A DNA stretch of 54,274 nt from Bacteroidota bacterium (GTDB lineage: Bacteria; Bacteroidota; Ignavibacteria; UBA10030; UBA8401). The stretch covers positions 1 through 54,274 of the forward strand of contig SXSI01000034.1 of the NCBI GenBank assembly GCA_005792285.1. Reading direction: 5' to 3'. Below, piece after piece: positions 1-54,274 of the stretch (position 1 is its first letter; each line of letters opens with the position of its first letter). The position numbers and the translations under genes are program-made. The notes beneath the pieces were generated by a model, which was given only the letters and a program-made list of their open reading frames with translations, ran no database searches and was not told where the DNA came from.

Positions 1-40
1 GGTTATGAGCCCGACGAGCTACCAATTGCTCCACCCCGCG
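1..40 (-). tRNA. initiator tRNA-fMet (CAT), 5' half, cut by window edge
   Basis: Read on the minus strand, the first 40 bases give the 5' half of an initiator tRNA: acceptor strand beginning CGCGGGG, D-arm AGCAATTGGTAGCT, then the anticodon stem and loop CGGGCTCATAACC. The three G:C pairs of the anticodon stem and the unpaired first C are hallmarks of initiator tRNA. The 3' half lies outside the window. Confidence 0.93.
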
Positions 41-47
41 GTGAGCA

Positions 48-76
48 AATATACTGGAAAGTTGATTTTAAACCAA
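48..76 (-). promoter_or_regulatory. sigma-70-like promoter of the initiator tRNA
   Basis: On the minus strand TTGGTT (71-76) is followed, after exactly 17 bases, by TATATT (48-53). Seven bases separate the -10 box from the first base of the tRNA, so transcription would start at or very near the mature 5' end. The assignment rests on consensus and spacing only. Confidence 0.6.
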
Positions 77-134
77 TCTATATTTCCCGGGAAAATACTT
101 TGATATTTAAAAATGTTTTATTTATAATCGAAAA

Positions 135-851
135 ATGGAAAACCTTAATCCCGTTCATCATGTTATAGAAGTTTTTAGCAATGCTTGGTGGATTATGAAT
201 ATTAGTTTAATCATAATAATAATTTCCATTTTATTTTTGACTAAAAACAAATCCATTTCACAGCGAGAAACTGTTGCAAAAGTCATTGCCCTTGTTTTAT
301 TTATCGACTTCGTATTTAAACAGGCATTAATGTATTATTCCGATAAATGGCTAATTACATATTCACTACCATTGGAGCTTTGTTCGTTATCTGTTTTTTT
401 GGGAATTTATATTTTATTATCAAAAAGCCAAATTGGTTATGAACTACTAATTTGTTGGAGTGCGGGAGCTGTTCATTCATTTTTAACTCCTGAAATAACA
501 ACTGGTGGATCTCTTATAAATCACATCGATTATACAATTTCTCATAGTGGAATTTTATTAAGCGGATTTTATGCAACAACTCGACTCGGTTATCGGCCAA
601 GACCAAAATCATGGCTTACAATTTTTTATTATTCGCAGCTACTAATTCCGATAATTGGTTTTCTGGATTTCTATTTAAATGCTAATTATATGTATTTAAG
701 AACTAAACCACTTGTTGATAATCCATTTATAATTGGTGATTGGCCCTACTATATAATTGGCTTGGAATTTGTAGCGTTAATGCACTTCTACTTATTCTGC
801 AAGTTACATGAATGGTTGAGTAAAAAAAGTTCAGAAGTTAATTCTGTATAA
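135..851 (+). CDS. TIGR02206/YwaF-family integral membrane protein
   Basis: A 238-residue protein with about six hydrophobic segments. It resembles the TIGR02206 (YwaF-like) family of uncharacterised integral membrane proteins. Family-like features are the LPLELCSLS stretch in the second membrane pair, a conserved His around residue 114 (AVHSFLTP), and the NANYMYLRTKP segment before a GDWPYYI motif near residue 200. Family members are about 230-250 residues long, so it looks complete. The role is unknown; charged and polar residues within membrane segments hint at a transporter or membrane enzyme, but I cannot say which. It is the only plus-strand gene in the first 11 kb and ends two bases short of the convergent comF stop. 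No clear ribosome site precedes the ATG. Confidence 0.8.
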   Translation: MENLNPVHHVIEVFSNAWWIMNISLIIIIISILFLTKNKSISQRETVAKVIALVLFIDFVFKQALMYYSDKWLITYSLPLELCSLSVFLGIYILLSKSQIGYELLICWSAGAVHSFLTPEITTGGSLINHIDYTISHSGILLSGFYATTRLGYRPRPKSWLTIFYYSQLLIPIIGFLDFYLNANYMYLRTKPLVDNPFIIGDWPYYIIGLEFVALMHFYLFCKLHEWLSKKSSEVNSV

Positions 852-853
852 AA

Positions 854-1618
854 TTAATTCCGGTTGACATTTATTTCCGTTTCTTGATTGGATTTTAATT
901 CTTCTTCTAATTCAGCAACACCGAGAGATGCAGCTGATATTTTTTTGGCACCAATATTTTTTAAACAACTTGCAACTTCCTCAATTGTTGAACCAGTTGT
1001 AATTACATCATCAACAAGCAAAATATGTTTGTTAAAAATCAAATCTGAATATTTATTCTCAATTACAAAAGCATCCTTTACGTTTTCTTTACGTTCGAGT
1101 AAATTTAATTTAGTTTGAGTAATTGTATATTTTTTTCTCTGGACAACATTCTTTAAAAGTGGGACTTGTAATATTTTAGAAATACTTTTTGCAATCAACT
1201 CAGATTGATTATGTCCCCTTTCTCTTTGTTTTACTTTATTTAATGGAATTGGAATTATACCATCGACATCAATAAAATTATTTTTATTCACTAATTGTTT
1301 AGCTAATTCTTCTCCCAATAATTCAGCAACAAATTTTCTACTTTCGTATTTCAACAGGTGTATTAATTTCTGGAATACTCCTTCGTGCTCAAAATAATAG
1401 AGTCCAAAAAAGTTATCAACTGCTCCATTCTTCCTGAATCTCTCTTTCATTATCTGAATTGTTCTATCTTCAGAACTTGTTCTTTTTATAGACAAAAGGC
1501 AACTACTACAAATTTTATTTTCTGATTCTGAAAGTAATTCGTCGCAAGTAAAACAAATAGGAGGAAAAATAAAATTTAAAAAAGGTGTTAAAAACTCATT
1601 TTGTAAATAGTTTTTCAC
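854..1618 (-). CDS. comF: ComF family phosphoribosyltransferase-like protein
   Basis: A 254-residue protein with the ComF layout: an N-terminal zinc ribbon with two CxxC pairs (C22/C25 and C37/C40) and a C-terminal phosphoribosyltransferase fold carrying the PRPP-binding loop LLVDDVITTGST at about 200-211. ComF proteins act in DNA uptake in competent bacteria and are found widely in non-competent ones, where the role is unclear. The start is GTG and overlaps the uvrB stop codon (GTGA), so translation is probably coupled to uvrB and the pair is one operon. The tail after residue 235 is Glu/Asn-rich and poorly conserved. Confidence 0.9.
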   Translation of the reverse strand: MKNYLQNEFLTPFLNFIFPPICFTCDELLSESENKICSSCLLSIKRTSSEDRTIQIMKERFRKNGAVDNFFGLYYFEHEGVFQKLIHLLKYESRKFVAELLGEELAKQLVNKNNFIDVDGIIPIPLNKVKQRERGHNQSELIAKSISKILQVPLLKNVVQRKKYTITQTKLNLLERKENVKDAFVIENKYSDLIFNKHILLVDDVITTGSTIEEVASCLKNIGAKKISAASLGVAELEEELKSNQETEINVNRN

Positions 1619-3636
1619 TTTTTGGAAATAGTCTTTGTTACTCTCCCAATTTCATCTCTAATTTGTGCTGCTCGTTCATATTCGAGTTCTTTGCTCGACT
1701 TATTCATTTGAACTTGCAACTCTTCAATTAAATCTTCTTTTTGTTCTTTTGTTAATTGAGTAATTATATTTTCATCTATTGGTTGATAATATGTAACTCC
1801 CTTTCCAAATGCACCTTTTGTTTTTACATCGGCGACTGCAGTTGAAGCAATAATCTCTTCATAAGATTTGTAAATTGTTTGAGGGGTAATATTATTTTGT
1901 AAATTATATTTCATTTGTATTTGTCTTCGCCGATTTGTTTCTGAAATCATTTTTCTCATCGATTCAGTAATTCGGTCGGCATACATTACAACTTTTCCAT
2001 TTACATTGCGTGCTGTCCTTCCAGCAGTTTGGATTAATGATCGTTCCGATCTGAGAAATCCTTCTTTGTCGGCATCAAGAATTGCAACCAAAGAAACCTC
2101 CGGCAAATCAAGTCCTTCACGCAATAAATTTACACCAACTAAAACATCATAATCTCCCAACCGTAATCCACGTAATATTTCAACTCGTTTAAGAGTATCA
2201 ACTTCCGAATGAATGTAGTTTACTTTGATAGAAATATTTTCCAAATATGCAGTTAAATCTTCAGCCATTCTTTTCGTCAGAGTTGTAATTAAACATCTTT
2301 CTTTTCTTTCAGTACGAGTTCTAATTTCTAAAATTAAATCATCTATTTGATTTTTTATTGGACGAACATTAACTTCGGGATCTAATAATCCTGTTGGGCG
2401 AATTACCTGTTCGATAATTGCTCCTTCCGATTTTTTTAATTCATAATCACCAGGAGTTGCGCTTACATAAATTACTTGTGGTACAAGTTGTTCCCATTCA
2501 TCAAATCTAAGCGGACGATTATCGAGTGCCGATGGCAATCTGAATCCATATTCAACTAAAGTTTCTTTTCGCGATCGATCACCGTGATACATTCCACCGA
2601 TTTGAGGAACTGACACGTGCGATTCATCTACAATTAATAAAAAATCTTTCGGATAATAATCAAAAAGACAAAATGGCCGCGAGCCAGCTTTTCTTGCTGC
2701 AATATGTCTTGAATAATTTTCAATTCCGTTACAGTATCCAACTTCAAGCATCATTTCAATATCAAAACGAGTTCGTTGTTGTATCCGTTGAGCTTCAACA
2801 TGTTTCCCCACTTCCTGAAAACCATCTGTTTGGATTGCAAGTTCTTTTTGGATTTCAATTACAGCTTTTTCTATTTGAGCTTTTGAAGTTAAAAATTGTT
2901 TTGCTGGATAAACTACTTCGTAATCACTTTCAGAAATAATTGTTCCATCCATTCTGTCAATAATTTGGATTTTCTCAACTTCATCTCCAAAAAATTGAAC
3001 TCTTAATGCTTGCTCATTTTCATAAGCGGGAATCACATCGAACACATCTCCGCGAACACGAAATGTTCCTCTTGTAAACTCATAATCATTTCTTACATAA
3101 TGGATATCAACTAATTTTCTGAGTAAACTATTTCTGGAAATTTTCATTCCTGTATGAATTGGAATTAATTGTTCCAACCATTCATCTGGTGTCCCAATTC
3201 CATAAATTGAGCTGACCGATGCAACTACAATTATATTTGGATCACCAGAAAGTAACGCACTTGTTGCACGTAAACGAAGTCGATCAATTTCATCATTTAT
3301 TGAAGAATCTTTTGCAATGTAAGTATCGGTTGTGGGAAGATATGCTTCCGGCTGAAAGTAATCGTAATAGCTTATAAAGAATTCAACTCTGTTTTTGGGA
3401 AAAAAACTTTTAAACTCTGCATATAATTGTGCCGCGAGAGTTTTGTTATGAGACATTACAAGAACCGGTTTGTTGACCTCTTCTATAACATTTGAAACTG
3501 TAAAAGTTTTACCACTTCCGGTTACGCCAATAAGTACTTGATGTTTGTCCCCTCGTTTAATTCCCTCAATAAGTTGACGAATTGCTTTCGGCTGATCGCC
3601 GTTTGGTTTGAATTCTGAAACTAAAGTGAATGGCAT
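1615..3636 (-). CDS. uvrB: UvrABC system protein B
   Basis: The damage-verification helicase of nucleotide excision repair. It receives lesions from UvrA, opens the strands and hands the site to UvrC. The 673-residue length is normal. Visible motifs are Walker A GVTGSGKT (37-44), the DNA-clamping beta-hairpin YYDYFQPEAYLP (90-101), the DESH Walker B box, helicase motif VGVNLLREGLDLPEV, the QTAGRTARN motif VI, and a C-terminal UVR domain (ELEYERAAQIRDEI) that contacts UvrC. Start ATG. comF follows with a four-base overlap. Upstream the gene borders the foreign-looking 3.7-5.4 kb island. Confidence 0.97.
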   Translation of the reverse strand: MPFTLVSEFKPNGDQPKAIRQLIEGIKRGDKHQVLIGVTGSGKTFTVSNVIEEVNKPVLVMSHNKTLAAQLYAEFKSFFPKNRVEFFISYYDYFQPEAYLPTTDTYIAKDSSINDEIDRLRLRATSALLSGDPNIIVVASVSSIYGIGTPDEWLEQLIPIHTGMKISRNSLLRKLVDIHYVRNDYEFTRGTFRVRGDVFDVIPAYENEQALRVQFFGDEVEKIQIIDRMDGTIISESDYEVVYPAKQFLTSKAQIEKAVIEIQKELAIQTDGFQEVGKHVEAQRIQQRTRFDIEMMLEVGYCNGIENYSRHIAARKAGSRPFCLFDYYPKDFLLIVDESHVSVPQIGGMYHGDRSRKETLVEYGFRLPSALDNRPLRFDEWEQLVPQVIYVSATPGDYELKKSEGAIIEQVIRPTGLLDPEVNVRPIKNQIDDLILEIRTRTERKERCLITTLTKRMAEDLTAYLENISIKVNYIHSEVDTLKRVEILRGLRLGDYDVLVGVNLLREGLDLPEVSLVAILDADKEGFLRSERSLIQTAGRTARNVNGKVVMYADRITESMRKMISETNRRRQIQMKYNLQNNITPQTIYKSYEEIIASTAVADVKTKGAFGKGVTYYQPIDENIITQLTKEQKEDLIEELQVQMNKSSKELEYERAAQIRDEIGRVTKTISKK

Positions 3637-3694
3637 TTATAAAGTTATTGAAGTTAAGATTAAAAATACAAAGTTATTAATTACTTTATTAGAG

Positions 3695-3928
3695 TTATTT
3701 TTTTATTTCGTTCATTAGTCTATCCGTTTCCGATAACGCAACAATTATTTCTTGATAATGTAAAATATCATCAAATTCTAATTTCCTTTCCTTACGGTCT
3801 TTGAGCCACTTTTGAGCTGGTTGATAACCACCAATGTAAAAGTCCCAAGCGATTTGCGGTACGTTGTCAAAATACTGCGTGTCGTTGATGTAAACTTTTC
3901 CGTTTTCGTATTTGGATTTTACAACCAT
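3695..3928 (-). CDS. orphan C-terminal domain of a type ISP restriction enzyme
   Basis: A 77-residue reading frame resembling only the extreme C-terminus of large type ISP (LlaBIII-like) restriction-modification enzymes. The matching stretch is VYINDTQYF, then FYIGGYQPAQKWLKDRK, then a helical end with ALSETDRLMNEI. Full enzymes exceed 1000 residues and carry nuclease, helicase and methylase domains; none is present here. It has its own ATG with a plausible ribosome site (CGGAG, six bases before). It may be expressed as a stand-alone small protein, or be the tail of a lost enzyme that happens to keep a start. It lies directly downstream, in transcription sense, of two attC-like hairpins. Confidence 0.65.
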   Translation of the reverse strand: MVVKSKYENGKVYINDTQYFDNVPQIAWDFYIGGYQPAQKWLKDRKERKLEFDDILHYQEIIVALSETDRLMNEIKK

Positions 3929-3966
3929 ATTGTCTCCGTCTATTGGATATTGTGTTATGTATTTCT

Positions 3967-4051
3967 CAACGGTTGGGCAAAATTAAATGTGCTGCAAAAG
4001 CGTTGGCTTGTGTGTCGGCTTGCAGCTCTTTTAATTTTGCGAAGGGTTGGC
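3967..4051 (-). repeat. attC-like imperfect hairpin B
   Basis: A long inverted repeat. Inner arms at 3977-3997 and 4020-4040 match at 19 of 21 positions around a 22-base loop. Outside them an unpaired spacer of about five to six bases is followed by outer arms CAAC (3967-3970) and GTTG (4046-4049). Stem, unpaired spacer and terminal AAC/GTT triplets are the architecture of integron attC recombination sites, although the outer boxes match RYYYAAC/GTTRRRY only partly. Read on the minus strand, the type ISP fragment starts about 40 bases beyond it. A 35-codon frame crosses the hairpin and is probably spurious. Confidence 0.5.
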
Positions 4052-4110
4052 ATTTTGTTCATTGTTTTTCTGTCGGTTTATTGTCGAGTTTTCGGTCCTC
4101 CTACACTTGC

Positions 4111-4207
4111 TTGTAACGTTTTGCGGCTACCCGAAGGGCGGGACTTTTACCACAAAACTGTCTTTGGAACACGAAACCCCGCCTTTTGGGTAGGTGCTGT
4201 TATAGCC
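4111..4207 (-). repeat. attC-like imperfect hairpin A
   Basis: A second long inverted repeat, 17 bases after the stop of the DUF1648 gene in transcription sense. Inner arms at 4127-4142 and 4178-4193 match at 14 of 16 positions, and the two differences allow G-T pairing. Outer boxes are CTATAAC (4199-4205, minus-strand reading) and GTTACAA (4111-4117), separated from the inner stem by unpaired spacers. The total of about 97 bp is within the usual attC length range. The position just after a gene stop is what a gene cassette would show. The GC-rich stem contrasts with the AT-rich surroundings. Confidence 0.5.
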
Positions 4208-4224
4208 AGTGCTTTGTCCATTCT

Positions 4225-4725
4225 TCATTGTTTTGTCTTGAATGATTTAGTCACAAAATAAATCAGCGAAATAAAAATCAGTCCTATTGTCAGTGGTAAA
4301 AACCATACTCCAAGTCCTTCTGCTTCTCCGTTTGCATTTTGAATTGTCTTGAATGCAATAAGTCCGAAAATAAAAACGATAATAAGTTTAAGATATCTTA
4401 TAAGTCTTGTCGCATTGGTATATTGTCTAAAAGCGTTGTCTTGCGTAATACCGGTTGGATAATTGAATACATGTGGAAACTTATTTAATACTGTCAGGCC
4501 TATGAATAAAATTGTTGCAATTAAGGGCAAAGTCAAAATAGTCGCTTTTCCGCCAAACCCGTCAGCTTGACCTGCTCCATTATAATGTGTCGAAATAGTT
4601 TCAGGTAAGTTTGAATAGTTTGTAATTGTCAGACCCCAAACTGCAAGAATTAAAAACCAACCAACAATTTCAAATGATTTGTCGGCTGTTGTGAGTTCTA
4701 ATTTTATTTTTGGTCTTTCTTCCAT
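4225..4725 (-). CDS. DUF1648 domain membrane protein
   Basis: About 166 residues with four predicted membrane segments. The N-terminal part resembles DUF1648, the domain at the start of SdpI-like immunity and signalling proteins: after the first membrane helix comes LPETISTHYNGAGQADGFGGK, a variant of the family signature. The biochemical function is unknown. I place the start at ATG 4725 because the reading frame two codons upstream would need TTG. Sixteen to twenty-two bases separate it from the DCC gene upstream, suggesting co-transcription, and hairpin A follows its stop closely. The base composition (many GACA/TGTC words) is unlike the surrounding genes and suggests transfer. Confidence 0.75.
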   Translation of the reverse strand: MEERPKIKLELTTADKSFEIVGWFLILAVWGLTITNYSNLPETISTHYNGAGQADGFGGKATILTLPLIATILFIGLTVLNKFPHVFNYPTGITQDNAFRQYTNATRLIRYLKLIIVFIFGLIAFKTIQNANGEAEGLGVWFLPLTIGLIFISLIYFVTKSFKTKQ

Positions 4726-4747
4726 TGTCAATTTATTTTGTCTGTTG

Positions 4748-5155
4748 TCATTGCAAAAATCTTAGTTTGATGTCCTGTGTCGGAACCATACAAGTGTCCC
4801 GCTTTCCAAATATTTTATATCGTCTCTTTGCAATTAGGTTGTAAATAAAATCCCTAAATGGTTTTGGAAAGATAATGAAAACATAAAACAATTTCCAAAC
4901 TCCTCCCAACTCTTTTAATACATGAAGTCCAGCCGATGATTTGAGAAAGTATTTGTCTCCGTTTATGAAAACGAAAGAGTCAAAATCATCTGTCGGTAAA
5001 CCAAACTTTTTAAGGAATGTTTGTCCACTTTCAGATTGCAATGAAGCAAATTTGAATTTTCCTTTTGTGTCTCTTTTGATTGTGAATTGAACAATGCTGT
5101 TGCATAGATTGCAAACTCCGTCAAAGAGCAAAATGTGTGACACGTTATTGCTCAT
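4748..5155 (-). CDS. DCC family thiol-disulfide oxidoreductase-like protein (DUF393)
   Basis: A 135-residue protein of the DCC (DUF393) family, named for its DxxCxxC motif, seen here as FDGVCNLC near residues 10-17. Family members have a thioredoxin-like fold and are predicted redox proteins; the physiological substrate is not known. The rest follows the family: FASLQSESGQ, a short VFINGDKYFLKSSAGL strand-helix unit and a C-terminal segment ending YKIFGKRDTC. The ATG overlaps the end of the epimerase remnant upstream, and such epimerases and DCC proteins plausibly formed one operon before the truncation. Length is normal for the family. Confidence 0.85.
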   Translation of the reverse strand: MSNNVSHILLFDGVCNLCNSIVQFTIKRDTKGKFKFASLQSESGQTFLKKFGLPTDDFDSFVFINGDKYFLKSSAGLHVLKELGGVWKLFYVFIIFPKPFRDFIYNLIAKRRYKIFGKRDTCMVPTQDIKLRFLQ

Positions 5156-5353
5156 TGTTCAGAATGTTTTTGAGTTCGATTTCTGTTTTAATAATTACCT
5201 CACCGATTTCAAGAAGCCACGCTGGAGAAGGCAATCCGATTTTAACTTTCATTGGCTGTCTGAAAGTTTTCATCAGCGTTTTGTTGTCAATGGGGTTTGG
5301 TGCTGAACAATTATAAACTCCTTTCAATTCTTTGTGTGATTGAAAAAATAATT
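5145..5353 (-). pseudogene. remnant of a TIGR01777-family epimerase, both ends lost
   Basis: An open stretch of about 69 codons reading into the epimerase-like sequence ELKGVYNCSAPNP, then FRQPMKVKIGLPSPAWLL, which matches the C-terminal half of TIGR01777 (YfcH-like) SDR epimerases. The Rossmann N-terminus is absent. The last family segment (normally a VxPxxLxxxGFxF stretch) is also missing, because the frame ends at NNEQ over the DCC start codon. No ATG precedes it; the first possible start is a TTG at 5327. The homologous sequence stops near 5353, exactly where the REP-like palindrome begins. Confidence 0.65.
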
Positions 5354-5441
5354 TTGGCTTAGCTGTGCATTGTTGATTATTTGTTTAACCCCAGCATTTA
5401 TGCTGGGGTTACTCAATGCAGATGAAATTGGCTTTAGCCAT
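5354..5441. repeat. REP-like nested palindrome, also a likely terminator for the OPT gene
   Basis: The core is a perfect 11-bp inverted repeat, AACCCCAGCAT (5387-5397) against 5400-5410, with a two-base gap. It is enclosed by a second 7-bp pair, TGCATTG (5366-5372) and CAATGCA (5414-5420). Both flanks carry versions of one word: TTGGCTTAGCT on the left and the self-palindrome GGCTTTAGCC (5430-5439) on the right. Nested palindromes of this kind are typical of REP elements mobilised by TnpA-REP (RAYT) transposases. Lying nine bases after the OPT stop, the structure could also end that transcript. No transposase is visible in this window. Confidence 0.6.
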
Positions 5442-5449
5442 AAAAATAT

Positions 5450-7492
5450 TTACTTCTTCCTCGCTACTTTATAAAGCGTTAATCCCATAATAACAAAACA
5501 GGCAACTCCAAAAATTTCATATCCTGAAGCGCCAAGATTATTATGAATTACTTCTTCAAAATTTAAACTTTTCATTATGTCTTCATAAAACACCGTAGCA
5601 ATAGCAACAATTACACCAAACAAAGCGCCACCGGCAACAAGCCCTGTAGCAAAAAGTGAACCTTTCCCAAGTTCAGCATCTTCTTCGGTTTCATTTTTAC
5701 GTTTTCTCATGAAATCTGCAACACCTTTAATTGCGCCGCCGGCAAAAATTGGAAGCGTTGTCGAAAGTGGTAAATATAATCCAACTGCAAATGAAAGTGC
5801 TTTTACATTGCACAACTCCATTACAATTGAAATAAATACGCCGACCAAAACAAACTGCCAATCTAAATTAAAACTTAACAATCCTTTAATTAAAGTTGCC
5901 ATTAAAGTTCCTTGTGGCGCCGGATATTTTTCTGTGCCAATTGCGTGAGTAATTCCTTGCGATAACATTTCGGATGTTGGTGTATCAAGTATTTGAACTG
6001 TCCAACCAATTACTGCCGATGAAACTATTGCTCCAACAAATAATGCCATCTGTTGATATCTTGGAGTTGCGCCAATAATGTATCCGGTTTTTAAATCTTG
6101 CGAAGTTGCTCCGCCATTTGCTGCAGCGATGCAAATCATTCCACCAACTACAAGTGCCATTGGTTCGTAAAAATATCCTGTCCAACCAACGGTGATAAAA
6201 ATTAAACTTGTTCCCATTAAAGTTGCAATCGTCATTCCGGAAATTGGATTTGAAGATGAACCGATGATTCCGACAATTCTACTTGAAACAGTTACAAAGA
6301 AAAATCCAAACACAATTACAAGAATTCCAATTAATAATTTATTTAAAATTGAGTCGCCCGGAATTTGTGGCAACACTGCGAGTAAAATTACTAAAACTAA
6401 ACTTCCAACAATTACTGTTACAAAAGATAAATCATTTTGTGTGCGTTCAATTTTTACTGCCGATGCTTTATCTTTTAATGATGCAATGCTTCCTTTAAAT
6501 GATGAGACAATTGTTGGTAAAGTTTTTAAAAGTGTGATGAATCCGCCAGCTGCAACTGCGCCTGCGCCAATTTGTCGAACATAAGCTCTGTAAATTGCAG
6601 GAGCATAATTACTAAATGTGTGAGTTACAGGATCCCATCCACCGGGACCACCTGCTGTTGCTAAATCTTTTAAATATCCAAGTTTGATAAGTTGGAATGC
6701 AATAATATCGGCAGGAACAAGTGTTGCAATTAGTGGAATTAAACCGAGCCATGCGAGAACGCCGCCGGCAACAAGTACGCCGGCAATTTTCGGTCCAATA
6801 ATATAACCAACTCCCATATATTCCGGAGTGATTTCGCCATTTACTGTTGCGCTTGGGAAATATTTATTTGTTTGATTTGAAACCCAAGTCGGTGCTTCTG
6901 CAATTACATGAAAAACTTTTTGCAAAATTGCATACACGAATGCAAATCCCAAACCTTGATATGCGGTTTTAGAAAAATCTCCACCTTTTTCACCTGCAAT
7001 TAAAACTGATGCGCATGCAGTTCCTTCTGGATATGGAAGATTGCCATGTTCTTGCACAATTAAAGAACGACGAAGTGGAATCATCATTAAAGTACCGAGC
7101 AATCCGCCAAACATTGCGAGTGTAAAAATTGTCCAATAATTAAAATAACTTGCTCCGTTACTTTCGGCGGATAAAAATAAAAATCCGGGCAAAGTAAAAA
7201 CTACACCAGCTGCGATTGATTCGCCAGCCGAGCCAGCGGTTTGGATTATATTATTTTCTAAAATTGTGGTTTTCAAAATTTTATTCCCGATTGAAATTGC
7301 AAGTACCGCAATTGGAATTGAAGCCGAAACTGTTAGCCCGGCTTTCAGCGCCAAGTAAACTGTAGCTGCGCCAAATACAATCCCAAAAAATGCGCCAAGC
7401 AAAACTGATTTTACAGTGAACTCTGCCATTAAAGAATCGTTTGGGACGTACGGTTTGAATTCTACTTTTTGTGCTATTTCTGAATTAGACAT
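5450..7492 (-). CDS. OPT family oligopeptide transporter
   Basis: A 680-residue inner-membrane transporter of the OPT/YSL superfamily, which imports small peptides (or metal chelates) with protons. It has roughly 14-16 hydrophobic segments. The N-terminal GAATVYLALKAGLTVSASIP and NIIQTAGSAGESIAAG blocks are characteristic of the bacterial OPT group, and GNLPYPEGTACA and the GGATSQDLKTGYIIGATP repeat are family signatures. The start is ATG with a strong ribosome site (AAAGGAG, five bases before). It is the last gene of a probable three-gene operon after an outer-membrane barrel and proline dehydrogenase, which suggests uptake of proline-containing peptides; this last point is inference. Confidence 0.93.
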   Translation of the reverse strand: MSNSEIAQKVEFKPYVPNDSLMAEFTVKSVLLGAFFGIVFGAATVYLALKAGLTVSASIPIAVLAISIGNKILKTTILENNIIQTAGSAGESIAAGVVFTLPGFLFLSAESNGASYFNYWTIFTLAMFGGLLGTLMMIPLRRSLIVQEHGNLPYPEGTACASVLIAGEKGGDFSKTAYQGLGFAFVYAILQKVFHVIAEAPTWVSNQTNKYFPSATVNGEITPEYMGVGYIIGPKIAGVLVAGGVLAWLGLIPLIATLVPADIIAFQLIKLGYLKDLATAGGPGGWDPVTHTFSNYAPAIYRAYVRQIGAGAVAAGGFITLLKTLPTIVSSFKGSIASLKDKASAVKIERTQNDLSFVTVIVGSLVLVILLAVLPQIPGDSILNKLLIGILVIVFGFFFVTVSSRIVGIIGSSSNPISGMTIATLMGTSLIFITVGWTGYFYEPMALVVGGMICIAAANGGATSQDLKTGYIIGATPRYQQMALFVGAIVSSAVIGWTVQILDTPTSEMLSQGITHAIGTEKYPAPQGTLMATLIKGLLSFNLDWQFVLVGVFISIVMELCNVKALSFAVGLYLPLSTTLPIFAGGAIKGVADFMRKRKNETEEDAELGKGSLFATGLVAGGALFGVIVAIATVFYEDIMKSLNFEEVIHNNLGASGYEIFGVACFVIMGLTLYKVARKK

Positions 7493-7519
7493 TGACGCTC
7501 CTTTAAAGTTAGTTGAAAA

Positions 7520-8416
7520 TTATTTTTCTAAACCAAAAAATGCTTTTGCAATGTAAAATGCCATTTGCGGATTTTCTTTCAATCGGCGGATTGAATATGC
7601 GTACCAATCTTTTCCGTATGGAGTATAAACACGAAGTGGGTGACCATCGGAAATTATAGATTTTCTTTTTTCTGCTCGAACACCAAGTAACATTTGAAAT
7701 TCATATTGATCAAGTTTTTTCTTTTTAGTAGAAATATATGACGACGCATAATTTAAAAGATTATCATCATGAGTTGCAATTCCAATATAAGAACCATTTT
7801 CAAAAAGTAAACGTAAAAGTAATTTGTAATTTTCACGAATTTCATCAGCACTTTGAAAAGCAATTCCCGGAGGTTCTTTATAAATTCCTTTGCAAAGCCG
7901 TACATTTGCTTTTTTATTTACAAGTAATTTAATGTCATTCTCACTTCTTCTTAAATAAGATTGAATCACAACTCCAAAATTTTTATAAGTTTTATTCAAA
8001 TCGAAATACAATTCCAAAGTTTGATCGGTGCAAGTGTGATTCTCCATGTCAATTCTGACAAAATTATTTAAACGACTTGCATATTTCAAAATTGAAACTA
8101 AATTTTTTCTACAAAACTTGTAATCAATTTGTAACCCGAGTTGAGTTAACTTTAAAGAGAGGTTTGAGTTTAATTTATTTTCAGCAATTGCTTTAAGAAC
8201 TAATTCACATTCTTTTGTGGTATTAATTGCTTCTTCTTCAGAAGTAACATCTTCACCAAGAACATCGATTGTAACAAGCGCACCACTTTTATTTAATTGC
8301 TCGGTTGTATTGACTGCAGTTTTTAGTGAATCGCCAGCAATATATCTGGATGCAACTTTACCGATAATTATTTTTGGAATAATTGGTAAACTTGCGGTAA
8401 TAATTTTATTAATCAC
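7520..8416 (-). CDS. proline dehydrogenase family protein
   Basis: A 298-residue monofunctional flavin-dependent proline dehydrogenase, oxidising proline to pyrroline-5-carboxylate and passing electrons to the respiratory chain. Signature blocks are RLCKGIYKEP for substrate and FAD contacts, IGIATHDDNLL, YEFQMLLGVR, and the C-terminal RVYTPYGKDWYAYSIRRLKENP helix that closes the proline site. The length agrees with the single-domain family and excludes a full PutA with the aldehyde dehydrogenase. Start GTG. It lies 27 bases before the OPT gene and 15 after the barrel gene. The P5C dehydrogenase needed to reach glutamate is not in the window. Confidence 0.9.
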   Translation of the reverse strand: MINKIITASLPIIPKIIIGKVASRYIAGDSLKTAVNTTEQLNKSGALVTIDVLGEDVTSEEEAINTTKECELVLKAIAENKLNSNLSLKLTQLGLQIDYKFCRKNLVSILKYASRLNNFVRIDMENHTCTDQTLELYFDLNKTYKNFGVVIQSYLRRSENDIKLLVNKKANVRLCKGIYKEPPGIAFQSADEIRENYKLLLRLLFENGSYIGIATHDDNLLNYASSYISTKKKKLDQYEFQMLLGVRAEKRKSIISDGHPLRVYTPYGKDWYAYSIRRLKENPQMAFYIAKAFFGLEK

Positions 8417-8431
8417 AAAAACAAAAAATCA

Positions 8432-9694
8432 TTATCCGCCGAATGGGAATACGAAAGTTATTCTCGGTTGAACTCTTTTTTCGGTTTCATATTTTCGGGT
8501 TGATATATTTAATTTGAATGTGTAAAGATAAGTTAAATCAATTCGAGTAAAAGAATTTAACATATAACCACCGGAAAGATAGAGTAACGATCTTTCATCT
8601 AAAGTGAAAATATCTTTTGAGTCCTTAATTTTTACTTTATCGTAACCGACATTAATTGTTATCATCGGAATAATTTTTCCAGTAGAAGTTTCGAGATGTA
8701 GTTTTCCGCTTTCAGGAATATCATCCATTTTTGAATATGCGCCGGTAATATTAAGTGTTCCGAGAATTCCCATAGTTAACACACCAAAAGTTCCCGGACT
8801 TACACTTTTCATAGTGTCGAGAATTTGTGCTTTTGTGGAAAAATCTTTTTCATAAAATGTATCGAAATAGTTTGGCATATAACCTGCGGTGTTACCATAT
8901 CGTCTTTCAATTTTTGTGAAGATTGTAACGCCGGGTAATGTTGAATTAATATCCAATCCACTTGCCATTCCACTTCCAAAATTAATAATTTTATTAAAAT
9001 CTGTATAAACGCGAGTTGTGAAAACTGGCAACTTAGTTAATGGTAAAGAAATATCTAAACCCATAACTTTTATGGAACTTAATGTAGTGTCTTTTGCAAT
9101 TACAGTTCTTCCAGATTTATCTCTGAGATCAGTTACAAAAGTTGTTCCAATTTCCAATCCGCCAATTACGGGAACAGAAGCTAATCCTGCAAAGTGAAGT
9201 GGTTTAACATAAGGACGCATTCCAATAACTCCTTGAAATGCGAAATCACTGTACATCGATTCGAAACCAAATTTTCCAAAATTATAATCTAACTCCATTC
9301 CAATTTTTCTATCACTTATGCTCGGACTGTTTTTATACAAATACATTATTGTGCCATTTCCAAGTCGTGAGTAATCGAGCATTCCCAAACGAGCATACAA
9401 ATCATCTCCTTTGTGTCCCCATCTTAAATATCGAAGAAACCTGCCACGTTGCATTTCCTTCCAAAGTATCGTGTTGTCTTTTGTGTTGATAAGTAAATTG
9501 ATATCGAGCCCGACACCAAATTTTCCAATTGCAAATTCTGGAGCGAGTGAAAGTTGGTAATAAGTTTGATCACCAATTGAAGTAAAGCCGACTCCTCCTT
9601 CAACATTTCCTCCCGGTTTACTTCCCGGAAGCTGGGAATAGGAATTAATTGCTATAAATATTGTTAAACAAAATGTTAAAATTATTTTTTTCAT
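8432..9694 (-). CDS. predicted outer-membrane beta-barrel protein
   Basis: A 420-residue protein with a signal peptide (MKKIILTFCLTIFIAINSYSQ). The rest shows alternating strands of the YQLSLAPEFAIGKFGVGLDINL type and no hydrophobic helices, the pattern of an outer-membrane beta-barrel. I cannot assign a named family. The gene has a ribosome site (CTGGAG, six bases before ATG) and precedes proline dehydrogenase and the OPT transporter on the same strand with a 15-base gap, so it may supply the outer-membrane step for the same nutrient. A fresh transcription start is likely, because 183 bases separate it from spmB upstream. Confidence 0.65.
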   Translation of the reverse strand: MKKIILTFCLTIFIAINSYSQLPGSKPGGNVEGGVGFTSIGDQTYYQLSLAPEFAIGKFGVGLDINLLINTKDNTILWKEMQRGRFLRYLRWGHKGDDLYARLGMLDYSRLGNGTIMYLYKNSPSISDRKIGMELDYNFGKFGFESMYSDFAFQGVIGMRPYVKPLHFAGLASVPVIGGLEIGTTFVTDLRDKSGRTVIAKDTTLSSIKVMGLDISLPLTKLPVFTTRVYTDFNKIINFGSGMASGLDINSTLPGVTIFTKIERRYGNTAGYMPNYFDTFYEKDFSTKAQILDTMKSVSPGTFGVLTMGILGTLNITGAYSKMDDIPESGKLHLETSTGKIIPMITINVGYDKVKIKDSKDIFTLDERSLLYLSGGYMLNSFTRIDLTYLYTFKLNISTRKYETEKRVQPRITFVFPFGG

Positions 9695-9877
9695 CTTTTC
9701 TCCAGAGTTTAATTTACAAATAAATATGTATCAAACATTCCAAAATTACCACTAATTAATTTATTGATAATCATAATATATCGGAATATTCCTTTGTTCC
9801 AATAGCTCTTTCTTCATCTATTTTTAAATTCAAACCAGAAGTTGATCATTGCCATCAAACGAAATCTAAATTAAAGT

Positions 9878-10423
9878 TCAAATATATAATAATCGAACAA
9901 TTAATAATGCGCCGAGCATTCCAAAAAGATCAGCAATTAATCCTGCAGGAACTGCGTGTCTTGTCTTCGAAATATTAACCGAACCAAAATAAACGGCCAA
10001 TACATAAAATGTAGTTTCGGAACTGCCATACATTGTTGAAGCTAAAACTCCGATAAAGGAGTCTACTCCGTGCGTGTTCATTAATTCAGACATTAATCCG
10101 AGAGAACCACTTCCGGAAAGTGGACGAAGTAACGCAAGTGGTAAAGTTTCAGGTGGCATTCCAATTAAATTTGTTATCGGTTGAAGTATTGCAACTAAAA
10201 CATCCATTGCGCCACTTGCACGAAAAATTCCAATTGCAACTAACATTCCAACTAAATATGGAATTATTTTTATTGCAACATCGAATCCCTCTTTCGAGCC
10301 TTCTATAAATTTTTCGTAAACTTTTACTTTTTTATAAACTCCGTAAACAACAAATAACAAAACCATTAATGGAATTGCTAAAGCAGAAATAATATTTACA
10401 ATATTTTTAAATTGTTCAATCAT
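9878..10423 (-). CDS. spmB: SpmB-like nucleoside-recognition (Gate) domain protein
   Basis: A 181-residue membrane protein of the SpmB family. Features are an N-terminal helix, a Gate/nucleoside-recognition region (GMLVAIGIFRASGAMDVL), the strongly conserved LPLALLRPLSGSGSLGLM segment and the GSSETTFYVLAVYFGSV motif. In Bacillus, SpmA and SpmB are needed for spore core dehydration, but homologues occur widely in non-sporulating bacteria, where the transported molecule is unknown. Two bases separate it from spmA, so the two are co-translated. No sporulation genes are visible, so the spore role should not be transferred. Confidence 0.9.
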   Translation of the reverse strand: MIEQFKNIVNIISALAIPLMVLLFVVYGVYKKVKVYEKFIEGSKEGFDVAIKIIPYLVGMLVAIGIFRASGAMDVLVAILQPITNLIGMPPETLPLALLRPLSGSGSLGLMSELMNTHGVDSFIGVLASTMYGSSETTFYVLAVYFGSVNISKTRHAVPAGLIADLFGMLGALLIVRLLYI

Positions 10424-10425
10424 TT

Positions 10426-11385
10426 TTACTTTTCAATTGAAAATCGTTTCATTCTTTGTAAAATTTTAACTGCAACTAATCCTGCAACTGTTGCGCAACC
10501 TGCACCAAAAATTGATGGCGCAATAATTATTCCCGGATTTGACGAACCCATTGCTGAGCGTATTGCAAGTACAGTCGCCGGAATTAAAGTTAATCCCGCA
10601 GTATTAATTACTAGAAATGTACACATTGCATTTGTAGCCGTTCCAACTTTTGTATTTAATTTATTTAATTCTTCCATCGCTTTTAATCCCATTGGAGTCG
10701 CGGCATTATTCAAACCCAACATATTTGCAGAAATATTCATAACCATTGCGGCAACTGCGGGATGATCTGGCGGAACATCGGGGAATAATCTTCTTGTAAT
10801 TGGACTTACAAGTTTAGTTACAATTTTCAGAAAACCAGCTTCATCTGCAATTTTCATAATTCCAAGCCACAAAGCCATTACGCCAATTAATCCGAGTGCA
10901 AGTGTAACTGCAGTTCCAGCGTAATCGAAAGCTGCATTTGTTACAGCTTTTAATTTTAGATAATTAATTTTTTCGATTGCTAAATTAATTTGATAAACAT
11001 TTTCCTTTTCGGTGAGCAACATATTTGAAATTACTCCACTCAACTTTCCTGTTGCTGAAGATCCCTTCGACATTTCTTTCCAAAGTTGTGGTGAGTTATC
11101 GTTAACATCAATTACAAATTTTCTACTCCCATCTTTCTGTATTGTAATTGCAATCGGTTGATTAAAAGATTGTTGAGTTAAATTTCCATTATAATGCAGA
11201 TTAATATTTTCTTTTTGAAATTCAACTTCCCCTTTCGATTCACCTCTGAGATTTGAGTTTTGAGTAAACATTCCTACTATTATAGAACCATTCTTATAAG
11301 TATCATTTACCTCACGATAAATATCTGTTCCGCCGGCAGATATAATCCCGATAATTATTAAACCAACCCAAATATAGTTCAGCAT
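10426..11385 (-). CDS. spmA: SpmA-like nucleoside-recognition protein with a large inserted domain
   Basis: A 319-residue member of the SpmA family, partner of SpmB. The first helix (MLNYIWVGLIIIGIISAGGTDIYREVN) and the C-terminal Gate region (GLIGVMALWLGIMKIADEAGFL, then NMLGLNNAATPMGLKAMEELN and ATVLAIRSAMGSSNPG) are typical. Between them, roughly residues 35-145 form a soluble insert that Bacillus SpmA (about 196 residues) lacks. The insert is strand-rich and polar, ending in AIEKINYLKLKAVTNAAF, and by topology probably lies outside the cytoplasm. No clear ribosome site precedes the ATG. Confidence 0.88.
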   Translation of the reverse strand: MLNYIWVGLIIIGIISAGGTDIYREVNDTYKNGSIIVGMFTQNSNLRGESKGEVEFQKENINLHYNGNLTQQSFNQPIAITIQKDGSRKFVIDVNDNSPQLWKEMSKGSSATGKLSGVISNMLLTEKENVYQINLAIEKINYLKLKAVTNAAFDYAGTAVTLALGLIGVMALWLGIMKIADEAGFLKIVTKLVSPITRRLFPDVPPDHPAVAAMVMNISANMLGLNNAATPMGLKAMEELNKLNTKVGTATNAMCTFLVINTAGLTLIPATVLAIRSAMGSSNPGIIIAPSIFGAGCATVAGLVAVKILQRMKRFSIEK

Positions 11386-11494
11386 AAGTAATTCATTTAG
11401 AGTAATATATTATTGAATATATGAATTGAGAATTAAAAAGAGAATGAAAAACGATCAGTTTTTTTTATATTTGTCTGAAGTTATTGTTTTTATT

Positions 11495-11568
11495 GCACCC
11501 GTAGCTCAATTGGATAGAGCATCAGCCTACGAAGCTGGGGGTTAGGGGTTCGACTCCCTTCGGGTGCA
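11495..11568 (+). tRNA. tRNA-Arg (ACG)
   Basis: A complete 74-base cloverleaf. The acceptor strands are GCACCCG and CGGGTGC with discriminator A, the D-arm is AGCTCAATTGGATAGAGC, the anticodon loop CTACGAA gives anticodon ACG, and the T-loop is TTCGACT. The A at position 34 must be deaminated to inosine by TadA, whose gene lies 4 kb away in this window. CCA is not encoded. About 130 bases of AT-rich sequence without a recognisable gene follow it. Confidence 0.97.
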
Positions 11569-11702
11569 CTAGAAAATCTTACTAATTAGCTTTTAATATT
11601 AAAGATGAAATTCACGACTCGAGTAAACTTTCAATTGAAGAAAAGAAAATTATGATTTTATATTTTATGCAAACGAGTAAAAAAGTAAATTAGTTTAGAA
11701 TT

Positions 11703-12176
11703 CTATTTTATTCTCCAATTGCTTTCCGGGTTTTTTAATCTTACCGACAAATCTCTTTTTTCACTTTTATATCTTATAATATTCATTTGAATTTTTGTTT
11801 CTTCAAATAAAATATCGTTTTTAATTTCAAGCTGTTTCGGTTCACTTAATTTTTCACTTTCCAGATATAAATATAATTCCTTCTCTTTAAACTCAAATCC
11901 GAGAAAATTTAATTTAATTTTCTTTTTTTGAATTTGAATTGTAAAATGGTTTTGCAAATAATTTTCAACGCATTTGTTTAAAGTTGTGTCAATACTTCCA
12001 CCAATTAAGTCAACATTATTACAATTAGCCTTTTTCAGTACATTTTCAAAATTATCGGGAATTACTTTAATGCTGATTTCGTATCTATTTGAACTACTAT
12101 TATAGAATATCTCTGTATATGATATATGATTTGGATGGAGTAAAAGCAGGTTAAAGAAGATGATTAATATTTTCAT
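11703..12176 (-). CDS. DUF6702 family secreted protein
   Basis: A 157-residue protein resembling DUF6702, a family of small exported proteins found in Bacteroidota and relatives. It has a short hydrophobic N-terminus (MKILIIFFNLLLLHP) followed by the family-like HISYTEIFYN and RYEISIKVIPDNFENVL. The remainder is strand-rich with a NYLQNHFTIQIQKKKIKLNFLGF-like core. Its function is unknown. Family members commonly sit beside an M1 peptidase gene, as here, where the two are divergent with 75 bases between start codons and could share a regulatory region. The assignment is from remembered family features. Confidence 0.65.
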   Translation of the reverse strand: MKILIIFFNLLLLHPNHISYTEIFYNSSSNRYEISIKVIPDNFENVLKKANCNNVDLIGGSIDTTLNKCVENYLQNHFTIQIQKKKIKLNFLGFEFKEKELYLYLESEKLSEPKQLEIKNDILFEETKIQMNIIRYKSEKRDLSVRLKNPESNWRIK

Positions 12177-12251
12177 TATAATAATAATTTTACTTTTTGT
12201 TTAATCTTTTATTCACTAAAATTAGCAATTATTAATTAAGAAAGTAACTCT

Positions 12252-14615
12252 ATGAAAAAAACTTTTATCATTCTTTTCGCAATAATTGTCTCTAAAAATA
12301 TTACTGCGCAACCACTTCACAATGCCGGTTCAAATCACGCAAATAAATTTGAACAGCTAAATTATCTTCTTCCCACTCCAAATGAATATCGAACTGCAAG
12401 TGGAACAACGGGAAATAAATATTGGCAGCAACGTGCCGATTATGATATTTCAGTTGAAATTGATGAGCCAAATAATTTACTAATCGGTTCTGAAACTGTA
12501 ACTTATTTTAACAATTCTCCTGATCCTCTAACTTATCTTTGGCTTCAGATTGATGAAAACTTTCATCATCCAAACAGCGATAACAATCGAGCAAACACAA
12601 GTAAGATGAATCCAAGAATGAATAGTGATCAACTTAAAAATCTTGAACCTTGGAAAACATTAGATGGCTACGGACTAAATATTTTAAAACTTCTTGATAA
12701 AAATGACAATCCATTAAAATATAAAATCAATCAAACAATGTTAAGAATTGATTTGCCAAAGCCACTTTCTTCCGGCGATAAATTTGTTTTTAAAGTTGAT
12801 TGGAATTATAAATTAAATAATAAAGATGATGTACCTGGCAGAGGTGGTTATGAATTTTTTAAAGAAGATGGAAATAATCTTTACTCAATTGTGCAATGGC
12901 ATCCACGAATGGCAGTTTACAGCGATTTTCAAGGATGGCAGCATAAACAATTTCTCGGCGGTGCTGAGTTCGCTTTAACTTTTGGGAATTTTAAAGTTAG
13001 TATTACAACTCCAAGTGACCACATTGTTGCTGCAACCGGTGAATGTAAAAATTATAAAGAAATGTTAACTGCTGAACAATTTGATAGATGGAAAAAAGCT
13101 TTAACATCAAACGAACCAATTGAAGTTGTAACATTGGAAGAAGCTACAAATGCAGAAAAAAATAAAAGTAAATCTACAAAAACGTGGATTTATGAAGCTG
13201 AAAATGTACGGGACTTTGCATTTAATTCTTCACGAAAATTTATTTGGGATGCAATGGTTGTAAATATCAGTGGGAAAAAATCGATGGCGATGAGTTATTA
13301 TCCGAAAGAATCTTACAATCTTTATAGAAAATATTCTACAAAAGTTATTGTGCACACACTTAAAACTTACGGAAAGTTTTCAATACAATATCCATATCCT
13401 GTTGCAATTTCGGTTGAAGCGGCAAACGGAATGGAATATCCGATGCTAAGTATGAATTACGGTAGATGTGAAAAAGATGGAACTTACAGTGAAGCAATTA
13501 AATACGGAATGATTGGTGTTATAATTCACGAAGTTGGTCATAATTTTTATCCGATGATTATTAATAGCGACGAGCGACAGTGGTGGTGGATGGATGAAGG
13601 AATGAATACATTTGTGCAATATTTAACAGAGCAGGAATTTGATAATAATTTTCCCTCTTCGCGCGGACCGGCAAAATTTATTGCGCCATATATGCGATTA
13701 CCAAAAAACGAACTCGAACCAATTATGACTTCGGGAGAATTAGTTTTACAAGTCGGGCAAAATGCTTACGCGAAAGCAGCAACTGGTTTAAATATTTTGC
13801 GCGAAACAATTATGGGACGTGAACTTTTTGATAAAGCATTTAAAACTTACGCTGAGCGATGGGCTTTTAAACATCCAACTCCTGCCGATTTTTTTAGAAC
13901 AATGGAAGATGCAAGTGGTATTGATTTGGATTGGTATTGGCGCGGTTGGTATTTTGGAACTGATCCTGTTGATATTTCTCTCGATAGTGTAAAAGTTTTT
14001 AAACTCGATACTTCTCCAACTGCAAGTTTAGATGGCTCTCGTTTTGATAGATCTTTTGATATTGGTAAAGAGAGAAATAAAAATGATAAGTCAATTAAAT
14101 TTCTTATTGATGGAGATTCATCACTTAAAGATTTTTATTATTACAATCGTGGTGCTGATGATTTAATGAAGTTGAATAAAACTATCTCTCTTAATGATTC
14201 AAACTTTGATAGAAGTAATTATGATAAATGGAGCAACAAATTTATTTATGAATTAACTTTTACAAATAAAGGTGGAATGTTAATGCCAGTTATTTTGGAA
14301 TGGAAGTATGCAGATGGAACAAAAGAGATTGAAAGAATTCCTGTAATAATTTGGAGATTAAATGAATATCAAGTTTCAAAAGTATTTATTAAAGATAAAG
14401 AAGTTGTTTCGGTTGAACTTGATCCTTTAAAAGAAACTGCAGATATAAATGAAGAAAATAATTTATGGCCAATGAGATCAATTCAGTCAAAGTTCCAATT
14501 ATTTAAATCACAAAGAGCGGGTTCAAGAGGTGGTGGTGGCGAACGAAATGCAATGCAGGAAGCAAATAAACCCGCCGAAGGTGGAAAATCAGTAGAAAGT
14601 GGTAATAAAAAATAA
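12252..14615 (+). CDS. M1 family metallopeptidase, secreted
   Basis: A 787-residue zinc peptidase related to aminopeptidase N. It has a signal peptide (MKKTFIILFAIIVSKNITAQ), an N-terminal beta domain, and a catalytic domain with HEVGH at 426-430, a third ligand at E449 in WWMDEG, and a GMEYPM stretch in place of the usual GAMEN box. It belongs to the form with the NSDERQWWWMDEG signature. The C-terminal 40 residues are Gly/Ser/Arg-rich and look disordered; there is no T9SS sorting domain. It is expected in the periplasm or at the surface, digesting peptides. It begins a plus-strand run with the reductase and tadA, nine bases apart in each case. Confidence 0.93.
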   Translation: MKKTFIILFAIIVSKNITAQPLHNAGSNHANKFEQLNYLLPTPNEYRTASGTTGNKYWQQRADYDISVEIDEPNNLLIGSETVTYFNNSPDPLTYLWLQIDENFHHPNSDNNRANTSKMNPRMNSDQLKNLEPWKTLDGYGLNILKLLDKNDNPLKYKINQTMLRIDLPKPLSSGDKFVFKVDWNYKLNNKDDVPGRGGYEFFKEDGNNLYSIVQWHPRMAVYSDFQGWQHKQFLGGAEFALTFGNFKVSITTPSDHIVAATGECKNYKEMLTAEQFDRWKKALTSNEPIEVVTLEEATNAEKNKSKSTKTWIYEAENVRDFAFNSSRKFIWDAMVVNISGKKSMAMSYYPKESYNLYRKYSTKVIVHTLKTYGKFSIQYPYPVAISVEAANGMEYPMLSMNYGRCEKDGTYSEAIKYGMIGVIIHEVGHNFYPMIINSDERQWWWMDEGMNTFVQYLTEQEFDNNFPSSRGPAKFIAPYMRLPKNELEPIMTSGELVLQVGQNAYAKAATGLNILRETIMGRELFDKAFKTYAERWAFKHPTPADFFRTMEDASGIDLDWYWRGWYFGTDPVDISLDSVKVFKLDTSPTASLDGSRFDRSFDIGKERNKNDKSIKFLIDGDSSLKDFYYYNRGADDLMKLNKTISLNDSNFDRSNYDKWSNKFIYELTFTNKGGMLMPVILEWKYADGTKEIERIPVIIWRLNEYQVSKVFIKDKEVVSVELDPLKETADINEENNLWPMRSIQSKFQLFKSQRAGSRGGGGERNAMQEANKPAEGGKSVESGNKK

Positions 14616-14623
14616 TTTACAAT

Positions 14624-15682
14624 TTGAATGATAATTCTTTCTTACTTTATGGTGCAAATGGTTACACTGGTAGATTAATTTTAAAACTTACATCCGATTA
14701 TAATTTAAATCCGGTTTTAGCTGGAAGGAATGAAAGTGCATTAGTTCAACTCTCGGAAGAATTTAACAGAGATTATTTTGTTCTTGATTTATCTGAAACA
14801 GAAAAATTAGAATCTGTTTTAAAAAAATTTCCATTGGTTTTACATTGTGCAGGTCCATTTATAAATACTGCTCAACAAATGATAAAAGCCTGTTTGAAAA
14901 CAGGGACACATTACATAGATATTACGGGAGAAATAGTTGTTTTTGAATTAGCAAAAAAATTTAATGATGTAGCAATAAAATCCAATATTATGTTAATGCC
15001 CGGTGTTGGTTTTGATGTTGTTCCAACTGATTGTCTTGCCTTATTTTTAAAATATAAATTACCCGATGCAACAGAATTGAAATTAGCATTTGCATCAATC
15101 GGTGGAGGATTAAGTCACGGTACCGCAACTACAATGGTGGGTGGTTTGGGAGGCGATGGAGCTGAAAGAAAAAATGGAAAAATTATTCGTGTTCCGCTCG
15201 GACAAAAAAGTATGTGGGTAGATTTTGGATTAAAAAAATTATTTGTAATGAGCATCCCGTGGGGAGATATTTCAACTTCATTTACAACTACCGGGATTGA
15301 TAATATTGAAACTTATACCGGCACTTCTTCAAAAATTTATTTTTTATTAAAATTCCAAAAATTATTTAATTGGATTTTGAGAAGTAAGTTTATTCGTAGA
15401 ATTGTAAAAAATAAAATTGATAAATCATTATTTGGACCATCAGATAAAGTTCGTACAAAATCAAAAGGATTAGTTTGGGGAGAAGTGAAAAATGCTAATG
15501 GGAAAACTTTCAGCGCAAGATTAATTGGTCCGGAAGGTTATACATTAACAGCACACAGTAGTTTAATAATTGCAAAAAAAATATTAGCTGGAAACTTTAA
15601 ACTTGGCTATCAAACTCCTGCTGGTTGTTATGGCGAAGATCTTATACTTGAAATACCCGATGTTAAAAGAGAAGTAATTTAA
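14624..15682 (+). CDS. saccharopine dehydrogenase-like NAD(P)-binding reductase
   Basis: A 352-residue protein with an N-terminal Rossmann fold (FLLYGANGYTGRLI, residues 6-19) and the saccharopine dehydrogenase-like pattern HCAGPFINTAQQMIKACLKTG and HYIDITGE near 76-107. This resembles the trans-acting enoyl reductase/saccharopine reductase-like group rather than true lysine enzymes. The substrate is unknown; relatives act on lipids or polyketides. The C-terminus lacks the second saccharopine-binding domain of lysine biosynthesis. It lies nine bases after the M1 gene and eight before tadA, so the three are likely co-transcribed although functionally unrelated. No ribosome site is obvious. Confidence 0.82.
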   Translation: MNDNSFLLYGANGYTGRLILKLTSDYNLNPVLAGRNESALVQLSEEFNRDYFVLDLSETEKLESVLKKFPLVLHCAGPFINTAQQMIKACLKTGTHYIDITGEIVVFELAKKFNDVAIKSNIMLMPGVGFDVVPTDCLALFLKYKLPDATELKLAFASIGGGLSHGTATTMVGGLGGDGAERKNGKIIRVPLGQKSMWVDFGLKKLFVMSIPWGDISTSFTTTGIDNIETYTGTSSKIYFLLKFQKLFNWILRSKFIRRIVKNKIDKSLFGPSDKVRTKSKGLVWGEVKNANGKTFSARLIGPEGYTLTAHSSLIIAKKILAGNFKLGYQTPAGCYGEDLILEIPDVKREVI

Positions 15683-15690
15683 AATCTTTT

Positions 15691-16149
15691 ATGGAAACTA
15701 AAAATGAATTATGGATGAAGCTGGCATTACGAGAAGCGCAAAAAGCATTCGAGCAAAAAGAAGTTCCGGTTGGTGCTGTTGTAGTTTATAAAAATTTAAT
15801 AATTGGTAAAGGTTATAATCAAGTTGAAATGTTAAAAGATCCAACTGCTCACGCTGAAATGATTGCAATTTCTGCTGCCGCTGCATTTTTGGAATCGAAG
15901 TGGTTGAAAGATTGCACTCTTTATGTTACGATGGAACCTTGTCCAATGTGCGCAGGTGCAATTATACTTTCAAGAATTCCAAAATTGGTTTTTGGTTGTT
16001 ACGATCCTAAAATGGGTTCAACAGGAACTCTTTATACAATCACAGAAGATAAAAGATTAAACCATTCAGTCCACACAATTGGAGGAGTAAAGGATGATGT
16101 TAGCGGAAATTTATTAAAAGAATTTTTTAAAGGAAAAAGAAAAGTTTAA
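15691..16149 (+). CDS. tadA: tRNA-specific adenosine deaminase
   Basis: A 152-residue zinc deaminase that converts A34 of tRNA-Arg(ACG) to inosine. Zinc and catalytic residues are visible: H54 and E56 in TAHAEM, and C84 and C87 in [10 protein letters not shown]. The length and the YDPKMGS segment agree with TadA rather than cytidine deaminase. Its substrate tRNA is encoded at 11495-11568. It overlaps the 3' end of the convergent prfA by four bases, and no terminator separates them. Confidence 0.95.
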
Positions 16150-17213
16150 ATACCTTCTTGTAATTTTTCTGCACGTTCGGCAATTCGAAGTTGTTCAATA
16201 AGATCATCTACTTTACCATCAATTATAGAATCTAAATTATAAAGTGTAAGTCCAATTCTGTGATCGGTTACGCGATTTTGTGGAAAATTATATGTCCTGA
16301 TTTTTTCACTTCTATCCCCCGAACGAATAATTGATTTTCGTTGTGCCATTACAGATTGTTGCTGCTCCTGAATTTTCTTTTCGTATATTTTCGCTCTCAG
16401 CATTTTCATTGCTCGTTCTTTATTTTGAAATTGCGATCGTTCTTGTTGACAAGCAACAACAATTCCTGTAGGCTCGTGTGTAATTCGGACTGCGGTTTCA
16501 ACCTTATTTACATTTTGCCCACCTTTTCCTCCGGCACGATAAGTATCGATTCTCAAATCAGCCGTATTAATTTCAACTTCAACATCTTCAACTTCCGGCA
16601 TTACTACAACCGATGCTGCCGATGTGTGAACTCTGCCCTGTGTCTCGGTATCAGGAACTCGTTGCACACGGTGAATTCCACTTTCATATTTCATAATTCC
16701 AAACACATCTGTTCCTTTTATGCTGAAAACAATTTCCTTAAATCCTCCTTGACCAACTTCACTCCAATCGATCGTATCAACTTTCCATCTTTTAATTTCA
16801 GCAAATCTTGTGTACATGCGATATAAATCTGCAGCAAAAAGTGCAGCTTCATCACCGCCTGTCCCGGCTCTTATTTCAACAATAATATCTTTATCGTCAT
16901 TTGGGTCTTTTGGAATAAGAAGAGTTTTAATTTCTTCTTCTAATTTTAATAATTCAGGTTGAAGTAAATTTAATTCTTCCTGTGCAAGTTCTCTTAATCC
17001 AGCATCTCCACCGACTGCGAGAATTTCTTTACTGCTTTCTATTGAATCAAATGCTTTACTATATAATTTGTACACTTTCATTATTTCGGAAAGGTAACTG
17101 AATTCTCTTCCAAGTTCGCGTTGTTTATCTTGTTGTGAAATTATTGCAGGATCACTTAACAAAGTTGTAACTTCATTAAATCGCACTTCAATTTTTTTAA
17201 GTTTTTCAATCAT
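16146..17213 (-). CDS. prfA: peptide chain release factor 1
   Basis: Class I release factor reading UAA and UAG. At 355 residues it has normal length. The GGQ tripeptide that triggers peptidyl-tRNA hydrolysis is at 231-233 within [12 protein letters not shown]. The codon-recognition loop reads RVPDTETQG, a PxT form typical of RF1 rather than the SPF of RF2. Start ATG. It is convergent with tadA and separated from ggt by about 100 bases containing a short palindrome. The glutamine methyltransferase PrmC, often adjacent, is not seen here. Confidence 0.96.
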
Positions 17214-17243
17214 TTAAATTTTAGATGATAATTTGTTTTATGG

Positions 17244-17267
17244 ATTCCTGCTAATAACCGCGGGAAT
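17244..17267. repeat. short palindrome ATTCCTGC/GCGGGAAT
   Basis: An inverted repeat of eight bases (one G-T mismatch) with an eight-base loop, in the gap between ggt and prfA. The wording GGATTCCTGC...GCGGGAATGACA resembles short dispersed palindromes common in intergenic DNA of many bacteria. It has no T-run on the ggt-transcript side, so a terminator role is doubtful. Confidence 0.45.
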
Positions 17268-17314
17268 GACATGCTACTTTTTCTCTGCCATGCTCAAATG
17301 TTTTATTACATAGA

Positions 17315-19006
17315 CTAATATCCAACTGCTGCGCCGTAACCGCGAGAATCTGTTGCGCCAAAAATAATTCCCTTTTTATGATCAAACATAATTCCTTCGG
17401 CAGATCCTGAAGTTCCTTTTCGTTCAACAACAGTGTGCCCCATTGATTTTAAATTATTTACAACATCAACTGCAAGTCCATTTTTTTCATATAATAAAAT
17501 ATCTGGCAGCCATTGCGCGTGAATTCTTGGTGCGTCAATTGCTTCTTGAATATTCATTCCAAATTCTGTTGTATTTAAAATTATTTGAAAAACTGTTGTA
17601 ATAATTGTTGCTCCACCGGGAGTTCCAATTACAAGAAATGGTTTTCCATTTTTTAAAACAATTGTCGGAGTCATAGAACTTAACATTCTTTTTCCCGGTT
17701 CAATTGCATTTGCAAAACCACCGATGAGACCAAACATATTTGGTTCGCCAGGTTTTGCACTGAAATCATCCATCTCATTATTCAATAAAAATCCAGCGTC
17801 ATCAACAACAACATAATTTCCAAATCCACCATTTAAAGTTGTTGTAACGCTCACACAATTTCCCCATTTATCTACAACCGAATAGTGTGTAGTTTGGGTC
17901 GTTTCTTGTAATGGCTGAACACCATTTCGAATTTGCTGACTTGGAGTCGCGCGTAAAGTATCAATAGAATTTCTTCTCTCAGTTGCGTATTCTTTTGAAA
18001 GAAGCCATTTTAGCGGAACATTTACAAAATCTGGATCGCCGAGATATTCAGCTCTGTCGGAATAAACTCTACGCATCGCTTCAGTTAATCGGTGAATATA
18101 TTGCGAAGAATTATGTCCCATACTTTTTAGATTATAACCTTCAACTATATTTAAAAGTTGAATTAATGCAGTTCCTCCAGAACTTGGCGGAGCAAGTGAA
18201 ATTATTTCATAATCACGATATTTATTTGTTACAGCAGTTCGAATTTTAGCTTTATAACTTTTAAGATCATCGTGCGATATTAATCCTCCGCCACGATTCA
18301 TTTCTTCAACAATTAAATCTGCAGTTTTCCCTTTATAAAATCCATCTCGCCCATTTTTAACTATTCGTTTAAGTGTTGCGGCTAAATCTGATTGAATAAA
18401 TAATTCATCCTCTAAAAATGGTTCGCCATTTTTCTTAATATATATTTTTTTTGATGATGGAAATTTTTCGAATATTTCTTTTTCACTATTAATATAAGAT
18501 GCGAGATTGTAATGAAGTGGAAATCCTTTTTCGGCATATTGAATAGCAGATTGTAAAACTTTTTCTCTCGAAAGGGTTCCATATTTTTCTAATCCAAGCA
18601 ACATACCTGCAACTGCTCCCGGAACTCCTGCGGCAAGATATCCAAATTTACTTTTATCTGAAATGTAATTCCCGGCAGAATCGAGATACATATTCTGTGT
18701 TGCAGATTTTGGACTCTTCTCACGGTAATCAATTGTATAATTTTTTCCGTCAGAAAATCTGATATTCATAAATCCGCCGCCGCCAATATTTCCTGCTTGC
18801 GGATAAGTTACAGCGAGTGCAAATCCAACTGCAACTGCGGCATCAACTGCATTTCCACCTTGTTGTAATATTTTTAGTCCGGCAAGTGTTGCAAGAGGAT
18901 CTGCAGAAACTACCATTCCATTTTTGGCTTTAATTGGATCTCGTGATGCACCAAAAACTAATGCAGATTGTAAAATTATAATTAAAAAAAGTATATAGAT
19001 TTTCAT
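17315..19006 (-). CDS. ggt: gamma-glutamyltranspeptidase
   Basis: A 563-residue secreted gamma-glutamyltransferase/hydrolase that cleaves glutathione and other gamma-glutamyl compounds in the periplasm. A signal peptide (MKIYILFLIIILQSALVFGA) is followed by the large subunit, beginning AKNGMVVSADPLATLAG, with the GGNAVDAAVAVGFALAV motif. Autoprocessing should occur before T372 in the TTHYSVVDKWGNCVS motif, and this Thr becomes the nucleophile. The small subunit carries the GGFGN oxyanion region, MTPTIVL and GTPGGATIITTVFQ. All key residues are present. Start ATG. Confidence 0.95.
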   Translation of the reverse strand: MKIYILFLIIILQSALVFGASRDPIKAKNGMVVSADPLATLAGLKILQQGGNAVDAAVAVGFALAVTYPQAGNIGGGGFMNIRFSDGKNYTIDYREKSPKSATQNMYLDSAGNYISDKSKFGYLAAGVPGAVAGMLLGLEKYGTLSREKVLQSAIQYAEKGFPLHYNLASYINSEKEIFEKFPSSKKIYIKKNGEPFLEDELFIQSDLAATLKRIVKNGRDGFYKGKTADLIVEEMNRGGGLISHDDLKSYKAKIRTAVTNKYRDYEIISLAPPSSGGTALIQLLNIVEGYNLKSMGHNSSQYIHRLTEAMRRVYSDRAEYLGDPDFVNVPLKWLLSKEYATERRNSIDTLRATPSQQIRNGVQPLQETTQTTHYSVVDKWGNCVSVTTTLNGGFGNYVVVDDAGFLLNNEMDDFSAKPGEPNMFGLIGGFANAIEPGKRMLSSMTPTIVLKNGKPFLVIGTPGGATIITTVFQIILNTTEFGMNIQEAIDAPRIHAQWLPDILLYEKNGLAVDVVNNLKSMGHTVVERKGTSGSAEGIMFDHKKGIIFGATDSRGYGAAVGY

Positions 19007-19066
19007 TGAGTTGATTTATTAGTTGAACCCTTTAAGATAAGGGGATTTTGAGTTGGCTACAAAAAA

Positions 19067-19459
19067 CTAAAATGGAAGATCGCTCGGAGGATTTTGTGTT
19101 TCTCCGCCACCATTTCCACCATTATCACTTTTACCATCTAACATTAGAAGAGTATCACCAACAATTTCGGTGATATATTTTTTTTGCCCATCTTTTTCGT
19201 AACTGCGAGTAGCAATTTTTCCTTCTAAATATATTTTACTCCCTTTTTTAAGATACTGCTGTGCAATTTCTGCAACTTTTCTCCAAAGGACAATGTTGTG
19301 CCATTCTGTTTTTTCTATTAAATTTCCTTCAGAATCTTTATACGATTCATTCGTGGCCATAGAAAATGTTGCTATAGGAGTATTGTTTGTTGTAATTCGT
19401 AGTTCGGGATCTTTTCCCAAATGTCCGATTAGTGTTACTTTGTTTAAACCACGTGGCAT
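19067..19459 (-). CDS. ssb: single-stranded DNA-binding protein
   Basis: A 130-residue SSB with an OB fold starting [21 protein letters not shown], the [17 protein letters not shown] block, and an acidic C-terminal tip ending DLPF. This tip recruits replication and repair partners. It is a short version: the linker ([13 protein letters not shown]) is only about 15 residues. The ATG is preceded by an AG-rich ribosome site (AGAGG). It lies between ggt and a beta-propeller gene on the same strand; no replication neighbour is present. Confidence 0.95.
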
Positions 19460-19516
19460 TTTAACCTCTCTTTTTTTAAGAATTAATTATAGTTTAAATT
19501 CGAAGTAAAAGCAAAA

Positions 19517-20386
19517 TTATTTTTCTGCTTTTTTACAAATTAATATTGTTTCGCTCGTCAGAACAAAATATAAATTACCAATTATTGCGACATCCCTTAA
19601 TTCATTAACTTTATTACCAATTATAGTTGTTTGATTTATTGTTGATAAATATTTTCCCTCTTTGGTATTTAAAATGATTTTTGTAGGGGAGGTTACAGCT
19701 ATTGTTTTCCAATCAGAAGAAATTGAATTTGGGTCATCATCGAAACTCAAATTATATGAAAATATATAATTTCCATAAATGTCAAAAATTACAACTCGTT
19801 TACCATCGAGAATAGCAAATTTATTTTTATCTATCATTGTAATATCTCGAGGACTTGAGATTGATCCTTTGCCAGCAGTAAATTGTACAATTCTCGAAAT
19901 CTTTCCCGATTTTAACTCGTACTTCAAAACTTGTTTGTCATCTTTATCAAGTATTAATAATAATCCCTCCTGTGAATATGCAATTGAGATCGGTTGAAAA
20001 GTTAAATATTCATCTCTTAAGTTTTCATTTGGAATAGTTGAAATATAATTAAGTGATCTGTCAAATTGTTGAACACGGTGATTATTTAAGTCAGCTACAA
20101 ATATATCTAATACAGATGTAGCACAAATATCTTGCGGAGAATTAAATTCTAATTCTCCCCAACCTTTCCCTGAAATTGATTTTACTTTTCCTGTAATAAT
20201 ATCAATTGAAATAAGAGAAGAAGATCCGGCATCAATAATATAAATTTCTCCCGTTGATGAATGTGAGAAACTTATTGCATCTTCAAATTTTCCAATACTT
20301 CTTTCAACAATTAAAGTTGAAAGTGAATCTGAAAAGGCACTTTCAAAACAAAGTAAAAGTAATATTGTAATAAGTTTAAAAGGCAT
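19517..20386 (-). CDS. predicted exported beta-propeller (NHL-like repeats)
   Basis: A 289-residue protein with a signal peptide (MPFKLITILLLLCFESAFS) and repeating blades. The blades carry motifs such as EIYIIDAGSSSLISID, FNSPQDICATSVLDIFVADLNNHRVQQFD and ISSPRDITMIDKNKFAILDG, about 45 residues apart, which resembles six-bladed NHL propellers. No catalytic residues can be named; such propellers usually bind proteins or ligands outside the cell. It precedes ssb with 58 bases between them and follows the strong terminator of the M6 protease gene, so it should have its own promoter, which I cannot place. Confidence 0.65.
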   Translation of the reverse strand: MPFKLITILLLLCFESAFSDSLSTLIVERSIGKFEDAISFSHSSTGEIYIIDAGSSSLISIDIITGKVKSISGKGWGELEFNSPQDICATSVLDIFVADLNNHRVQQFDRSLNYISTIPNENLRDEYLTFQPISIAYSQEGLLLILDKDDKQVLKYELKSGKISRIVQFTAGKGSISSPRDITMIDKNKFAILDGKRVVIFDIYGNYIFSYNLSFDDDPNSISSDWKTIAVTSPTKIILNTKEGKYLSTINQTTIIGNKVNELRDVAIIGNLYFVLTSETILICKKAEK

Positions 20387-20450
20387 TTCTCAAATGTAAT
20401 TACTTTTTTATTAACAATGAATTTAACAATTGAATTAGATTAAATAAAAA

Positions 20451-20472
20451 AGCCCGAATACTTATTCGGGCT
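20451..20472 (-). terminator. rho-independent terminator after the M6 protease gene
   Basis: AGCCCGAATA (20451-20460) and its perfect complement TATTCGGGCT (20463-20472) form a ten-base stem. On the minus strand it is followed by a run of six T, giving a textbook terminator 26 bases after the protease stop. Confidence 0.88.
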
Positions 20473-20497
20473 TTGATAAATATTTAATATTACTTAC

Positions 20498-23248
20498 TTA
20501 CTTCATCAATACCATTTTTTTGGTTATTGATTTATTGCCGGCTTCAAGTTTGTAAATATATGAACCACTCGCAAATTGTGTTGCGTCAAATGTAACAGAA
20601 TGAAATCCTGCGTTATATTCTTCATTCGCAATTGTAGTTACTAATCTTCCGAGAAGATCGTAAATTTTAATTCGCACATTTCCTTGAATTGGAATTCCAA
20701 ATTTTATTGTAGTTGTCGGATTAAATGGATTTGGATAATTATTTAACAATTCTATTTTCCCTGGAATTAAATTATTTTTTGTGAAATCAGGAGATGAAAC
20801 CAATCCATTGAACCAACCCATAACTGTAGAAAATGCTTTTGATGAAGTTACTGTTCCATCCGTTACGGTGTCGGGAATTGCCTCTAATCCAAAAGACCAG
20901 AAAACTAATTTACCATTTGCGGTTTGGTCTTTATACCAAACTCCACCATAACCACCTATGGTTGCATCATTCCATCTGAAAATCGGCATTGCAGCTACAC
21001 TTACATTTAATTCGTCGGGAGAAGTTTGGTTTGGAGTTGCATTATATCCTCCCAAAGTCATTTGTGTAAGAATTGCACCCATTCCATTTGAAGGAATTCC
21101 ATACAAAGTTCTTCCTAACATTACATTTGCATTAAATGAACTTTTAATTAAACGTGTTGAAAGAGTACTATTTCTTTGTTTGAAATCTTCTGCAATATTT
21201 TGTCCGGAAAGAAATAAATTCCCTCCTCTTTTAATAAATGCAATTAAAGAATCGCCAAGTGCTTCAGAAATGATATTTGACTTTTTCCTTCCAGAAAAAA
21301 ATACTAAAACCGTTCTATTTTTTAATGATAAAGATGACAGATTTTCTGTTAAAGTAACTAGTTCGCCATCTGTTCCAAATGTTTTAAGAATATTTTCATA
21401 TCGACCGCCAACATTTTCAGTTGCAAGTGAATCAGCATTTAACAAAATAAATTTTGGAAAGCCAACCATTACTGTAGGAGTAAATCTAAAAACTTCCTCG
21501 TTCGATTCAGCGCTAATATTTAAAGTTTTTCTTCCTGAAGTTGCAGTAGGTTTTACATAAACAATATTTTTATATGTCGATTCGGCAACTGATAATCCAC
21601 CAACTGAAATTTTTATTAACGCCGTATCAATGACCATATCAGTAGTTGGCGAAGTAATAATTATTTTTGAATTTGTTAAACTAAATGGATAAATATTTTC
21701 AATACTCAATTTTAGATTCCCTTTTTCTCCAGCATCAACTCTACCGTTCGAATTGGATGAATCACCTTCTAAAAGTTCTGCATTTATTTTTACAATGTAT
21801 GGTCTAGTTCCAACATCAAAACTTGCAAACATTATTGTATCACTTTTACTAATTTTTCTAATACCTGCATAAGTTTGCCGATTTAGATAACTAATACTAT
21901 TCGGATTCGAGTAACCATCAAAAGTTTTATTCCCGGATGAACCTGGATATGGATCTCCTGCATCACCACGCCCGGTGGTTGTATTAAGTTGTCGAAGTCC
22001 ATCTCCTTGTTCTAAATCAACATTTCTTCTACTATCGTTACTATTACTCGAAATAGAATTATCGATATGCCAAATTAATAATCCAGATTCTGCTAAGTAT
22101 TGATCGTATCCTTTTTTTTGCCGATTCTCAACTAAAAAATATTCGTTCCCAGAAACAATCCCTTTTGGATAAAATTTGTATAGTTCAGGATATTTTTCAA
22201 CATACCGTATTGGTTGAGATGGAATATATGAGCTAATATTTACCGGATTTATCCATCCTAATTTTTCTTTGCACCATGCGCTAAATTGTGCTGGAGTTCC
22301 TTCATGCGAACCATCACCACCATAAGAACCACCTGACATTACGCACCAGTTTCCAATTCCCCCAGAAGTACCATCAGTGTCGTATAAATCTGGCAAACCA
22401 AAAATATGTCCAAGCTCATGCGCAAGAACTCCAATTGGTTTCATTTGTCCGCTCGAATTATTACTTCCACGAAGTTCCGGTTGAATGCAATAATCTCCAT
22501 CAATAATAACACGAACTCCATTTAAACTATCATTTGTAATATATTTTCCATTTGATAAAACTCTATCTTTATTAATTAAAGTATCATTTTGACTTTTTCT
22601 TGTTAACAATCTGTCTCGGATGTTCCATCGATGCGACCAAATATTATCTGCACCAGAAGCTGCGTCAGCTCCTGTATGATATGTTGCAAGTAATGTAACA
22701 TGTGCACCTTCAGCATCTATTTTTGAAACATATTTTGCATAGTTAATTGTTTTATCAGCTTCAATCATAAGATCGATTGTGAAATCTCTTCCACCATAAG
22801 TTAGTCCAGCATTTCTTCCGCCATCTTTAACATAATAATCCTGTGTTCGAGGAACTTTGTACCAACCAAGACATTCTCCTGTCATAATTAATTGATTGTA
22901 ACTGGATTCTTTATAAAAATCTGTTACTGTGCCAGTTGGATTTGGACCGCTAAATAAAAGTTGTTGAAATGCTGGAACGGAATGTAATTCGGTTTTGTCA
23001 GAATATTTTCCGAAAAGTACAGGTGCAAATACTGTATCAGGGAATAGAAATTCTTGCGATCGATTCCCATATTTTTTTACAGTTTCAAATCGGCTTTTCA
23101 TCTTTTCTGCCCAAAATCCTTCAGAGTAACTTTTTCTGATCTCATCCATTAACTGCATTTGTTTTGCAGTCGGTTTAATATTTTTTGGAGGAACTATTGC
23201 AAATAGAATTGAAGTTGTTAAAAGTAAAGTTATTAAAAGTTTTTTCAT
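20498..23248 (-). CDS. M6-family metalloprotease with T9SS type A sorting domain
   Basis: A 916-residue secreted zinc protease. It has a signal peptide from MKKLLITLLLTTSILF and an M6 (immune inhibitor A-like) catalytic domain with HELGHIFGLPD, H277, E278 and H281 as zinc/catalytic residues. A Rossmann/GATase-like region follows at about 600-780, with RGGNLFLSGQNIAEDF. The C-terminal T9SS sorting domain starts NYPNPFNPTTTIKFGIP and ends KKMVLMK. I chose ATG 23248 because CTGGAG lies seven bases upstream, the signal peptide then begins properly, and the longer start (23284) falls inside a terminator. It should be exported through type IX secretion and act at the surface; its substrate is unknown. 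Confidence 0.9.
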   Translation of the reverse strand: MKKLLITLLLTTSILFAIVPPKNIKPTAKQMQLMDEIRKSYSEGFWAEKMKSRFETVKKYGNRSQEFLFPDTVFAPVLFGKYSDKTELHSVPAFQQLLFSGPNPTGTVTDFYKESSYNQLIMTGECLGWYKVPRTQDYYVKDGGRNAGLTYGGRDFTIDLMIEADKTINYAKYVSKIDAEGAHVTLLATYHTGADAASGADNIWSHRWNIRDRLLTRKSQNDTLINKDRVLSNGKYITNDSLNGVRVIIDGDYCIQPELRGSNNSSGQMKPIGVLAHELGHIFGLPDLYDTDGTSGGIGNWCVMSGGSYGGDGSHEGTPAQFSAWCKEKLGWINPVNISSYIPSQPIRYVEKYPELYKFYPKGIVSGNEYFLVENRQKKGYDQYLAESGLLIWHIDNSISSNSNDSRRNVDLEQGDGLRQLNTTTGRGDAGDPYPGSSGNKTFDGYSNPNSISYLNRQTYAGIRKISKSDTIMFASFDVGTRPYIVKINAELLEGDSSNSNGRVDAGEKGNLKLSIENIYPFSLTNSKIIITSPTTDMVIDTALIKISVGGLSVAESTYKNIVYVKPTATSGRKTLNISAESNEEVFRFTPTVMVGFPKFILLNADSLATENVGGRYENILKTFGTDGELVTLTENLSSLSLKNRTVLVFFSGRKKSNIISEALGDSLIAFIKRGGNLFLSGQNIAEDFKQRNSTLSTRLIKSSFNANVMLGRTLYGIPSNGMGAILTQMTLGGYNATPNQTSPDELNVSVAAMPIFRWNDATIGGYGGVWYKDQTANGKLVFWSFGLEAIPDTVTDGTVTSSKAFSTVMGWFNGLVSSPDFTKNNLIPGKIELLNNYPNPFNPTTTIKFGIPIQGNVRIKIYDLLGRLVTTIANEEYNAGFHSVTFDATQFASGSYIYKLEAGNKSITKKMVLMK

Positions 23249-23266
23249 TGGTCTCCAGATTATAAA

Positions 23267-23293
23267 AGAGGCTGGTAAATTCAACCAGTCTCT
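23267..23293 (-). terminator. terminator between the PorV-like gene and the M6 gene
   Basis: Arms AGAGGCTGGT (23267-23276) and ACCAGTCTCT (23284-23293) pair at nine of ten positions, with a seven-base loop. Read on the minus strand, TTTT follows. It lies 24 bases after the PorV-like stop and 18 before the M6 start, so it probably lowers expression of the protease relative to the upstream genes. Confidence 0.75.
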
Positions 23294-23316
23294 TTTTGTT
23301 TTTAAATTATTATTAA

Positions 23317-24420
23317 TTAAAAGAATATGTTCATTCCAATTGATTGAATGCCACCGCCAAATACTTTAGTTGAAGAATATGAATAATTAATTCCAACGGC
23401 TGAACCACCACCAAGTTCATAATTAATTCCTAATCCCATAGTGAAGCCATAAATATAATCATCGACTGAAACTCCTGTCGATAATTTCTTTTGCGAATCT
23501 CCATCTTGAAAACTGTAACCGAATCTTCCTAAAATAAAGTTGGCATAGTCGATTTCTAATCCTGTACGGAAAACATCATTTCCAAAATTATTATTTTGAA
23601 ATGAAGTACAAAATGCAAGATTCATTTCTGGTAATACATTTGTGGTGTAAGCCAAACCCATTTCAAAAGTTGCAGGAAGTTCAAATTCCTGTGCGATATA
23701 TCTAACGGGCATTGGTTGCGTATCATTTTCGTGTGAGTTTGGAGGTACAATTGTTTCTTCAAGATCACTTCCATCATATTTCATATTTGGACCGATATTT
23801 TTCAACACAACGCCAAAACTTAATCCTTTAAACATTCCTTCCTGATTAACATTGTAATTCACACCAGCATCAATTGCAAATCCAGAAGCGGAAGTTCGGA
23901 TAATTTGTTCGCTGATATATTTTCCTGTTACACCAACTGAAATTCTGTCTGTGAGCGCTTTGGAATAAGTAACTCCAAGTGTGTAAAAATTTGGTGAATA
24001 ACTTGAACCTGTTCCATCTGGAAAATCTGTAGTTGTAATTGGAATTTCTTCACCAAAATTTAGCGATTTAAGTGTAAATCCAAAAGTTCCCAAATCACCA
24101 GTATTAAGTGCAACACCAACATAACTTATTCCAACATCACCGAGATAATCTGTATTTGAGAAAAATGCTTCCGCATTTGAACCACTTACACCGGATGCAA
24201 GTCCTGCAGGATTCCAATGAATTGCATCAATACCTTTTACAATTGAAATTCCTGAACCTGATAATGAACTTCCTCTTCCACCAACAGGTAATAAAAGTTG
24301 AGTTGCTCCCGCTTGTCCTCTTTTTTTAGGATTGCCGGCAAATAAAGAATTCGCAACTAATAATAAATTTAAAACAATTACTAATGTAGTTTTCATTTTG
24401 AATTGAATTAGTTTTCTCAT
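23317..24420 (-). CDS. PorV/PorQ family outer-membrane protein
   Basis: A 367-residue beta-barrel of the PorV/PorQ family. After a signal sequence comes KRGQAGATQLLLPVGGRGSSLSGSG, then GIDAIHWNPAGLA, the conserved start of the family, and a C-terminal series of amphipathic strands. PorV shuttles T9SS cargo from the translocon SprA to the attachment complex, and PorQ belongs to that attachment machinery. The gene lies among T9SS-type cargo genes, immediately after the 1109-residue cargo-like gene with two bases between them. Its ribosome site GGGAGGAT overlaps the end of that gene. It may be a dedicated escort for its neighbours; that is inference. Confidence 0.88.
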   Translation of the reverse strand: MRKLIQFKMKTTLVIVLNLLLVANSLFAGNPKKRGQAGATQLLLPVGGRGSSLSGSGISIVKGIDAIHWNPAGLASGVSGSNAEAFFSNTDYLGDVGISYVGVALNTGDLGTFGFTLKSLNFGEEIPITTTDFPDGTGSSYSPNFYTLGVTYSKALTDRISVGVTGKYISEQIIRTSASGFAIDAGVNYNVNQEGMFKGLSFGVVLKNIGPNMKYDGSDLEETIVPPNSHENDTQPMPVRYIAQEFELPATFEMGLAYTTNVLPEMNLAFCTSFQNNNFGNDVFRTGLEIDYANFILGRFGYSFQDGDSQKKLSTGVSVDDYIYGFTMGLGINYELGGGSAVGINYSYSSTKVFGGGIQSIGMNIFF

Positions 24421-24422
24421 GG

Positions 24423-27400
24423 TTATATCCTCCCAGGTCTTTCTTCGGGTTGAATAATTGCGAGTTTTAGAACGCGAGTTCCTACTCCTTCTATATTTAA
24501 ATGAATCATATACATTCCACTAGCAACCGGTAATCCATTTTCATTTCTGAGATCCCAATTTGCTGTTCCTTGATCATTTACATTATTTTCAGTAAGTGTC
24601 TTAATTAACTCGCCTGTTAAGTTGTAAACATTCAAAGTTAATTTTTGGCTTTTTGGAAGTTTTATAAATGTAACAAATCTTTGAAGTGTGCTAGTTTCTC
24701 TGTTGTTATGTGCGAAATATGGATTTGGATAAACATTAACTTGACCTAATTCACTTTTCATAACTTCCGCATTATTAAAAGTTGGAGCAGTAGTTAAAAA
24801 ATTATATGCTCGTGTTGCACTTAATTTATAGTTTGGAGTAATAACTAATTTATCATTTTCTGCGAATGATTGATTGCTATCAAGTTTACTAACTTGTATG
24901 ATATATAAAATATCAAGAGCATCAAGTTCACCACTAAAATCTATTCGAGTTGGTGCATTATTATTGTAACCATATTTGATTGTATCATTTGGGCTGTAAG
25001 AAGAGTTAAAAATAACAAGCAACTCTTTTCCACCATCATCAAAAATTGTTGGATCCCACTTTCCATCTATTTTTCCACGACCAAGATATTTTTTAGGCGT
25101 TGTATTTGAATAAAGAGAATCATTCCATTCTACAAATCCTACATTAAGTTGTCGATCTGCAGGAGCTCCATCTGTTTGATCAACTTCAAATGCTTGTAAA
25201 GAAATATCTCTAACATCCTGATATGGTGATCCAACTCCTTTTTCAATTATGAAAGGAGTAAAAGAAGGATCGGCAATTGGATTATCAGCGAAGAAACTCT
25301 TTTTTAAATTTCCAACATAACGAAATGCTTTTTGGGTGGAAGTTTTACTGAATCTAATTTCAACTTTTTTTAATTGATCAGCAGTAACTTTACTTTGTTT
25401 TCCAGTATAACTTGCTGCTCTTGGATATACAACTCCACCATTAAAGGCATCAAATCCGCCACCGCCGGCTCCAACGAACCAAGTATTTGCACTTGGTTTA
25501 TATTCAACTCCATTTGGAGTTTGAGTATCGCGTCTTGGTCCTGCGTCGGGATTAACTACTTTAACTAAAAATCCATCTGTTAATTTTCTTTGGTCACCGG
25601 CACTAAAATCGTTCGAACTTTTTACTAATGTATCAAATCCGGAAGTTGATTTTGCTTTCAATAAATTCCATCCAGTTACACTTGTTCCCGTTCCATTAAA
25701 AGTAACTTTATAGGAATTATTTTGAAGTATTGTTGGTTGTAAAATAACTGGTGAGACTGCATCATCTCCAGTTCTATCAGTTGAAATAATTTGTCCAACT
25801 TTTGTTGGAATATTAGTTCCAATTGAAGGCATAATAGGTGTAACATAATTTCTAGTTCCCGAGCCAATTAAATCTTTTGCATTTTCTAAAACTAAAGGAA
25901 GTGTCCCTTTAACTCCCGGAGCACTATTATAAGCGTAAGTTGTAAGTGAGAAATAATATTTTTTACCAGGAATCAACGGACTTCCTGTTAAATAATCTTT
26001 ATCAACTGTGAAGTAATATTTTAAACCAGTATCCTCACCATATGCAACCGGTAAATTGTATGAATTGCCAGTTATCGGATCAGTTTGATAATCTTCAACT
26101 AACTTTATTCCATCAATTAAATCGTAAGTGAAAAGTCGCTTCCAAGGTCCATTTGAAGATTCACCTTGATAAAGATTGTATCCTTGAAATCCATATCCTT
26201 TAAATTTATAACTTTCAGATTTATCTGAATTAGTTGACCAATCAAAAATAATTTTATTTGAAAGTTCCGAAACTTTTACTGTTGGAAGTGGTGGAGCTGC
26301 TGGAACTTGAAAATTATCATTAAATGCATCTTGTGCAATTTTATCTGCTTGTTTCAGCGCTGTTACACTATTCAAGCGATCTGTTCCTTGCCCCATAACA
26401 ATTGCACCAACAATTTCTTGAGTGTCACCTTTTGCTAAAGTGAAAGGTCCAGTACTAATCATAATTCTAACATCTTGTGGTGCAAAATTTCCGAGTGGAA
26501 AATTTGACGGCAGATCACCAGTACCAGCAACAGGATCCCCTGAGAAAAAGTATTTTATGATTCTTCCCGAAGGATGAGTTATCCATTGATGAATTGTTCC
26601 CGCTTTTCCGTTAAGATAGTCATATACCTGTAAAATATAATCTGCATTTTTATCTGGTGGGTCAACCAATTGTGGAAAAGTACCATTGGTATAAACTATG
26701 TGCGATGAAGCCGGTAAATTTATTTTACCGGGGCGTCTTTCACCATCGAAAAGTGCAAAAGTATCATTTGGGACTTTTATCCAAGGATATAGTTGTTTGT
26801 ATCTGTCAATTGAAACAATTGGTCCTTCAAAAAAATCGAAACCAATTGCCGGTGGTTTTTCGCCATATCCGTGTGTTGTACCATCATTATTATCTCCATT
26901 ATAGAGATAAGCTAAACTTAGCATTGTATCAACACCGGGAAGATCATCATTTGCATCTCCGAGATCTGGGTCACTCCACATTCCAATAAATACTGAATCA
27001 TAATCGGCATCACTTTTATTTATAATCTTCCATTTCATAAATATAATATTTCCCAATGCACCGGGAGAATTAAAACAGAAATAAAGATTTTGAATTTCAA
27101 CACCCAGCGGTTTTGATGTACTAAGATTTGTGTGGTTCGCAACATTCACATCATTAATAACGCTCCAAATTTGTTGGTCACCATAAAATTTTACTTTGTC
27201 AATTCCTTTATCCCATTGCTTATTTCCATTAACATCAATATATGGTGCGCCGATATCTCCAGGCCATTCATTATAATCTATGTTGTTAGAATTACCGAGT
27301 GTATCTTTTTTATTAATTTTATATAATCTGTATTTTTCTTCTTTTGCACGTATTACTTGTTGTTTGTCGTTAATAACAGTTGTGTTAAAAGTTTCTAATA

Positions 27401-27752
27401 ATGGACCAGGATGATATTCGGTTGTATAATCCATGTTTGAAACTCTTATTTCTTTTGTTGGTCTATGAATTCCGGCAAGCCAAATTCCTGCTGTGAATAC
27501 CGGAGTTTTACCTGAACCTTTTGGCCATTCGAGTCCGGAGTTTCCGGTTTTTCTGTAATCGGCGTATGGACCTTCAGAAGAAATTGTACAGTTTAAAGTA
27601 TTTCCATCTAAAAATTTGTATTCGCTTTTCAACATTTGCGGTGGAGAAGGTTTCTTACTTCCTTTACCTGCAGTTTTGTTTTCAGCAAAAAATGGAGATA
27701 CAAAAATTATTGTGGAAAATATTAGTAAGTAAAATTTTAATGTGAACTTCAT
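24423..27752 (-). CDS. large secreted protein with C-terminal T9SS-type sorting domain
   Basis: A 1109-residue protein of unknown function. It has a signal peptide (MKFTLKFYLLIFSTIIFVSPFFA) and an N-terminal 450 residues rich in Trp, Asp and Gly without a family I recognise. A fibronectin type III-like stretch lies around 480-620 (KIIFDWSTNSDKSESYKF, then GKKYYFSLTTYAYN). The C-terminal sorting-like domain contains VNVYPNPYFAHN, LTLNVYNLTGELIKTL and GLPVASGMYMIHL, but ends with an unusual EERPGRI tail. It lies 21 bases after the TonB receptor gene and two before the PorV-like gene, so receptor, cargo and escort are probably co-expressed. Similar trios are familiar from Ignavibacteria and Calditrichota. 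Confidence 0.8.
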   Translation of the reverse strand: MKFTLKFYLLIFSTIIFVSPFFAENKTAGKGSKKPSPPQMLKSEYKFLDGNTLNCTISSEGPYADYRKTGNSGLEWPKGSGKTPVFTAGIWLAGIHRPTKEIRVSNMDYTTEYHPGPLLETFNTTVINDKQQVIRAKEEKYRLYKINKKDTLGNSNNIDYNEWPGDIGAPYIDVNGNKQWDKGIDKVKFYGDQQIWSVINDVNVANHTNLSTSKPLGVEIQNLYFCFNSPGALGNIIFMKWKIINKSDADYDSVFIGMWSDPDLGDANDDLPGVDTMLSLAYLYNGDNNDGTTHGYGEKPPAIGFDFFEGPIVSIDRYKQLYPWIKVPNDTFALFDGERRPGKINLPASSHIVYTNGTFPQLVDPPDKNADYILQVYDYLNGKAGTIHQWITHPSGRIIKYFFSGDPVAGTGDLPSNFPLGNFAPQDVRIMISTGPFTLAKGDTQEIVGAIVMGQGTDRLNSVTALKQADKIAQDAFNDNFQVPAAPPLPTVKVSELSNKIIFDWSTNSDKSESYKFKGYGFQGYNLYQGESSNGPWKRLFTYDLIDGIKLVEDYQTDPITGNSYNLPVAYGEDTGLKYYFTVDKDYLTGSPLIPGKKYYFSLTTYAYNSAPGVKGTLPLVLENAKDLIGSGTRNYVTPIMPSIGTNIPTKVGQIISTDRTGDDAVSPVILQPTILQNNSYKVTFNGTGTSVTGWNLLKAKSTSGFDTLVKSSNDFSAGDQRKLTDGFLVKVVNPDAGPRRDTQTPNGVEYKPSANTWFVGAGGGGFDAFNGGVVYPRAASYTGKQSKVTADQLKKVEIRFSKTSTQKAFRYVGNLKKSFFADNPIADPSFTPFIIEKGVGSPYQDVRDISLQAFEVDQTDGAPADRQLNVGFVEWNDSLYSNTTPKKYLGRGKIDGKWDPTIFDDGGKELLVIFNSSYSPNDTIKYGYNNNAPTRIDFSGELDALDILYIIQVSKLDSNQSFAENDKLVITPNYKLSATRAYNFLTTAPTFNNAEVMKSELGQVNVYPNPYFAHNNRETSTLQRFVTFIKLPKSQKLTLNVYNLTGELIKTLTENNVNDQGTANWDLRNENGLPVASGMYMIHLNIEGVGTRVLKLAIIQPEERPGRI

Positions 27753-27773
27753 AATGTATCCTTTTTATTCAAT

Positions 27774-30700
27774 TTAAAAATTAACTTGTAAGCCAAGTTT
27801 AACTATGCGTGGTGAACTATAATTACCTGGAGAATTTTGAAAATAATTGTAAAGTTTAACTGCGTCATCTCCATTTGTAGATGCCCACGATTTTCCTGTT
27901 TCAGTTGTGAACCAGCCATCATCAACCGAAGAGCCAGTTCCGGAATAAACATTAACAATATTTTTCTTATTTAATACATTTTCAATAATCATATAAATAT
28001 TCAAATTCATTAAACCATAAATTTTTACAGTTTTATCAATTTTCATATCAATTGAAGAACTCCAAGGTCCTTGTGAAGTGTTTAAATTTTCAAAAGCTAC
28101 AGGAGCATTTGTTGATGAGAATGAAAATGCGCCATCAATTTGACTTCGTGTAAATGGAAATCCACTACTGAAAGACATTAATGCATTTATTCCAAAATTA
28201 GAAAGTGGTCTCATTCCCAAAAATTCTGGTCCATCATCAGCTTCAAATCGATAATCAAGATTCATATTTCCTCTGTGCGTTCTGTCGAAATCCGAAGGAG
28301 CAGGAATTACAGGGAAATATGGTGTGTTGTTAAACGAGTTATCTTGCCATGCAATATTAAAATGTGTTGAACTACTTGAACCTGTTGAGGTTGATCTTGA
28401 AAAAGAATAAGTTCCTCTTAAAGCCAATCGATTCATTCTTCGCAAGGTGAAGTTTAAATCAACTCCTTTACTTGTTCCAAAATCTCCATTCACAGTTGCA
28501 AAGTAAGATGTTGTTTGCGAACCAGCTTGCGGGAAAATAACTCTGATAACGTGAAGATCTTTCGTGTCCTTATAATAAAATGTAACATCTGTTGATGCGA
28601 TTTCACCAAATTGCTGTTGGAAACCAACTTCATAAGAAGTTGTTCTTTCCGGTCTCAAATTTGGATTTGGAAATCGTCTTGCATATCCACCTTGAAAATA
28701 TTGTGCAGCTGTTGTTCGTGGATCATAAAAATCTGATAATCTACCAAGTTGAATATATTTTCCATAGGTCGCGTGGAAAATAGTTTTGTCTGTTACAGGA
28801 AAAGAAAATCCAAAACGTGGACTAACTTGTTGAAAAATATCTTGATCGGTATAAGAAGAATCAGAAACTATTTTTACACCACCTAAATCATCAATCCCAA
28901 TTAATTCTAAATTTTTATATTTCTTTGAACCAGGATCTTTAATATCAAATCTTAAACCGAGATTCATAATAAGATCGTCGAATTCAAATTTATTCTGAAC
29001 ATAAAATCCAATATCTGTTGGTTTACGAGGACCTTCAAAATCAGATAATTCTATTTTTGAAGTATCTCTGTAATTTCCTGATAGATCTCTAATTCTATCT
29101 GTAATACTTCCACCCTCGAATTCTTTTCCCCAAATATCGTATCCATAAAAAGAAACCCCAACTTGGTTATAAATAAACCAGTCACTTGCATTTGGATATT
29201 GCTTTCTCATTGAATATAAATTCAATGCGCTAATTCCATAAGTTCGAATTGTATATTGAAGATGCTCACCACCAACGCGGAGTTCCCAATTTTTACTTAT
29301 TTGATTAAGATAATCTACTCTACCACTAAATTGCGAACGTTGAATTTTGCTGTATGAAGATGGAATTGTTCCCGGCCATGGAGCAGAGAATGAGTAATAA
29401 GAAAAACTTGAAGGATTGCGCGATGGTCCAATTAAAACTTCATTTCCTTCTAAAGTTGGATTACCATAATTTTCAATTTGATCCATCCATAGTGGATCAC
29501 CCGACTCACTATTATATCCAAAATAATTTAAATCTAATTTTAATAACGAACTTGGATTAATTACATAAGTAAATTTTCCATATATAGTTTTATCAGTTGA
29601 AGATGTTCTCGATGTTCTTACATCGCCACCGGTATATCGGATCATTGATAAACTCTGTCCATAACCTCCGTTTGAATTACTTTGATTATAACTCCCACCA
29701 AGTTTAAAATTATATTCACCGAGATCAATAAATAAATTTCCGGACATAGCCCATGAATCCTGACTGACGCCACCTCTACTTCTTCCACCATCGTAATTAG
29801 TATTATTTAATAAATTTGTAAGGTAAGTTCTATTTCCACTTTTTCCCGGAGCAACAGAAGTTACTCCACCAACAGAGTCCTGATTTTTTACAATAAAATC
29901 TGCACCTGTAATTCTCAAAGAATCAAAAGTAATTGGGAAATGAATTCCATCCATAAAACTTGCACCTGAACGATTGAATACACGTTGACCAGCCATAAAG
30001 AAACGGACTTTATTACTCATAATCGGACCGCCAAGTGTCATTGTATATTCATTTAATCCATAAGAATATGCACCAAGTCTTTTTTCTTCAACACTTCCAA
30101 AATCATCTGAGATTAATTCAAAACTTCCATTATAATTTGGTGTACCAATTCTAGTTGTAGTATTTACAACACCGGACATTGCGCCACCATATTCTGCAGT
30201 CATTCCACCAATTTGGGATTGAACTTCTTCAATTGCGTTACTAATTACATTTGAAGTCATTCTACCGTTAATTGGATTATTTACAAGAACTCCATCAACA
30301 AAATAAGCTGTCTCTTCTGCGCGACCACCACGAACATAAAAATCTCCACCTTGTTGAACGACACCACTTGAAAGTGCAAAAACTTGTGTAACACTTCTTA
30401 TTGGCATTTGTCTTAAAGCATCACCTGAAACAATTGCAACAGTATTAGTTTTATTTTTATTTACAAGTGGAGCTTCGCGTGTAATAATTACGGGACCAAG
30501 TTGAACAGTTTCGGAGTTGAGTTTAAAATTAACTTCAGTCGAAAGGTCGATACTAACTTGTACATTAGTAACACTTGTAGAAGCATATCCAATAAAATTT
30601 GCTTTTACAATATAAGTTCCGGCAGGAATATTTAAAATTATATAATATCCATCAACATCTGTAGTTGCTCCCCAACTTGAACCCTCAACAATTACAGTTG

Positions 30701-30827
30701 CAGAAGGTAATGCTTCGCCGGTTTGTGAATCTAAAACCTTGCCTCTTATTTTTCCTGTGGGACCAGCAGTTAAAAATAAAAATGTTATTAGTGTTAATGC
30801 TAGCACATGGAAAGTGCGTCTTATCAT
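27774..30827 (-). CDS. TonB-dependent receptor with carboxypeptidase-like domain
   Basis: A 1017-residue outer-membrane receptor. The signal peptide (MIRRTFHVLALTLITFLFLTAG) is followed by a carboxypeptidase-regulatory-like beta domain (GKIRGKVLDSQTGEALPSAT to NFIGYAS). Next come the plug (ALRQMPIRSVTQVFALSSG, then FYVRGGRAEETAYFVDGVLVNNP) and a 22-strand-type barrel ending in the aromatic residue of LGLQVNF. The substrate is unknown. I chose ATG 30827 because GGAGGT sits four bases before it; the alternative start four codons upstream is a TTG that is part of that ribosome site. No SusD partner is present, so it is not a typical SusCD glycan pair. Confidence 0.9.
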   Translation of the reverse strand: MIRRTFHVLALTLITFLFLTAGPTGKIRGKVLDSQTGEALPSATVIVEGSSWGATTDVDGYYIILNIPAGTYIVKANFIGYASTSVTNVQVSIDLSTEVNFKLNSETVQLGPVIITREAPLVNKNKTNTVAIVSGDALRQMPIRSVTQVFALSSGVVQQGGDFYVRGGRAEETAYFVDGVLVNNPINGRMTSNVISNAIEEVQSQIGGMTAEYGGAMSGVVNTTTRIGTPNYNGSFELISDDFGSVEEKRLGAYSYGLNEYTMTLGGPIMSNKVRFFMAGQRVFNRSGASFMDGIHFPITFDSLRITGADFIVKNQDSVGGVTSVAPGKSGNRTYLTNLLNNTNYDGGRSRGGVSQDSWAMSGNLFIDLGEYNFKLGGSYNQSNSNGGYGQSLSMIRYTGGDVRTSRTSSTDKTIYGKFTYVINPSSLLKLDLNYFGYNSESGDPLWMDQIENYGNPTLEGNEVLIGPSRNPSSFSYYSFSAPWPGTIPSSYSKIQRSQFSGRVDYLNQISKNWELRVGGEHLQYTIRTYGISALNLYSMRKQYPNASDWFIYNQVGVSFYGYDIWGKEFEGGSITDRIRDLSGNYRDTSKIELSDFEGPRKPTDIGFYVQNKFEFDDLIMNLGLRFDIKDPGSKKYKNLELIGIDDLGGVKIVSDSSYTDQDIFQQVSPRFGFSFPVTDKTIFHATYGKYIQLGRLSDFYDPRTTAAQYFQGGYARRFPNPNLRPERTTSYEVGFQQQFGEIASTDVTFYYKDTKDLHVIRVIFPQAGSQTTSYFATVNGDFGTSKGVDLNFTLRRMNRLALRGTYSFSRSTSTGSSSSTHFNIAWQDNSFNNTPYFPVIPAPSDFDRTHRGNMNLDYRFEADDGPEFLGMRPLSNFGINALMSFSSGFPFTRSQIDGAFSFSSTNAPVAFENLNTSQGPWSSSIDMKIDKTVKIYGLMNLNIYMIIENVLNKKNIVNVYSGTGSSVDDGWFTTETGKSWASTNGDDAVKLYNYFQNSPGNYSSPRIVKLGLQVNF

Positions 30828-30887
30828 ATTTACCTCCAATTAAACAATATCATTGAGTGGAAAAATTGTTGTTGACTTAAAACAAAC

Positions 30888-30918
30888 AAAGCCTTCGGTT
30901 TTGAGTACCGAAGGCTTT
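30888..30918 (-). terminator. rho-independent terminator after the 609-residue T9SS gene
   Basis: Twelve-base perfect arms, AAAGCCTTCGGT (30888-30899) and ACCGAAGGCTTT (30907-30918), with a seven-base loop, 30 bases after the stop at 30949. On the minus strand the 3' side continues TTTGTTTGTTTT. It isolates the 609-residue gene from the TonB operon. Confidence 0.9.
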
Positions 30919-30948
30919 GAATTTTTTAACTTTATTCGTCCTTTCGGA

Positions 30949-32778
30949 TTACTTCATTAAAATCATTTTCTTTACATCTTGGAATGAACCTGCATTAATT
31001 TGGTAGAGATAAACTCCACTTGCGAGTTTTGTTCCGTCGAATGTAATTGTATGATTTCCAGCTTCTTTCATTCCATTAACTAATGTTGCAACTTCTTGCC
31101 CCATCATATTATAAACTTTTAATGAAACATTCGAAGCATTTGGAACTTGATATCGAATTGTTGTTGCTGGATTGAATGGGTTTGGATAATTTTGTACGAG
31201 TTCAAAAGATTTAACTGCAACATTATTATCATCACCGATTGCTGTTAATGCTCCGGTTGTTTTATTGAAACTTACTGTAGCATATTTAGTTGGAACTAAT
31301 GCCCTTACACCTTCACTAAATACAAAGCAACCAACAGCTGTATCTTGCATAAATGTAAAGTGCGCTACTAGATCAGTTGATCCTCTTGGCGTTAAATAAG
31401 CACCAGCACTTGCAAATAATCCACCGGTTGTTCCAGCTAATTTTGCTGAAGTTTTCCATGTTGTTCCACCATCAAGTGAGACATTCCACCATAAATCCAT
31501 TTTTGCAAATCCACCAGCAAGTGTATCAACTTTACCACTAGTTACACTTGGTTGTGACCATGTTGCAAAAACGACACCGTCTGTAACTCCATTACTTAAA
31601 GTTGGATATGCAAAACCAAATGCATTACCTGGATAATTGTACGTATTATAATCTGCAACTTTTCGAAGCGAGGTATCAGAAACAACTTTAAATCCTGTTA
31701 CTCCTTCTTTCCAATATAAAGTAGCAAAAATATTATTTCCTGTTGTGTCAGTTAATTTTTCGTACATGTAACCATTTATAACTGCATTTAATTTTCCATC
31801 TTTATCATATTTATAATCGTACTGTGAAAAGTTTTGTAAAAACATATAATATGTTTTTGTACCAATTGTAATTGCATCACCATCATTTGCAACTTTTGTC
31901 CATGCCCATGCAGCACCATCAGTTGACGAAAAATATCCAACTTGATCAGCGCTATCAACATGTGCCTTTCCAACTGGAGCAATTGTGCCAGTTCCAGTTA
32001 ATGCAGTGAAAATTGCAAGTTTGCCAGTTGAACTAACTTCTACTTTATTATGTATTGCACCAGCTTGGTAATGTTTTTTTGTCATTTTATTTGTAACCAT
32101 AGCTGTATCAACAGAAGTAAATGTAGTACCGAAGTCAACTGTTTTCAAAAGTTCAAGATTAGTTCTATTAGCGTTTGCAGAACTTGTTACCCAAATTGTT
32201 TGTTTTGAAAGATCCCATGAAACTTGTGGATCAAGCGAACCTCTCATTACTGAAGTAAAATTAGCAGCTGTGAAAGCGGCACCACCTGGTGCTGATTCAA
32301 GTGCCCACCAATTTGGTGTGTGTCCAACAATCATTGCTAAACTTACAGAAGCTCCAACTGAAACATCTATTCCACCAAATCCAGTTTGTGCAGTTGCTTT
32401 TGCCATTGGATATCCAGTTTTTAAAACACCACCAGCAACGTATCCATAAACTACAGCTCGTCTGTTTGCAGGTGCTGCGGCATTATTAATACCATCTCGT
32501 TCCATAACTTGAATCCAAGTTTTAAGACCATCTTTGCTTACAACTAAATTTCGAATATGGCCACCATTTTGTCCATAATCGTAATCTGTTTTTACTATTT
32601 CAATCATACCATCAATTTGCTTTACAGATTTGGAAACTGGTTTTACAGCTTCCGGGAGCGAGTATGATGTTGTCATTGGATTATCAATGACTCGTTTTGC
32701 TTTTTTTTCTTTTACTTCACCTTGAACAACTGGTAGAACAAAAAGTACTGCAAGGAAAATTGTAAACAATTTTCTCAT
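30949..32778 (-). CDS. secreted protein with Asp-box-like motifs and T9SS type A sorting domain
   Basis: A 609-residue protein with a signal peptide (MRKLFTIFLAVLFVLPVVQG). Its core carries short Asp-box-like motifs (SLDGGTTWK, SSTDGAAWAW) and repeated strand patterns suggesting a sialidase/BNR-like propeller, although no catalytic set is evident. The C-terminal T9SS sorting domain runs from NYPNPFNPATTIRYQVP to VKKMILMK. It has the strongest expression signals in the window: a near-consensus promoter 55 bases upstream, AAGGAGG five bases before ATG, and a strong terminator. The composition is Ala/Gly/Thr-rich. It may be an abundant surface protein. The exact function is unknown. Confidence 0.82.
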   Translation of the reverse strand: MRKLFTIFLAVLFVLPVVQGEVKEKKAKRVIDNPMTTSYSLPEAVKPVSKSVKQIDGMIEIVKTDYDYGQNGGHIRNLVVSKDGLKTWIQVMERDGINNAAAPANRRAVVYGYVAGGVLKTGYPMAKATAQTGFGGIDVSVGASVSLAMIVGHTPNWWALESAPGGAAFTAANFTSVMRGSLDPQVSWDLSKQTIWVTSSANANRTNLELLKTVDFGTTFTSVDTAMVTNKMTKKHYQAGAIHNKVEVSSTGKLAIFTALTGTGTIAPVGKAHVDSADQVGYFSSTDGAAWAWTKVANDGDAITIGTKTYYMFLQNFSQYDYKYDKDGKLNAVINGYMYEKLTDTTGNNIFATLYWKEGVTGFKVVSDTSLRKVADYNTYNYPGNAFGFAYPTLSNGVTDGVVFATWSQPSVTSGKVDTLAGGFAKMDLWWNVSLDGGTTWKTSAKLAGTTGGLFASAGAYLTPRGSTDLVAHFTFMQDTAVGCFVFSEGVRALVPTKYATVSFNKTTGALTAIGDDNNVAVKSFELVQNYPNPFNPATTIRYQVPNASNVSLKVYNMMGQEVATLVNGMKEAGNHTITFDGTKLASGVYLYQINAGSFQDVKKMILMK

Positions 32779-32832
32779 GTAAACCTCCTTATGTAATGTG
32801 AATAAATATATATATTTTCAAACTTTAGTTTT

Positions 32833-32861
32833 AATATATAATTGAAATATTTGTTAGTCAA
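32833..32861 (-). promoter_or_regulatory. near-consensus sigma-70 promoter of the 609-residue T9SS gene
   Basis: On the minus strand TTGACT (32856-32861) is followed by a 17-base spacer and TATATT (32833-32838). A T/A-rich run lies just upstream and could act as an UP element. The 5' leader before ATG 32778 would be about 50 bases long, with AAGGAGG at 32784-32790. Confidence 0.75.
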
Positions 32862-32914
32862 GTCTTTTTTTAATAACTATTTAACTTAAAAGGTAATAAT
32901 AGTCTGTTTAAAGG

Positions 32915-34492
32915 TTAAAGTTCAACCACTTTTACATTTAAAATCCCATCAAAATCAGTAAGTTTAGAGAGTAGTGAAGTTGGAAGTTTACTATCTACTC
33001 CAATAATTGTCAATGCTTCTTTACCAATATCGGTTCTACCCAAAGCAACACCTGCAATATTTATTTTATTTTCGGCAAGAATTTTACTTACATGTGCAAG
33101 TATTCCCGGCTTATCAATATTTTTGTAGAATAACATTGTTCCTTCCAATTGAGATTCAATATAGAATGAATCGAACCTGACTAATTTAATTTGCGAAGTT
33201 CCAACAATTGTTCCGGAAATAATATGATCTTCTTTATCTGTTTTAAAATGAACTGAAATAAGTTGTGCAAAATTTCCGGACTCGGTATCTTTTTTTTCGC
33301 TTAAATGAATTCCCATATTTTCTGCAATAACCGGAGCGTTAATATAATTTACCGGCTCAGACATTAATCTGGAAAATAATCCACGAAGCACACTTACTTT
33401 TAGAAGTTCAGAATATTTGTGCAATAAAGTTCCACGAAGTTCAATTGTAATTTCTTTTAATTTTCCAAAAAGAAGTTGCTCAGTTAATGCACCAAGTTTT
33501 TCTCCAAGAAGTGTGAAGTTAGAAATTTCTTCTGGAATACCGAAACGAAGCGCAGCAGCATTAACTGCTCCTAAAATAATTTCTTCATTTAATGCTTTAA
33601 CAATTTGTTCGGCAATTTGAACTGCAACTTTTTCTTGCGCCTCTTCTGTTGCTGCTCCAAGATGCGGTGTTGCAATTACATTTGGTAAATTTAATAATGG
33701 ATTATTTTTTGGTGGTTCTTCTTCAAAAACATCGAGTGCAGCTCCTGCAACTTGTCCACTTTGCAATTCAAATAATAAAGCTTTTTCGTCAACAATACCT
33801 CCGCGAGCGCAATTAATTATTCGAACTCCTTTTTTACAAAGAGCTAATGAGTTGGAATTAATTAAATTTTTAGTTTCATTATTAAGTGGAGTATGAACAG
33901 AAATAAAATCTGAACGGGAATATAATTGTGGCAAAGTAACGAGTTCAATATTTAATTCGATTGCAAGTGAGTCACCAATAATTGGATCGTAACCAATTAC
34001 TTTCATACCAAATCCTTGAACGCGCTGTGCAACTTCACGGCCAATTTTTCCTAATCCGATTAATCCCAAAGTTTTTCCGAATACTTCAACTCCCTGAAAT
34101 TTTTTACGCTCCCATTTCCCAGATAGTAAACTTGAATATGCTTGCGGAATATTTCTGGACAACGCAAGAATCATAGAAATTGTATGCTCAGCAGTTGAAA
34201 TTGTATTTCCGCCGGGAGTATTCATAACAATAATTCCTTTTCTTGTAGCTGACTGAACATCAATATTATCAACTCCAGTTCCTGCGCGCCCAATTATTTT
34301 TAATGAACTTCCTGCATTAATTATTTCGCTCGTAACTTTTGTTCCACTTCGTACAATTAACGCATCGTAACTCCCTATTATAGTACAAATTTCAACTGCG
34401 GAAATTCCCGGTTTATGATCAACTATAAATTTGTTGTTTGCTAATATATCTAAACAGGATTGTTCAATTGGATCTGTGATTAATATTTTCAT
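32915..34492 (-). CDS. serA: D-3-phosphoglycerate dehydrogenase
   Basis: A 525-residue first enzyme of serine synthesis, oxidising 3-phosphoglycerate with NAD. Visible are the catalytic domain start (ILITDPIEQSCLDIL), the nucleotide loop GLGKIGREVAQRV, INCARGGIVDEKAL, the catalytic His in TPHLGAATEEAQEKVA, the intervening ASB domain, and a C-terminal ACT domain (GTMLFYKNIDKPGILAHVSKIL) for serine feedback. The length matches the long SerA form. The ATG lies one base after the stop of the aminotransferase gene upstream, so the two are tightly coupled and probably act consecutively. Confidence 0.96.
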   Translation of the reverse strand: MKILITDPIEQSCLDILANNKFIVDHKPGISAVEICTIIGSYDALIVRSGTKVTSEIINAGSSLKIIGRAGTGVDNIDVQSATRKGIIVMNTPGGNTISTAEHTISMILALSRNIPQAYSSLLSGKWERKKFQGVEVFGKTLGLIGLGKIGREVAQRVQGFGMKVIGYDPIIGDSLAIELNIELVTLPQLYSRSDFISVHTPLNNETKNLINSNSLALCKKGVRIINCARGGIVDEKALLFELQSGQVAGAALDVFEEEPPKNNPLLNLPNVIATPHLGAATEEAQEKVAVQIAEQIVKALNEEIILGAVNAAALRFGIPEEISNFTLLGEKLGALTEQLLFGKLKEITIELRGTLLHKYSELLKVSVLRGLFSRLMSEPVNYINAPVIAENMGIHLSEKKDTESGNFAQLISVHFKTDKEDHIISGTIVGTSQIKLVRFDSFYIESQLEGTMLFYKNIDKPGILAHVSKILAENKINIAGVALGRTDIGKEALTIIGVDSKLPTSLLSKLTDFDGILNVKVVEL

Positions 34493-34493
34493 A

Positions 34494-35636
34494 TTACTTA
34501 TTATTTTGGAAATAATTCATAACTGCTTGTACACCAACTCCTGACGTAAAAGAATATCCAACTTCATTTAAACTCATTTCAAGTGCTGCAATAATTGTTA
34601 CCATATCAAACTCATCGTAATAACCGAGATGAGAAATGCGGAAAATTTTTCCTGTAAATTCATCTTGACCACCTGCAACAGTTATTCCGTAAGTTTTTTT
34701 TAAGGTGGAATTAAATTTTTTCCAATCAACATTTTCCGGTAACCAAACTGGAGTTACAGCAAACGATGGTGAATTGGAAAATAATTTCATTCCGAGAGCA
34801 GTAACTCCTGCTCGAATTGCGTTTGCTTTTCTTTCATGTTGATGCCAAATATTTTCGATACCTTCATCTTTAATAATTTGCAATGCTGCATCAACTCCAA
34901 CTATTAAAGTTATTGCAGGAGTAAATGGAGTATCATCATCTGCAAAAGATTTCAATGCTTTTCGTAAATCAAAATAAAATTTTGGAGTAGTTGATTTTTC
35001 CATTGCAGAAATAGCTCGTTGACTTAAACAAACAAATGCAAGTCCCGGAGGAATCATCAATCCTTTTTGTGAGCCAGTTACACAAACATCAATTCCCCAA
35101 TCATCAAATCTAAATTCATGGGCACCAATTGCAGTTATTCCATCAACGCAAACAAGTGCATTCGAATTTTCCCGAATTACTTTTGATATTAATTTTATAT
35201 CTGTAGCAGTTCCTGTTGAAGTTTCACTATGAGTAAGATAAACTCCTTTTGCATTTGGATTTTGTTTTAGTGCATTTAAAATTTCATTTTCAGTCGGAGC
35301 AGTTCCCCATTTATTTTTTATTTCAAAAACATTATAATCAAAAACTTTTGGCATTTTAACCCAACGTTCGCCAAATTTTCCACCATTGACACTTATAATA
35401 GTATCGCCCGGTGAAAATAAACTTACAAATGTTGATTCAATTCCACCTGTTCCGGAACATGTTAGTGTTAAAACCGGTTGCTTGGTTTGAAATAAATATT
35501 TTAAATTTTCACTAACACGTTTAAATATTTCGCGAAATTCAGGATTGCGGTGATGAATTATTGGCTCTGCCATTCGCAGCATAACCGATTCTGGAATTGG
35601 AGTTGGGCCTGGTGTAAAAAGTCGTTTTTTGATCAT
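34494..35636 (-). CDS. class V aminotransferase, alanine-glyoxylate/phosphoserine type
   Basis: About 380 residues of a PLP-dependent class V aminotransferase, close to alanine-glyoxylate/serine-pyruvate enzymes. The start MIKKRLFTPGPTPIPESVMLRM is typical. TCSGTGGIESTFVSLFSPGD forms the cofactor pocket, and the PLP lysine is in GSQKGLMIPPGLAF. I chose ATG 35636 because the longer start lies inside a terminator and the family begins here. No ribosome site is clear. Co-translation with serA suggests that it works as the phosphoserine aminotransferase of serine synthesis, replacing SerC. This is inferred from context; glyoxylate transamination is the alternative. Confidence 0.87.
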   Translation of the reverse strand: MIKKRLFTPGPTPIPESVMLRMAEPIIHHRNPEFREIFKRVSENLKYLFQTKQPVLTLTCSGTGGIESTFVSLFSPGDTIISVNGGKFGERWVKMPKVFDYNVFEIKNKWGTAPTENEILNALKQNPNAKGVYLTHSETSTGTATDIKLISKVIRENSNALVCVDGITAIGAHEFRFDDWGIDVCVTGSQKGLMIPPGLAFVCLSQRAISAMEKSTTPKFYFDLRKALKSFADDDTPFTPAITLIVGVDAALQIIKDEGIENIWHQHERKANAIRAGVTALGMKLFSNSPSFAVTPVWLPENVDWKKFNSTLKKTYGITVAGGQDEFTGKIFRISHLGYYDEFDMVTIIAALEMSLNEVGYSFTSGVGVQAVMNYFQNNK

Positions 35637-35668
35637 AAATAATTTTATTTTAACTCTACTAAAATACA

Positions 35669-35693
35669 AAAAGCGAACTTAAGGTTCGCTTTT
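35669..35693 (-). terminator. terminator at the end of the ribosomal superoperon
   Basis: AAAAGCGAAC (69-78 of this stretch, i.e. 35669-35678) and GTTCGCTTTT (35684-35693) form a perfect ten-base stem with a five-base loop, 25 bases after the engB stop. On the minus strand TTTTTG follows the stem. It marks the end of the fusA-to-engB transcription unit. Confidence 0.88.
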
Positions 35694-35717
35694 GGTTTAA
35701 ACCAATTTAAAAAACTT

Positions 35718-36347
35718 TTAAACTACAGCAATAACATGTTTATTCGTTGAAGTAACTTTTTTATCTGTGAACTCATCAATTGTACTTAATAATTCAGCTC
35801 TTCCTACACCGGTAACAGATGAAAACGGAATTACTTTTACTAACTGAGTAAATCCACTTAATTGCTGTGTAATTCTTTCGACTTGTATTTTTAATTTACT
35901 AACTGGAAGTTTATCTGCTTTCGTCATCATTAAAATAAATGGGACTTCATAATAATCGAGCCATCCTAACATTGTATTATCAAGTTCAGTTGGTCCTAAT
36001 CTTGCGTCAACAATTTGTAAAGCAACTACAATTTGTTTCCTCGTTCTGAAAAAATCTTCAATTAAAGTTGCCCAACCGGCTTTTACATGTTCTGCAACTC
36101 GTGCATAACCATAACCTGGAAGATCTACAAAATAAACTTTTTTATTAATCATGTAATAATTAAGCTCTCTTGTTTTTCCGGGATTTTTGCTAACACGAGC
36201 AATATTTTTTCTATTACAAACTTTATTTAACAACGAAGATTTACCTACGTTCGATCTTCCTAAAAAAACCACTTCGGGTAAATTATCTTTTGGTAATTGC
36301 TTTAAGTTTGCAACACCAATAATAAAATCAATTGTTGAAATTTTCAT
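35718..36347 (-). CDS. engB: ribosome biogenesis GTP-binding protein EngB/YsxC
   Basis: A 209-residue GTPase needed for late 50S assembly. G-motifs are all present: G1 GRSNVGKSSL (about 30-39), G2 in GKTRELNYY, G3 DLPGYGYA, G4 TKAD, and G5 near SSVTGVG. It sits 26 bases after rplQ and before a strong terminator, so a ribosome assembly factor is attached to the end of the ribosomal protein operon. That is a sensible functional link, though not the standard gene order. Confidence 0.95.
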   Translation of the reverse strand: MKISTIDFIIGVANLKQLPKDNLPEVVFLGRSNVGKSSLLNKVCNRKNIARVSKNPGKTRELNYYMINKKVYFVDLPGYGYARVAEHVKAGWATLIEDFFRTRKQIVVALQIVDARLGPTELDNTMLGWLDYYEVPFILMMTKADKLPVSKLKIQVERITQQLSGFTQLVKVIPFSSVTGVGRAELLSTIDEFTDKKVTSTNKHVIAVV

Positions 36348-36373
36348 AAAACTATTTCTTTATTAAAATTTAT

Positions 36374-36871
36374 TTACTGTGCTGCTGGAGTTTCAGTGGA
36401 ATCAGCTATTTCTTTTTTCTTAGATTTTTGATGAACTCGTTTTTTTCTATCGGCTTTAACTTCTTTTGGAGTTTCATCTGCGGTAGTTGCAAAATCTACC
36501 AATTGAAGTAATGCAACATGTGCGCCATCTCCAAGTCTTCTTCCTAATTTAATTACTCGCGTATAACCACCATTTCGAGTTGCAACTTTCGGTACAATCT
36601 CATCAAAGAGGGCTTTAACTACATCTTTGTCTTGTAAGTATGCAACTAATATACGCCTTGCGTGAACATTTTTCTTTCCATCAATTTCACCTGCGACTGT
36701 ATTTTTTGCACGTGTAATTAATTTTTCAACAACCATTCTTGTTTCTTTCGCTTTGGCAAGAGTTGTTTTAATTTTTTTATGTCTTAAAAGTTCTTTTGAA
36801 AGTGAGCTTAATAGAGCTTTTCGGTGACTGGCAGTTCGGTTAAGTTTTCTTCCTGACCTATTATGAATCAT
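36374..36871 (-). CDS. rplQ: 50S ribosomal protein L17
   Basis: L17 of the large subunit. The conserved start MIHNRSGRKLNRTASHRKALL and the GGYTRVIKLGRRLGDGAHVALLQLV block are clear. At 165 residues it is longer than the roughly 117-130 of most bacteria because of a charged Lys-rich extension after about residue 125, a feature common in FCB bacteria. Ribosome site GAGG before ATG; 12 bases after rpoA. Confidence 0.97.
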   Translation of the reverse strand: MIHNRSGRKLNRTASHRKALLSSLSKELLRHKKIKTTLAKAKETRMVVEKLITRAKNTVAGEIDGKKNVHARRILVAYLQDKDVVKALFDEIVPKVATRNGGYTRVIKLGRRLGDGAHVALLQLVDFATTADETPKEVKADRKKRVHQKSKKKEIADSTETPAAQ

Positions 36872-36883
36872 TTTTTTCCTCGA

Positions 36884-37870
36884 TTATTCTATCTCTTGCA
36901 AATATTTATCTACATCCATGCCAAATGTTAATTTGTTTTCTTCTACAAAAGTAGAAAGTTCGGCAAGTGATTTTCTACCAAAATTACGGAATTTTAGTAA
37001 TTCGTTTTCATCTTTTCTAACAAGTTCACCAACTGTATTGATTTCCGCTGCACGCAAACAATTGTGCGATCGTACTGATAATTCAAGTTCATTAACTTGT
37101 GTTTGGAGTAATTTTCTTACTCGTAAAAAATCTTCATTATAAACTGTCTCTTCTTTTTCATTTTCAGCAACAGTTCCTAAATTTAAAAATAATTGAACGT
37201 GATCTTTGATAACTTTTCCTGCATGAGCCAAAGCATCGTTTGGTGTAATTGAGCCATCTGTTTCAATTTCCAAAGATAATTTTTCAAAGTCAGTTTGTTG
37301 TCCAACGCGAGTTGATTCAATTGTATAATTAACATTTACAATTGGTGTAAAAATTGAATCAATTGAAATTGTTCCAAGTGGTTGGTCTGCAATTTTATTA
37401 TTTTCAGACATTACATAACCACGTCCTCTTGCAATTCTAAACTCAATTTCAAAATTTGCTTCTTTATTTAAAGTTGCAATTAATTGATTTGGATTTAAAA
37501 TTTCAACTTCATTACTTGCTTTTTCAAGATCTCTAGCAACAAATTTTCCTGGACCTTTAACAGAAACAACAACTCTCCCAATTCGTTTGTTTGTAGCTTT
37601 CAATCGAACATTTTTTAAATTCAAAACTAAATCCGTTACATCTTCTACAACTCCAGGAATTGTTGAGAATTCATGAAGAAGGCCATCTATCCTAAAAGAT
37701 GCAATTGAATATCCGGGAAGTGATGCAAGTAAAACTCTACGGAATGCATTTCCGAGTGTTACTCCATATCCTTTTTCAAGAGGTTGGACAGTAAATCGAC
37801 CAAATGTATCTGTAAGAGATTTTTCATCAACTTCTACAGATTGCGGCATTTGAAATGTTAGTGTACTCAT
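36884..37870 (-). CDS. rpoA: RNA polymerase alpha subunit
   Basis: The 328-residue alpha subunit. The N-terminal dimerisation/assembly domain (GYGVTLGNAFRRVLLASLPG) occupies roughly residues 1-230. The C-terminal domain (about 250-320, ELSVRSHNCLRAAEINTVGEL and LKFRNFGRKSLAEL) binds UP elements and activators. Its presence is consistent with the A/T-rich stretch above the promoter at 32833-32861. ATG with AAGGAA upstream. Confidence 0.98.
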   Translation of the reverse strand: MSTLTFQMPQSVEVDEKSLTDTFGRFTVQPLEKGYGVTLGNAFRRVLLASLPGYSIASFRIDGLLHEFSTIPGVVEDVTDLVLNLKNVRLKATNKRIGRVVVSVKGPGKFVARDLEKASNEVEILNPNQLIATLNKEANFEIEFRIARGRGYVMSENNKIADQPLGTISIDSIFTPIVNVNYTIESTRVGQQTDFEKLSLEIETDGSITPNDALAHAGKVIKDHVQLFLNLGTVAENEKEETVYNEDFLRVRKLLQTQVNELELSVRSHNCLRAAEINTVGELVRKDENELLKFRNFGRKSLAELSTFVEENKLTFGMDVDKYLQEIE

Positions 37871-37900
37871 ATTTTTAATTTCCTTTATTTCTTTTACAAT

Positions 37901-38530
37901 TTATTTGGAATACAATTCGACAACTAATTGTTCGTTTGCTAAAAGAGGTATATCAACTCTTTCCGGAACGTTTAGAAAAACACCTTCCATATTTGCTTTG
38001 TCAAGACTAAGCCAAGGCAACATTAAAGAGTCTTTCATTCGTTTCATTGAATCGTGAATAACTTCTAATTTTTTACTTTTACTTTGAACTTTAATAATAT
38101 CACCAACGAACATTAAGTAAGAAGGAATATTGACAGATTTATTATTAATAAGAAAATGACCATGTGTTATCAATATTCGTGCAGATTTTCTTGAAGGAGC
38201 AAGACCCATTCTGTAAACAACATTATCAAATCTACGTTCTAAAGTTTTTACTAAAATTTCGCCAGTTCTTCCGGTTTGTCGCAAAGCTTTCTCAAAATAA
38301 TTTCTAAATTGCGCTTCTTGTAAACCGTAACTGCGTCTGATTTTTTGTTTTTCACGCAACTGTAAACCATACTCAGAAAGTTTTTGGCGTCGAGCTTTAG
38401 CACTTTGACCCGGAGGATAGTTTCGTTTTTCTACAGGACATTTTTCAGAATAGCACTTCGATCCTTTTAGAAATAATTTTTGTCGCTCTCGACGACAAAG
38501 TTTACAGCTGGCATCTATATATCTCGCCAT
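37901..38530 (-). CDS. rpsD: 30S ribosomal protein S4
   Basis: S4, a primary 16S rRNA-binding protein, 209 residues. The N-terminus keeps a four-Cys zinc site (C9, C12, C26, C31), and the S4 RNA-binding domain runs from about residue 95 (RRFDNVVYRMGLAPSRKSAR). In many bacteria S4 represses the alpha operon; I did not identify its mRNA target here. Confidence 0.97.
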   Translation of the reverse strand: MARYIDASCKLCRRERQKLFLKGSKCYSEKCPVEKRNYPPGQSAKARRQKLSEYGLQLREKQKIRRSYGLQEAQFRNYFEKALRQTGRTGEILVKTLERRFDNVVYRMGLAPSRKSARILITHGHFLINNKSVNIPSYLMFVGDIIKVQSKSKKLEVIHDSMKRMKDSLMLPWLSLDKANMEGVFLNVPERVDIPLLANEQLVVELYSK

Positions 38531-38550
38531 TTTATCTTTTTTCCTTTACT

Positions 38551-38982
38551 TTATACTCTACGTTTTTTTGGTGGACGACATCCGTTATGTGGAATTGGCG
38601 TCATGTCTTTAATAACATTTATTTCAAGTCCTGCGGTTTGTAAAGCACGAATTGCTGCTTCACGTCCCGAGCCTGGACCTTTTACAAATACATCAATTTT
38701 TCTTAATCCTAAAGCAAATGCCTCTTTCGCTGCTTTTTCGGCAGAAATTTGAGCGGCAAATGGCGTATTCTTTCTTGAACCTTTAAATCCATTTTTTCCA
38801 GCAGTAGACCAAGCAATTGTGTTTCCATAATTGTCGGTAATGGTTATCAAAACATTATTGAATGTCGCTTTAACATAAGCTTTACCATTCGAATCAACAT
38901 GTGTTTTTCTTTTTTTCTTAGCCGGTGCCGCTACTACAGCTTCCGGTGTTTTAGTTTTCTTTAGTTCTTCTGTTTTTGCCAC
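38551..38982 (-). CDS. rpsK: 30S ribosomal protein S11
   Basis: S11 of the platform, 143 residues. The core starts at about residue 30 ([21 protein letters not shown]) and ends with the conserved [11 protein letters not shown]. It has a Lys/Ala/Pro-rich N-terminal extension compared with the roughly 129-residue E. coli protein. The start codon is GTG. Confidence 0.97.
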
Positions 38983-39011
38983 AATTTTTCCTTTTACTTG
39001 ATTTTAATTAT

Positions 39012-39395
39012 TTATTTCTTTTCAAGTGCTTTTTTCTTACCAGCAACTGTTTTTCGTTTTCCTTTTCGTGTTCTAGAATTTGTTCTTGTGCGTTGACCAC
39101 GAACAGGTAAACCTTTTCTATGTCGAAGTCCACGATATGAATTAATATCCATTAATCGTTTTAAATTCATTTGAACTTCTGCGCGAAGTGATCCTTCAGT
39201 TTTAATTTCCGTTTGAAGAACTTCTCTTATTTTAGCAATTTCTTCATCAGTCAATGCGCTAATTTTTTTACTTGGATCAATATTCGTCTTTTTCAAAATT
39301 TTATTTGAAGCGTGACGACCAATTCCAAAAATATATGTAAGTCCTATGTCGACTCTTTTATTTTTTGGAAGATCTATACCTGAAATACGTGCCAC
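39012..39395 (-). CDS. rpsM: 30S ribosomal protein S13
   Basis: S13 of the 30S head, 127 residues, with helix-two-turn-helix region [18 protein letters not shown] and the conserved [17 protein letters not shown] segment followed by a Lys-rich tail that contacts tRNA. The start is GTG with AGGAG about eleven bases upstream. Confidence 0.97.
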
Positions 39396-39413
39396 TCTAT
39401 TATTTCTCCTTTT

Positions 39414-39527
39414 TTAACCTTGACGTTGTTTATGCTTTGGATTTGTGCAAATAATTCTGACAACGCCTTTGCGTTTTACAATCTTGCATTTATCACACAT
39501 TTTTTTTACTGAAGCTCTTACTTTCAT
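39414..39527 (-). CDS. rpmJ: 50S ribosomal protein L36
   Basis: A 37-residue protein encoded between rpsM and infA, beginning [15 protein letters not shown] and ending HKQRQG. It keeps the zinc ribbon C11, C14, C27, H32, so this is the zinc-binding (C+) form. The ATG at 39527 lies 12 bases after the infA stop. Position and sequence make it certain despite its size. Confidence 0.96.
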
Positions 39528-39539
39528 AAATTGCCTTTT

Positions 39540-39758
39540 CTATTTATACCGGTACGAAATTCTGCCTTTAGTTAAATCGTAAGGCGACATTTCAATTGTT
39601 ACTTTATCTCCAACTAAAATTTTTATGTAGTGCATTCTCATTTTACCGGAAATGTGAGCCAAAATTTGATGACCATTATCTAGCTTTACTTTGAACGAAG
39701 CATTTGGTAAATTTTCTGTAATTAAGCCATCCATTTTAATCGAATCCTGTTTTGCCAT
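39540..39758 (-). CDS. infA: translation initiation factor IF-1
   Basis: A 72-residue single OB-fold (S1-like) protein that occupies the ribosomal A site during initiation. The sequence is canonical: [20 protein letters not shown], then the [19 protein letters not shown] core, and the [13 protein letters not shown]-like end. It lies two bases after map and 12 before rpmJ. Confidence 0.97.
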
Positions 39759-39760
39759 TA

Positions 39761-40516
39761 TTAAGTTAAAATCTCTGCATTACCATTGCGAACAACAATT
39801 GTATGCTCGAAATGCGCCGAAGGGCTTCCATCTTTAGTTCTAATTGTCCAACCATCGTCACCAACTACAACTTTATATTTTCCAGCATTCACCATTGGTT
39901 CAATTGCTAAAGTCATTCCTTCAACTAATTTTAATCCTTCGCCAACTTTTCCAAAATTTGGAATTTGTGGATCTTCATGTAAATCTTTTCCAACTCCATG
40001 CCCAACTAAATCTCTTACAACTGAGAATCCAGCTTTTTCAACATATTGTTGAACTGCATTTGAAATATCACCAACATAATTTCCTGCAACTGCTTGCTGA
40101 ATTCCAATTTCTAAAGATTCTTTTGTAACATTCATCAATCTTTGTTTTTCTGAATCAATTTTTCCAACACTAAATGTTGAAGCGCTATCTGAAAAATAAT
40201 TTTTATATTTCACACCAACATCAATTGAAACAATATCTCCTTCTTTCAATTTTCTTTTAGAAGGAATGCCATGAACAACTTCATCATTTATCGAAACACA
40301 AAGTGTTGATGGATATAAATTATTTTTGTCGTGGCCATAACCTTTAAATGCAGGTATTCCGCCGGATGCTGTAATAAATTGATCTGCAATTTCATCTAAC
40401 TCTTTTGTAGTAATTCCCGGTTTAATATTATTTGCAATAAGCTTTAATACATCCGAAGTGATCTTGCCACTTTCTCGCATTATATTAATTTCAGCTTCTG
40501 TTTTTAATTGAACCAT
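39761..40516 (-). CDS. map: type I methionine aminopeptidase
   Basis: Removes N-terminal Met from new proteins. About 251 residues from [18 protein letters not shown]. The metal ligands are in place: the Asp pair in [15 protein letters not shown], His in [13 protein letters not shown], and Glu in LAIEPMVN plus the final FEHTIVV. I prefer ATG 40516 to the upstream ATG 40540, which would add eight residues before the usual family start; neither has a clear ribosome site. It follows secY as in many bacteria. Confidence 0.94.
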
Positions 40517-40541
40517 AATTGAGTTATTTATTTTAAACATA

Positions 40542-41882
40542 TTAACGACCGATGCGCCCTTTTATTTTTCCACTCTGCATAAATCCATCATAATGTCTCA
40601 TCAACAAGTGCGATTCAACTTGTTGCAAAGTGTCAAGTGCGACACCAACTATAATTAGTAAACTTGTTCCGCCAAAAAATGACGCGAAGTTTGAAGTCAA
40701 TCCAAATCGAACCATAAAAGCCGGAAGTATTGCAACGAACGCAAGAAAAATTGAACCTGGAAGTGTAATCTTTGTTAAAATATTATCTATAAATTCCGAA
40801 GTCGGTTTTCCTGGACGAATTCCTGGAATAAATCCACCTTGCTTCTGCATATTTTCTGCAACATCTTTTGGATTAAAAGCAATTGCAGTATAAAAATATG
40901 TGAAGAATACAATCATCAAACCATAAATTGTAGAATAAGTAATCGATGTATAATTAAAATAAGAAGATAAATTTACTACAAATTCACTTTCAGGGAAAAA
41001 TGTAAAAATTGTACTTGGGATAAACATTAACGATTGAGCAAAAATAATTGGCATAACACCTGCGGTATTAATCCGCATTGGAATATATTGCGTAACTCCA
41101 CCGTAAACTTTTCTTCCAACAACACGCTTTGCATATTGCACGGGAATTCTTCTTGTAGCTTGTGTTACAACAACAACTCCTGCAACAATTAAAATCATCA
41201 ATCCCCAAATAAAAAGTTCAACTAATAATGGTCTTGCGCCTGAATTTACAACTTGAATTTCATCTAAAATAGCTGCTGGAAATTGGGCAATAATACCTAC
41301 AAAAATAATTAATGAAATTCCATTTCCAATTCCACGCTCAGTTATTTGTTCACCAAGCCACATCATAAAAATTGTTCCAGCTGTTAAAATTATAACTGTT
41401 GAAACTACAAAACTAAATCCTTGAACTGCTTCTGGCACAATTGGAATTCCATTTGCATTTAAACTTTGCAATCTTACACTAACACCCCAACCTTGTAATA
41501 GTGAAACAAATATTGTTCCTAATCGTGTGTATTGGTTTATTTTTTTTCTTCCGTTTTCACCTTCTTGTTGAAGTTTATGGAAGTAAGGAACAACTGCACC
41601 CAATAATTGAATTACAATTGATGCACTTATATAAGGCATAATTCCCAAAGCAAAAATTGCAGCATTACTAAACGCACCACCAACAAACATATCATATAAA
41701 CCAAAAAGTGTATTTGCTTCTTGGTTCTTCATTGCGTTTGTTAAAACACTTGCATCAACTCCTGGAAGTGTAATATGCGAACCAATTCGTACAACTAATA
41801 GTAGAGCAATTGTAAAAAATAACCGTGCTCGAAGTTCTTCGATTTTTAAAATATTCCTGATATTTTCAGAGAAAGTGCTCAT
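40542..41882 (-). CDS. secY: preprotein translocase subunit SecY
   Basis: The 446-residue channel of the Sec translocon, with ten membrane segments. Landmarks are RIGSHITLPGVD near the first helix, the plug region after it, FFTYFYTAIAFNPKDVAENMQKQGGFIPGIRPG in the cytoplasmic loops that bind SecA and ribosome, and LLIIVGVALDTLQQVESHLLMRHYDGF at the end. It lies nine bases after rplO. Confidence 0.97.
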   Translation of the reverse strand: MSTFSENIRNILKIEELRARLFFTIALLLVVRIGSHITLPGVDASVLTNAMKNQEANTLFGLYDMFVGGAFSNAAIFALGIMPYISASIVIQLLGAVVPYFHKLQQEGENGRKKINQYTRLGTIFVSLLQGWGVSVRLQSLNANGIPIVPEAVQGFSFVVSTVIILTAGTIFMMWLGEQITERGIGNGISLIIFVGIIAQFPAAILDEIQVVNSGARPLLVELFIWGLMILIVAGVVVVTQATRRIPVQYAKRVVGRKVYGGVTQYIPMRINTAGVMPIIFAQSLMFIPSTIFTFFPESEFVVNLSSYFNYTSITYSTIYGLMIVFFTYFYTAIAFNPKDVAENMQKQGGFIPGIRPGKPTSEFIDNILTKITLPGSIFLAFVAILPAFMVRFGLTSNFASFFGGTSLLIIVGVALDTLQQVESHLLMRHYDGFMQSGKIKGRIGR

Positions 41883-41891
41883 TATTTATTT

Positions 41892-42383
41892 TTAGTTTGT
41901 TGCTACAGCTTTTTTTGGTTTAATTTCTAAAGTAGTTACTATTCCACCGGCAGATGTAATTTTTTCAACTGCGCTTTTTGAAAATCTATGTGCAGAAATT
42001 GTAAGTGGAGTTTTTAATTCTCCATCTCCAAGAATTTTTACTAATAATCTTTTGCTTTGAATTAAACCGGCTGTCACTAAAGTCGCAGGAGTAATTGTTG
42101 TTGTAAGTTTCCCTTTTGAAATAAATTCAACAAGTTTTTCAATGTTGACAACTGAATATTCAGTTCGAAAAATATTTGTAAATCCAAATTTTGGAAGTCG
42201 TCTGATAATTGGCATTTGACCACCTTCAAAATTTCTTTTAACTCCAGCGCCAGATCTTGACCATTGACCATTATGTCCACGTGTGGAAGTTCCACCATGT
42301 CCAGATCCTTGTCCTCTTCCAATTCGTTTTACTTTTTTTCTGGAGCCTGGAGCATATCTTAAATTACTTAAAGTACTTGTCAT
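41892..42383 (-). CDS. rplO: 50S ribosomal protein L15
   Basis: L15, 163 residues, with the Gly-rich N-terminus KRIGRGQGSGHGGTSTRGHN that threads into 23S rRNA and a globular C-terminal domain (RLLVKILGDGELKTPLTISA). Five bases after rpmD. A longer Ala/Lys tail replaces the short end of the E. coli protein. Confidence 0.97.
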   Translation of the reverse strand: MTSTLSNLRYAPGSRKKVKRIGRGQGSGHGGTSTRGHNGQWSRSGAGVKRNFEGGQMPIIRRLPKFGFTNIFRTEYSVVNIEKLVEFISKGKLTTTITPATLVTAGLIQSKRLLVKILGDGELKTPLTISAHRFSKSAVEKITSAGGIVTTLEIKPKKAVATN

Positions 42384-42387
42384 AAAA

Positions 42388-42582
42388 TTATTCCTTTACC
42401 TCTTCAACTCGAATTAAAAAATTCACTGAATTAATCATTCCACGAATTTGAGGTGTATCTTTTTGGATAACCGTATAGTTTGGTCTTCTTAATCCTAATG
42501 CTTTGATTGTATCTTTGTGTCTCTGCAAAGTGTGGATTATACTTTTGGTTTGAGTAATTAACAATTTTTTTTCGTTAGCCAT
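42388..42582 (-). CDS. rpmD: 50S ribosomal protein L30
   Basis: L30, 64 residues, conserved LLITQTKSIIHTLQRHKDTI and LGLRRPNYTVIQKDTPQIRGMINSV-type core. The position between rpsE and rplO is standard. Confidence 0.96.
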   Translation of the reverse strand: MANEKKLLITQTKSIIHTLQRHKDTIKALGLRRPNYTVIQKDTPQIRGMINSVNFLIRVEEVKE

Positions 42583-42597
42583 TTTTATTTTCTCTTA

Positions 42598-43098
42598 TTA
42601 ATTAAAAAGTTCATGCAAAGATATACCACGATGGCTGCTGGTAGCTTTGGCATCACGTAAATTAAGGAGTGCCTTTAAGGTTGCCTTCACTACATTATGT
42701 GGATTTGATGAACCTAATTGTTTTGTCAAAACATCTTTAATTCCAGCTGTTTCCAATACAGCGCGAACACCACCACCTGCAATTAATCCTGTTCCTGGTG
42801 AAGCTGGTTTAAGCAGAACTTTTCCTGCTCCAAATTTTCCAATTACTTCGTGTGGAATTGTTCCATTTACAATTGGAATAGTTACAATATTTTTCTTTGC
42901 GTCATCTGTACCTTTTGCAATTGCATTAACAACTTCATTGGCTTTACCAAGTCCAATTCCAACATGACCATTTTGGTCCCCAATTACCATAATTGCGCTA
43001 AAACTAAACCGACGTCCCCCTTTTACAACTTTGGTTACGCGTCCAACATGTACCAGTTTTTCTTTTAATTCGAGTTCACTTGCTTTTAATCGTGCCAC
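42598..43098 (-). CDS. rpsE: 30S ribosomal protein S5
   Basis: S5, 166 residues, with the N-terminal RNA-binding half ([25 protein letters not shown]) and the C-terminal [19 protein letters not shown] segment, both important for decoding accuracy. The start codon is GTG. It is unusual in being separated from rplR by 154 bases that hold a tRNA-Gln gene, where these two genes are normally almost adjacent. Confidence 0.97.
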
Positions 43099-43141
43099 GC
43101 TGATTCCTTTATATTATTATAATTTTTTGAAAAATAAGTTG

Positions 43142-43212
43142 CTGTCGGGAGAGGAGTCGAACCTCTACAAACGCCTCCAAAGGGCGCTGTCCTGCCATTA
43201 GACGACCCGACA
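43142..43212 (-). tRNA. tRNA-Gln (TTG) inside the spc ribosomal operon
   Basis: A complete 71-base cloverleaf on the minus strand: acceptor TGTCGGG/CCCGACA with discriminator G, D-arm GTCTAATGGCAGGAC, anticodon stem GCGCC/GGCGT around the loop CTTTGGA (anticodon TTG), and T-arm AGAGGTTCGACTCCTCT. It lies in the same direction as the flanking rplR (40 bases upstream) and rpsE (43 bases downstream). CCA is not encoded. No obvious promoter or terminator surrounds it, so it is probably cut out of the ribosomal mRNA. Confidence 0.97.
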
Positions 43213-43252
43213 AATCCAGAACTGTTTGTAGTGTTTGAATCGTTGCGGGACA

Positions 43253-43621
43253 TTAAAATTGTAATCCTCCTTCACGCGCTGCATCTGCAAAAGATTTAAT
43301 TCGTCCGTGATATAAAAAACCATTTCGATCAAATGCTACATTTGTAATATTTTTTGTTTTTGCCATCTCAGCTAATGCCTTACCAACAATTGCACTTTTT
43401 TCTTTTTTCGATTTTACATTCTGCAATTGATCTTTTAATTCTTTTGAAAGTGTTGAAAGTGCTAATAAAGTTTTCCCATTTCGATCATCAACTAATTGTC
43501 CATAAAATTGATTTAAACTTCTGTAAACGGAAAGACGTGGTCTTTCAATTGTACCTTCAATTTTTCGGCGAACGTAGTTCTTAATTTTTAATCTTCGAGC
43601 TGTTAAATTTTTTGTTATCAT
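43253..43621 (-). CDS. rplR: 50S ribosomal protein L18
   Basis: L18, 122 residues, binds 5S rRNA. RPRLSVYRSLNQFYGQLVDD and the C-terminal VAFDRNGFLYHGRIKSFADAAREGGLQF are canonical. A tRNA-Gln gene follows 40 bases after its stop. Confidence 0.97.
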   Translation of the reverse strand: MITKNLTARRLKIKNYVRRKIEGTIERPRLSVYRSLNQFYGQLVDDRNGKTLLALSTLSKELKDQLQNVKSKKEKSAIVGKALAEMAKTKNITNVAFDRNGFLYHGRIKSFADAAREGGLQF

Positions 43622-43630
43622 TTTAATTCC

Positions 43631-44179
43631 TTACTTGCCTGCTGATGCTGCAGTTTTACCTGCTTTGCGTCTAATTATTTCATTTTCATATTTCACACCT
43701 TTGCCTTTATAAGGTTCCGGTGGACGAAGCGATCTTATTTTTGCTGCTACTAATCCAACTAACTGTTTATCAGCTCCGCTAATTGTAATATTTGTTTGTG
43801 TAGGTGATACAACTACAATTTCATTTGGTGCTTTAAAAACAATCGGATGTGAAAAACCAAGTTGTAATTGAAGTACTTTTCCTTTCATTTCTGCTCGGTA
43901 TCCAACTCCAACTAATTCTAATTTTTTTGAATATCCTTCTGTAACACCTTGTATCATATTTGCAATATTAGCACGTGTTGTTCCATGTACTGAACGTTGA
44001 AATTTTTCATTATTACTTCGTTTAAGAGTAATTTCTTTTTCAGAAATCTCAACAGTAATATATCTTGATACATTTGCAACAAGTTGCCCTTTTGGGCCTG
44101 TAACTGAAATTGAATTATTTTGCAATTGAACTTTTACATCCTTTACAATTTCAATTGGTTTATTTCCTAATCTAGACAC
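43631..44179 (-). CDS. rplF: 50S ribosomal protein L6
   Basis: L6, 182 residues, two similar domains. Conserved SRLGNKPIEI at the start and LRPPEPYKGKGVKYENEIIRRKAGKTA near the end. The start codon is GTG; 15 bases after rpsH. Confidence 0.97.
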   Translation of the reverse strand: MSRLGNKPIEIVKDVKVQLQNNSISVTGPKGQLVANVSRYITVEISEKEITLKRSNNEKFQRSVHGTTRANIANMIQGVTEGYSKKLELVGVGYRAEMKGKVLQLQLGFSHPIVFKAPNEIVVVSPTQTNITISGADKQLVGLVAAKIRSLRPPEPYKGKGVKYENEIIRRKAGKTAASAGK

Positions 44180-44194
44180 TGATATCTCCTTTTA

Positions 44195-44590
44195 TTACCA
44201 AACATAACAAACTACTTCGCCACCAACTTTTTCAGCTCGGGCTTGTTTGTCTGTCATTAGTCCTTTTGAAGTAGAAATAATTGCAATACCTAAACCATTT
44301 TGCACTCTTGGTAAATCATCGTGTCCGCGATATTGTCTGATTCCCGGAAGACTTATTTTACGAAGTCCACGAATTACACTTAAGTTGTTGTTGTAGCGCA
44401 AATTGATTTTAATTATTCCTTGTTTTGAATTTTCTACAACTGTAAAATCATTTATTAATTTTTTAGAAAGTAAAATGCTCGATAATGCTTTCTTCATGTT
44501 TGAAGCCGGGATTTCAACATGCCTGTGCCCTGCTTTTACAGCATTTCTAATACGTGTTAAATAATCTGCTATTGGATCTGAATGTGCCAT
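44195..44590 (-). CDS. rpsH: 30S ribosomal protein S8
   Basis: S8, 131 residues, begins [18 protein letters not shown] and ends with the family's [27 protein letters not shown]. In E. coli S8 represses the spc operon by binding near rplE; a matching site was not identified here. Confidence 0.97.
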
Positions 44591-44599
44591 ATTTTTCCT

Positions 44600-44869
44600 T
44601 TACCAGCTAGCTTTCATTATTCCTGGAATTTTACCGCTTAAAGCCATTTCGCGAAATGCAATTCGAGACATTCCGAATTTTCTCATGAATGCTCGTGATC
44701 GACCAGTTTTCTGACAACGATTATGCAATCGAGTTGGATTGCTATCGCGCGGCAATGCTCGAATTGCTTCGATATCACCTTTTTCTTTTAATTCTTTACG
44801 CTTCGCAGCATACTTTGCAACTGTTTGTTGTTTTCTTAATTCTCGTGCTATACTACTTGTTTTTGCCAT
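44600..44869 (-). CDS. rpsN: 30S ribosomal protein S14, zinc-free form
   Basis: S14, 89 residues, is the long form without the CxxC zinc pairs of the short form. Conserved [20 protein letters not shown] and the [12 protein letters not shown] end are present. It lies 13 bases after rplE. Confidence 0.97.
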
Positions 44870-44882
44870 ACTTTTTTCCTTT

Positions 44883-45497
44883 TTATTGCTTTATAAAAGG
44901 CATTCCAAAATTTTTCAGAAGTTCTTTCGCTTCATTATCGCTTTTAGCAGTAGTTACAAATGTAATATCCATTCCACTAATTCGATTTGTTTTATCCGGA
45001 TCAATTTCACGGAATATTATTTGTTCTTTTATTCCCATTGTATAATTTCCAAATCCATCAAACGATTTATTTGAAACTCCACGGAAATCTCTAATTTGTG
45101 GAATTGCAACATTAATTAAACGATCGAGAAATTCGTACATTTTTTTTCCACGCAATGTTACTTTTGCACCAATTGCCATATTTTCTCGAAGTTTGAAATT
45201 TGAAATCGCTTTTTTAGATTTCGTAGTTACAACTTTCTGCCCGGTAATTGCTTCCAATTCTTTAATTTTTATTTCAAGAATTTTTGCATCTTGTGTTGCA
45301 ACACCAACTCCGGAATTAATCGCAATTTTATCTAACTTTGGAACTGCCATTACATTTTTATATTTAAATTCCTTCATCAATGCTGGAATAACATCATTTT
45401 TATATTTATCCATTAATCGTGGATAAATTCCAGGAACTGCTTCACCAATTGTAACTTCTATTTTTTCCGACCTTACTATTTTTTTTTCTTTTGCCAT
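44883..45497 (-). CDS. rplE: 50S ribosomal protein L5
   Basis: L5, which carries 5S rRNA on the central protuberance. At 204 residues it is longer than the usual 180 because of an N-terminal extension (about 23 residues) before [19 protein letters not shown]. Conserved [33 protein letters not shown] and [18 protein letters not shown] follow. Confidence 0.97.
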
Positions 45498-45515
45498 TTT
45501 AAATTTTTCTATTTT

Positions 45516-45839
45516 TTAAAACATTTCTTTACTTTTTCTTGAGACCCTCATAACTTTTATTTTTCCAGTTACGGCATCTTTAACGCGCGTATAACCAATT
45601 CGAGTTGGTTTTCCGGTGTGCGGACATTTTATCATCGCATTTGATGCGTTAATTGGTGCTTCTTTTTTTACAACTCCACCTTGTGGACTTTTTTGAGAAG
45701 GCTTCGTGTGTCTTTTTACAATATTTACACCTTCGATAATAATTTTATTTATTTCAGGCAATACTTGCAAAACTTTTCCCTCTTTACCGCGAGAGTTTCC
45801 GCTAATTACAATTACAGTGTCATTTTTCTTTATTTGCAT
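45516..45839 (-). CDS. rplX: 50S ribosomal protein L24
   Basis: L24, 107 residues, an assembly initiator with a KOW motif (KKNDTVIVISGNSRGKEGKV). The remainder (KRHTKPSQKSPQGGVVKKEAPI and CPHTGKPTRIGYT) is canonical. It begins a few bases after the rplN frame ends. Confidence 0.97.
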   Translation of the reverse strand: MQIKKNDTVIVISGNSRGKEGKVLQVLPEINKIIIEGVNIVKRHTKPSQKSPQGGVVKKEAPINASNAMIKCPHTGKPTRIGYTRVKDAVTGKIKVMRVSRKSKEMF

Positions 45840-45843
45840 ATAT

Positions 45844-46218
45844 TTATTTTATATTACTTCTGGGGCAAGTGAAACAATTTTCATATATTTTTTTTTCGCG
45901 AAGCTCACGAGCAACCGGTCCGAAAATACGTGTTCCTCTTGGTTCTCCTTGTTGATTTAATAATACAACTGCGTTCTCATCGAATCGAATATAGGAACCA
46001 TCTTTTCTTCTAACTTCTTTTGCAGTTCTAACAACAACAGCTCTTGATACTTCACCTTTTTTTACTCCGCCACCAGGAATTGCTGATTTAACTGATACAA
46101 CTACTAAATCTCCAAGTGATGCATAGCGACGCTCATGACCACCAAGCACTCTAATGCAACGAACTTTCTTTGCACCTGAATTATCTGCTACTATTAAATT
46201 TGTTTCTTCTTGTATCAT
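45844..46218 (-). CDS. rplN: 50S ribosomal protein L14 with an apparent C-terminal frameshift
   Basis: L14 is canonical through residue 110 ([21 protein letters not shown] to [12 protein letters not shown]). After this the literal frame gives an unrelated 14-residue tail ([14 protein letters not shown], ending 45844), instead of the near-universal [10 protein letters not shown]-type end. The switch falls at nine consecutive A on the coding strand (T-run 45888-45896). With eight A, the frame would read [12 protein letters not shown] and stop at 45849, giving a normal 122-residue protein. It is thus either a one-base error in the sequence, or a real insertion rescued by slippage on the A-run. 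Confidence 0.9.
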
Positions 46219-46233
46219 ATTATCTTCTGTTTT

Positions 46234-46494
46234 TTATTTTACTTTTGTAACAATTTCAACCAACCGCCATCTTTTTAATTTACTCATTGGTCGGGTTTCC
46301 ATAATTTTTACTTTATCGCCAATCGAAGCACTGTTTGTTTCGTCGTGAGCAATTAATCTTGTGGTTCTTTTAAAATATTTTTTATACAACGGATGAACAA
46401 TTCGTCGCTCGACTGCAACAACAATACTTTTTGCCATTTTGTTACTTACAACTTTTCCAACTTTTGTTTTTCTATGTGTTGTGCGTGTATTCAT
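46234..46494 (-). CDS. rpsQ: 30S ribosomal protein S17
   Basis: S17, 86 residues, OB fold. Conserved [31 protein letters not shown] and [19 protein letters not shown]. Primary 16S rRNA binder. Fifteen bases before rplN. Confidence 0.97.
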
Positions 46495-46508
46495 GATCTT
46501 TAATTTTA

Positions 46509-46715
46509 TTATTTACTTTTTTGCTGAAGTTGACGCTCACGCAAAACTGTTTTCATTTTGGCAATCTGTTTTCTGCTCAAACTAAATTGAGATGGCTTTT
46601 GAACTTGCCCAGAAGTTTTTTGAAATGTCATTGTAGCCAACAAATCTTTTTCTTCTTGAATTTGTTTTAGCAACTCTGATTCGTTTAAATCTCTTATTTC
46701 TTTCATTGTTTTCAT
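46509..46715 (-). CDS. rpmC: 50S ribosomal protein L29
   Basis: L29, 68 residues, two-helix protein at the exit tunnel. The start [19 protein letters not shown] and the C-terminal [14 protein letters not shown] are typical. Position between rplP and rpsQ is standard. Confidence 0.95.
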
Positions 46716-46729
46716 AAATCTATCTCTAT

Positions 46730-47155
46730 TTAATGTTTTGCAACATAATCATATCGTGTTGAAAATTTTGTTTTAACTGGCAATTTATGACCTGCTAATT
46801 TTAATGCTTCTTTTGCACTCTCGATAGATAAACCACCAACTTCAAACATTACAGTACCAGGTTTAACTACTGCAACCCAATATTCCGGTACTCCTTTACC
46901 ACTTCCCATTCTAGTTTCTGCAGGTTTTTTTGTAATTGGTTTATCAGGGAAAATTCGAATCCAAACTTTTCCTTCACGTTTCATCATTCTGGTTAATGCA
47001 ACACGAGTTGCTTCAATTTGTCTTTGTGTTATCCAACCAGCTTCTAAAGATTTCAAACCAAAATCACCAAATGCAACAGTTGCTCCACGAGTAGCAACGC
47101 CACCACGTCTACCTTTTTGCATTTTTCTAAATTTTACTCTCTTTGGCATTAACAT
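46730..47155 (-). CDS. rplP: 50S ribosomal protein L16
   Basis: L16, 141 residues, near the tRNA elbow. [19 protein letters not shown] is the canonical start, followed by [19 protein letters not shown] and the [22 protein letters not shown]-type block. Eighteen bases after rpsC. Confidence 0.97.
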
Positions 47156-47172
47156 ATAATTACTCTTTTTCC

Positions 47173-47811
47173 TTACTTAGTATTTTTTTCAAGAATTTCA
47201 CCTTTACAAATCCAAACTTTTACACCAATTAAACCATAAATAGTTAATGCTGCAGTTGATGCATAATCAATATCAGCACGAAGTGTATGAAGTGGAATTC
47301 TTCCTTCTTTATATTGTTCAGTTCTAGCTATATCTGCACCACCAAGTCGTCCACCACATTTAATACGAATTCCTTCGGCGCCCATTCTTCTAGCTGATGT
47401 AAGAGCTTGTTTCATTGCTCGACGAAAAGCTACTCTTGCTTCTAATTGTCTGGCAATAGTATCTGCTACAAGTACTGCATCTAATTCGGGACGTTTAATT
47501 TCACTAATTAAAATTTTAATATCTTTATTTGTCAATTTTCTTAATTCTTCTTCTAGTATTGCAATATCTTTTCCACTTTTACCGATGACTACACCGGGAC
47601 GTGCAGTATGAATATTTATGCAAACATATTTCGGAGTACGATCTATAATAACTTTTGAAATACTTGCAGCCTTCAATTTAGTATGAACGAAGTTTCTTAT
47701 AACTTCATCTTCTTTCAATTTTGAAGCATAATTTTTCTGCTCAAACCAGTTTGAATCCCAGCCTTTAATTATGCCGAGTCTAAAACCAATTGGATGTGTT
47801 TTTTGTCCCAA
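47173..47811 (-). CDS. rpsC: 30S ribosomal protein S3
   Basis: S3, 212 residues, with a KH domain ([21 protein letters not shown]) and the C-terminal [22 protein letters not shown] region. Together with S4 and S5 it forms the mRNA entry channel helicase. The start codon is TTG, one base after the rplV stop, so translation is probably coupled. Confidence 0.97.
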
Positions 47812-47812
47812 G

Positions 47813-48193
47813 TTATTCTTCCTTACTCTTTAGTTTATTACTCTCTTTAGTTTTTTTCTGCGAAACTATAATTGTAATATGATTTGATCTTTTTAAAATT
47901 TGATAAGCTCTTCCCATCGGCGCAGGCATCATTCTTTTCAACGAAGCACCGCCATCAACAAAACATTCTTTTACGAAAAGTGAATGTGTGTCAACACGAC
48001 CAGAATGATCTTTGTTTTGAATATTTGAAACCGCTGAACGCAAAACTTTTTCTGCAGTTTTTGAAGCATGTTTCGGCAGAAAATGCAAAATGTTCATAGC
48101 TTCATCTACCGATTTTCCTCGGATTAGATCAATAACCAATCTCATCTTTCGAGGAGAAGTGCCGATATATCTATTTATAGCTTTTGCTTCCAT
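47813..48193 (-). CDS. rplV: 50S ribosomal protein L22
   Basis: L22, 126 residues, whose beta-hairpin reaches into the exit tunnel. Conserved NRYIGTSPRKMRLVIDLIRGK, and the hairpin tip region GGASLKRMMPAPMGRAYQILKR. A short Lys-rich C-terminal tail overlaps the start region of rpsC. Confidence 0.97.
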   Translation of the reverse strand: MEAKAINRYIGTSPRKMRLVIDLIRGKSVDEAMNILHFLPKHASKTAEKVLRSAVSNIQNKDHSGRVDTHSLFVKECFVDGGASLKRMMPAPMGRAYQILKRSNHITIIVSQKKTKESNKLKSKEE

Positions 48194-48202
48194 TTATATT
48201 CC

Positions 48203-48490
48203 TTATTTAGCAGTTGTAGTTTCTTCTTTTTTAATTCCCGGATGACCTTTAAAAATTCTTGTCGGAGAAAATTCACCAAGTTTGTGACCGACCATCATCT
48301 CTGTTACATATACAGGAATAAATTTATTTCCATTGTGAACCGCAAAAGTATGTCCAACAAATTCCGGCGAAATTGTGCACGACCGCGACCAAGTTTTAAT
48401 TAATTGTTTTTTACTCGATTTATTTAACGTGTCAATTTTTTCTTGTACACGTTGATCGATATATGGACCTTTTTTAAGTGAGCGACTCAT
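48203..48490 (-). CDS. rpsS: 30S ribosomal protein S19
   Basis: S19, 95 residues, of the 30S head. [19 protein letters not shown] start and the [20 protein letters not shown] end are diagnostic. Two bases after rplB. Confidence 0.97.
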
Positions 48491-48492
48491 AA

Positions 48493-49317
48493 TTATTTAC
48501 GATGTTTAACAATATAGTTTTCTGATTTTCTATTTGTGTTTCTTGTTTTCAAACCTTTTGATTTTTGTCCCCAAGGACTAACCGGATGTCCACCACCAGA
48601 AGTTTTTCCTTCTCCACCACCCATTGGATGATCTACTGGATTCATTGCAACTCCTCGAACGTGAGGTCTAATTCCTAACCATCTTGATCGTCCAGCTTTT
48701 CCTAAACTTATATTTTCATTATCAAGATTTCCGACAATACCAATTGTTGCGTAACAGTTGTTGTGAATATTTCTAATTTCTCCTGAAGGAAATTTTAATA
48801 ATACAAAGTCACCTTCTTTAGCTTGGACTGTTGCAAAATTTCCTGCACTTCTTGCAATTTGTCCACCTTTGCCAGGCTTCATTTCAATATTATGGACATT
48901 TGTATTTACTGGAATTGCTGAAAGAGGCAATGCATTTCCAACTTTAATTTCTGCAGTATCAGATGCAATAAGTACTTCGTTGATTTTTAATTCGTTAGGT
49001 GCAAGAATATATCTCTTTGCTCCATCGTTATAAAATAATAAAGCAATTCGCGCTGATCTATTTGGATCGTATTGAATTGAATCCACACGGGCTGGTATAC
49101 CACGTTTATCTCTTTTAAAATCAATAATACGATATGTTCTTTTATGTCCACCACCACGATGTCGCGATGTAACACGACCATAATTATTTCTTCCACCAGA
49201 TTTTGGTAATCCGCGTGTAAGCGATTTTTCTTTTTTTGTAGATGTTATCTCTTCAAAAGATGAAATCGAATAATATCTTGTAGCTGGTGTATTTGGTTTT
49301 AATTTTCTTAATGCCAT
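48493..49317 (-). CDS. rplB: 50S ribosomal protein L2
   Basis: L2, 274 residues, required for peptidyl transferase activity. Contains [44 protein letters not shown], and the catalytic-region [21 protein letters not shown] with its conserved His. Confidence 0.98.
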
Positions 49318-49331
49318 ATATATTTCCTCAG

Positions 49332-49622
49332 TTACGAATTAGGAAGCAGATCAATTGTCTGTCCCTCTTTAATTGTAACAAAAGCTTTTTTCCAATCAGC
49401 TCTTTTTCCTTCAACACGCCCACGCTTAGACATTTGGCCTTTCTTTTTTCCTAATACTCGCATTGTTCTAACAGATAAAACATCAACATTGAATTTTTTT
49501 TCAACTGCTTTCGCAATTTCAATTTTATTAGCAAATTCCATTACAACAAAACAATATTGCCTTAAAGATGCTAATGCTGTCATTTTTTCTGTTAAAAGTG
49601 GTTTTATTAAAATGCTTGTCAT
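49332..49622 (-). CDS. rplW: 50S ribosomal protein L23
   Basis: L23, 96 residues, at the exit tunnel and a docking site for trigger factor and [23 protein letters not shown] and [19 protein letters not shown] are canonical. One base after rplD. Confidence 0.96.
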
Positions 49623-49623
49623 A

Positions 49624-50256
49624 TTAATTCAATGAAAATGTTTCGTTAACCATTTCTATACATCCTTTTTGTAGAATCAGTACTTTGCTATTCAAAATGG
49701 CATAAGTCGATGCATTTTTTGCTTCAAGAATATTTAGTTTCTTAATATTTTTACCTGACTTAAGTACAATGGTATCACAATTTTTAGTCAACAAAAGTAT
49801 TTTTTTATTTTCAAGTTTAAGTGCTTTAATTATAGAAACCATATTTTTTGTTTTTGCTACATCAAAGCTAAAATCTTCAATTACAAAAATATTTCCTTCT
49901 TTAGCTTTATAAGAATAAGCTGATTTTCTGGCAAGCCTTTTTACTTTTGCAGGAAGTTTTATAACGTAGTCATGAGGCTTCGGACCAAAAATAGTTCCAC
50001 CACCAACCATAATTGGTGAACGTCTTGTTCCTTGTCGAGCATTTCCAGTTTTCTTTTGTGAATATGGTTTTTTACCACCGCCACGAACTTCACCACGCTC
50101 TTTTGTTTTGTGTGTTCCTTGTCTTTGATTCGCCATATAAGAACGTACTGCCATATAAATAGCATGATCGTTAGGCACAATCTCAAAAATCGAAGGATCC
50201 AAGTTTACCTTTTCTCCTGATTTTGATCCATCTATTTTAAAAATTTCAAGTTCCAT
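49624..50256 (-). CDS. rplD: 50S ribosomal protein L4
   Basis: L4, 210 residues. The tunnel-lining loop (TKERGEVRGGGKKPYSQKKTGNARQGTRRS) is intact. E. coli L4 regulates the S10 operon through its leader; no such leader hairpin was identified before rpsJ here. Confidence 0.97.
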   Translation of the reverse strand: MELEIFKIDGSKSGEKVNLDPSIFEIVPNDHAIYMAVRSYMANQRQGTHKTKERGEVRGGGKKPYSQKKTGNARQGTRRSPIMVGGGTIFGPKPHDYVIKLPAKVKRLARKSAYSYKAKEGNIFVIEDFSFDVAKTKNMVSIIKALKLENKKILLLTKNCDTIVLKSGKNIKKLNILEAKNASTYAILNSKVLILQKGCIEMVNETFSLN

Positions 50257-50266
50257 AATTTTGCAA

Positions 50267-50887
50267 TTATTTTGTAATTCTTACATAAGTGTTTTTTGGA
50301 CCGGGGATTGAACCTTTAATCAAAATTAAATTTGATTCGTCAATTATTTTTACCACAGTCAAATTTTTTATTGTAACATTATCAAAACCCATTCTTCCAG
50401 CCATTCTCATTCCTTTAAAAACACGAGAAGGATAAGATGATCCACCAATTGATCCTGGTGCACGAACGCGATCAGAAGCTCCGTGAGATGTACCACCAAC
50501 ACCACTAAAATGATGTCTCCGAACAACTCCCTGAAATCCTTTTCCTTTTGATTTTGATGTAACGTCAACCTTCTCTCCTTGTAAGAAGAGAGAAACTTTT
50601 ATTTCGCTGCCAACAGAAATATTATCTGTATCAAAATCACGAAATTCTTTAATTAAGCGCAGTGGTTTTACATTTGCTTTTTTAAAATTTCCCATCTCAG
50701 GTTTATTTACTAACCTTTCGGGTTTTTCATCGTAACCAAGTTGAACAGCGTTATAGCCATCTTTTTCTTTTGTTCGAATATTTGTAACATAACAAGGTCC
50801 AGCTTCGATGACTGTACATGGAACAGAAAGTCCATTCTCATCAAAGACGCTTGCCATGCCAATTTTTTTTCCTAAAATACCTTTCAC
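50267..50887 (-). CDS. rplC: 50S ribosomal protein L3
   Basis: L3, 206 residues, begins [22 protein letters not shown], with [16 protein letters not shown] and the extended loop [23 protein letters not shown] towards the peptidyl transferase centre. The start codon is GTG. Confidence 0.97.
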
Positions 50888-50917
50888 AATTTCTCCTTAA
50901 TATCTAAATAGGTATCG

Positions 50918-51226
50918 TTATGTTTTAATTTCAACATCAACACCAGCCGGTAAATCCAGTTTCATTAATGCATCAACTGTTTTAGATCCAGATGTGAGAA
51001 TGTCAATTAACCGTTTATGAATTCTTGTTTCAAATTGCTCACGTGATTTTTTATCAACATGTGGCGAACGATTTACGGTATAAATCGTTTTTTTTGTCGG
51101 CAAAGGTATCGGTCCAGATACGATTGCACCACTTGATTTTACTGTTTTAATAATCTTATCGGCAGACTTGTCGATAAGATTATGATCGTAAGACCGCAAC
51201 TTAATTCTAATTTTTTGACTTGCCAC
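50918..51226 (-). CDS. rpsJ: 30S ribosomal protein S10
   Basis: S10, 102 residues, canonical: [21 protein letters not shown] and [29 protein letters not shown] start with AAGGAA upstream. It also serves NusB in antitermination. It follows tuf closely, linking the str and S10 operons. Confidence 0.97.
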
Positions 51227-51265
51227 TTTTATTTCCTTTTTAAATGAGTGTTATTAAAAAATTAA

Positions 51266-52474
51266 TTACTCAATTATTTTTGATACAACACCAGCACCAA
51301 CTGTTCTGCCACCTTCACGAATTGCAAAACGTAATCCTTCTTCCATAGCGATAGTTGATATTAATTCTATAACCATGTTGTCAACATTATCACCCGGCAT
51401 AATCATTTCAACTCCGGTTGGTAGTGCAACATTTCCTGTAACGTCTGTTGTTCTGAAATAGAACTGTGGTCTGTAACCATTAATAAATGGAGTGTGTCGT
51501 CCACCTTCTTCTTTTTTCAAAACATAAACCTGTGCTGAGAATTTTTTATGTGGTTTAATTGAACCTGGTTTTGCAACAACCATACCACGCATTAAATCAT
51601 CTTTTTCAATTCCACGTAATAAAATTCCTGCGTTATCACCAGCAACAACTTCATCAAGTTCTTTACGAAACATTTCTGCTCCGGTAACAACTGTTTTTTT
51701 ATACTGATTAAGTCCGATTACTTCAACTTCATCACCAATTTTTGCTCGTCCTCTTTCAACACGACCTGTACCAACTGTACCACGTCCTGTAATTGAGAAT
51801 ACATCTTCAATAGGCATTAAAAATGGTTTTGCATCGTCACGAATTGGAACTGGAATATAAGTATCAACAGCTTCCATTAATTTAAAAATGCATTGAAGAT
51901 CTGGGTGATCTGCTTTTGAATTTGGATTTACAGCAGCTTCCATTGCTTTTAATGCTGAACCACGAATGATTGGGATTTCATCTCCGGGATATTCATACAT
52001 TTTTAAAAGATCACGTAATTCCATTTCAACGAGCTCGGCTAATTCAGGATCTGCAGCATCAATTTTATTCATAAAGACAACAATTTTTGGAACACCAACT
52101 TGACGTGCTAATAATATATGTTCTCTTGTTTGCGGCATTGGTCCATCTGTTGCAGCAACGACAAGAATTGCACCATCCATTTGTGCTGCACCAGTGATCA
52201 TATTCTTCACATAATCTGCGTGACCTGGACAATCAACGTGTGCGTAGTGGCGATTTTCTGTTTGGTATTCAACGTGTGCAGTTTGAATCGTTATACCACG
52301 TGCTTTTTCTTCAGGAGCATTATCAATGCTATCGAAAGTTCTGACTGCTGAAAGATTTTTCTTTGCAAGCGTCATAGTTATTGCAGCAGTTAATGTTGTT
52401 TTACCATGATCAACGTGACCAATGGTTCCAATGTTTACGTGAGGTTTATCACGCATGAATTTTTCTTTTGCCAT
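51266..52474 (-). CDS. tuf: elongation factor Tu
   Basis: EF-Tu, 402 residues, delivers aminoacyl-tRNA. G1 GHVDHGKT (19-26), [10 protein letters not shown] switch I end, [18 protein letters not shown] (G3), NKID (G4), and the second and third beta domains ending in [14 protein letters not shown] are all present. Ribosome site AAGGAG before ATG. Only this copy is visible in the window. Confidence 0.98.
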
Positions 52475-52527
52475 GGTTACTCCTTTTTATAAATTGTGAA
52501 ATTTAGTTTTTTGTTCATTGTTAATAT

Positions 52528-54273
52528 TTATACGGGAACTGATTCTTTCCCTTTTACTTTTTCGATTATTTGTTCAGAAATTGATTTTGGTGTTTCATCG
52601 TAATGCGAAAACTGCATTGTATAATGAGCGCGACCTTGAGTCATTGATCTCATTTGCGTTGCATAACCAAACATTTCCGAAAGTGGAACTAATGATTTAA
52701 TAACTTGCGCATCTTTACGTGCAGTCATTCCTTCTATTTTGCCTCTTCGGGAACTTAAATCTCCCATTACATCACCCATATATTCTTCAGGGGTTACAAC
52801 TTCAACACCCATTATTGGTTCGAGAAGAACTGGGTTTGCTTTTTTTGCTGCTGCTTGGAATGCCATTGAACCGGCAATTTTAAATGCCATTTCAGAAGAG
52901 TCAACAGGATGAAAAGATCCATCAATCAATCTTACTTTTACATCTTCAACAGGATAACCAGCTAATACTCCATTTTTCAATGCGTCTCTAATACCTTCCA
53001 TTGATGGTTTAATAAATTCTCTTGGAATAGAACCACCAACTACTGCATCTTCAAATTCAAATCCTTTTCCTTTTTCATTTGGTTCGAGTTCAATCCAAAC
53101 ATGACCATATTGTCCTTTTCCACCAGATTGTCGAATAAATTTTCCTTCAGCTTCAACTTTTTTACGAATTGTTTCTTTGTAAGCAAATTGTGGTTTTCCA
53201 ACATTTGCATCAACTCTAAACTCTCGTCTCATTCTCTCAACAATAATTTCTAAATGAAGTTCACCCATTCCACCAATTAAGGTTTGGCCGGTTTCTTCAT
53301 TTGAAGAAATTCTAAATGTTGGATCTTCTTCAGCAAGTTTTTGAAGAGCTTCAGACATTTTTTCTTGATCTTGTTTAGTTTTTGGTTCAATCGCCTGATG
53401 AATAACTGGATTCGGGAATACCATTCTTTCTAAAATAATTGGATCATTTTCATCGCACAACGTGTCACCAGTTCGTGTATTTTTAAAACCAATTGCTGCT
53501 AAAATATCACCAGAAAAACCTTTTTCAACATCTTCTCTGGTATTTGCGTGCATTCTAAGAATTCTACCAACTCGTTCTTTTTTTCCACTTACAGAATTAT
53601 AAATATAAGATCCGGCTTCAACTGTTCCTGAATAAATACGGAAGAATGTTAATCTTCCTACAAATGGATCGGTCATAATTTTAAAAGCAATCGCAGTAAG
53701 TTTTTCATCATCCGAAATTTTACGAGTAATTTGGTCTTTCATATTTTCATGATGCCCCGTAATTTCTCCTGCATTAATATCAATTGGGGATGGAAGAAAA
53801 TCTACAACTGCATCAAGTAACATTTGTACACCTTTATTCTTAAATGACGAACCACAAAGAACAGGAATAATTTTTGATTTTATGCAAGATTCTCTTAAAA
53901 CTTTTTTAATTTCTTCGCTCGAAATTTCTTCGCCATTTAAATATTTTTCTAAAAGAGTATCATCTTCTTCGGAAACTGCTTCGAGCATTTTAATTCTATA
54001 ATCACTTGCAAGTTTTTGTAAGTCGTGTGGAATTTTTAAATCTTCCCATTCTTGACCATTTGAAGCTTCGTCAAAAACTCTTGCTTTCATCGTGGTAAGA
54101 TCAATTATCCCATTAAACATATCACCTTCGCCAACAGGAATTTGAACTGGTATTGCGTTTGCACCGAGACGTTCTTTCATCATGCGAACTGCACTATAAA
54201 AATCGGCGCCAACTCTATCCATTTTATTTATAAACGCAATTCGTGGTACACCATATTTATCTGCTTGTCTCCA
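52528..54273 (-). CDS. fusA: elongation factor G, N-terminus cut by window edge
   Basis: The translocase EF-G. The reading frame runs off the window, with the first complete codon at 54271-54273 (protein [19 protein letters not shown]). The NKMD G4 motif is present, but the G1-G3 GTPase motifs (about 130 residues) lie outside. Domains II-V are complete: [55 protein letters not shown] and the end [10 protein letters not shown]. It begins the superoperon as seen here; rpsL and rpsG are expected just beyond. Confidence 0.97.
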
Positions 54274-54274
54274 A

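Follow-up and report, generated by a model that had tools for sequence, protein, structure and literature searches.

A divergent attC-type hairpin in an Ignavibacteria genome and a candidate second class of integrons with a HARP-like-domain integrase

The variable interval and its two hairpins

The window (the whole stretch of DNA that was analysed, 54,274 nucleotides) contains a variable interval between a gene that we take to be uvrB and a gene that we take to encode an OPT-type transporter. Two long hairpins in this interval, at 3967-4051 and 4111-4207, had been described in an earlier note as attC-like sites of a possible integron cassette array remnant, and both are present there. The features of the interval are as follows.

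1615-3636, minus strand: presumed uvrB, conserved left border of the variable interval; homology with a genome of the same genus (G001) extends up to about window position 3625
3695-3928, minus strand: 77-aa C-terminal fragment of a Type ISP restriction enzyme, apparently the remains of cassette cargo (PF18135, positions 271-342 of 342, E 1.1e-18)
3967-4051, minus strand: hairpin 1, probable leader hairpin ("type B") and not an attC, from its fold and from its copies and their distances
4052-4103, minus strand: putative 5' leader of the cassette that begins with the R' box, with the same layout as in L016/L051, L019/L052, and L219
4104-4212, minus strand: full extent of the candidate attC-type site containing hairpin 2 (4111-4207), from covariance-model family R1
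4104-4117, minus strand: R' box GTTACAAGCAAGTG, putative start of the next cassette, from the element flanks
4124-4142, plus strand: one arm of the inner stem, from the fold and the covarying stem
4177-4197, plus strand: other arm of the inner stem, from the fold and the covarying stem
4199-4212, minus strand: R'' box GCACTGGCTATAAC, putative end of the DUF1648 cassette, from the element flanks
4225-4731, minus strand: putative cassette gene for a DUF1648 protein of 168 aa, with its stop 12 nt before the R'' box
4748-5155, minus strand: gene for a DCC1-like thiol-disulfide oxidoreductase (PF04134, E 2.6e-31)
5145-5327, minus strand: 60-aa ORF with no Pfam match, a probable gene fragment
5450-7492, minus strand: presumed OPT-type transporter gene, conserved right border; homology with G001 resumes at about window position 5451

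The transporter protein is 95% identical in G001, where unrelated genes fill the interval between uvrB and the transporter gene and no clean empty site is seen; the attC model found nothing significant in that interval (best 12 bits, E 0.14). The DCC1-like gene is missing from the corresponding interval of the same-genus genome and probably belongs to the same variable insert. The small ORF that the earlier note had placed beyond hairpin 1 is the one at 3695-3928 and is a gene fragment, covering just the C-terminal 77 aa of a Type ISP enzyme, while the gene stop that the note had placed 17 bases from a hairpin is that of the DUF1648 gene relative to hairpin 2. At the gathering score, Rfam recognized only two tRNAs in the window.

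The fold of hairpin 2 as DNA was compared with dinucleotide shuffles: on the plus strand, the bottom strand with respect to the genes adjoining the hairpin, it is more stable than expected (z -2.6, equalled by 3 of 200 shuffles), and on the opposite strand it is unremarkable (z -0.65, 47 of 200). Recurrence and covariation are better evidence for this element than fold energy. DNA searches with 120-nt and 87-nt queries, which reach close copies only, detected partial copies in relatives and on two further contigs of this genome, and a covariance model was needed for the family (R1). This model gave 12 matches within the genome, spread over 7 contigs and in some cases at the very ends of contigs (C3 and C33), as would be expected because repeats break an assembly, and it detected the family in 26 of the 98 genomes of the order. 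Recurrence of the 97-bp element after unrelated small genes, which had been proposed as a check, was seen both within the genome and in relatives. In an alignment of nine copies, both sides of the stem have changed in 10 of 12 pairs, and pairing is retained in 82% of cells, a value that none of 500 shuffles reached and that fell to 35-47% when the register was slid. The outer AAC/GTT triplets noted earlier lie at 4115-4117 and 4199-4201, and the suggestion of a divergent attC type is borne out in that the GTT ends agree only in part with the classical consensus. On these sequence features, hairpin 2 is very probably an attC-type site of an integron-like gene-cassette system. By analogy with 94 cassettes delimited below, crossover at this site would be expected between 4117 and 4116.

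Hairpin 1 has the stronger fold (z -5.9 and -5.4 on the two strands, with none of 200 dinucleotide shuffles as good), and its symmetric stem and outer AAC/GTT triplets would suit the reading, made in the earlier note, that it is a second attC. That reading is highly improbable in view of where its copies lie (window 3967-4051; L051 3086-3161; L052 140-216; L219 2305-2381; L017 1504-1579): in the window, L016/L051, L019/L052, L017, and L219, a crossover or crossover-like site precedes the copy at a fixed distance of 66-69 nt, and in L219, a Bacteroidales MAG, this site is attI-like. The leader position is seen in five loci, and no cassette boundary falls at hairpin 1, so we rejected it as an attC on account of its position inside cassette leaders; of the two hairpins proposed as attC sites, only hairpin 2 retains that identity. 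Since its copies occupy the 5' leaders of cassettes beyond the crossover, hairpin 1 would not be a recombination site and appears instead to be a leader element of cassettes. Weaker, partial matches occur in L018 and L009 without such a layout. Downstream of hairpin 1 lie an hsdM-type methylase gene (L219), a 1460-aa ORF (L051), or small genes (L052), and in the window it precedes the tail of the Type ISP enzyme. Its conservation after the cassette crossover extends to distant lineages; a role in the control of translation or transcription would be a guess.

Cassette boundaries and attI-like sites

In integrons, the first bases of a cassette come from the attC of its own circular form, and therefore the R' box after attC n has its pairing partner in the R'' box of attC n+1 and not in the R'' box that it adjoins. 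We examined this signature among 62 elements of the order, in which 17 consecutive same-strand pairs were testable. Between elements n and n+1, 82 of 119 box positions match; permutations of these 17 pairs gave a mean of 49.9, and none of 100,000 reached 82, whereas the two boxes within one element match on average at 2.7 of 7 positions. All seven variable positions match in five neighbour pairs. Pairs without a match (L010 6 to 173, L013, L053, L054, L061, L063, and L009 2538 to 5766) would be expected because an intervening element may have been lost or missed. For the DUF1648 cassette, the expected partner of its start, GTTATAGCC, was not found within the window; a GTTATAGCCAATTG site is present on another contig of the same genome (C39, L057).

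In the sets of loci tested, cassette starts pair with the R'' box at their own end well above chance. Across 94 cassettes, which were picked by positions 1-10, the boxes pair at positions 1-9, and position 11 is mismatched in 88, with A in R' and mostly C in R''. Pairing resumes at positions 12-15, which were weighed only in choosing between candidates, in 77, 81, 72, and 64 of the 94, as against 39.5, 28.5, 24.3, and 27.5 for shuffled pairs. IntI reads the polarity of attC by unpaired bases, and the fixed unpaired point in this long duplex box is reminiscent of them, by analogy. The inner boxes are paired (from covariation and from inner duplexes in the 94 attC sites) and the ends are AAC/GTT; the canonical attC consensus, RYYYAAC/GTTRRRY, is found only in part, mostly as GTTA followed by variable bases. 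The hairpins have 38-205 nt between the boxes. Their predicted fold is better on the bottom than on the top strand in 53 versus 13 of 78 attC sites (35 versus 10 of 49 sites in the window's family). An ORF of at least 60 aa lies on the integrase strand in 66 of 71 cassettes, with seven further cassettes having no ORF, and the median leader is 43.5 nt. Cargo includes restriction-modification, PIN, SUKH, phosphotransferase, and caspase-domain genes. One array (L205, from F. saccharophilum) contains two near-identical, non-adjacent cassettes (12875-13810 and 14983-15918; 970 bp, encoding a 311-aa HEAT-repeat protein), as after cassette duplication or re-insertion, and the first cassette of L120 (5695-5860) is gene-less, its R'' box ending after only 52 nt.

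No integrase gene lies in the window, as the earlier note had remarked, and we located a recombinase on another contig of the same genome (C3, locus L058) that is not a canonical IntI. Its gene (3241-4368, 375 residues) encodes a tyrosine recombinase, and an attI-like sequence, GTTAGCGGTCATTG, is found at +100, i.e., 100 nt after its stop. On the same strand, the recombinase gene is followed by an inverted repeat, by AAG and, across the presumed point of insertion, TTAGCGGTCATTG, and then by an alpha/beta-hydrolase gene. The contig ends with an attC that belongs to the window's family, and the R'' box of this attC finishes in ACCGCTAAC, the complement of the site after the recombinase. From this arrangement, C3 appears to be the platform of the system, with recombinase, attI-like site, one cassette, and an attC of the same family.

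Similar arrangements were observed elsewhere in the order. By eye, an attI-like site follows 16 of 19 recombinase genes (exceptions L127, L131, and L139), and most of the contigs break off shortly afterwards. Of nine loci examined, eight have an exact reverse complement of the first 9-10 nt of attI at 0.05-2.2 kb downstream, at the start of a hairpin. A match of at least 15 of 18 nt downstream of the gene was detected for 5 of 8 genes of this class, for 0 of 14 IntI genes, and for 0 of 9 Xer genes. In L114, a 17/18 reverse-complement match was noted 258 nt from the IntI gene (at 5606), on its divergent side, which is where classical arrays lie; the match may belong to a canonical array or be due to chance. 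Junctions were examined with a threshold of at least 72% identity over the 100 nt before the crossover: 22 locus pairs are 72-89% identical there and 51-67% identical beyond, against a random background with a mean of 57% and a maximum of 64%. We read these alignments as different cassettes at the same attI junction. Both the box signature and the junctions place attI next to the integrase gene.

The recombinase and its distribution

All 32 members examined contain PF00589 and a SAM-like domain. The N-terminal domain resembles Pfam HARP with E below 0.01 in 6 of the 32, its score in the members shown being below the Pfam gathering score. The integron integrase model TIGR02249 matches only at about 2-179 and 233-315 and skips about 60 positions (about 180-238), and five proteins of the new class score 190-245 bits over the whole model, for which the cut-off is 265; the IntI-specific insertion near patch III is absent from the new recombinase. 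The NCBIfam XerA-type model NF040815, whose product name already includes the words "integron integrase", scores the recombinase near or over its cut-off. An AlphaFold2 model of the Flavobacterium saccharophilum protein (mean pLDDT 84.5, pTM 0.54), whose core is 67% identical to that of the recombinase in the window's genome, has archaeal XerA as its best Foldseek match in the PDB (5hxy, 31% identity), followed by an integron integrase (2a3v).

Phylogenetic analysis of the order members together with Escherichia coli XerC and XerD, class 1 IntI1, and a cyanobacterial IntI yielded three groups, namely Xer (support 100/100), IntI (100/99), and the new class (88/59, weak); the tree has no outgroup, so that it does not fix which two of the three are sisters, and its IntI and Xer branches are long. 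Since the three groups are separate, the recombinase is neither a canonical IntI nor XerC/D. A first, quick tree had placed IntI inside the new class, an arrangement that scored lower than, and did not reject, a tree in which the new class is united, and the careful tree separates them.

By a hand count, the new recombinase scores above 200 bits in 33 of the 98 genomes of the order, and the next scores below this value are 199 (G008:C192) and XerC/D-like matches of at most 193. It is only somewhat commoner among the genomes with the attC family (12 of 26) than in the order overall; draft assemblies break at cassette arrays. In G001, a recombinase gene of the new class (L119, contig C37) is interrupted by stops in the N-terminal region, and its contig ends 138 nt after it. 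A canonical IntI, defined by a TIGR02249 score over the cut-off, was detected in 23 of the 98 genomes and not in the genome of the window, and no attC of the window's family lies near IntI at the 18 loci searched (L100 and L102-L118).

Beyond the order, the recombinase profile retrieved 80 named loci, with many of the records being MAGs, from Bacteroidota, Bacillota, Halanaerobacter, Nitrospirae, Nitrospinae, Spirochaetes, and others, including a few archaeal MAGs. For attI, we used 18 nt from each GTT located 20-260 nt after the stop codon; a 12-nt box match was dropped because controls reached 10-11 of 12. The best match was at least 15/18 in 23 of 53 named loci versus 5 of 980 control sets, and at least 16/18 in 13 of 53 versus 0 of 980. 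When chains of cassettes were walked under a stricter rule, at least one good cassette was found in 34 of 54 loci versus 37 of 540 opposite-strand windows, and at least two in 10 of 54 versus 4 of 540; the other 20 of the 54 named loci lack a good first cassette, which chance yields in about 7% of windows. The longest chain comprises eight cassettes (F. saccharophilum DSM 1811), followed by six in Flavobacterium sp. 245, five in Paenibacillus xylanivorans A59, four in Halanaerobacter jeridensis DSM 23230, and three in Saccharibacillus kuerlensis DSM 22868, with the last cassette being weak in some of the walked chains. The arrays run in one direction and consist mostly of one-gene cassettes. 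A four-cassette chain of the new class was also seen in a MAG labelled Rhodobacteraceae (L167), which may be misbinned. The distribution suggests that the system occurs in many phyla of bacteria in which current integron searches would miss it.

Proposed mechanism, alternatives, and known systems

In the mechanism that we propose, a cassette would be a small circle with usually one gene and one attC. The tyrosine recombinase encoded on C3 would recognize the folded bottom strand of attC and join it, between G and TTA, to the attI about 100 nt past its own gene or to another attC, and repeated captures would give rise to one-directional arrays downstream of the integrase gene. In the window, the variable interval would hold part of such an array, without integrase and decayed. 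We infer from sequence, and not from an observed event, that the recombinase carries out this reaction and that it acts on single-stranded attC; the HARP-like N-terminal domain would then replace the substrate recognition of the missing IntI domain.

Several other explanations should be considered. The elements might be attC sites of ordinary integrons that are recombined in trans by a canonical IntI, with the new recombinase as a bystander, which IntI's acceptance of many attC sites and its presence in 23 genomes of the order would allow. Against this, IntI over the cut-off is missing from the very genome that carries the window and has no family attC near its 18 loci, and it occurs in only 5 of the 26 family-bearing genomes (hand count), which is about the chance expectation. 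Moreover, the attI signature goes with the new integrases rather than with IntI or Xer, and the arrays of named isolates begin beside the new integrase gene. We consider this explanation unlikely, and canonical IntI was rejected as the partner because none over the cut-off was found in the same genome, no family attC site adjoins the 18 loci searched, and none of 14 IntI genes shows the downstream signature. Recombination by Xer proteins at dif-like sites, as in pdif modules (gene modules between double-stranded XerC/XerD sites), is suggested by archaeal XerA being the nearest structure and by the NF040815 score, and yet the partner sites here differ in kind, a short attI facing hairpin attC sites with 38-205 nt between boxes. 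The true XerC/D proteins of the same genomes form a separate clade, none of nine has such downstream sites, and we did not find XerC/XerD proper together with short duplex dif-like sites on both sides. This makes the Xer/dif explanation very unlikely.

The remaining alternative is that these are REP/MITE-type non-autonomous palindromic repeats, or terminator-like hairpins, that chance to follow genes. Hairpins directly after stop codons, GC-rich stems, and several copies per genome are all features of such elements, but they do not predict an outer box that complements the one in the following element in place of the other box of the same element, and such complementarity is what the neighbouring elements show. 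Nor do they predict an association with a single recombinase gene whose stop is followed by a matching site, or a switch of sequence at one fixed point of the junctions, and copy boundaries were not found to be independent of their neighbours. We regard this origin as extremely improbable. The cassette-array reading put forward earlier holds for the hairpin 2 locus: the interval between uvrB and the transporter gene, which contains an intact attC-type site, an intact small gene, a hairpin-bearing leader, and two fragment-like ORFs, looks like a decayed, integrase-less remnant of a cassette array, away from its integrase.

It is probable, judging from sequence and gene order, that the recombinase represents an overlooked second integron class, i.e., a lineage of integrases with a HARP-like domain that bind folded attC sites, are encoded upstream of and co-directional with their arrays, and occur in many phyla; it would have been overlooked because integron searches require the IntI-specific domain. 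As part of the same reading, this class would include cultured Flavobacterium, Paenibacillus, and Halanaerobacter as well as some archaeal MAGs. If true, either Xer-like ancestors gave rise to integrons on two occasions, or the common ancestor of integrons did not have the IntI domain. If the class is active, cassettes would be captured much more widely, a resident integrase may exist for some of the arrays that lack IntI, and comparing the two solutions would make it possible to test how integrons and single-strand site recognition originated. The literature searched, with preprints and most subscription journals lying outside its scope, contained no description of such a class. IntegronFinder and integron surveys are described as requiring the IntI-specific domain near patch III (PMC9668308), and integrons are reported to be rare in Bacteroidetes and Firmicutes (PMC9024848).

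Compared with canonical integrons (class 1 and sedentary chromosomal), the system shares an integrase gene, an attI, one-directional arrays of mostly single-gene cassettes, hairpin attC sites with AAC/GTT ends, apparent insertion between G and TT, box pairing within the circular cassette, and a bottom strand with the more stable predicted fold. It differs in that the IntI-specific insertion is missing from the integrase, which usually carries a HARP-like domain at its N-terminus, in that attI lies after the stop of an integrase gene directed towards the array, and in the long box with its conserved A-C mismatch at position 11. With XerA, XerC, and XerD the recombinase shares the catalytic and SAM-like core, whereas it falls in a clade separate from XerC/D, carries an extra N-terminal domain, and goes together with attI and cassette arrays where Xer recombinases have a single dif site. 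The archaeal integrons have attI directly downstream of the integrase gene and arrays of hairpin attC sites, many without an integrase (PMC9668308), and in all these respects, including integrase-less arrays, they resemble the present system; their IntI proteins carry the IntI-specific domain that the new recombinases lack (PMC9668308). Because this domain, a defining feature of canonical integrons, was looked for and is absent, we do not class the system with them; from its sequence organization, it appears to work like an integron and to be a variant set apart from the canonical one.

What the first reader, a model, noticed from the sequence alone, without database searches (positions are those of the whole stretch)
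43142..43212. tRNA-Gln(TTG) gene embedded in the spc ribosomal protein operon
A complete tRNA-Gln lies between rplR and rpsE, in the same direction, in a superoperon whose other gaps are mostly under 50 bases. Processing by RNase P and RNase Z would cut the polycistronic ribosomal mRNA in two. This would link supply of the tRNA to ribosome synthesis and possibly set different stabilities for the upstream and downstream halves. rplR and rpsE are normally near-adjacent, so this is an insertion into one of the most conserved gene orders. If lineage-specific, it would also be a useful phylogenetic marker.
Basis: partly seen in the sequence, partly recalled or inferred. Interest (0 to 1): 0.65.

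Follow-up and report, generated by a model that had tools for sequence, protein, structure and literature searches.

The report
Glutamine tRNA inside ribosomal-protein operon
In a large group of Ignavibacteria-like bacteria the apparently only tRNA that reads the glutamine codon CAA has moved from its usual place in front of another translation operon into the middle of the main ribosomal-protein operon, so the cell must probably cut it out of a ribosomal-protein messenger RNA.

Summary
A canonical tRNA-Gln(TTG) gene lies at 43142-43212 on the minus strand, in operon orientation, between rplR and rpsE. It is neither unique to this genome nor a misassembly. 83 genomes in 12 of the 24 families sampled in the class have the same gene in the same gap and orientation; 56 genomes in the other 12 families have none. 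In the genomes checked it is the only TTG tRNA-Gln found. Where it is missing from the spc operon, tRNA-Gln sits just upstream of prs-rplY-pth: 17 of 17 non-carriers examined, and 27 of 27 examined relatives outside the class with the same tRNA type. In 30 of 30 carriers examined, the prs locus has no tRNA. So the gene has two alternative homes, both in translation operons. In the spc home it can lie 6 nt after rplR and 21 nt before rpsE, with no terminator-like sequence (0/83) and almost no promoter motif (3/83, against 22/44 at prs). Co-transcription and excision are therefore very likely, but no RNA data exist. A link to the GlnRS or GatCAB pathway was tested and rejected.

The parts
43142..43212 (-). 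tRNA-Gln, anticodon TTG, no encoded CCA (G73 then CAA); only tRNA-Gln found in this assembly
43253..43621 (-). rplR (ribosomal protein L18), gene upstream of the tRNA
   Evidence: rplR searches
42598..43098 (-). rpsE (ribosomal protein S5), gene downstream of the tRNA, GTG start
43213..43252 (-). 40-nt spacer between rplR stop and tRNA 5' end; no TAnnTTTG promoter motif
43099..43141 (-). spacer between tRNA 3' end and rpsE start, AT-rich, with an AAGGA Shine-Dalgarno-like stretch and no terminator-like hairpin
36374..50256 (-). S10-spc-alpha ribosomal protein cluster as called here (rplD to rplQ); the tRNA is the only RNA gene inside it

Best explanation
This is a functional tRNA-Gln(UUG), in these bacteria apparently the only tRNA gene with that anticodon. 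It has been relocated from the position it holds elsewhere in the class and phylum (directly upstream of prs-rplY-pth) into the spc operon between rplR and rpsE. It is transcribed as part of the ribosomal-protein mRNA. RNase P cuts its 5' end and RNase Z or another 3' endonuclease cuts its 3' end. CCA is then added, because none is encoded. Each excision would split the mRNA into an rplR-terminated upstream part and an rpsE-led downstream part, and rpsE starts from its own ribosome-binding site. tRNA-Gln supply thereby follows ribosomal-protein transcription. Shown by sequence: position, orientation, conservation, two-home exclusivity, lack of a terminator or promoter motif, covariation. Inferred: co-transcription, cleavage, coupling of supply, and any difference in stability of the two halves.
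For: The gene is canonical and covaries. 83 carriers in 12 families and 56 non-carriers in 12 families split cleanly by family. Carriers include single-contig genomes such as G158, G263, G355 and G407. In 27 of 83 carriers the tRNA starts 9 nt or less after the rplR stop, minimum 3 nt in G008. The tightest case has 6 nt before and 21 nt after. There is no terminator-like site in any of the 83 tRNA-rpsE spacers. A Bacteroidota-type -7 motif TAnnTTTG lies within 100 nt upstream in 3 of 83 spc copies and 22 of 44 prs-linked copies, Fisher p = 1e-9. tRNA-Gln precedes prs in 17 of 17 examined class non-carriers and 27 of 27 examined same-type relatives outside the class; the prs locus is empty in 30 of 30 carriers. 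A further outside family, f28, has the other tRNA-Gln type at prs in 4 of 4. The spc copy type is up to 94% identical to prs-linked tRNA-Gln outside the class. No carrier in the phylum sample has the other tRNA-Gln type.
Against: There are no RNA data. A promoter inside the rplR coding region, or one with a different consensus, cannot be excluded. Half of the prs-linked copies also lack the motif, and among class non-carriers only 6 of 17 have it. Three f17 genomes have a TAnnTTTG match between tRNA and rpsE, so a downstream promoter may exist there. The window assembly lacks several tRNA isotypes, so 'only Gln tRNA' rests partly on relatives. RNase P, RNase Z and the CCA-adding enzyme were not searched for. 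One family outside the class (f33) has tRNA-Gln at neither home, at least within 1.5 kb. The direction of the move rests on outgroups and on a tree that needs several changes.
Confidence: 0.8

Rival explanations
1. The tRNA is a separate transcription unit with a promoter hidden in the 3' part of rplR or of unusual consensus, and merely sits inside the operon.
For: A few carriers in f10 and f24 have TAnnTTTG within 100 nt upstream (3 of 83). Transcription was not measured.
Against: No terminator-like site follows it in any of 83 genomes, the motif is far rarer than at the prs home, and spacers are as short as 3 nt.
Confidence: 0.12
2. Assembly or binning artefact, or a dead tRNA copy.
For: The assembly is fragmented. 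In two relatives the site coincides with an N gap (G021) or a contig end (G045).
Against: Same arrangement in 83 genomes, including single-contig ones. The cloverleaf covaries and no other tRNA-Gln was found in the assembly.
Confidence: 0.01
3. A single insertion marks one clade, with no later loss or transfer, making it a clean phylogenetic marker.
For: Perfectly uniform within each family sampled.
Against: The carriers are rejected as one clade (AU p 9.2e-7). At least 3-4 changes are needed, and the closest sister of f1 in the tree, f6, lacks it.
Confidence: 0.03
4. The odd, tRNA-Glu-like D arm and the new location reflect a switch of the Gln-tRNA pathway (GlnRS to GluRS plus GatCAB).
For: The D arm GUCGUCUAAUGGCAGGAC resembles that of tRNA-Glu. 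The window genome and its congener lack a GlnRS hit over the cut-off but have GatB.
Against: GlnRS is present in most f1, f3, f14 and f16 carriers and absent in f10 (mostly) and f17. Non-carriers are mixed in the same way (f7, f9 and f12 have it; f8, f15, f18 and f20 do not).
Confidence: 0.03

Closest known systems
E. coli metY-nusA-infB operon (tRNA-fMet2 at the head of a translation operon)
   Same: A tRNA is co-transcribed with translation genes and is excised from the polycistronic RNA. The cited 1989 work reports that RNase III cleavage releases the tRNA and initiates decay of the downstream mRNA (PMC6511841 and its reference 20).
   Different: There the tRNA is first in the operon, is a minor dispensable isoform, and has its own promoters. 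Here it is internal, in the spc operon, apparently the sole isoacceptor, and lacks a visible promoter.
E. coli thrU-tyrU-glyT-thrT-tufB, and tRNA-Trp next to secE-nusG-rplK (from general knowledge, not tested here)
   Same: tRNA genes embedded in operons for the translation machinery.
   Different: Different tRNAs and different operons. I know of no report for the spc operon, and none was found in the library searched.
tRNA-Gln - prs - rplY - pth arrangement
   Same: Same isoacceptor, also directly upstream of translation genes. It is the home in the non-carriers examined and in most Bacteroidota relatives examined.
   Different: At prs the tRNA is first and often has its own promoter motif. 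In carriers it is internal to the ribosomal-protein operon and prs has lost it.

Membership tests
tRNA (RF00005), glutamine isoacceptor | Cloverleaf scoring above the Rfam gathering score | tested here: met
   58.6 bits against 29
tRNA (RF00005), glutamine isoacceptor | UUG anticodon and bacterial Gln features U1-A72 and G73 | tested here: met
   Anticodon TTG. U1-A72 in 59 of 59 distinct homologues; G73 in 49, A73 in 10.
tRNA (RF00005), glutamine isoacceptor | Charged with glutamine in the cell | not testable with these tools
   Needs biochemistry
tRNA embedded in a translation operon (metY-nusA-infB type) | Same strand as neighbouring translation genes, between or beside them | tested here: met
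   rplR - tRNA-Gln - rpsE in 83 genomes
tRNA embedded in a translation operon (metY-nusA-infB type) | No terminator between tRNA and downstream mRNA | tested here: met
   0 of 83 spacers with a terminator-like hairpin; none at this site in the window scan
tRNA embedded in a translation operon (metY-nusA-infB type) | Common transcript and nucleolytic release of the tRNA | not testable with these tools
   No RNA data for these organisms here
tRNA-Gln of the prs-rplY-pth locus | Location directly upstream of prs | tested here: not met
   No tRNA within about 1.5 kb upstream of prs in G000 or in 29 other carriers
Clade-defining single insertion | Carriers form one clade | tested here: not met
   AU p = 9.2e-7; at least 3 changes forced by supported branches

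The most novel reading that the evidence does not exclude
The embedded tRNA-Gln is a working control point. Its maturation cuts the spc mRNA at a fixed place, separating rplR and upstream genes from rpsE, rpmD, rplO and secY. It thereby sets the ratio and stability of the two halves and ties glutamine-codon decoding capacity to ribosome production. Selection has kept or regained this arrangement several times in the class.
Probability: 0.25. Interest if true: 0.7.

Novelty: new variant of a known kind. Interest (0 to 1): 0.5.

Why it matters
The S10-spc-alpha gene order is among the most conserved in bacteria, and an apparently sole, presumably essential tRNA in its middle forces RNA processing inside a core ribosomal-protein message. 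Two mutually exclusive homes for one tRNA, both in translation operons and both common within one class, give a natural experiment on whether linking a tRNA to ribosome synthesis has a benefit. It is directly testable in cultured Ignavibacteria by RNA end mapping. It also warns that rplR-rpsE spacing is not a clean clade marker.

Tried and rejected
1) GlnRS versus GatCAB pathway switch as the cause: no correlation with tRNA type or location. 2) tRNA-Glu remoulding: the D arm looks Glu-like, but whole-gene identity to the organism's own tRNA-Glu is no higher than to unrelated tRNAs; not pursued. 3) Single-origin clade marker: rejected by AU test. 4) Sigma-70 promoter scan of the window: 67 sites found against 64.6 expected, uninformative. 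5) RNA folding of the junction: MFE z = -1.4, no extra structure beyond the tRNA. 6) A literal anticodon change in G025 (GTG): two congeners have TTG and low CAA use fits high G+C, so probably a sequencing error or private mutation. 8) Literature searches gave no report of a tRNA in the spc operon or of the tRNA-Gln-prs linkage; the library is open-access only. A keyword look at the Melioribacter paper (12 of 20 passages shown) showed only a count of 45 tRNA genes. A look into PMC9318685 failed on a term-length error and was not repeated.

Full report
What is there. The window holds the S10-spc-alpha ribosomal protein cluster on the minus strand. Between rplR (43253-43621) and rpsE (42598-43098) lies a complete tRNA-Gln with anticodon TTG at 43142-43212, same strand. 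The other junctions in the cluster are 1-30 bp, except rpsM-infA (144 bp), which has room for rpmJ (not called here). The tRNA has U1-A72, discriminator G73 and no encoded CCA. The nearest thing to a rival reading, a chance hairpin, is excluded by the Rfam score and by covariation in homologues: 59 distinct sequences, 7 non-standard cells of 1239, and 10 of 21 pairs with changes on both sides.

Is it a local oddity? No. rplR was located in relatives and the rplR-rpsE junction was read. 83 genomes in 12 families carry a tRNA-Gln in that gap, always in operon direction. 56 genomes in 12 other families of the same class carry none. Presence is uniform within every family sampled. The carrier gap is 99-281 bp (median 141); the non-carrier gap is 15-141 bp (median 30). 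Two apparent exceptions are assembly breaks inside the tRNA: an N gap in G021 and a contig end in G045. Carriers include single-contig genomes, so misassembly is ruled out. Named records in the trees suggest that the class is, or includes, Ignavibacteria: L030 'Ignavibacteriae bacterium' falls in carrier family f10 and L042 'Ignavibacteriales' in non-carrier family f6. The window genome itself is unnamed.

Where is tRNA-Gln in genomes that lack it here? A DNA search with the tRNA over 119 class genomes showed that non-carriers have a different-looking tRNA-Gln elsewhere. Reading 17 of those places in nine families gave the standard bacterial type (TGGGGYGTMGCCAAGYGGTAAGGC...). In 17 of 17 it lies directly upstream of prs, mostly followed by rplY and pth. 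In other classes of the phylum, all 27 loci examined that bear the same tRNA type as the window also sit directly upstream of prs. A family outside the class with the standard type (f28) also has it at prs in 4 of 4 loci, while f33 has it at neither home within 1.5 kb. Conversely, in 30 of 30 carriers, the window genome among them, the prs locus has no tRNA within about 1.5 kb upstream. Carriers show one TTG-type tRNA-Gln match, no match to the standard type was found in carriers of the phylum sample, and the window's assembly has one tRNA-Gln among 28 tRNA matches. That assembly lacks several isotypes, so the sole-copy claim leans on relatives. The gene therefore has two mutually exclusive homes, both at the head of or inside translation operons.

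How it probably works. In 27 of 83 carriers the tRNA begins no more than 9 nt after the rplR stop codon, 3 nt in G008. In G087 there are 6 nt before it and 21 nt after it. No tRNA-rpsE spacer holds a terminator-like hairpin (0 of 83). The Bacteroidota -7 element TAnnTTTG lies within 100 nt upstream in 3 of 83 spc copies but in 22 of 44 prs-linked copies (Fisher p = 1e-9; 6 of 17 if only class non-carriers are counted). In the window genome prs itself now has TTGATT...TATATTTG about 50 nt upstream. The simplest reading is that the tRNA gave up its own promoter and is transcribed with the ribosomal-protein genes. Maturation by RNase P and a 3' endonuclease, followed by CCA addition, then follows from general knowledge of bacterial tRNA processing; those enzymes were not searched for here. 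Excision would cut the mRNA between rplR and rpsE. That this couples tRNA supply to ribosome synthesis, or gives the halves different lifetimes, is inference. A precedent exists in E. coli metY-nusA-infB, where release of the tRNA is reported to start decay of the downstream mRNA (PMC6511841, citing Regnier and Grunberg-Manago 1989).

History. A tree of 27 proteins of the cluster (48 genomes, 4404 columns) needs at least 4 changes of the trait, 3 of them forced by supported branches. Holding the carriers together as one clade is rejected (AU p = 9.2e-7). Families f1 (carriers, with the window) and f6 (non-carriers) are sisters in both trees. The spc copies belong to one tRNA type, up to 94-97% identical across carrier families and to prs-linked copies outside the class, whereas the class's prs-linked copies that were read are all of the other type. 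One relocation followed by repeated replacement, or spread by transfer, fits this better than several independent insertions of the same unusual tRNA at one spot, but the order of events is not settled.

What was tested and dropped. The tRNA-Glu-like D arm suggested a switch between direct (GlnRS) and indirect (GatCAB) charging. The presence of glnS and gatB does not follow tRNA type or location. The window genus is a special case: no glnS hit over the cut-off, gatB present.

Known or new. tRNA genes inside translation operons are known (metY-nusA-infB; from memory also the tufB operon and trpT-secE). Placement of an apparently sole isoacceptor inside the spc operon, conserved over many families and traced to the prs locus, was not found in the library searched. 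I file it as a new variant of a known kind.

Noticed in passing
L224/L447 (G025, family f5), tRNA in the rplR-rpsE gap: The tRNA-Gln body carries anticodon GTG instead of TTG, and no other TTG Gln tRNA was found in this genome, only a CTG one. Two congeners (G409, G410) have TTG, so probably a sequencing error or a private mutation.
   Followed up: partly
L030 (JACREY010000015.1) 3315-3386 and 3484-3555: Two tRNA-Gln genes in tandem, anticodons TTG and CTG, both in the rplR-rpsE gap: a duplicated and diverged pair inside the spc operon.
   Followed up: partly
L269, L271, L274, L275 (family f8), rplR-rpsE gap: The gap is 132-141 bp without a tRNA; three of the five f8 genomes carry a TATCTTTGC-like Bacteroidota promoter motif, suggesting an internal promoter before rpsE at the same junction.
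   Followed up: partly
L182, L231, L236 (family f17), tRNA-rpsE spacer: All three f17 genomes have a TATATTTG motif between the tRNA and rpsE (spacers 91-92 nt), a possible second promoter for the downstream half.
   Followed up: no
G000 and G001 whole genomes: The window genus (1.7 Mb genomes) has no glnS hit over the cut-off although other f1 genera have it; gatB is present, so Gln-tRNA is probably made by transamidation.
   Followed up: partly
L282 and L396 (family f5) and L299, L300 (family f14): A separate tRNA-Gln(CTG) gene lies away from the spc operon; in f5 it is next to tRNA-Glu(CTC). The f14 copy has a different D arm (GUGGUGUAAUGGUAGCAC), so Gln tRNAs here are of at least three sequence types.
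   Followed up: no
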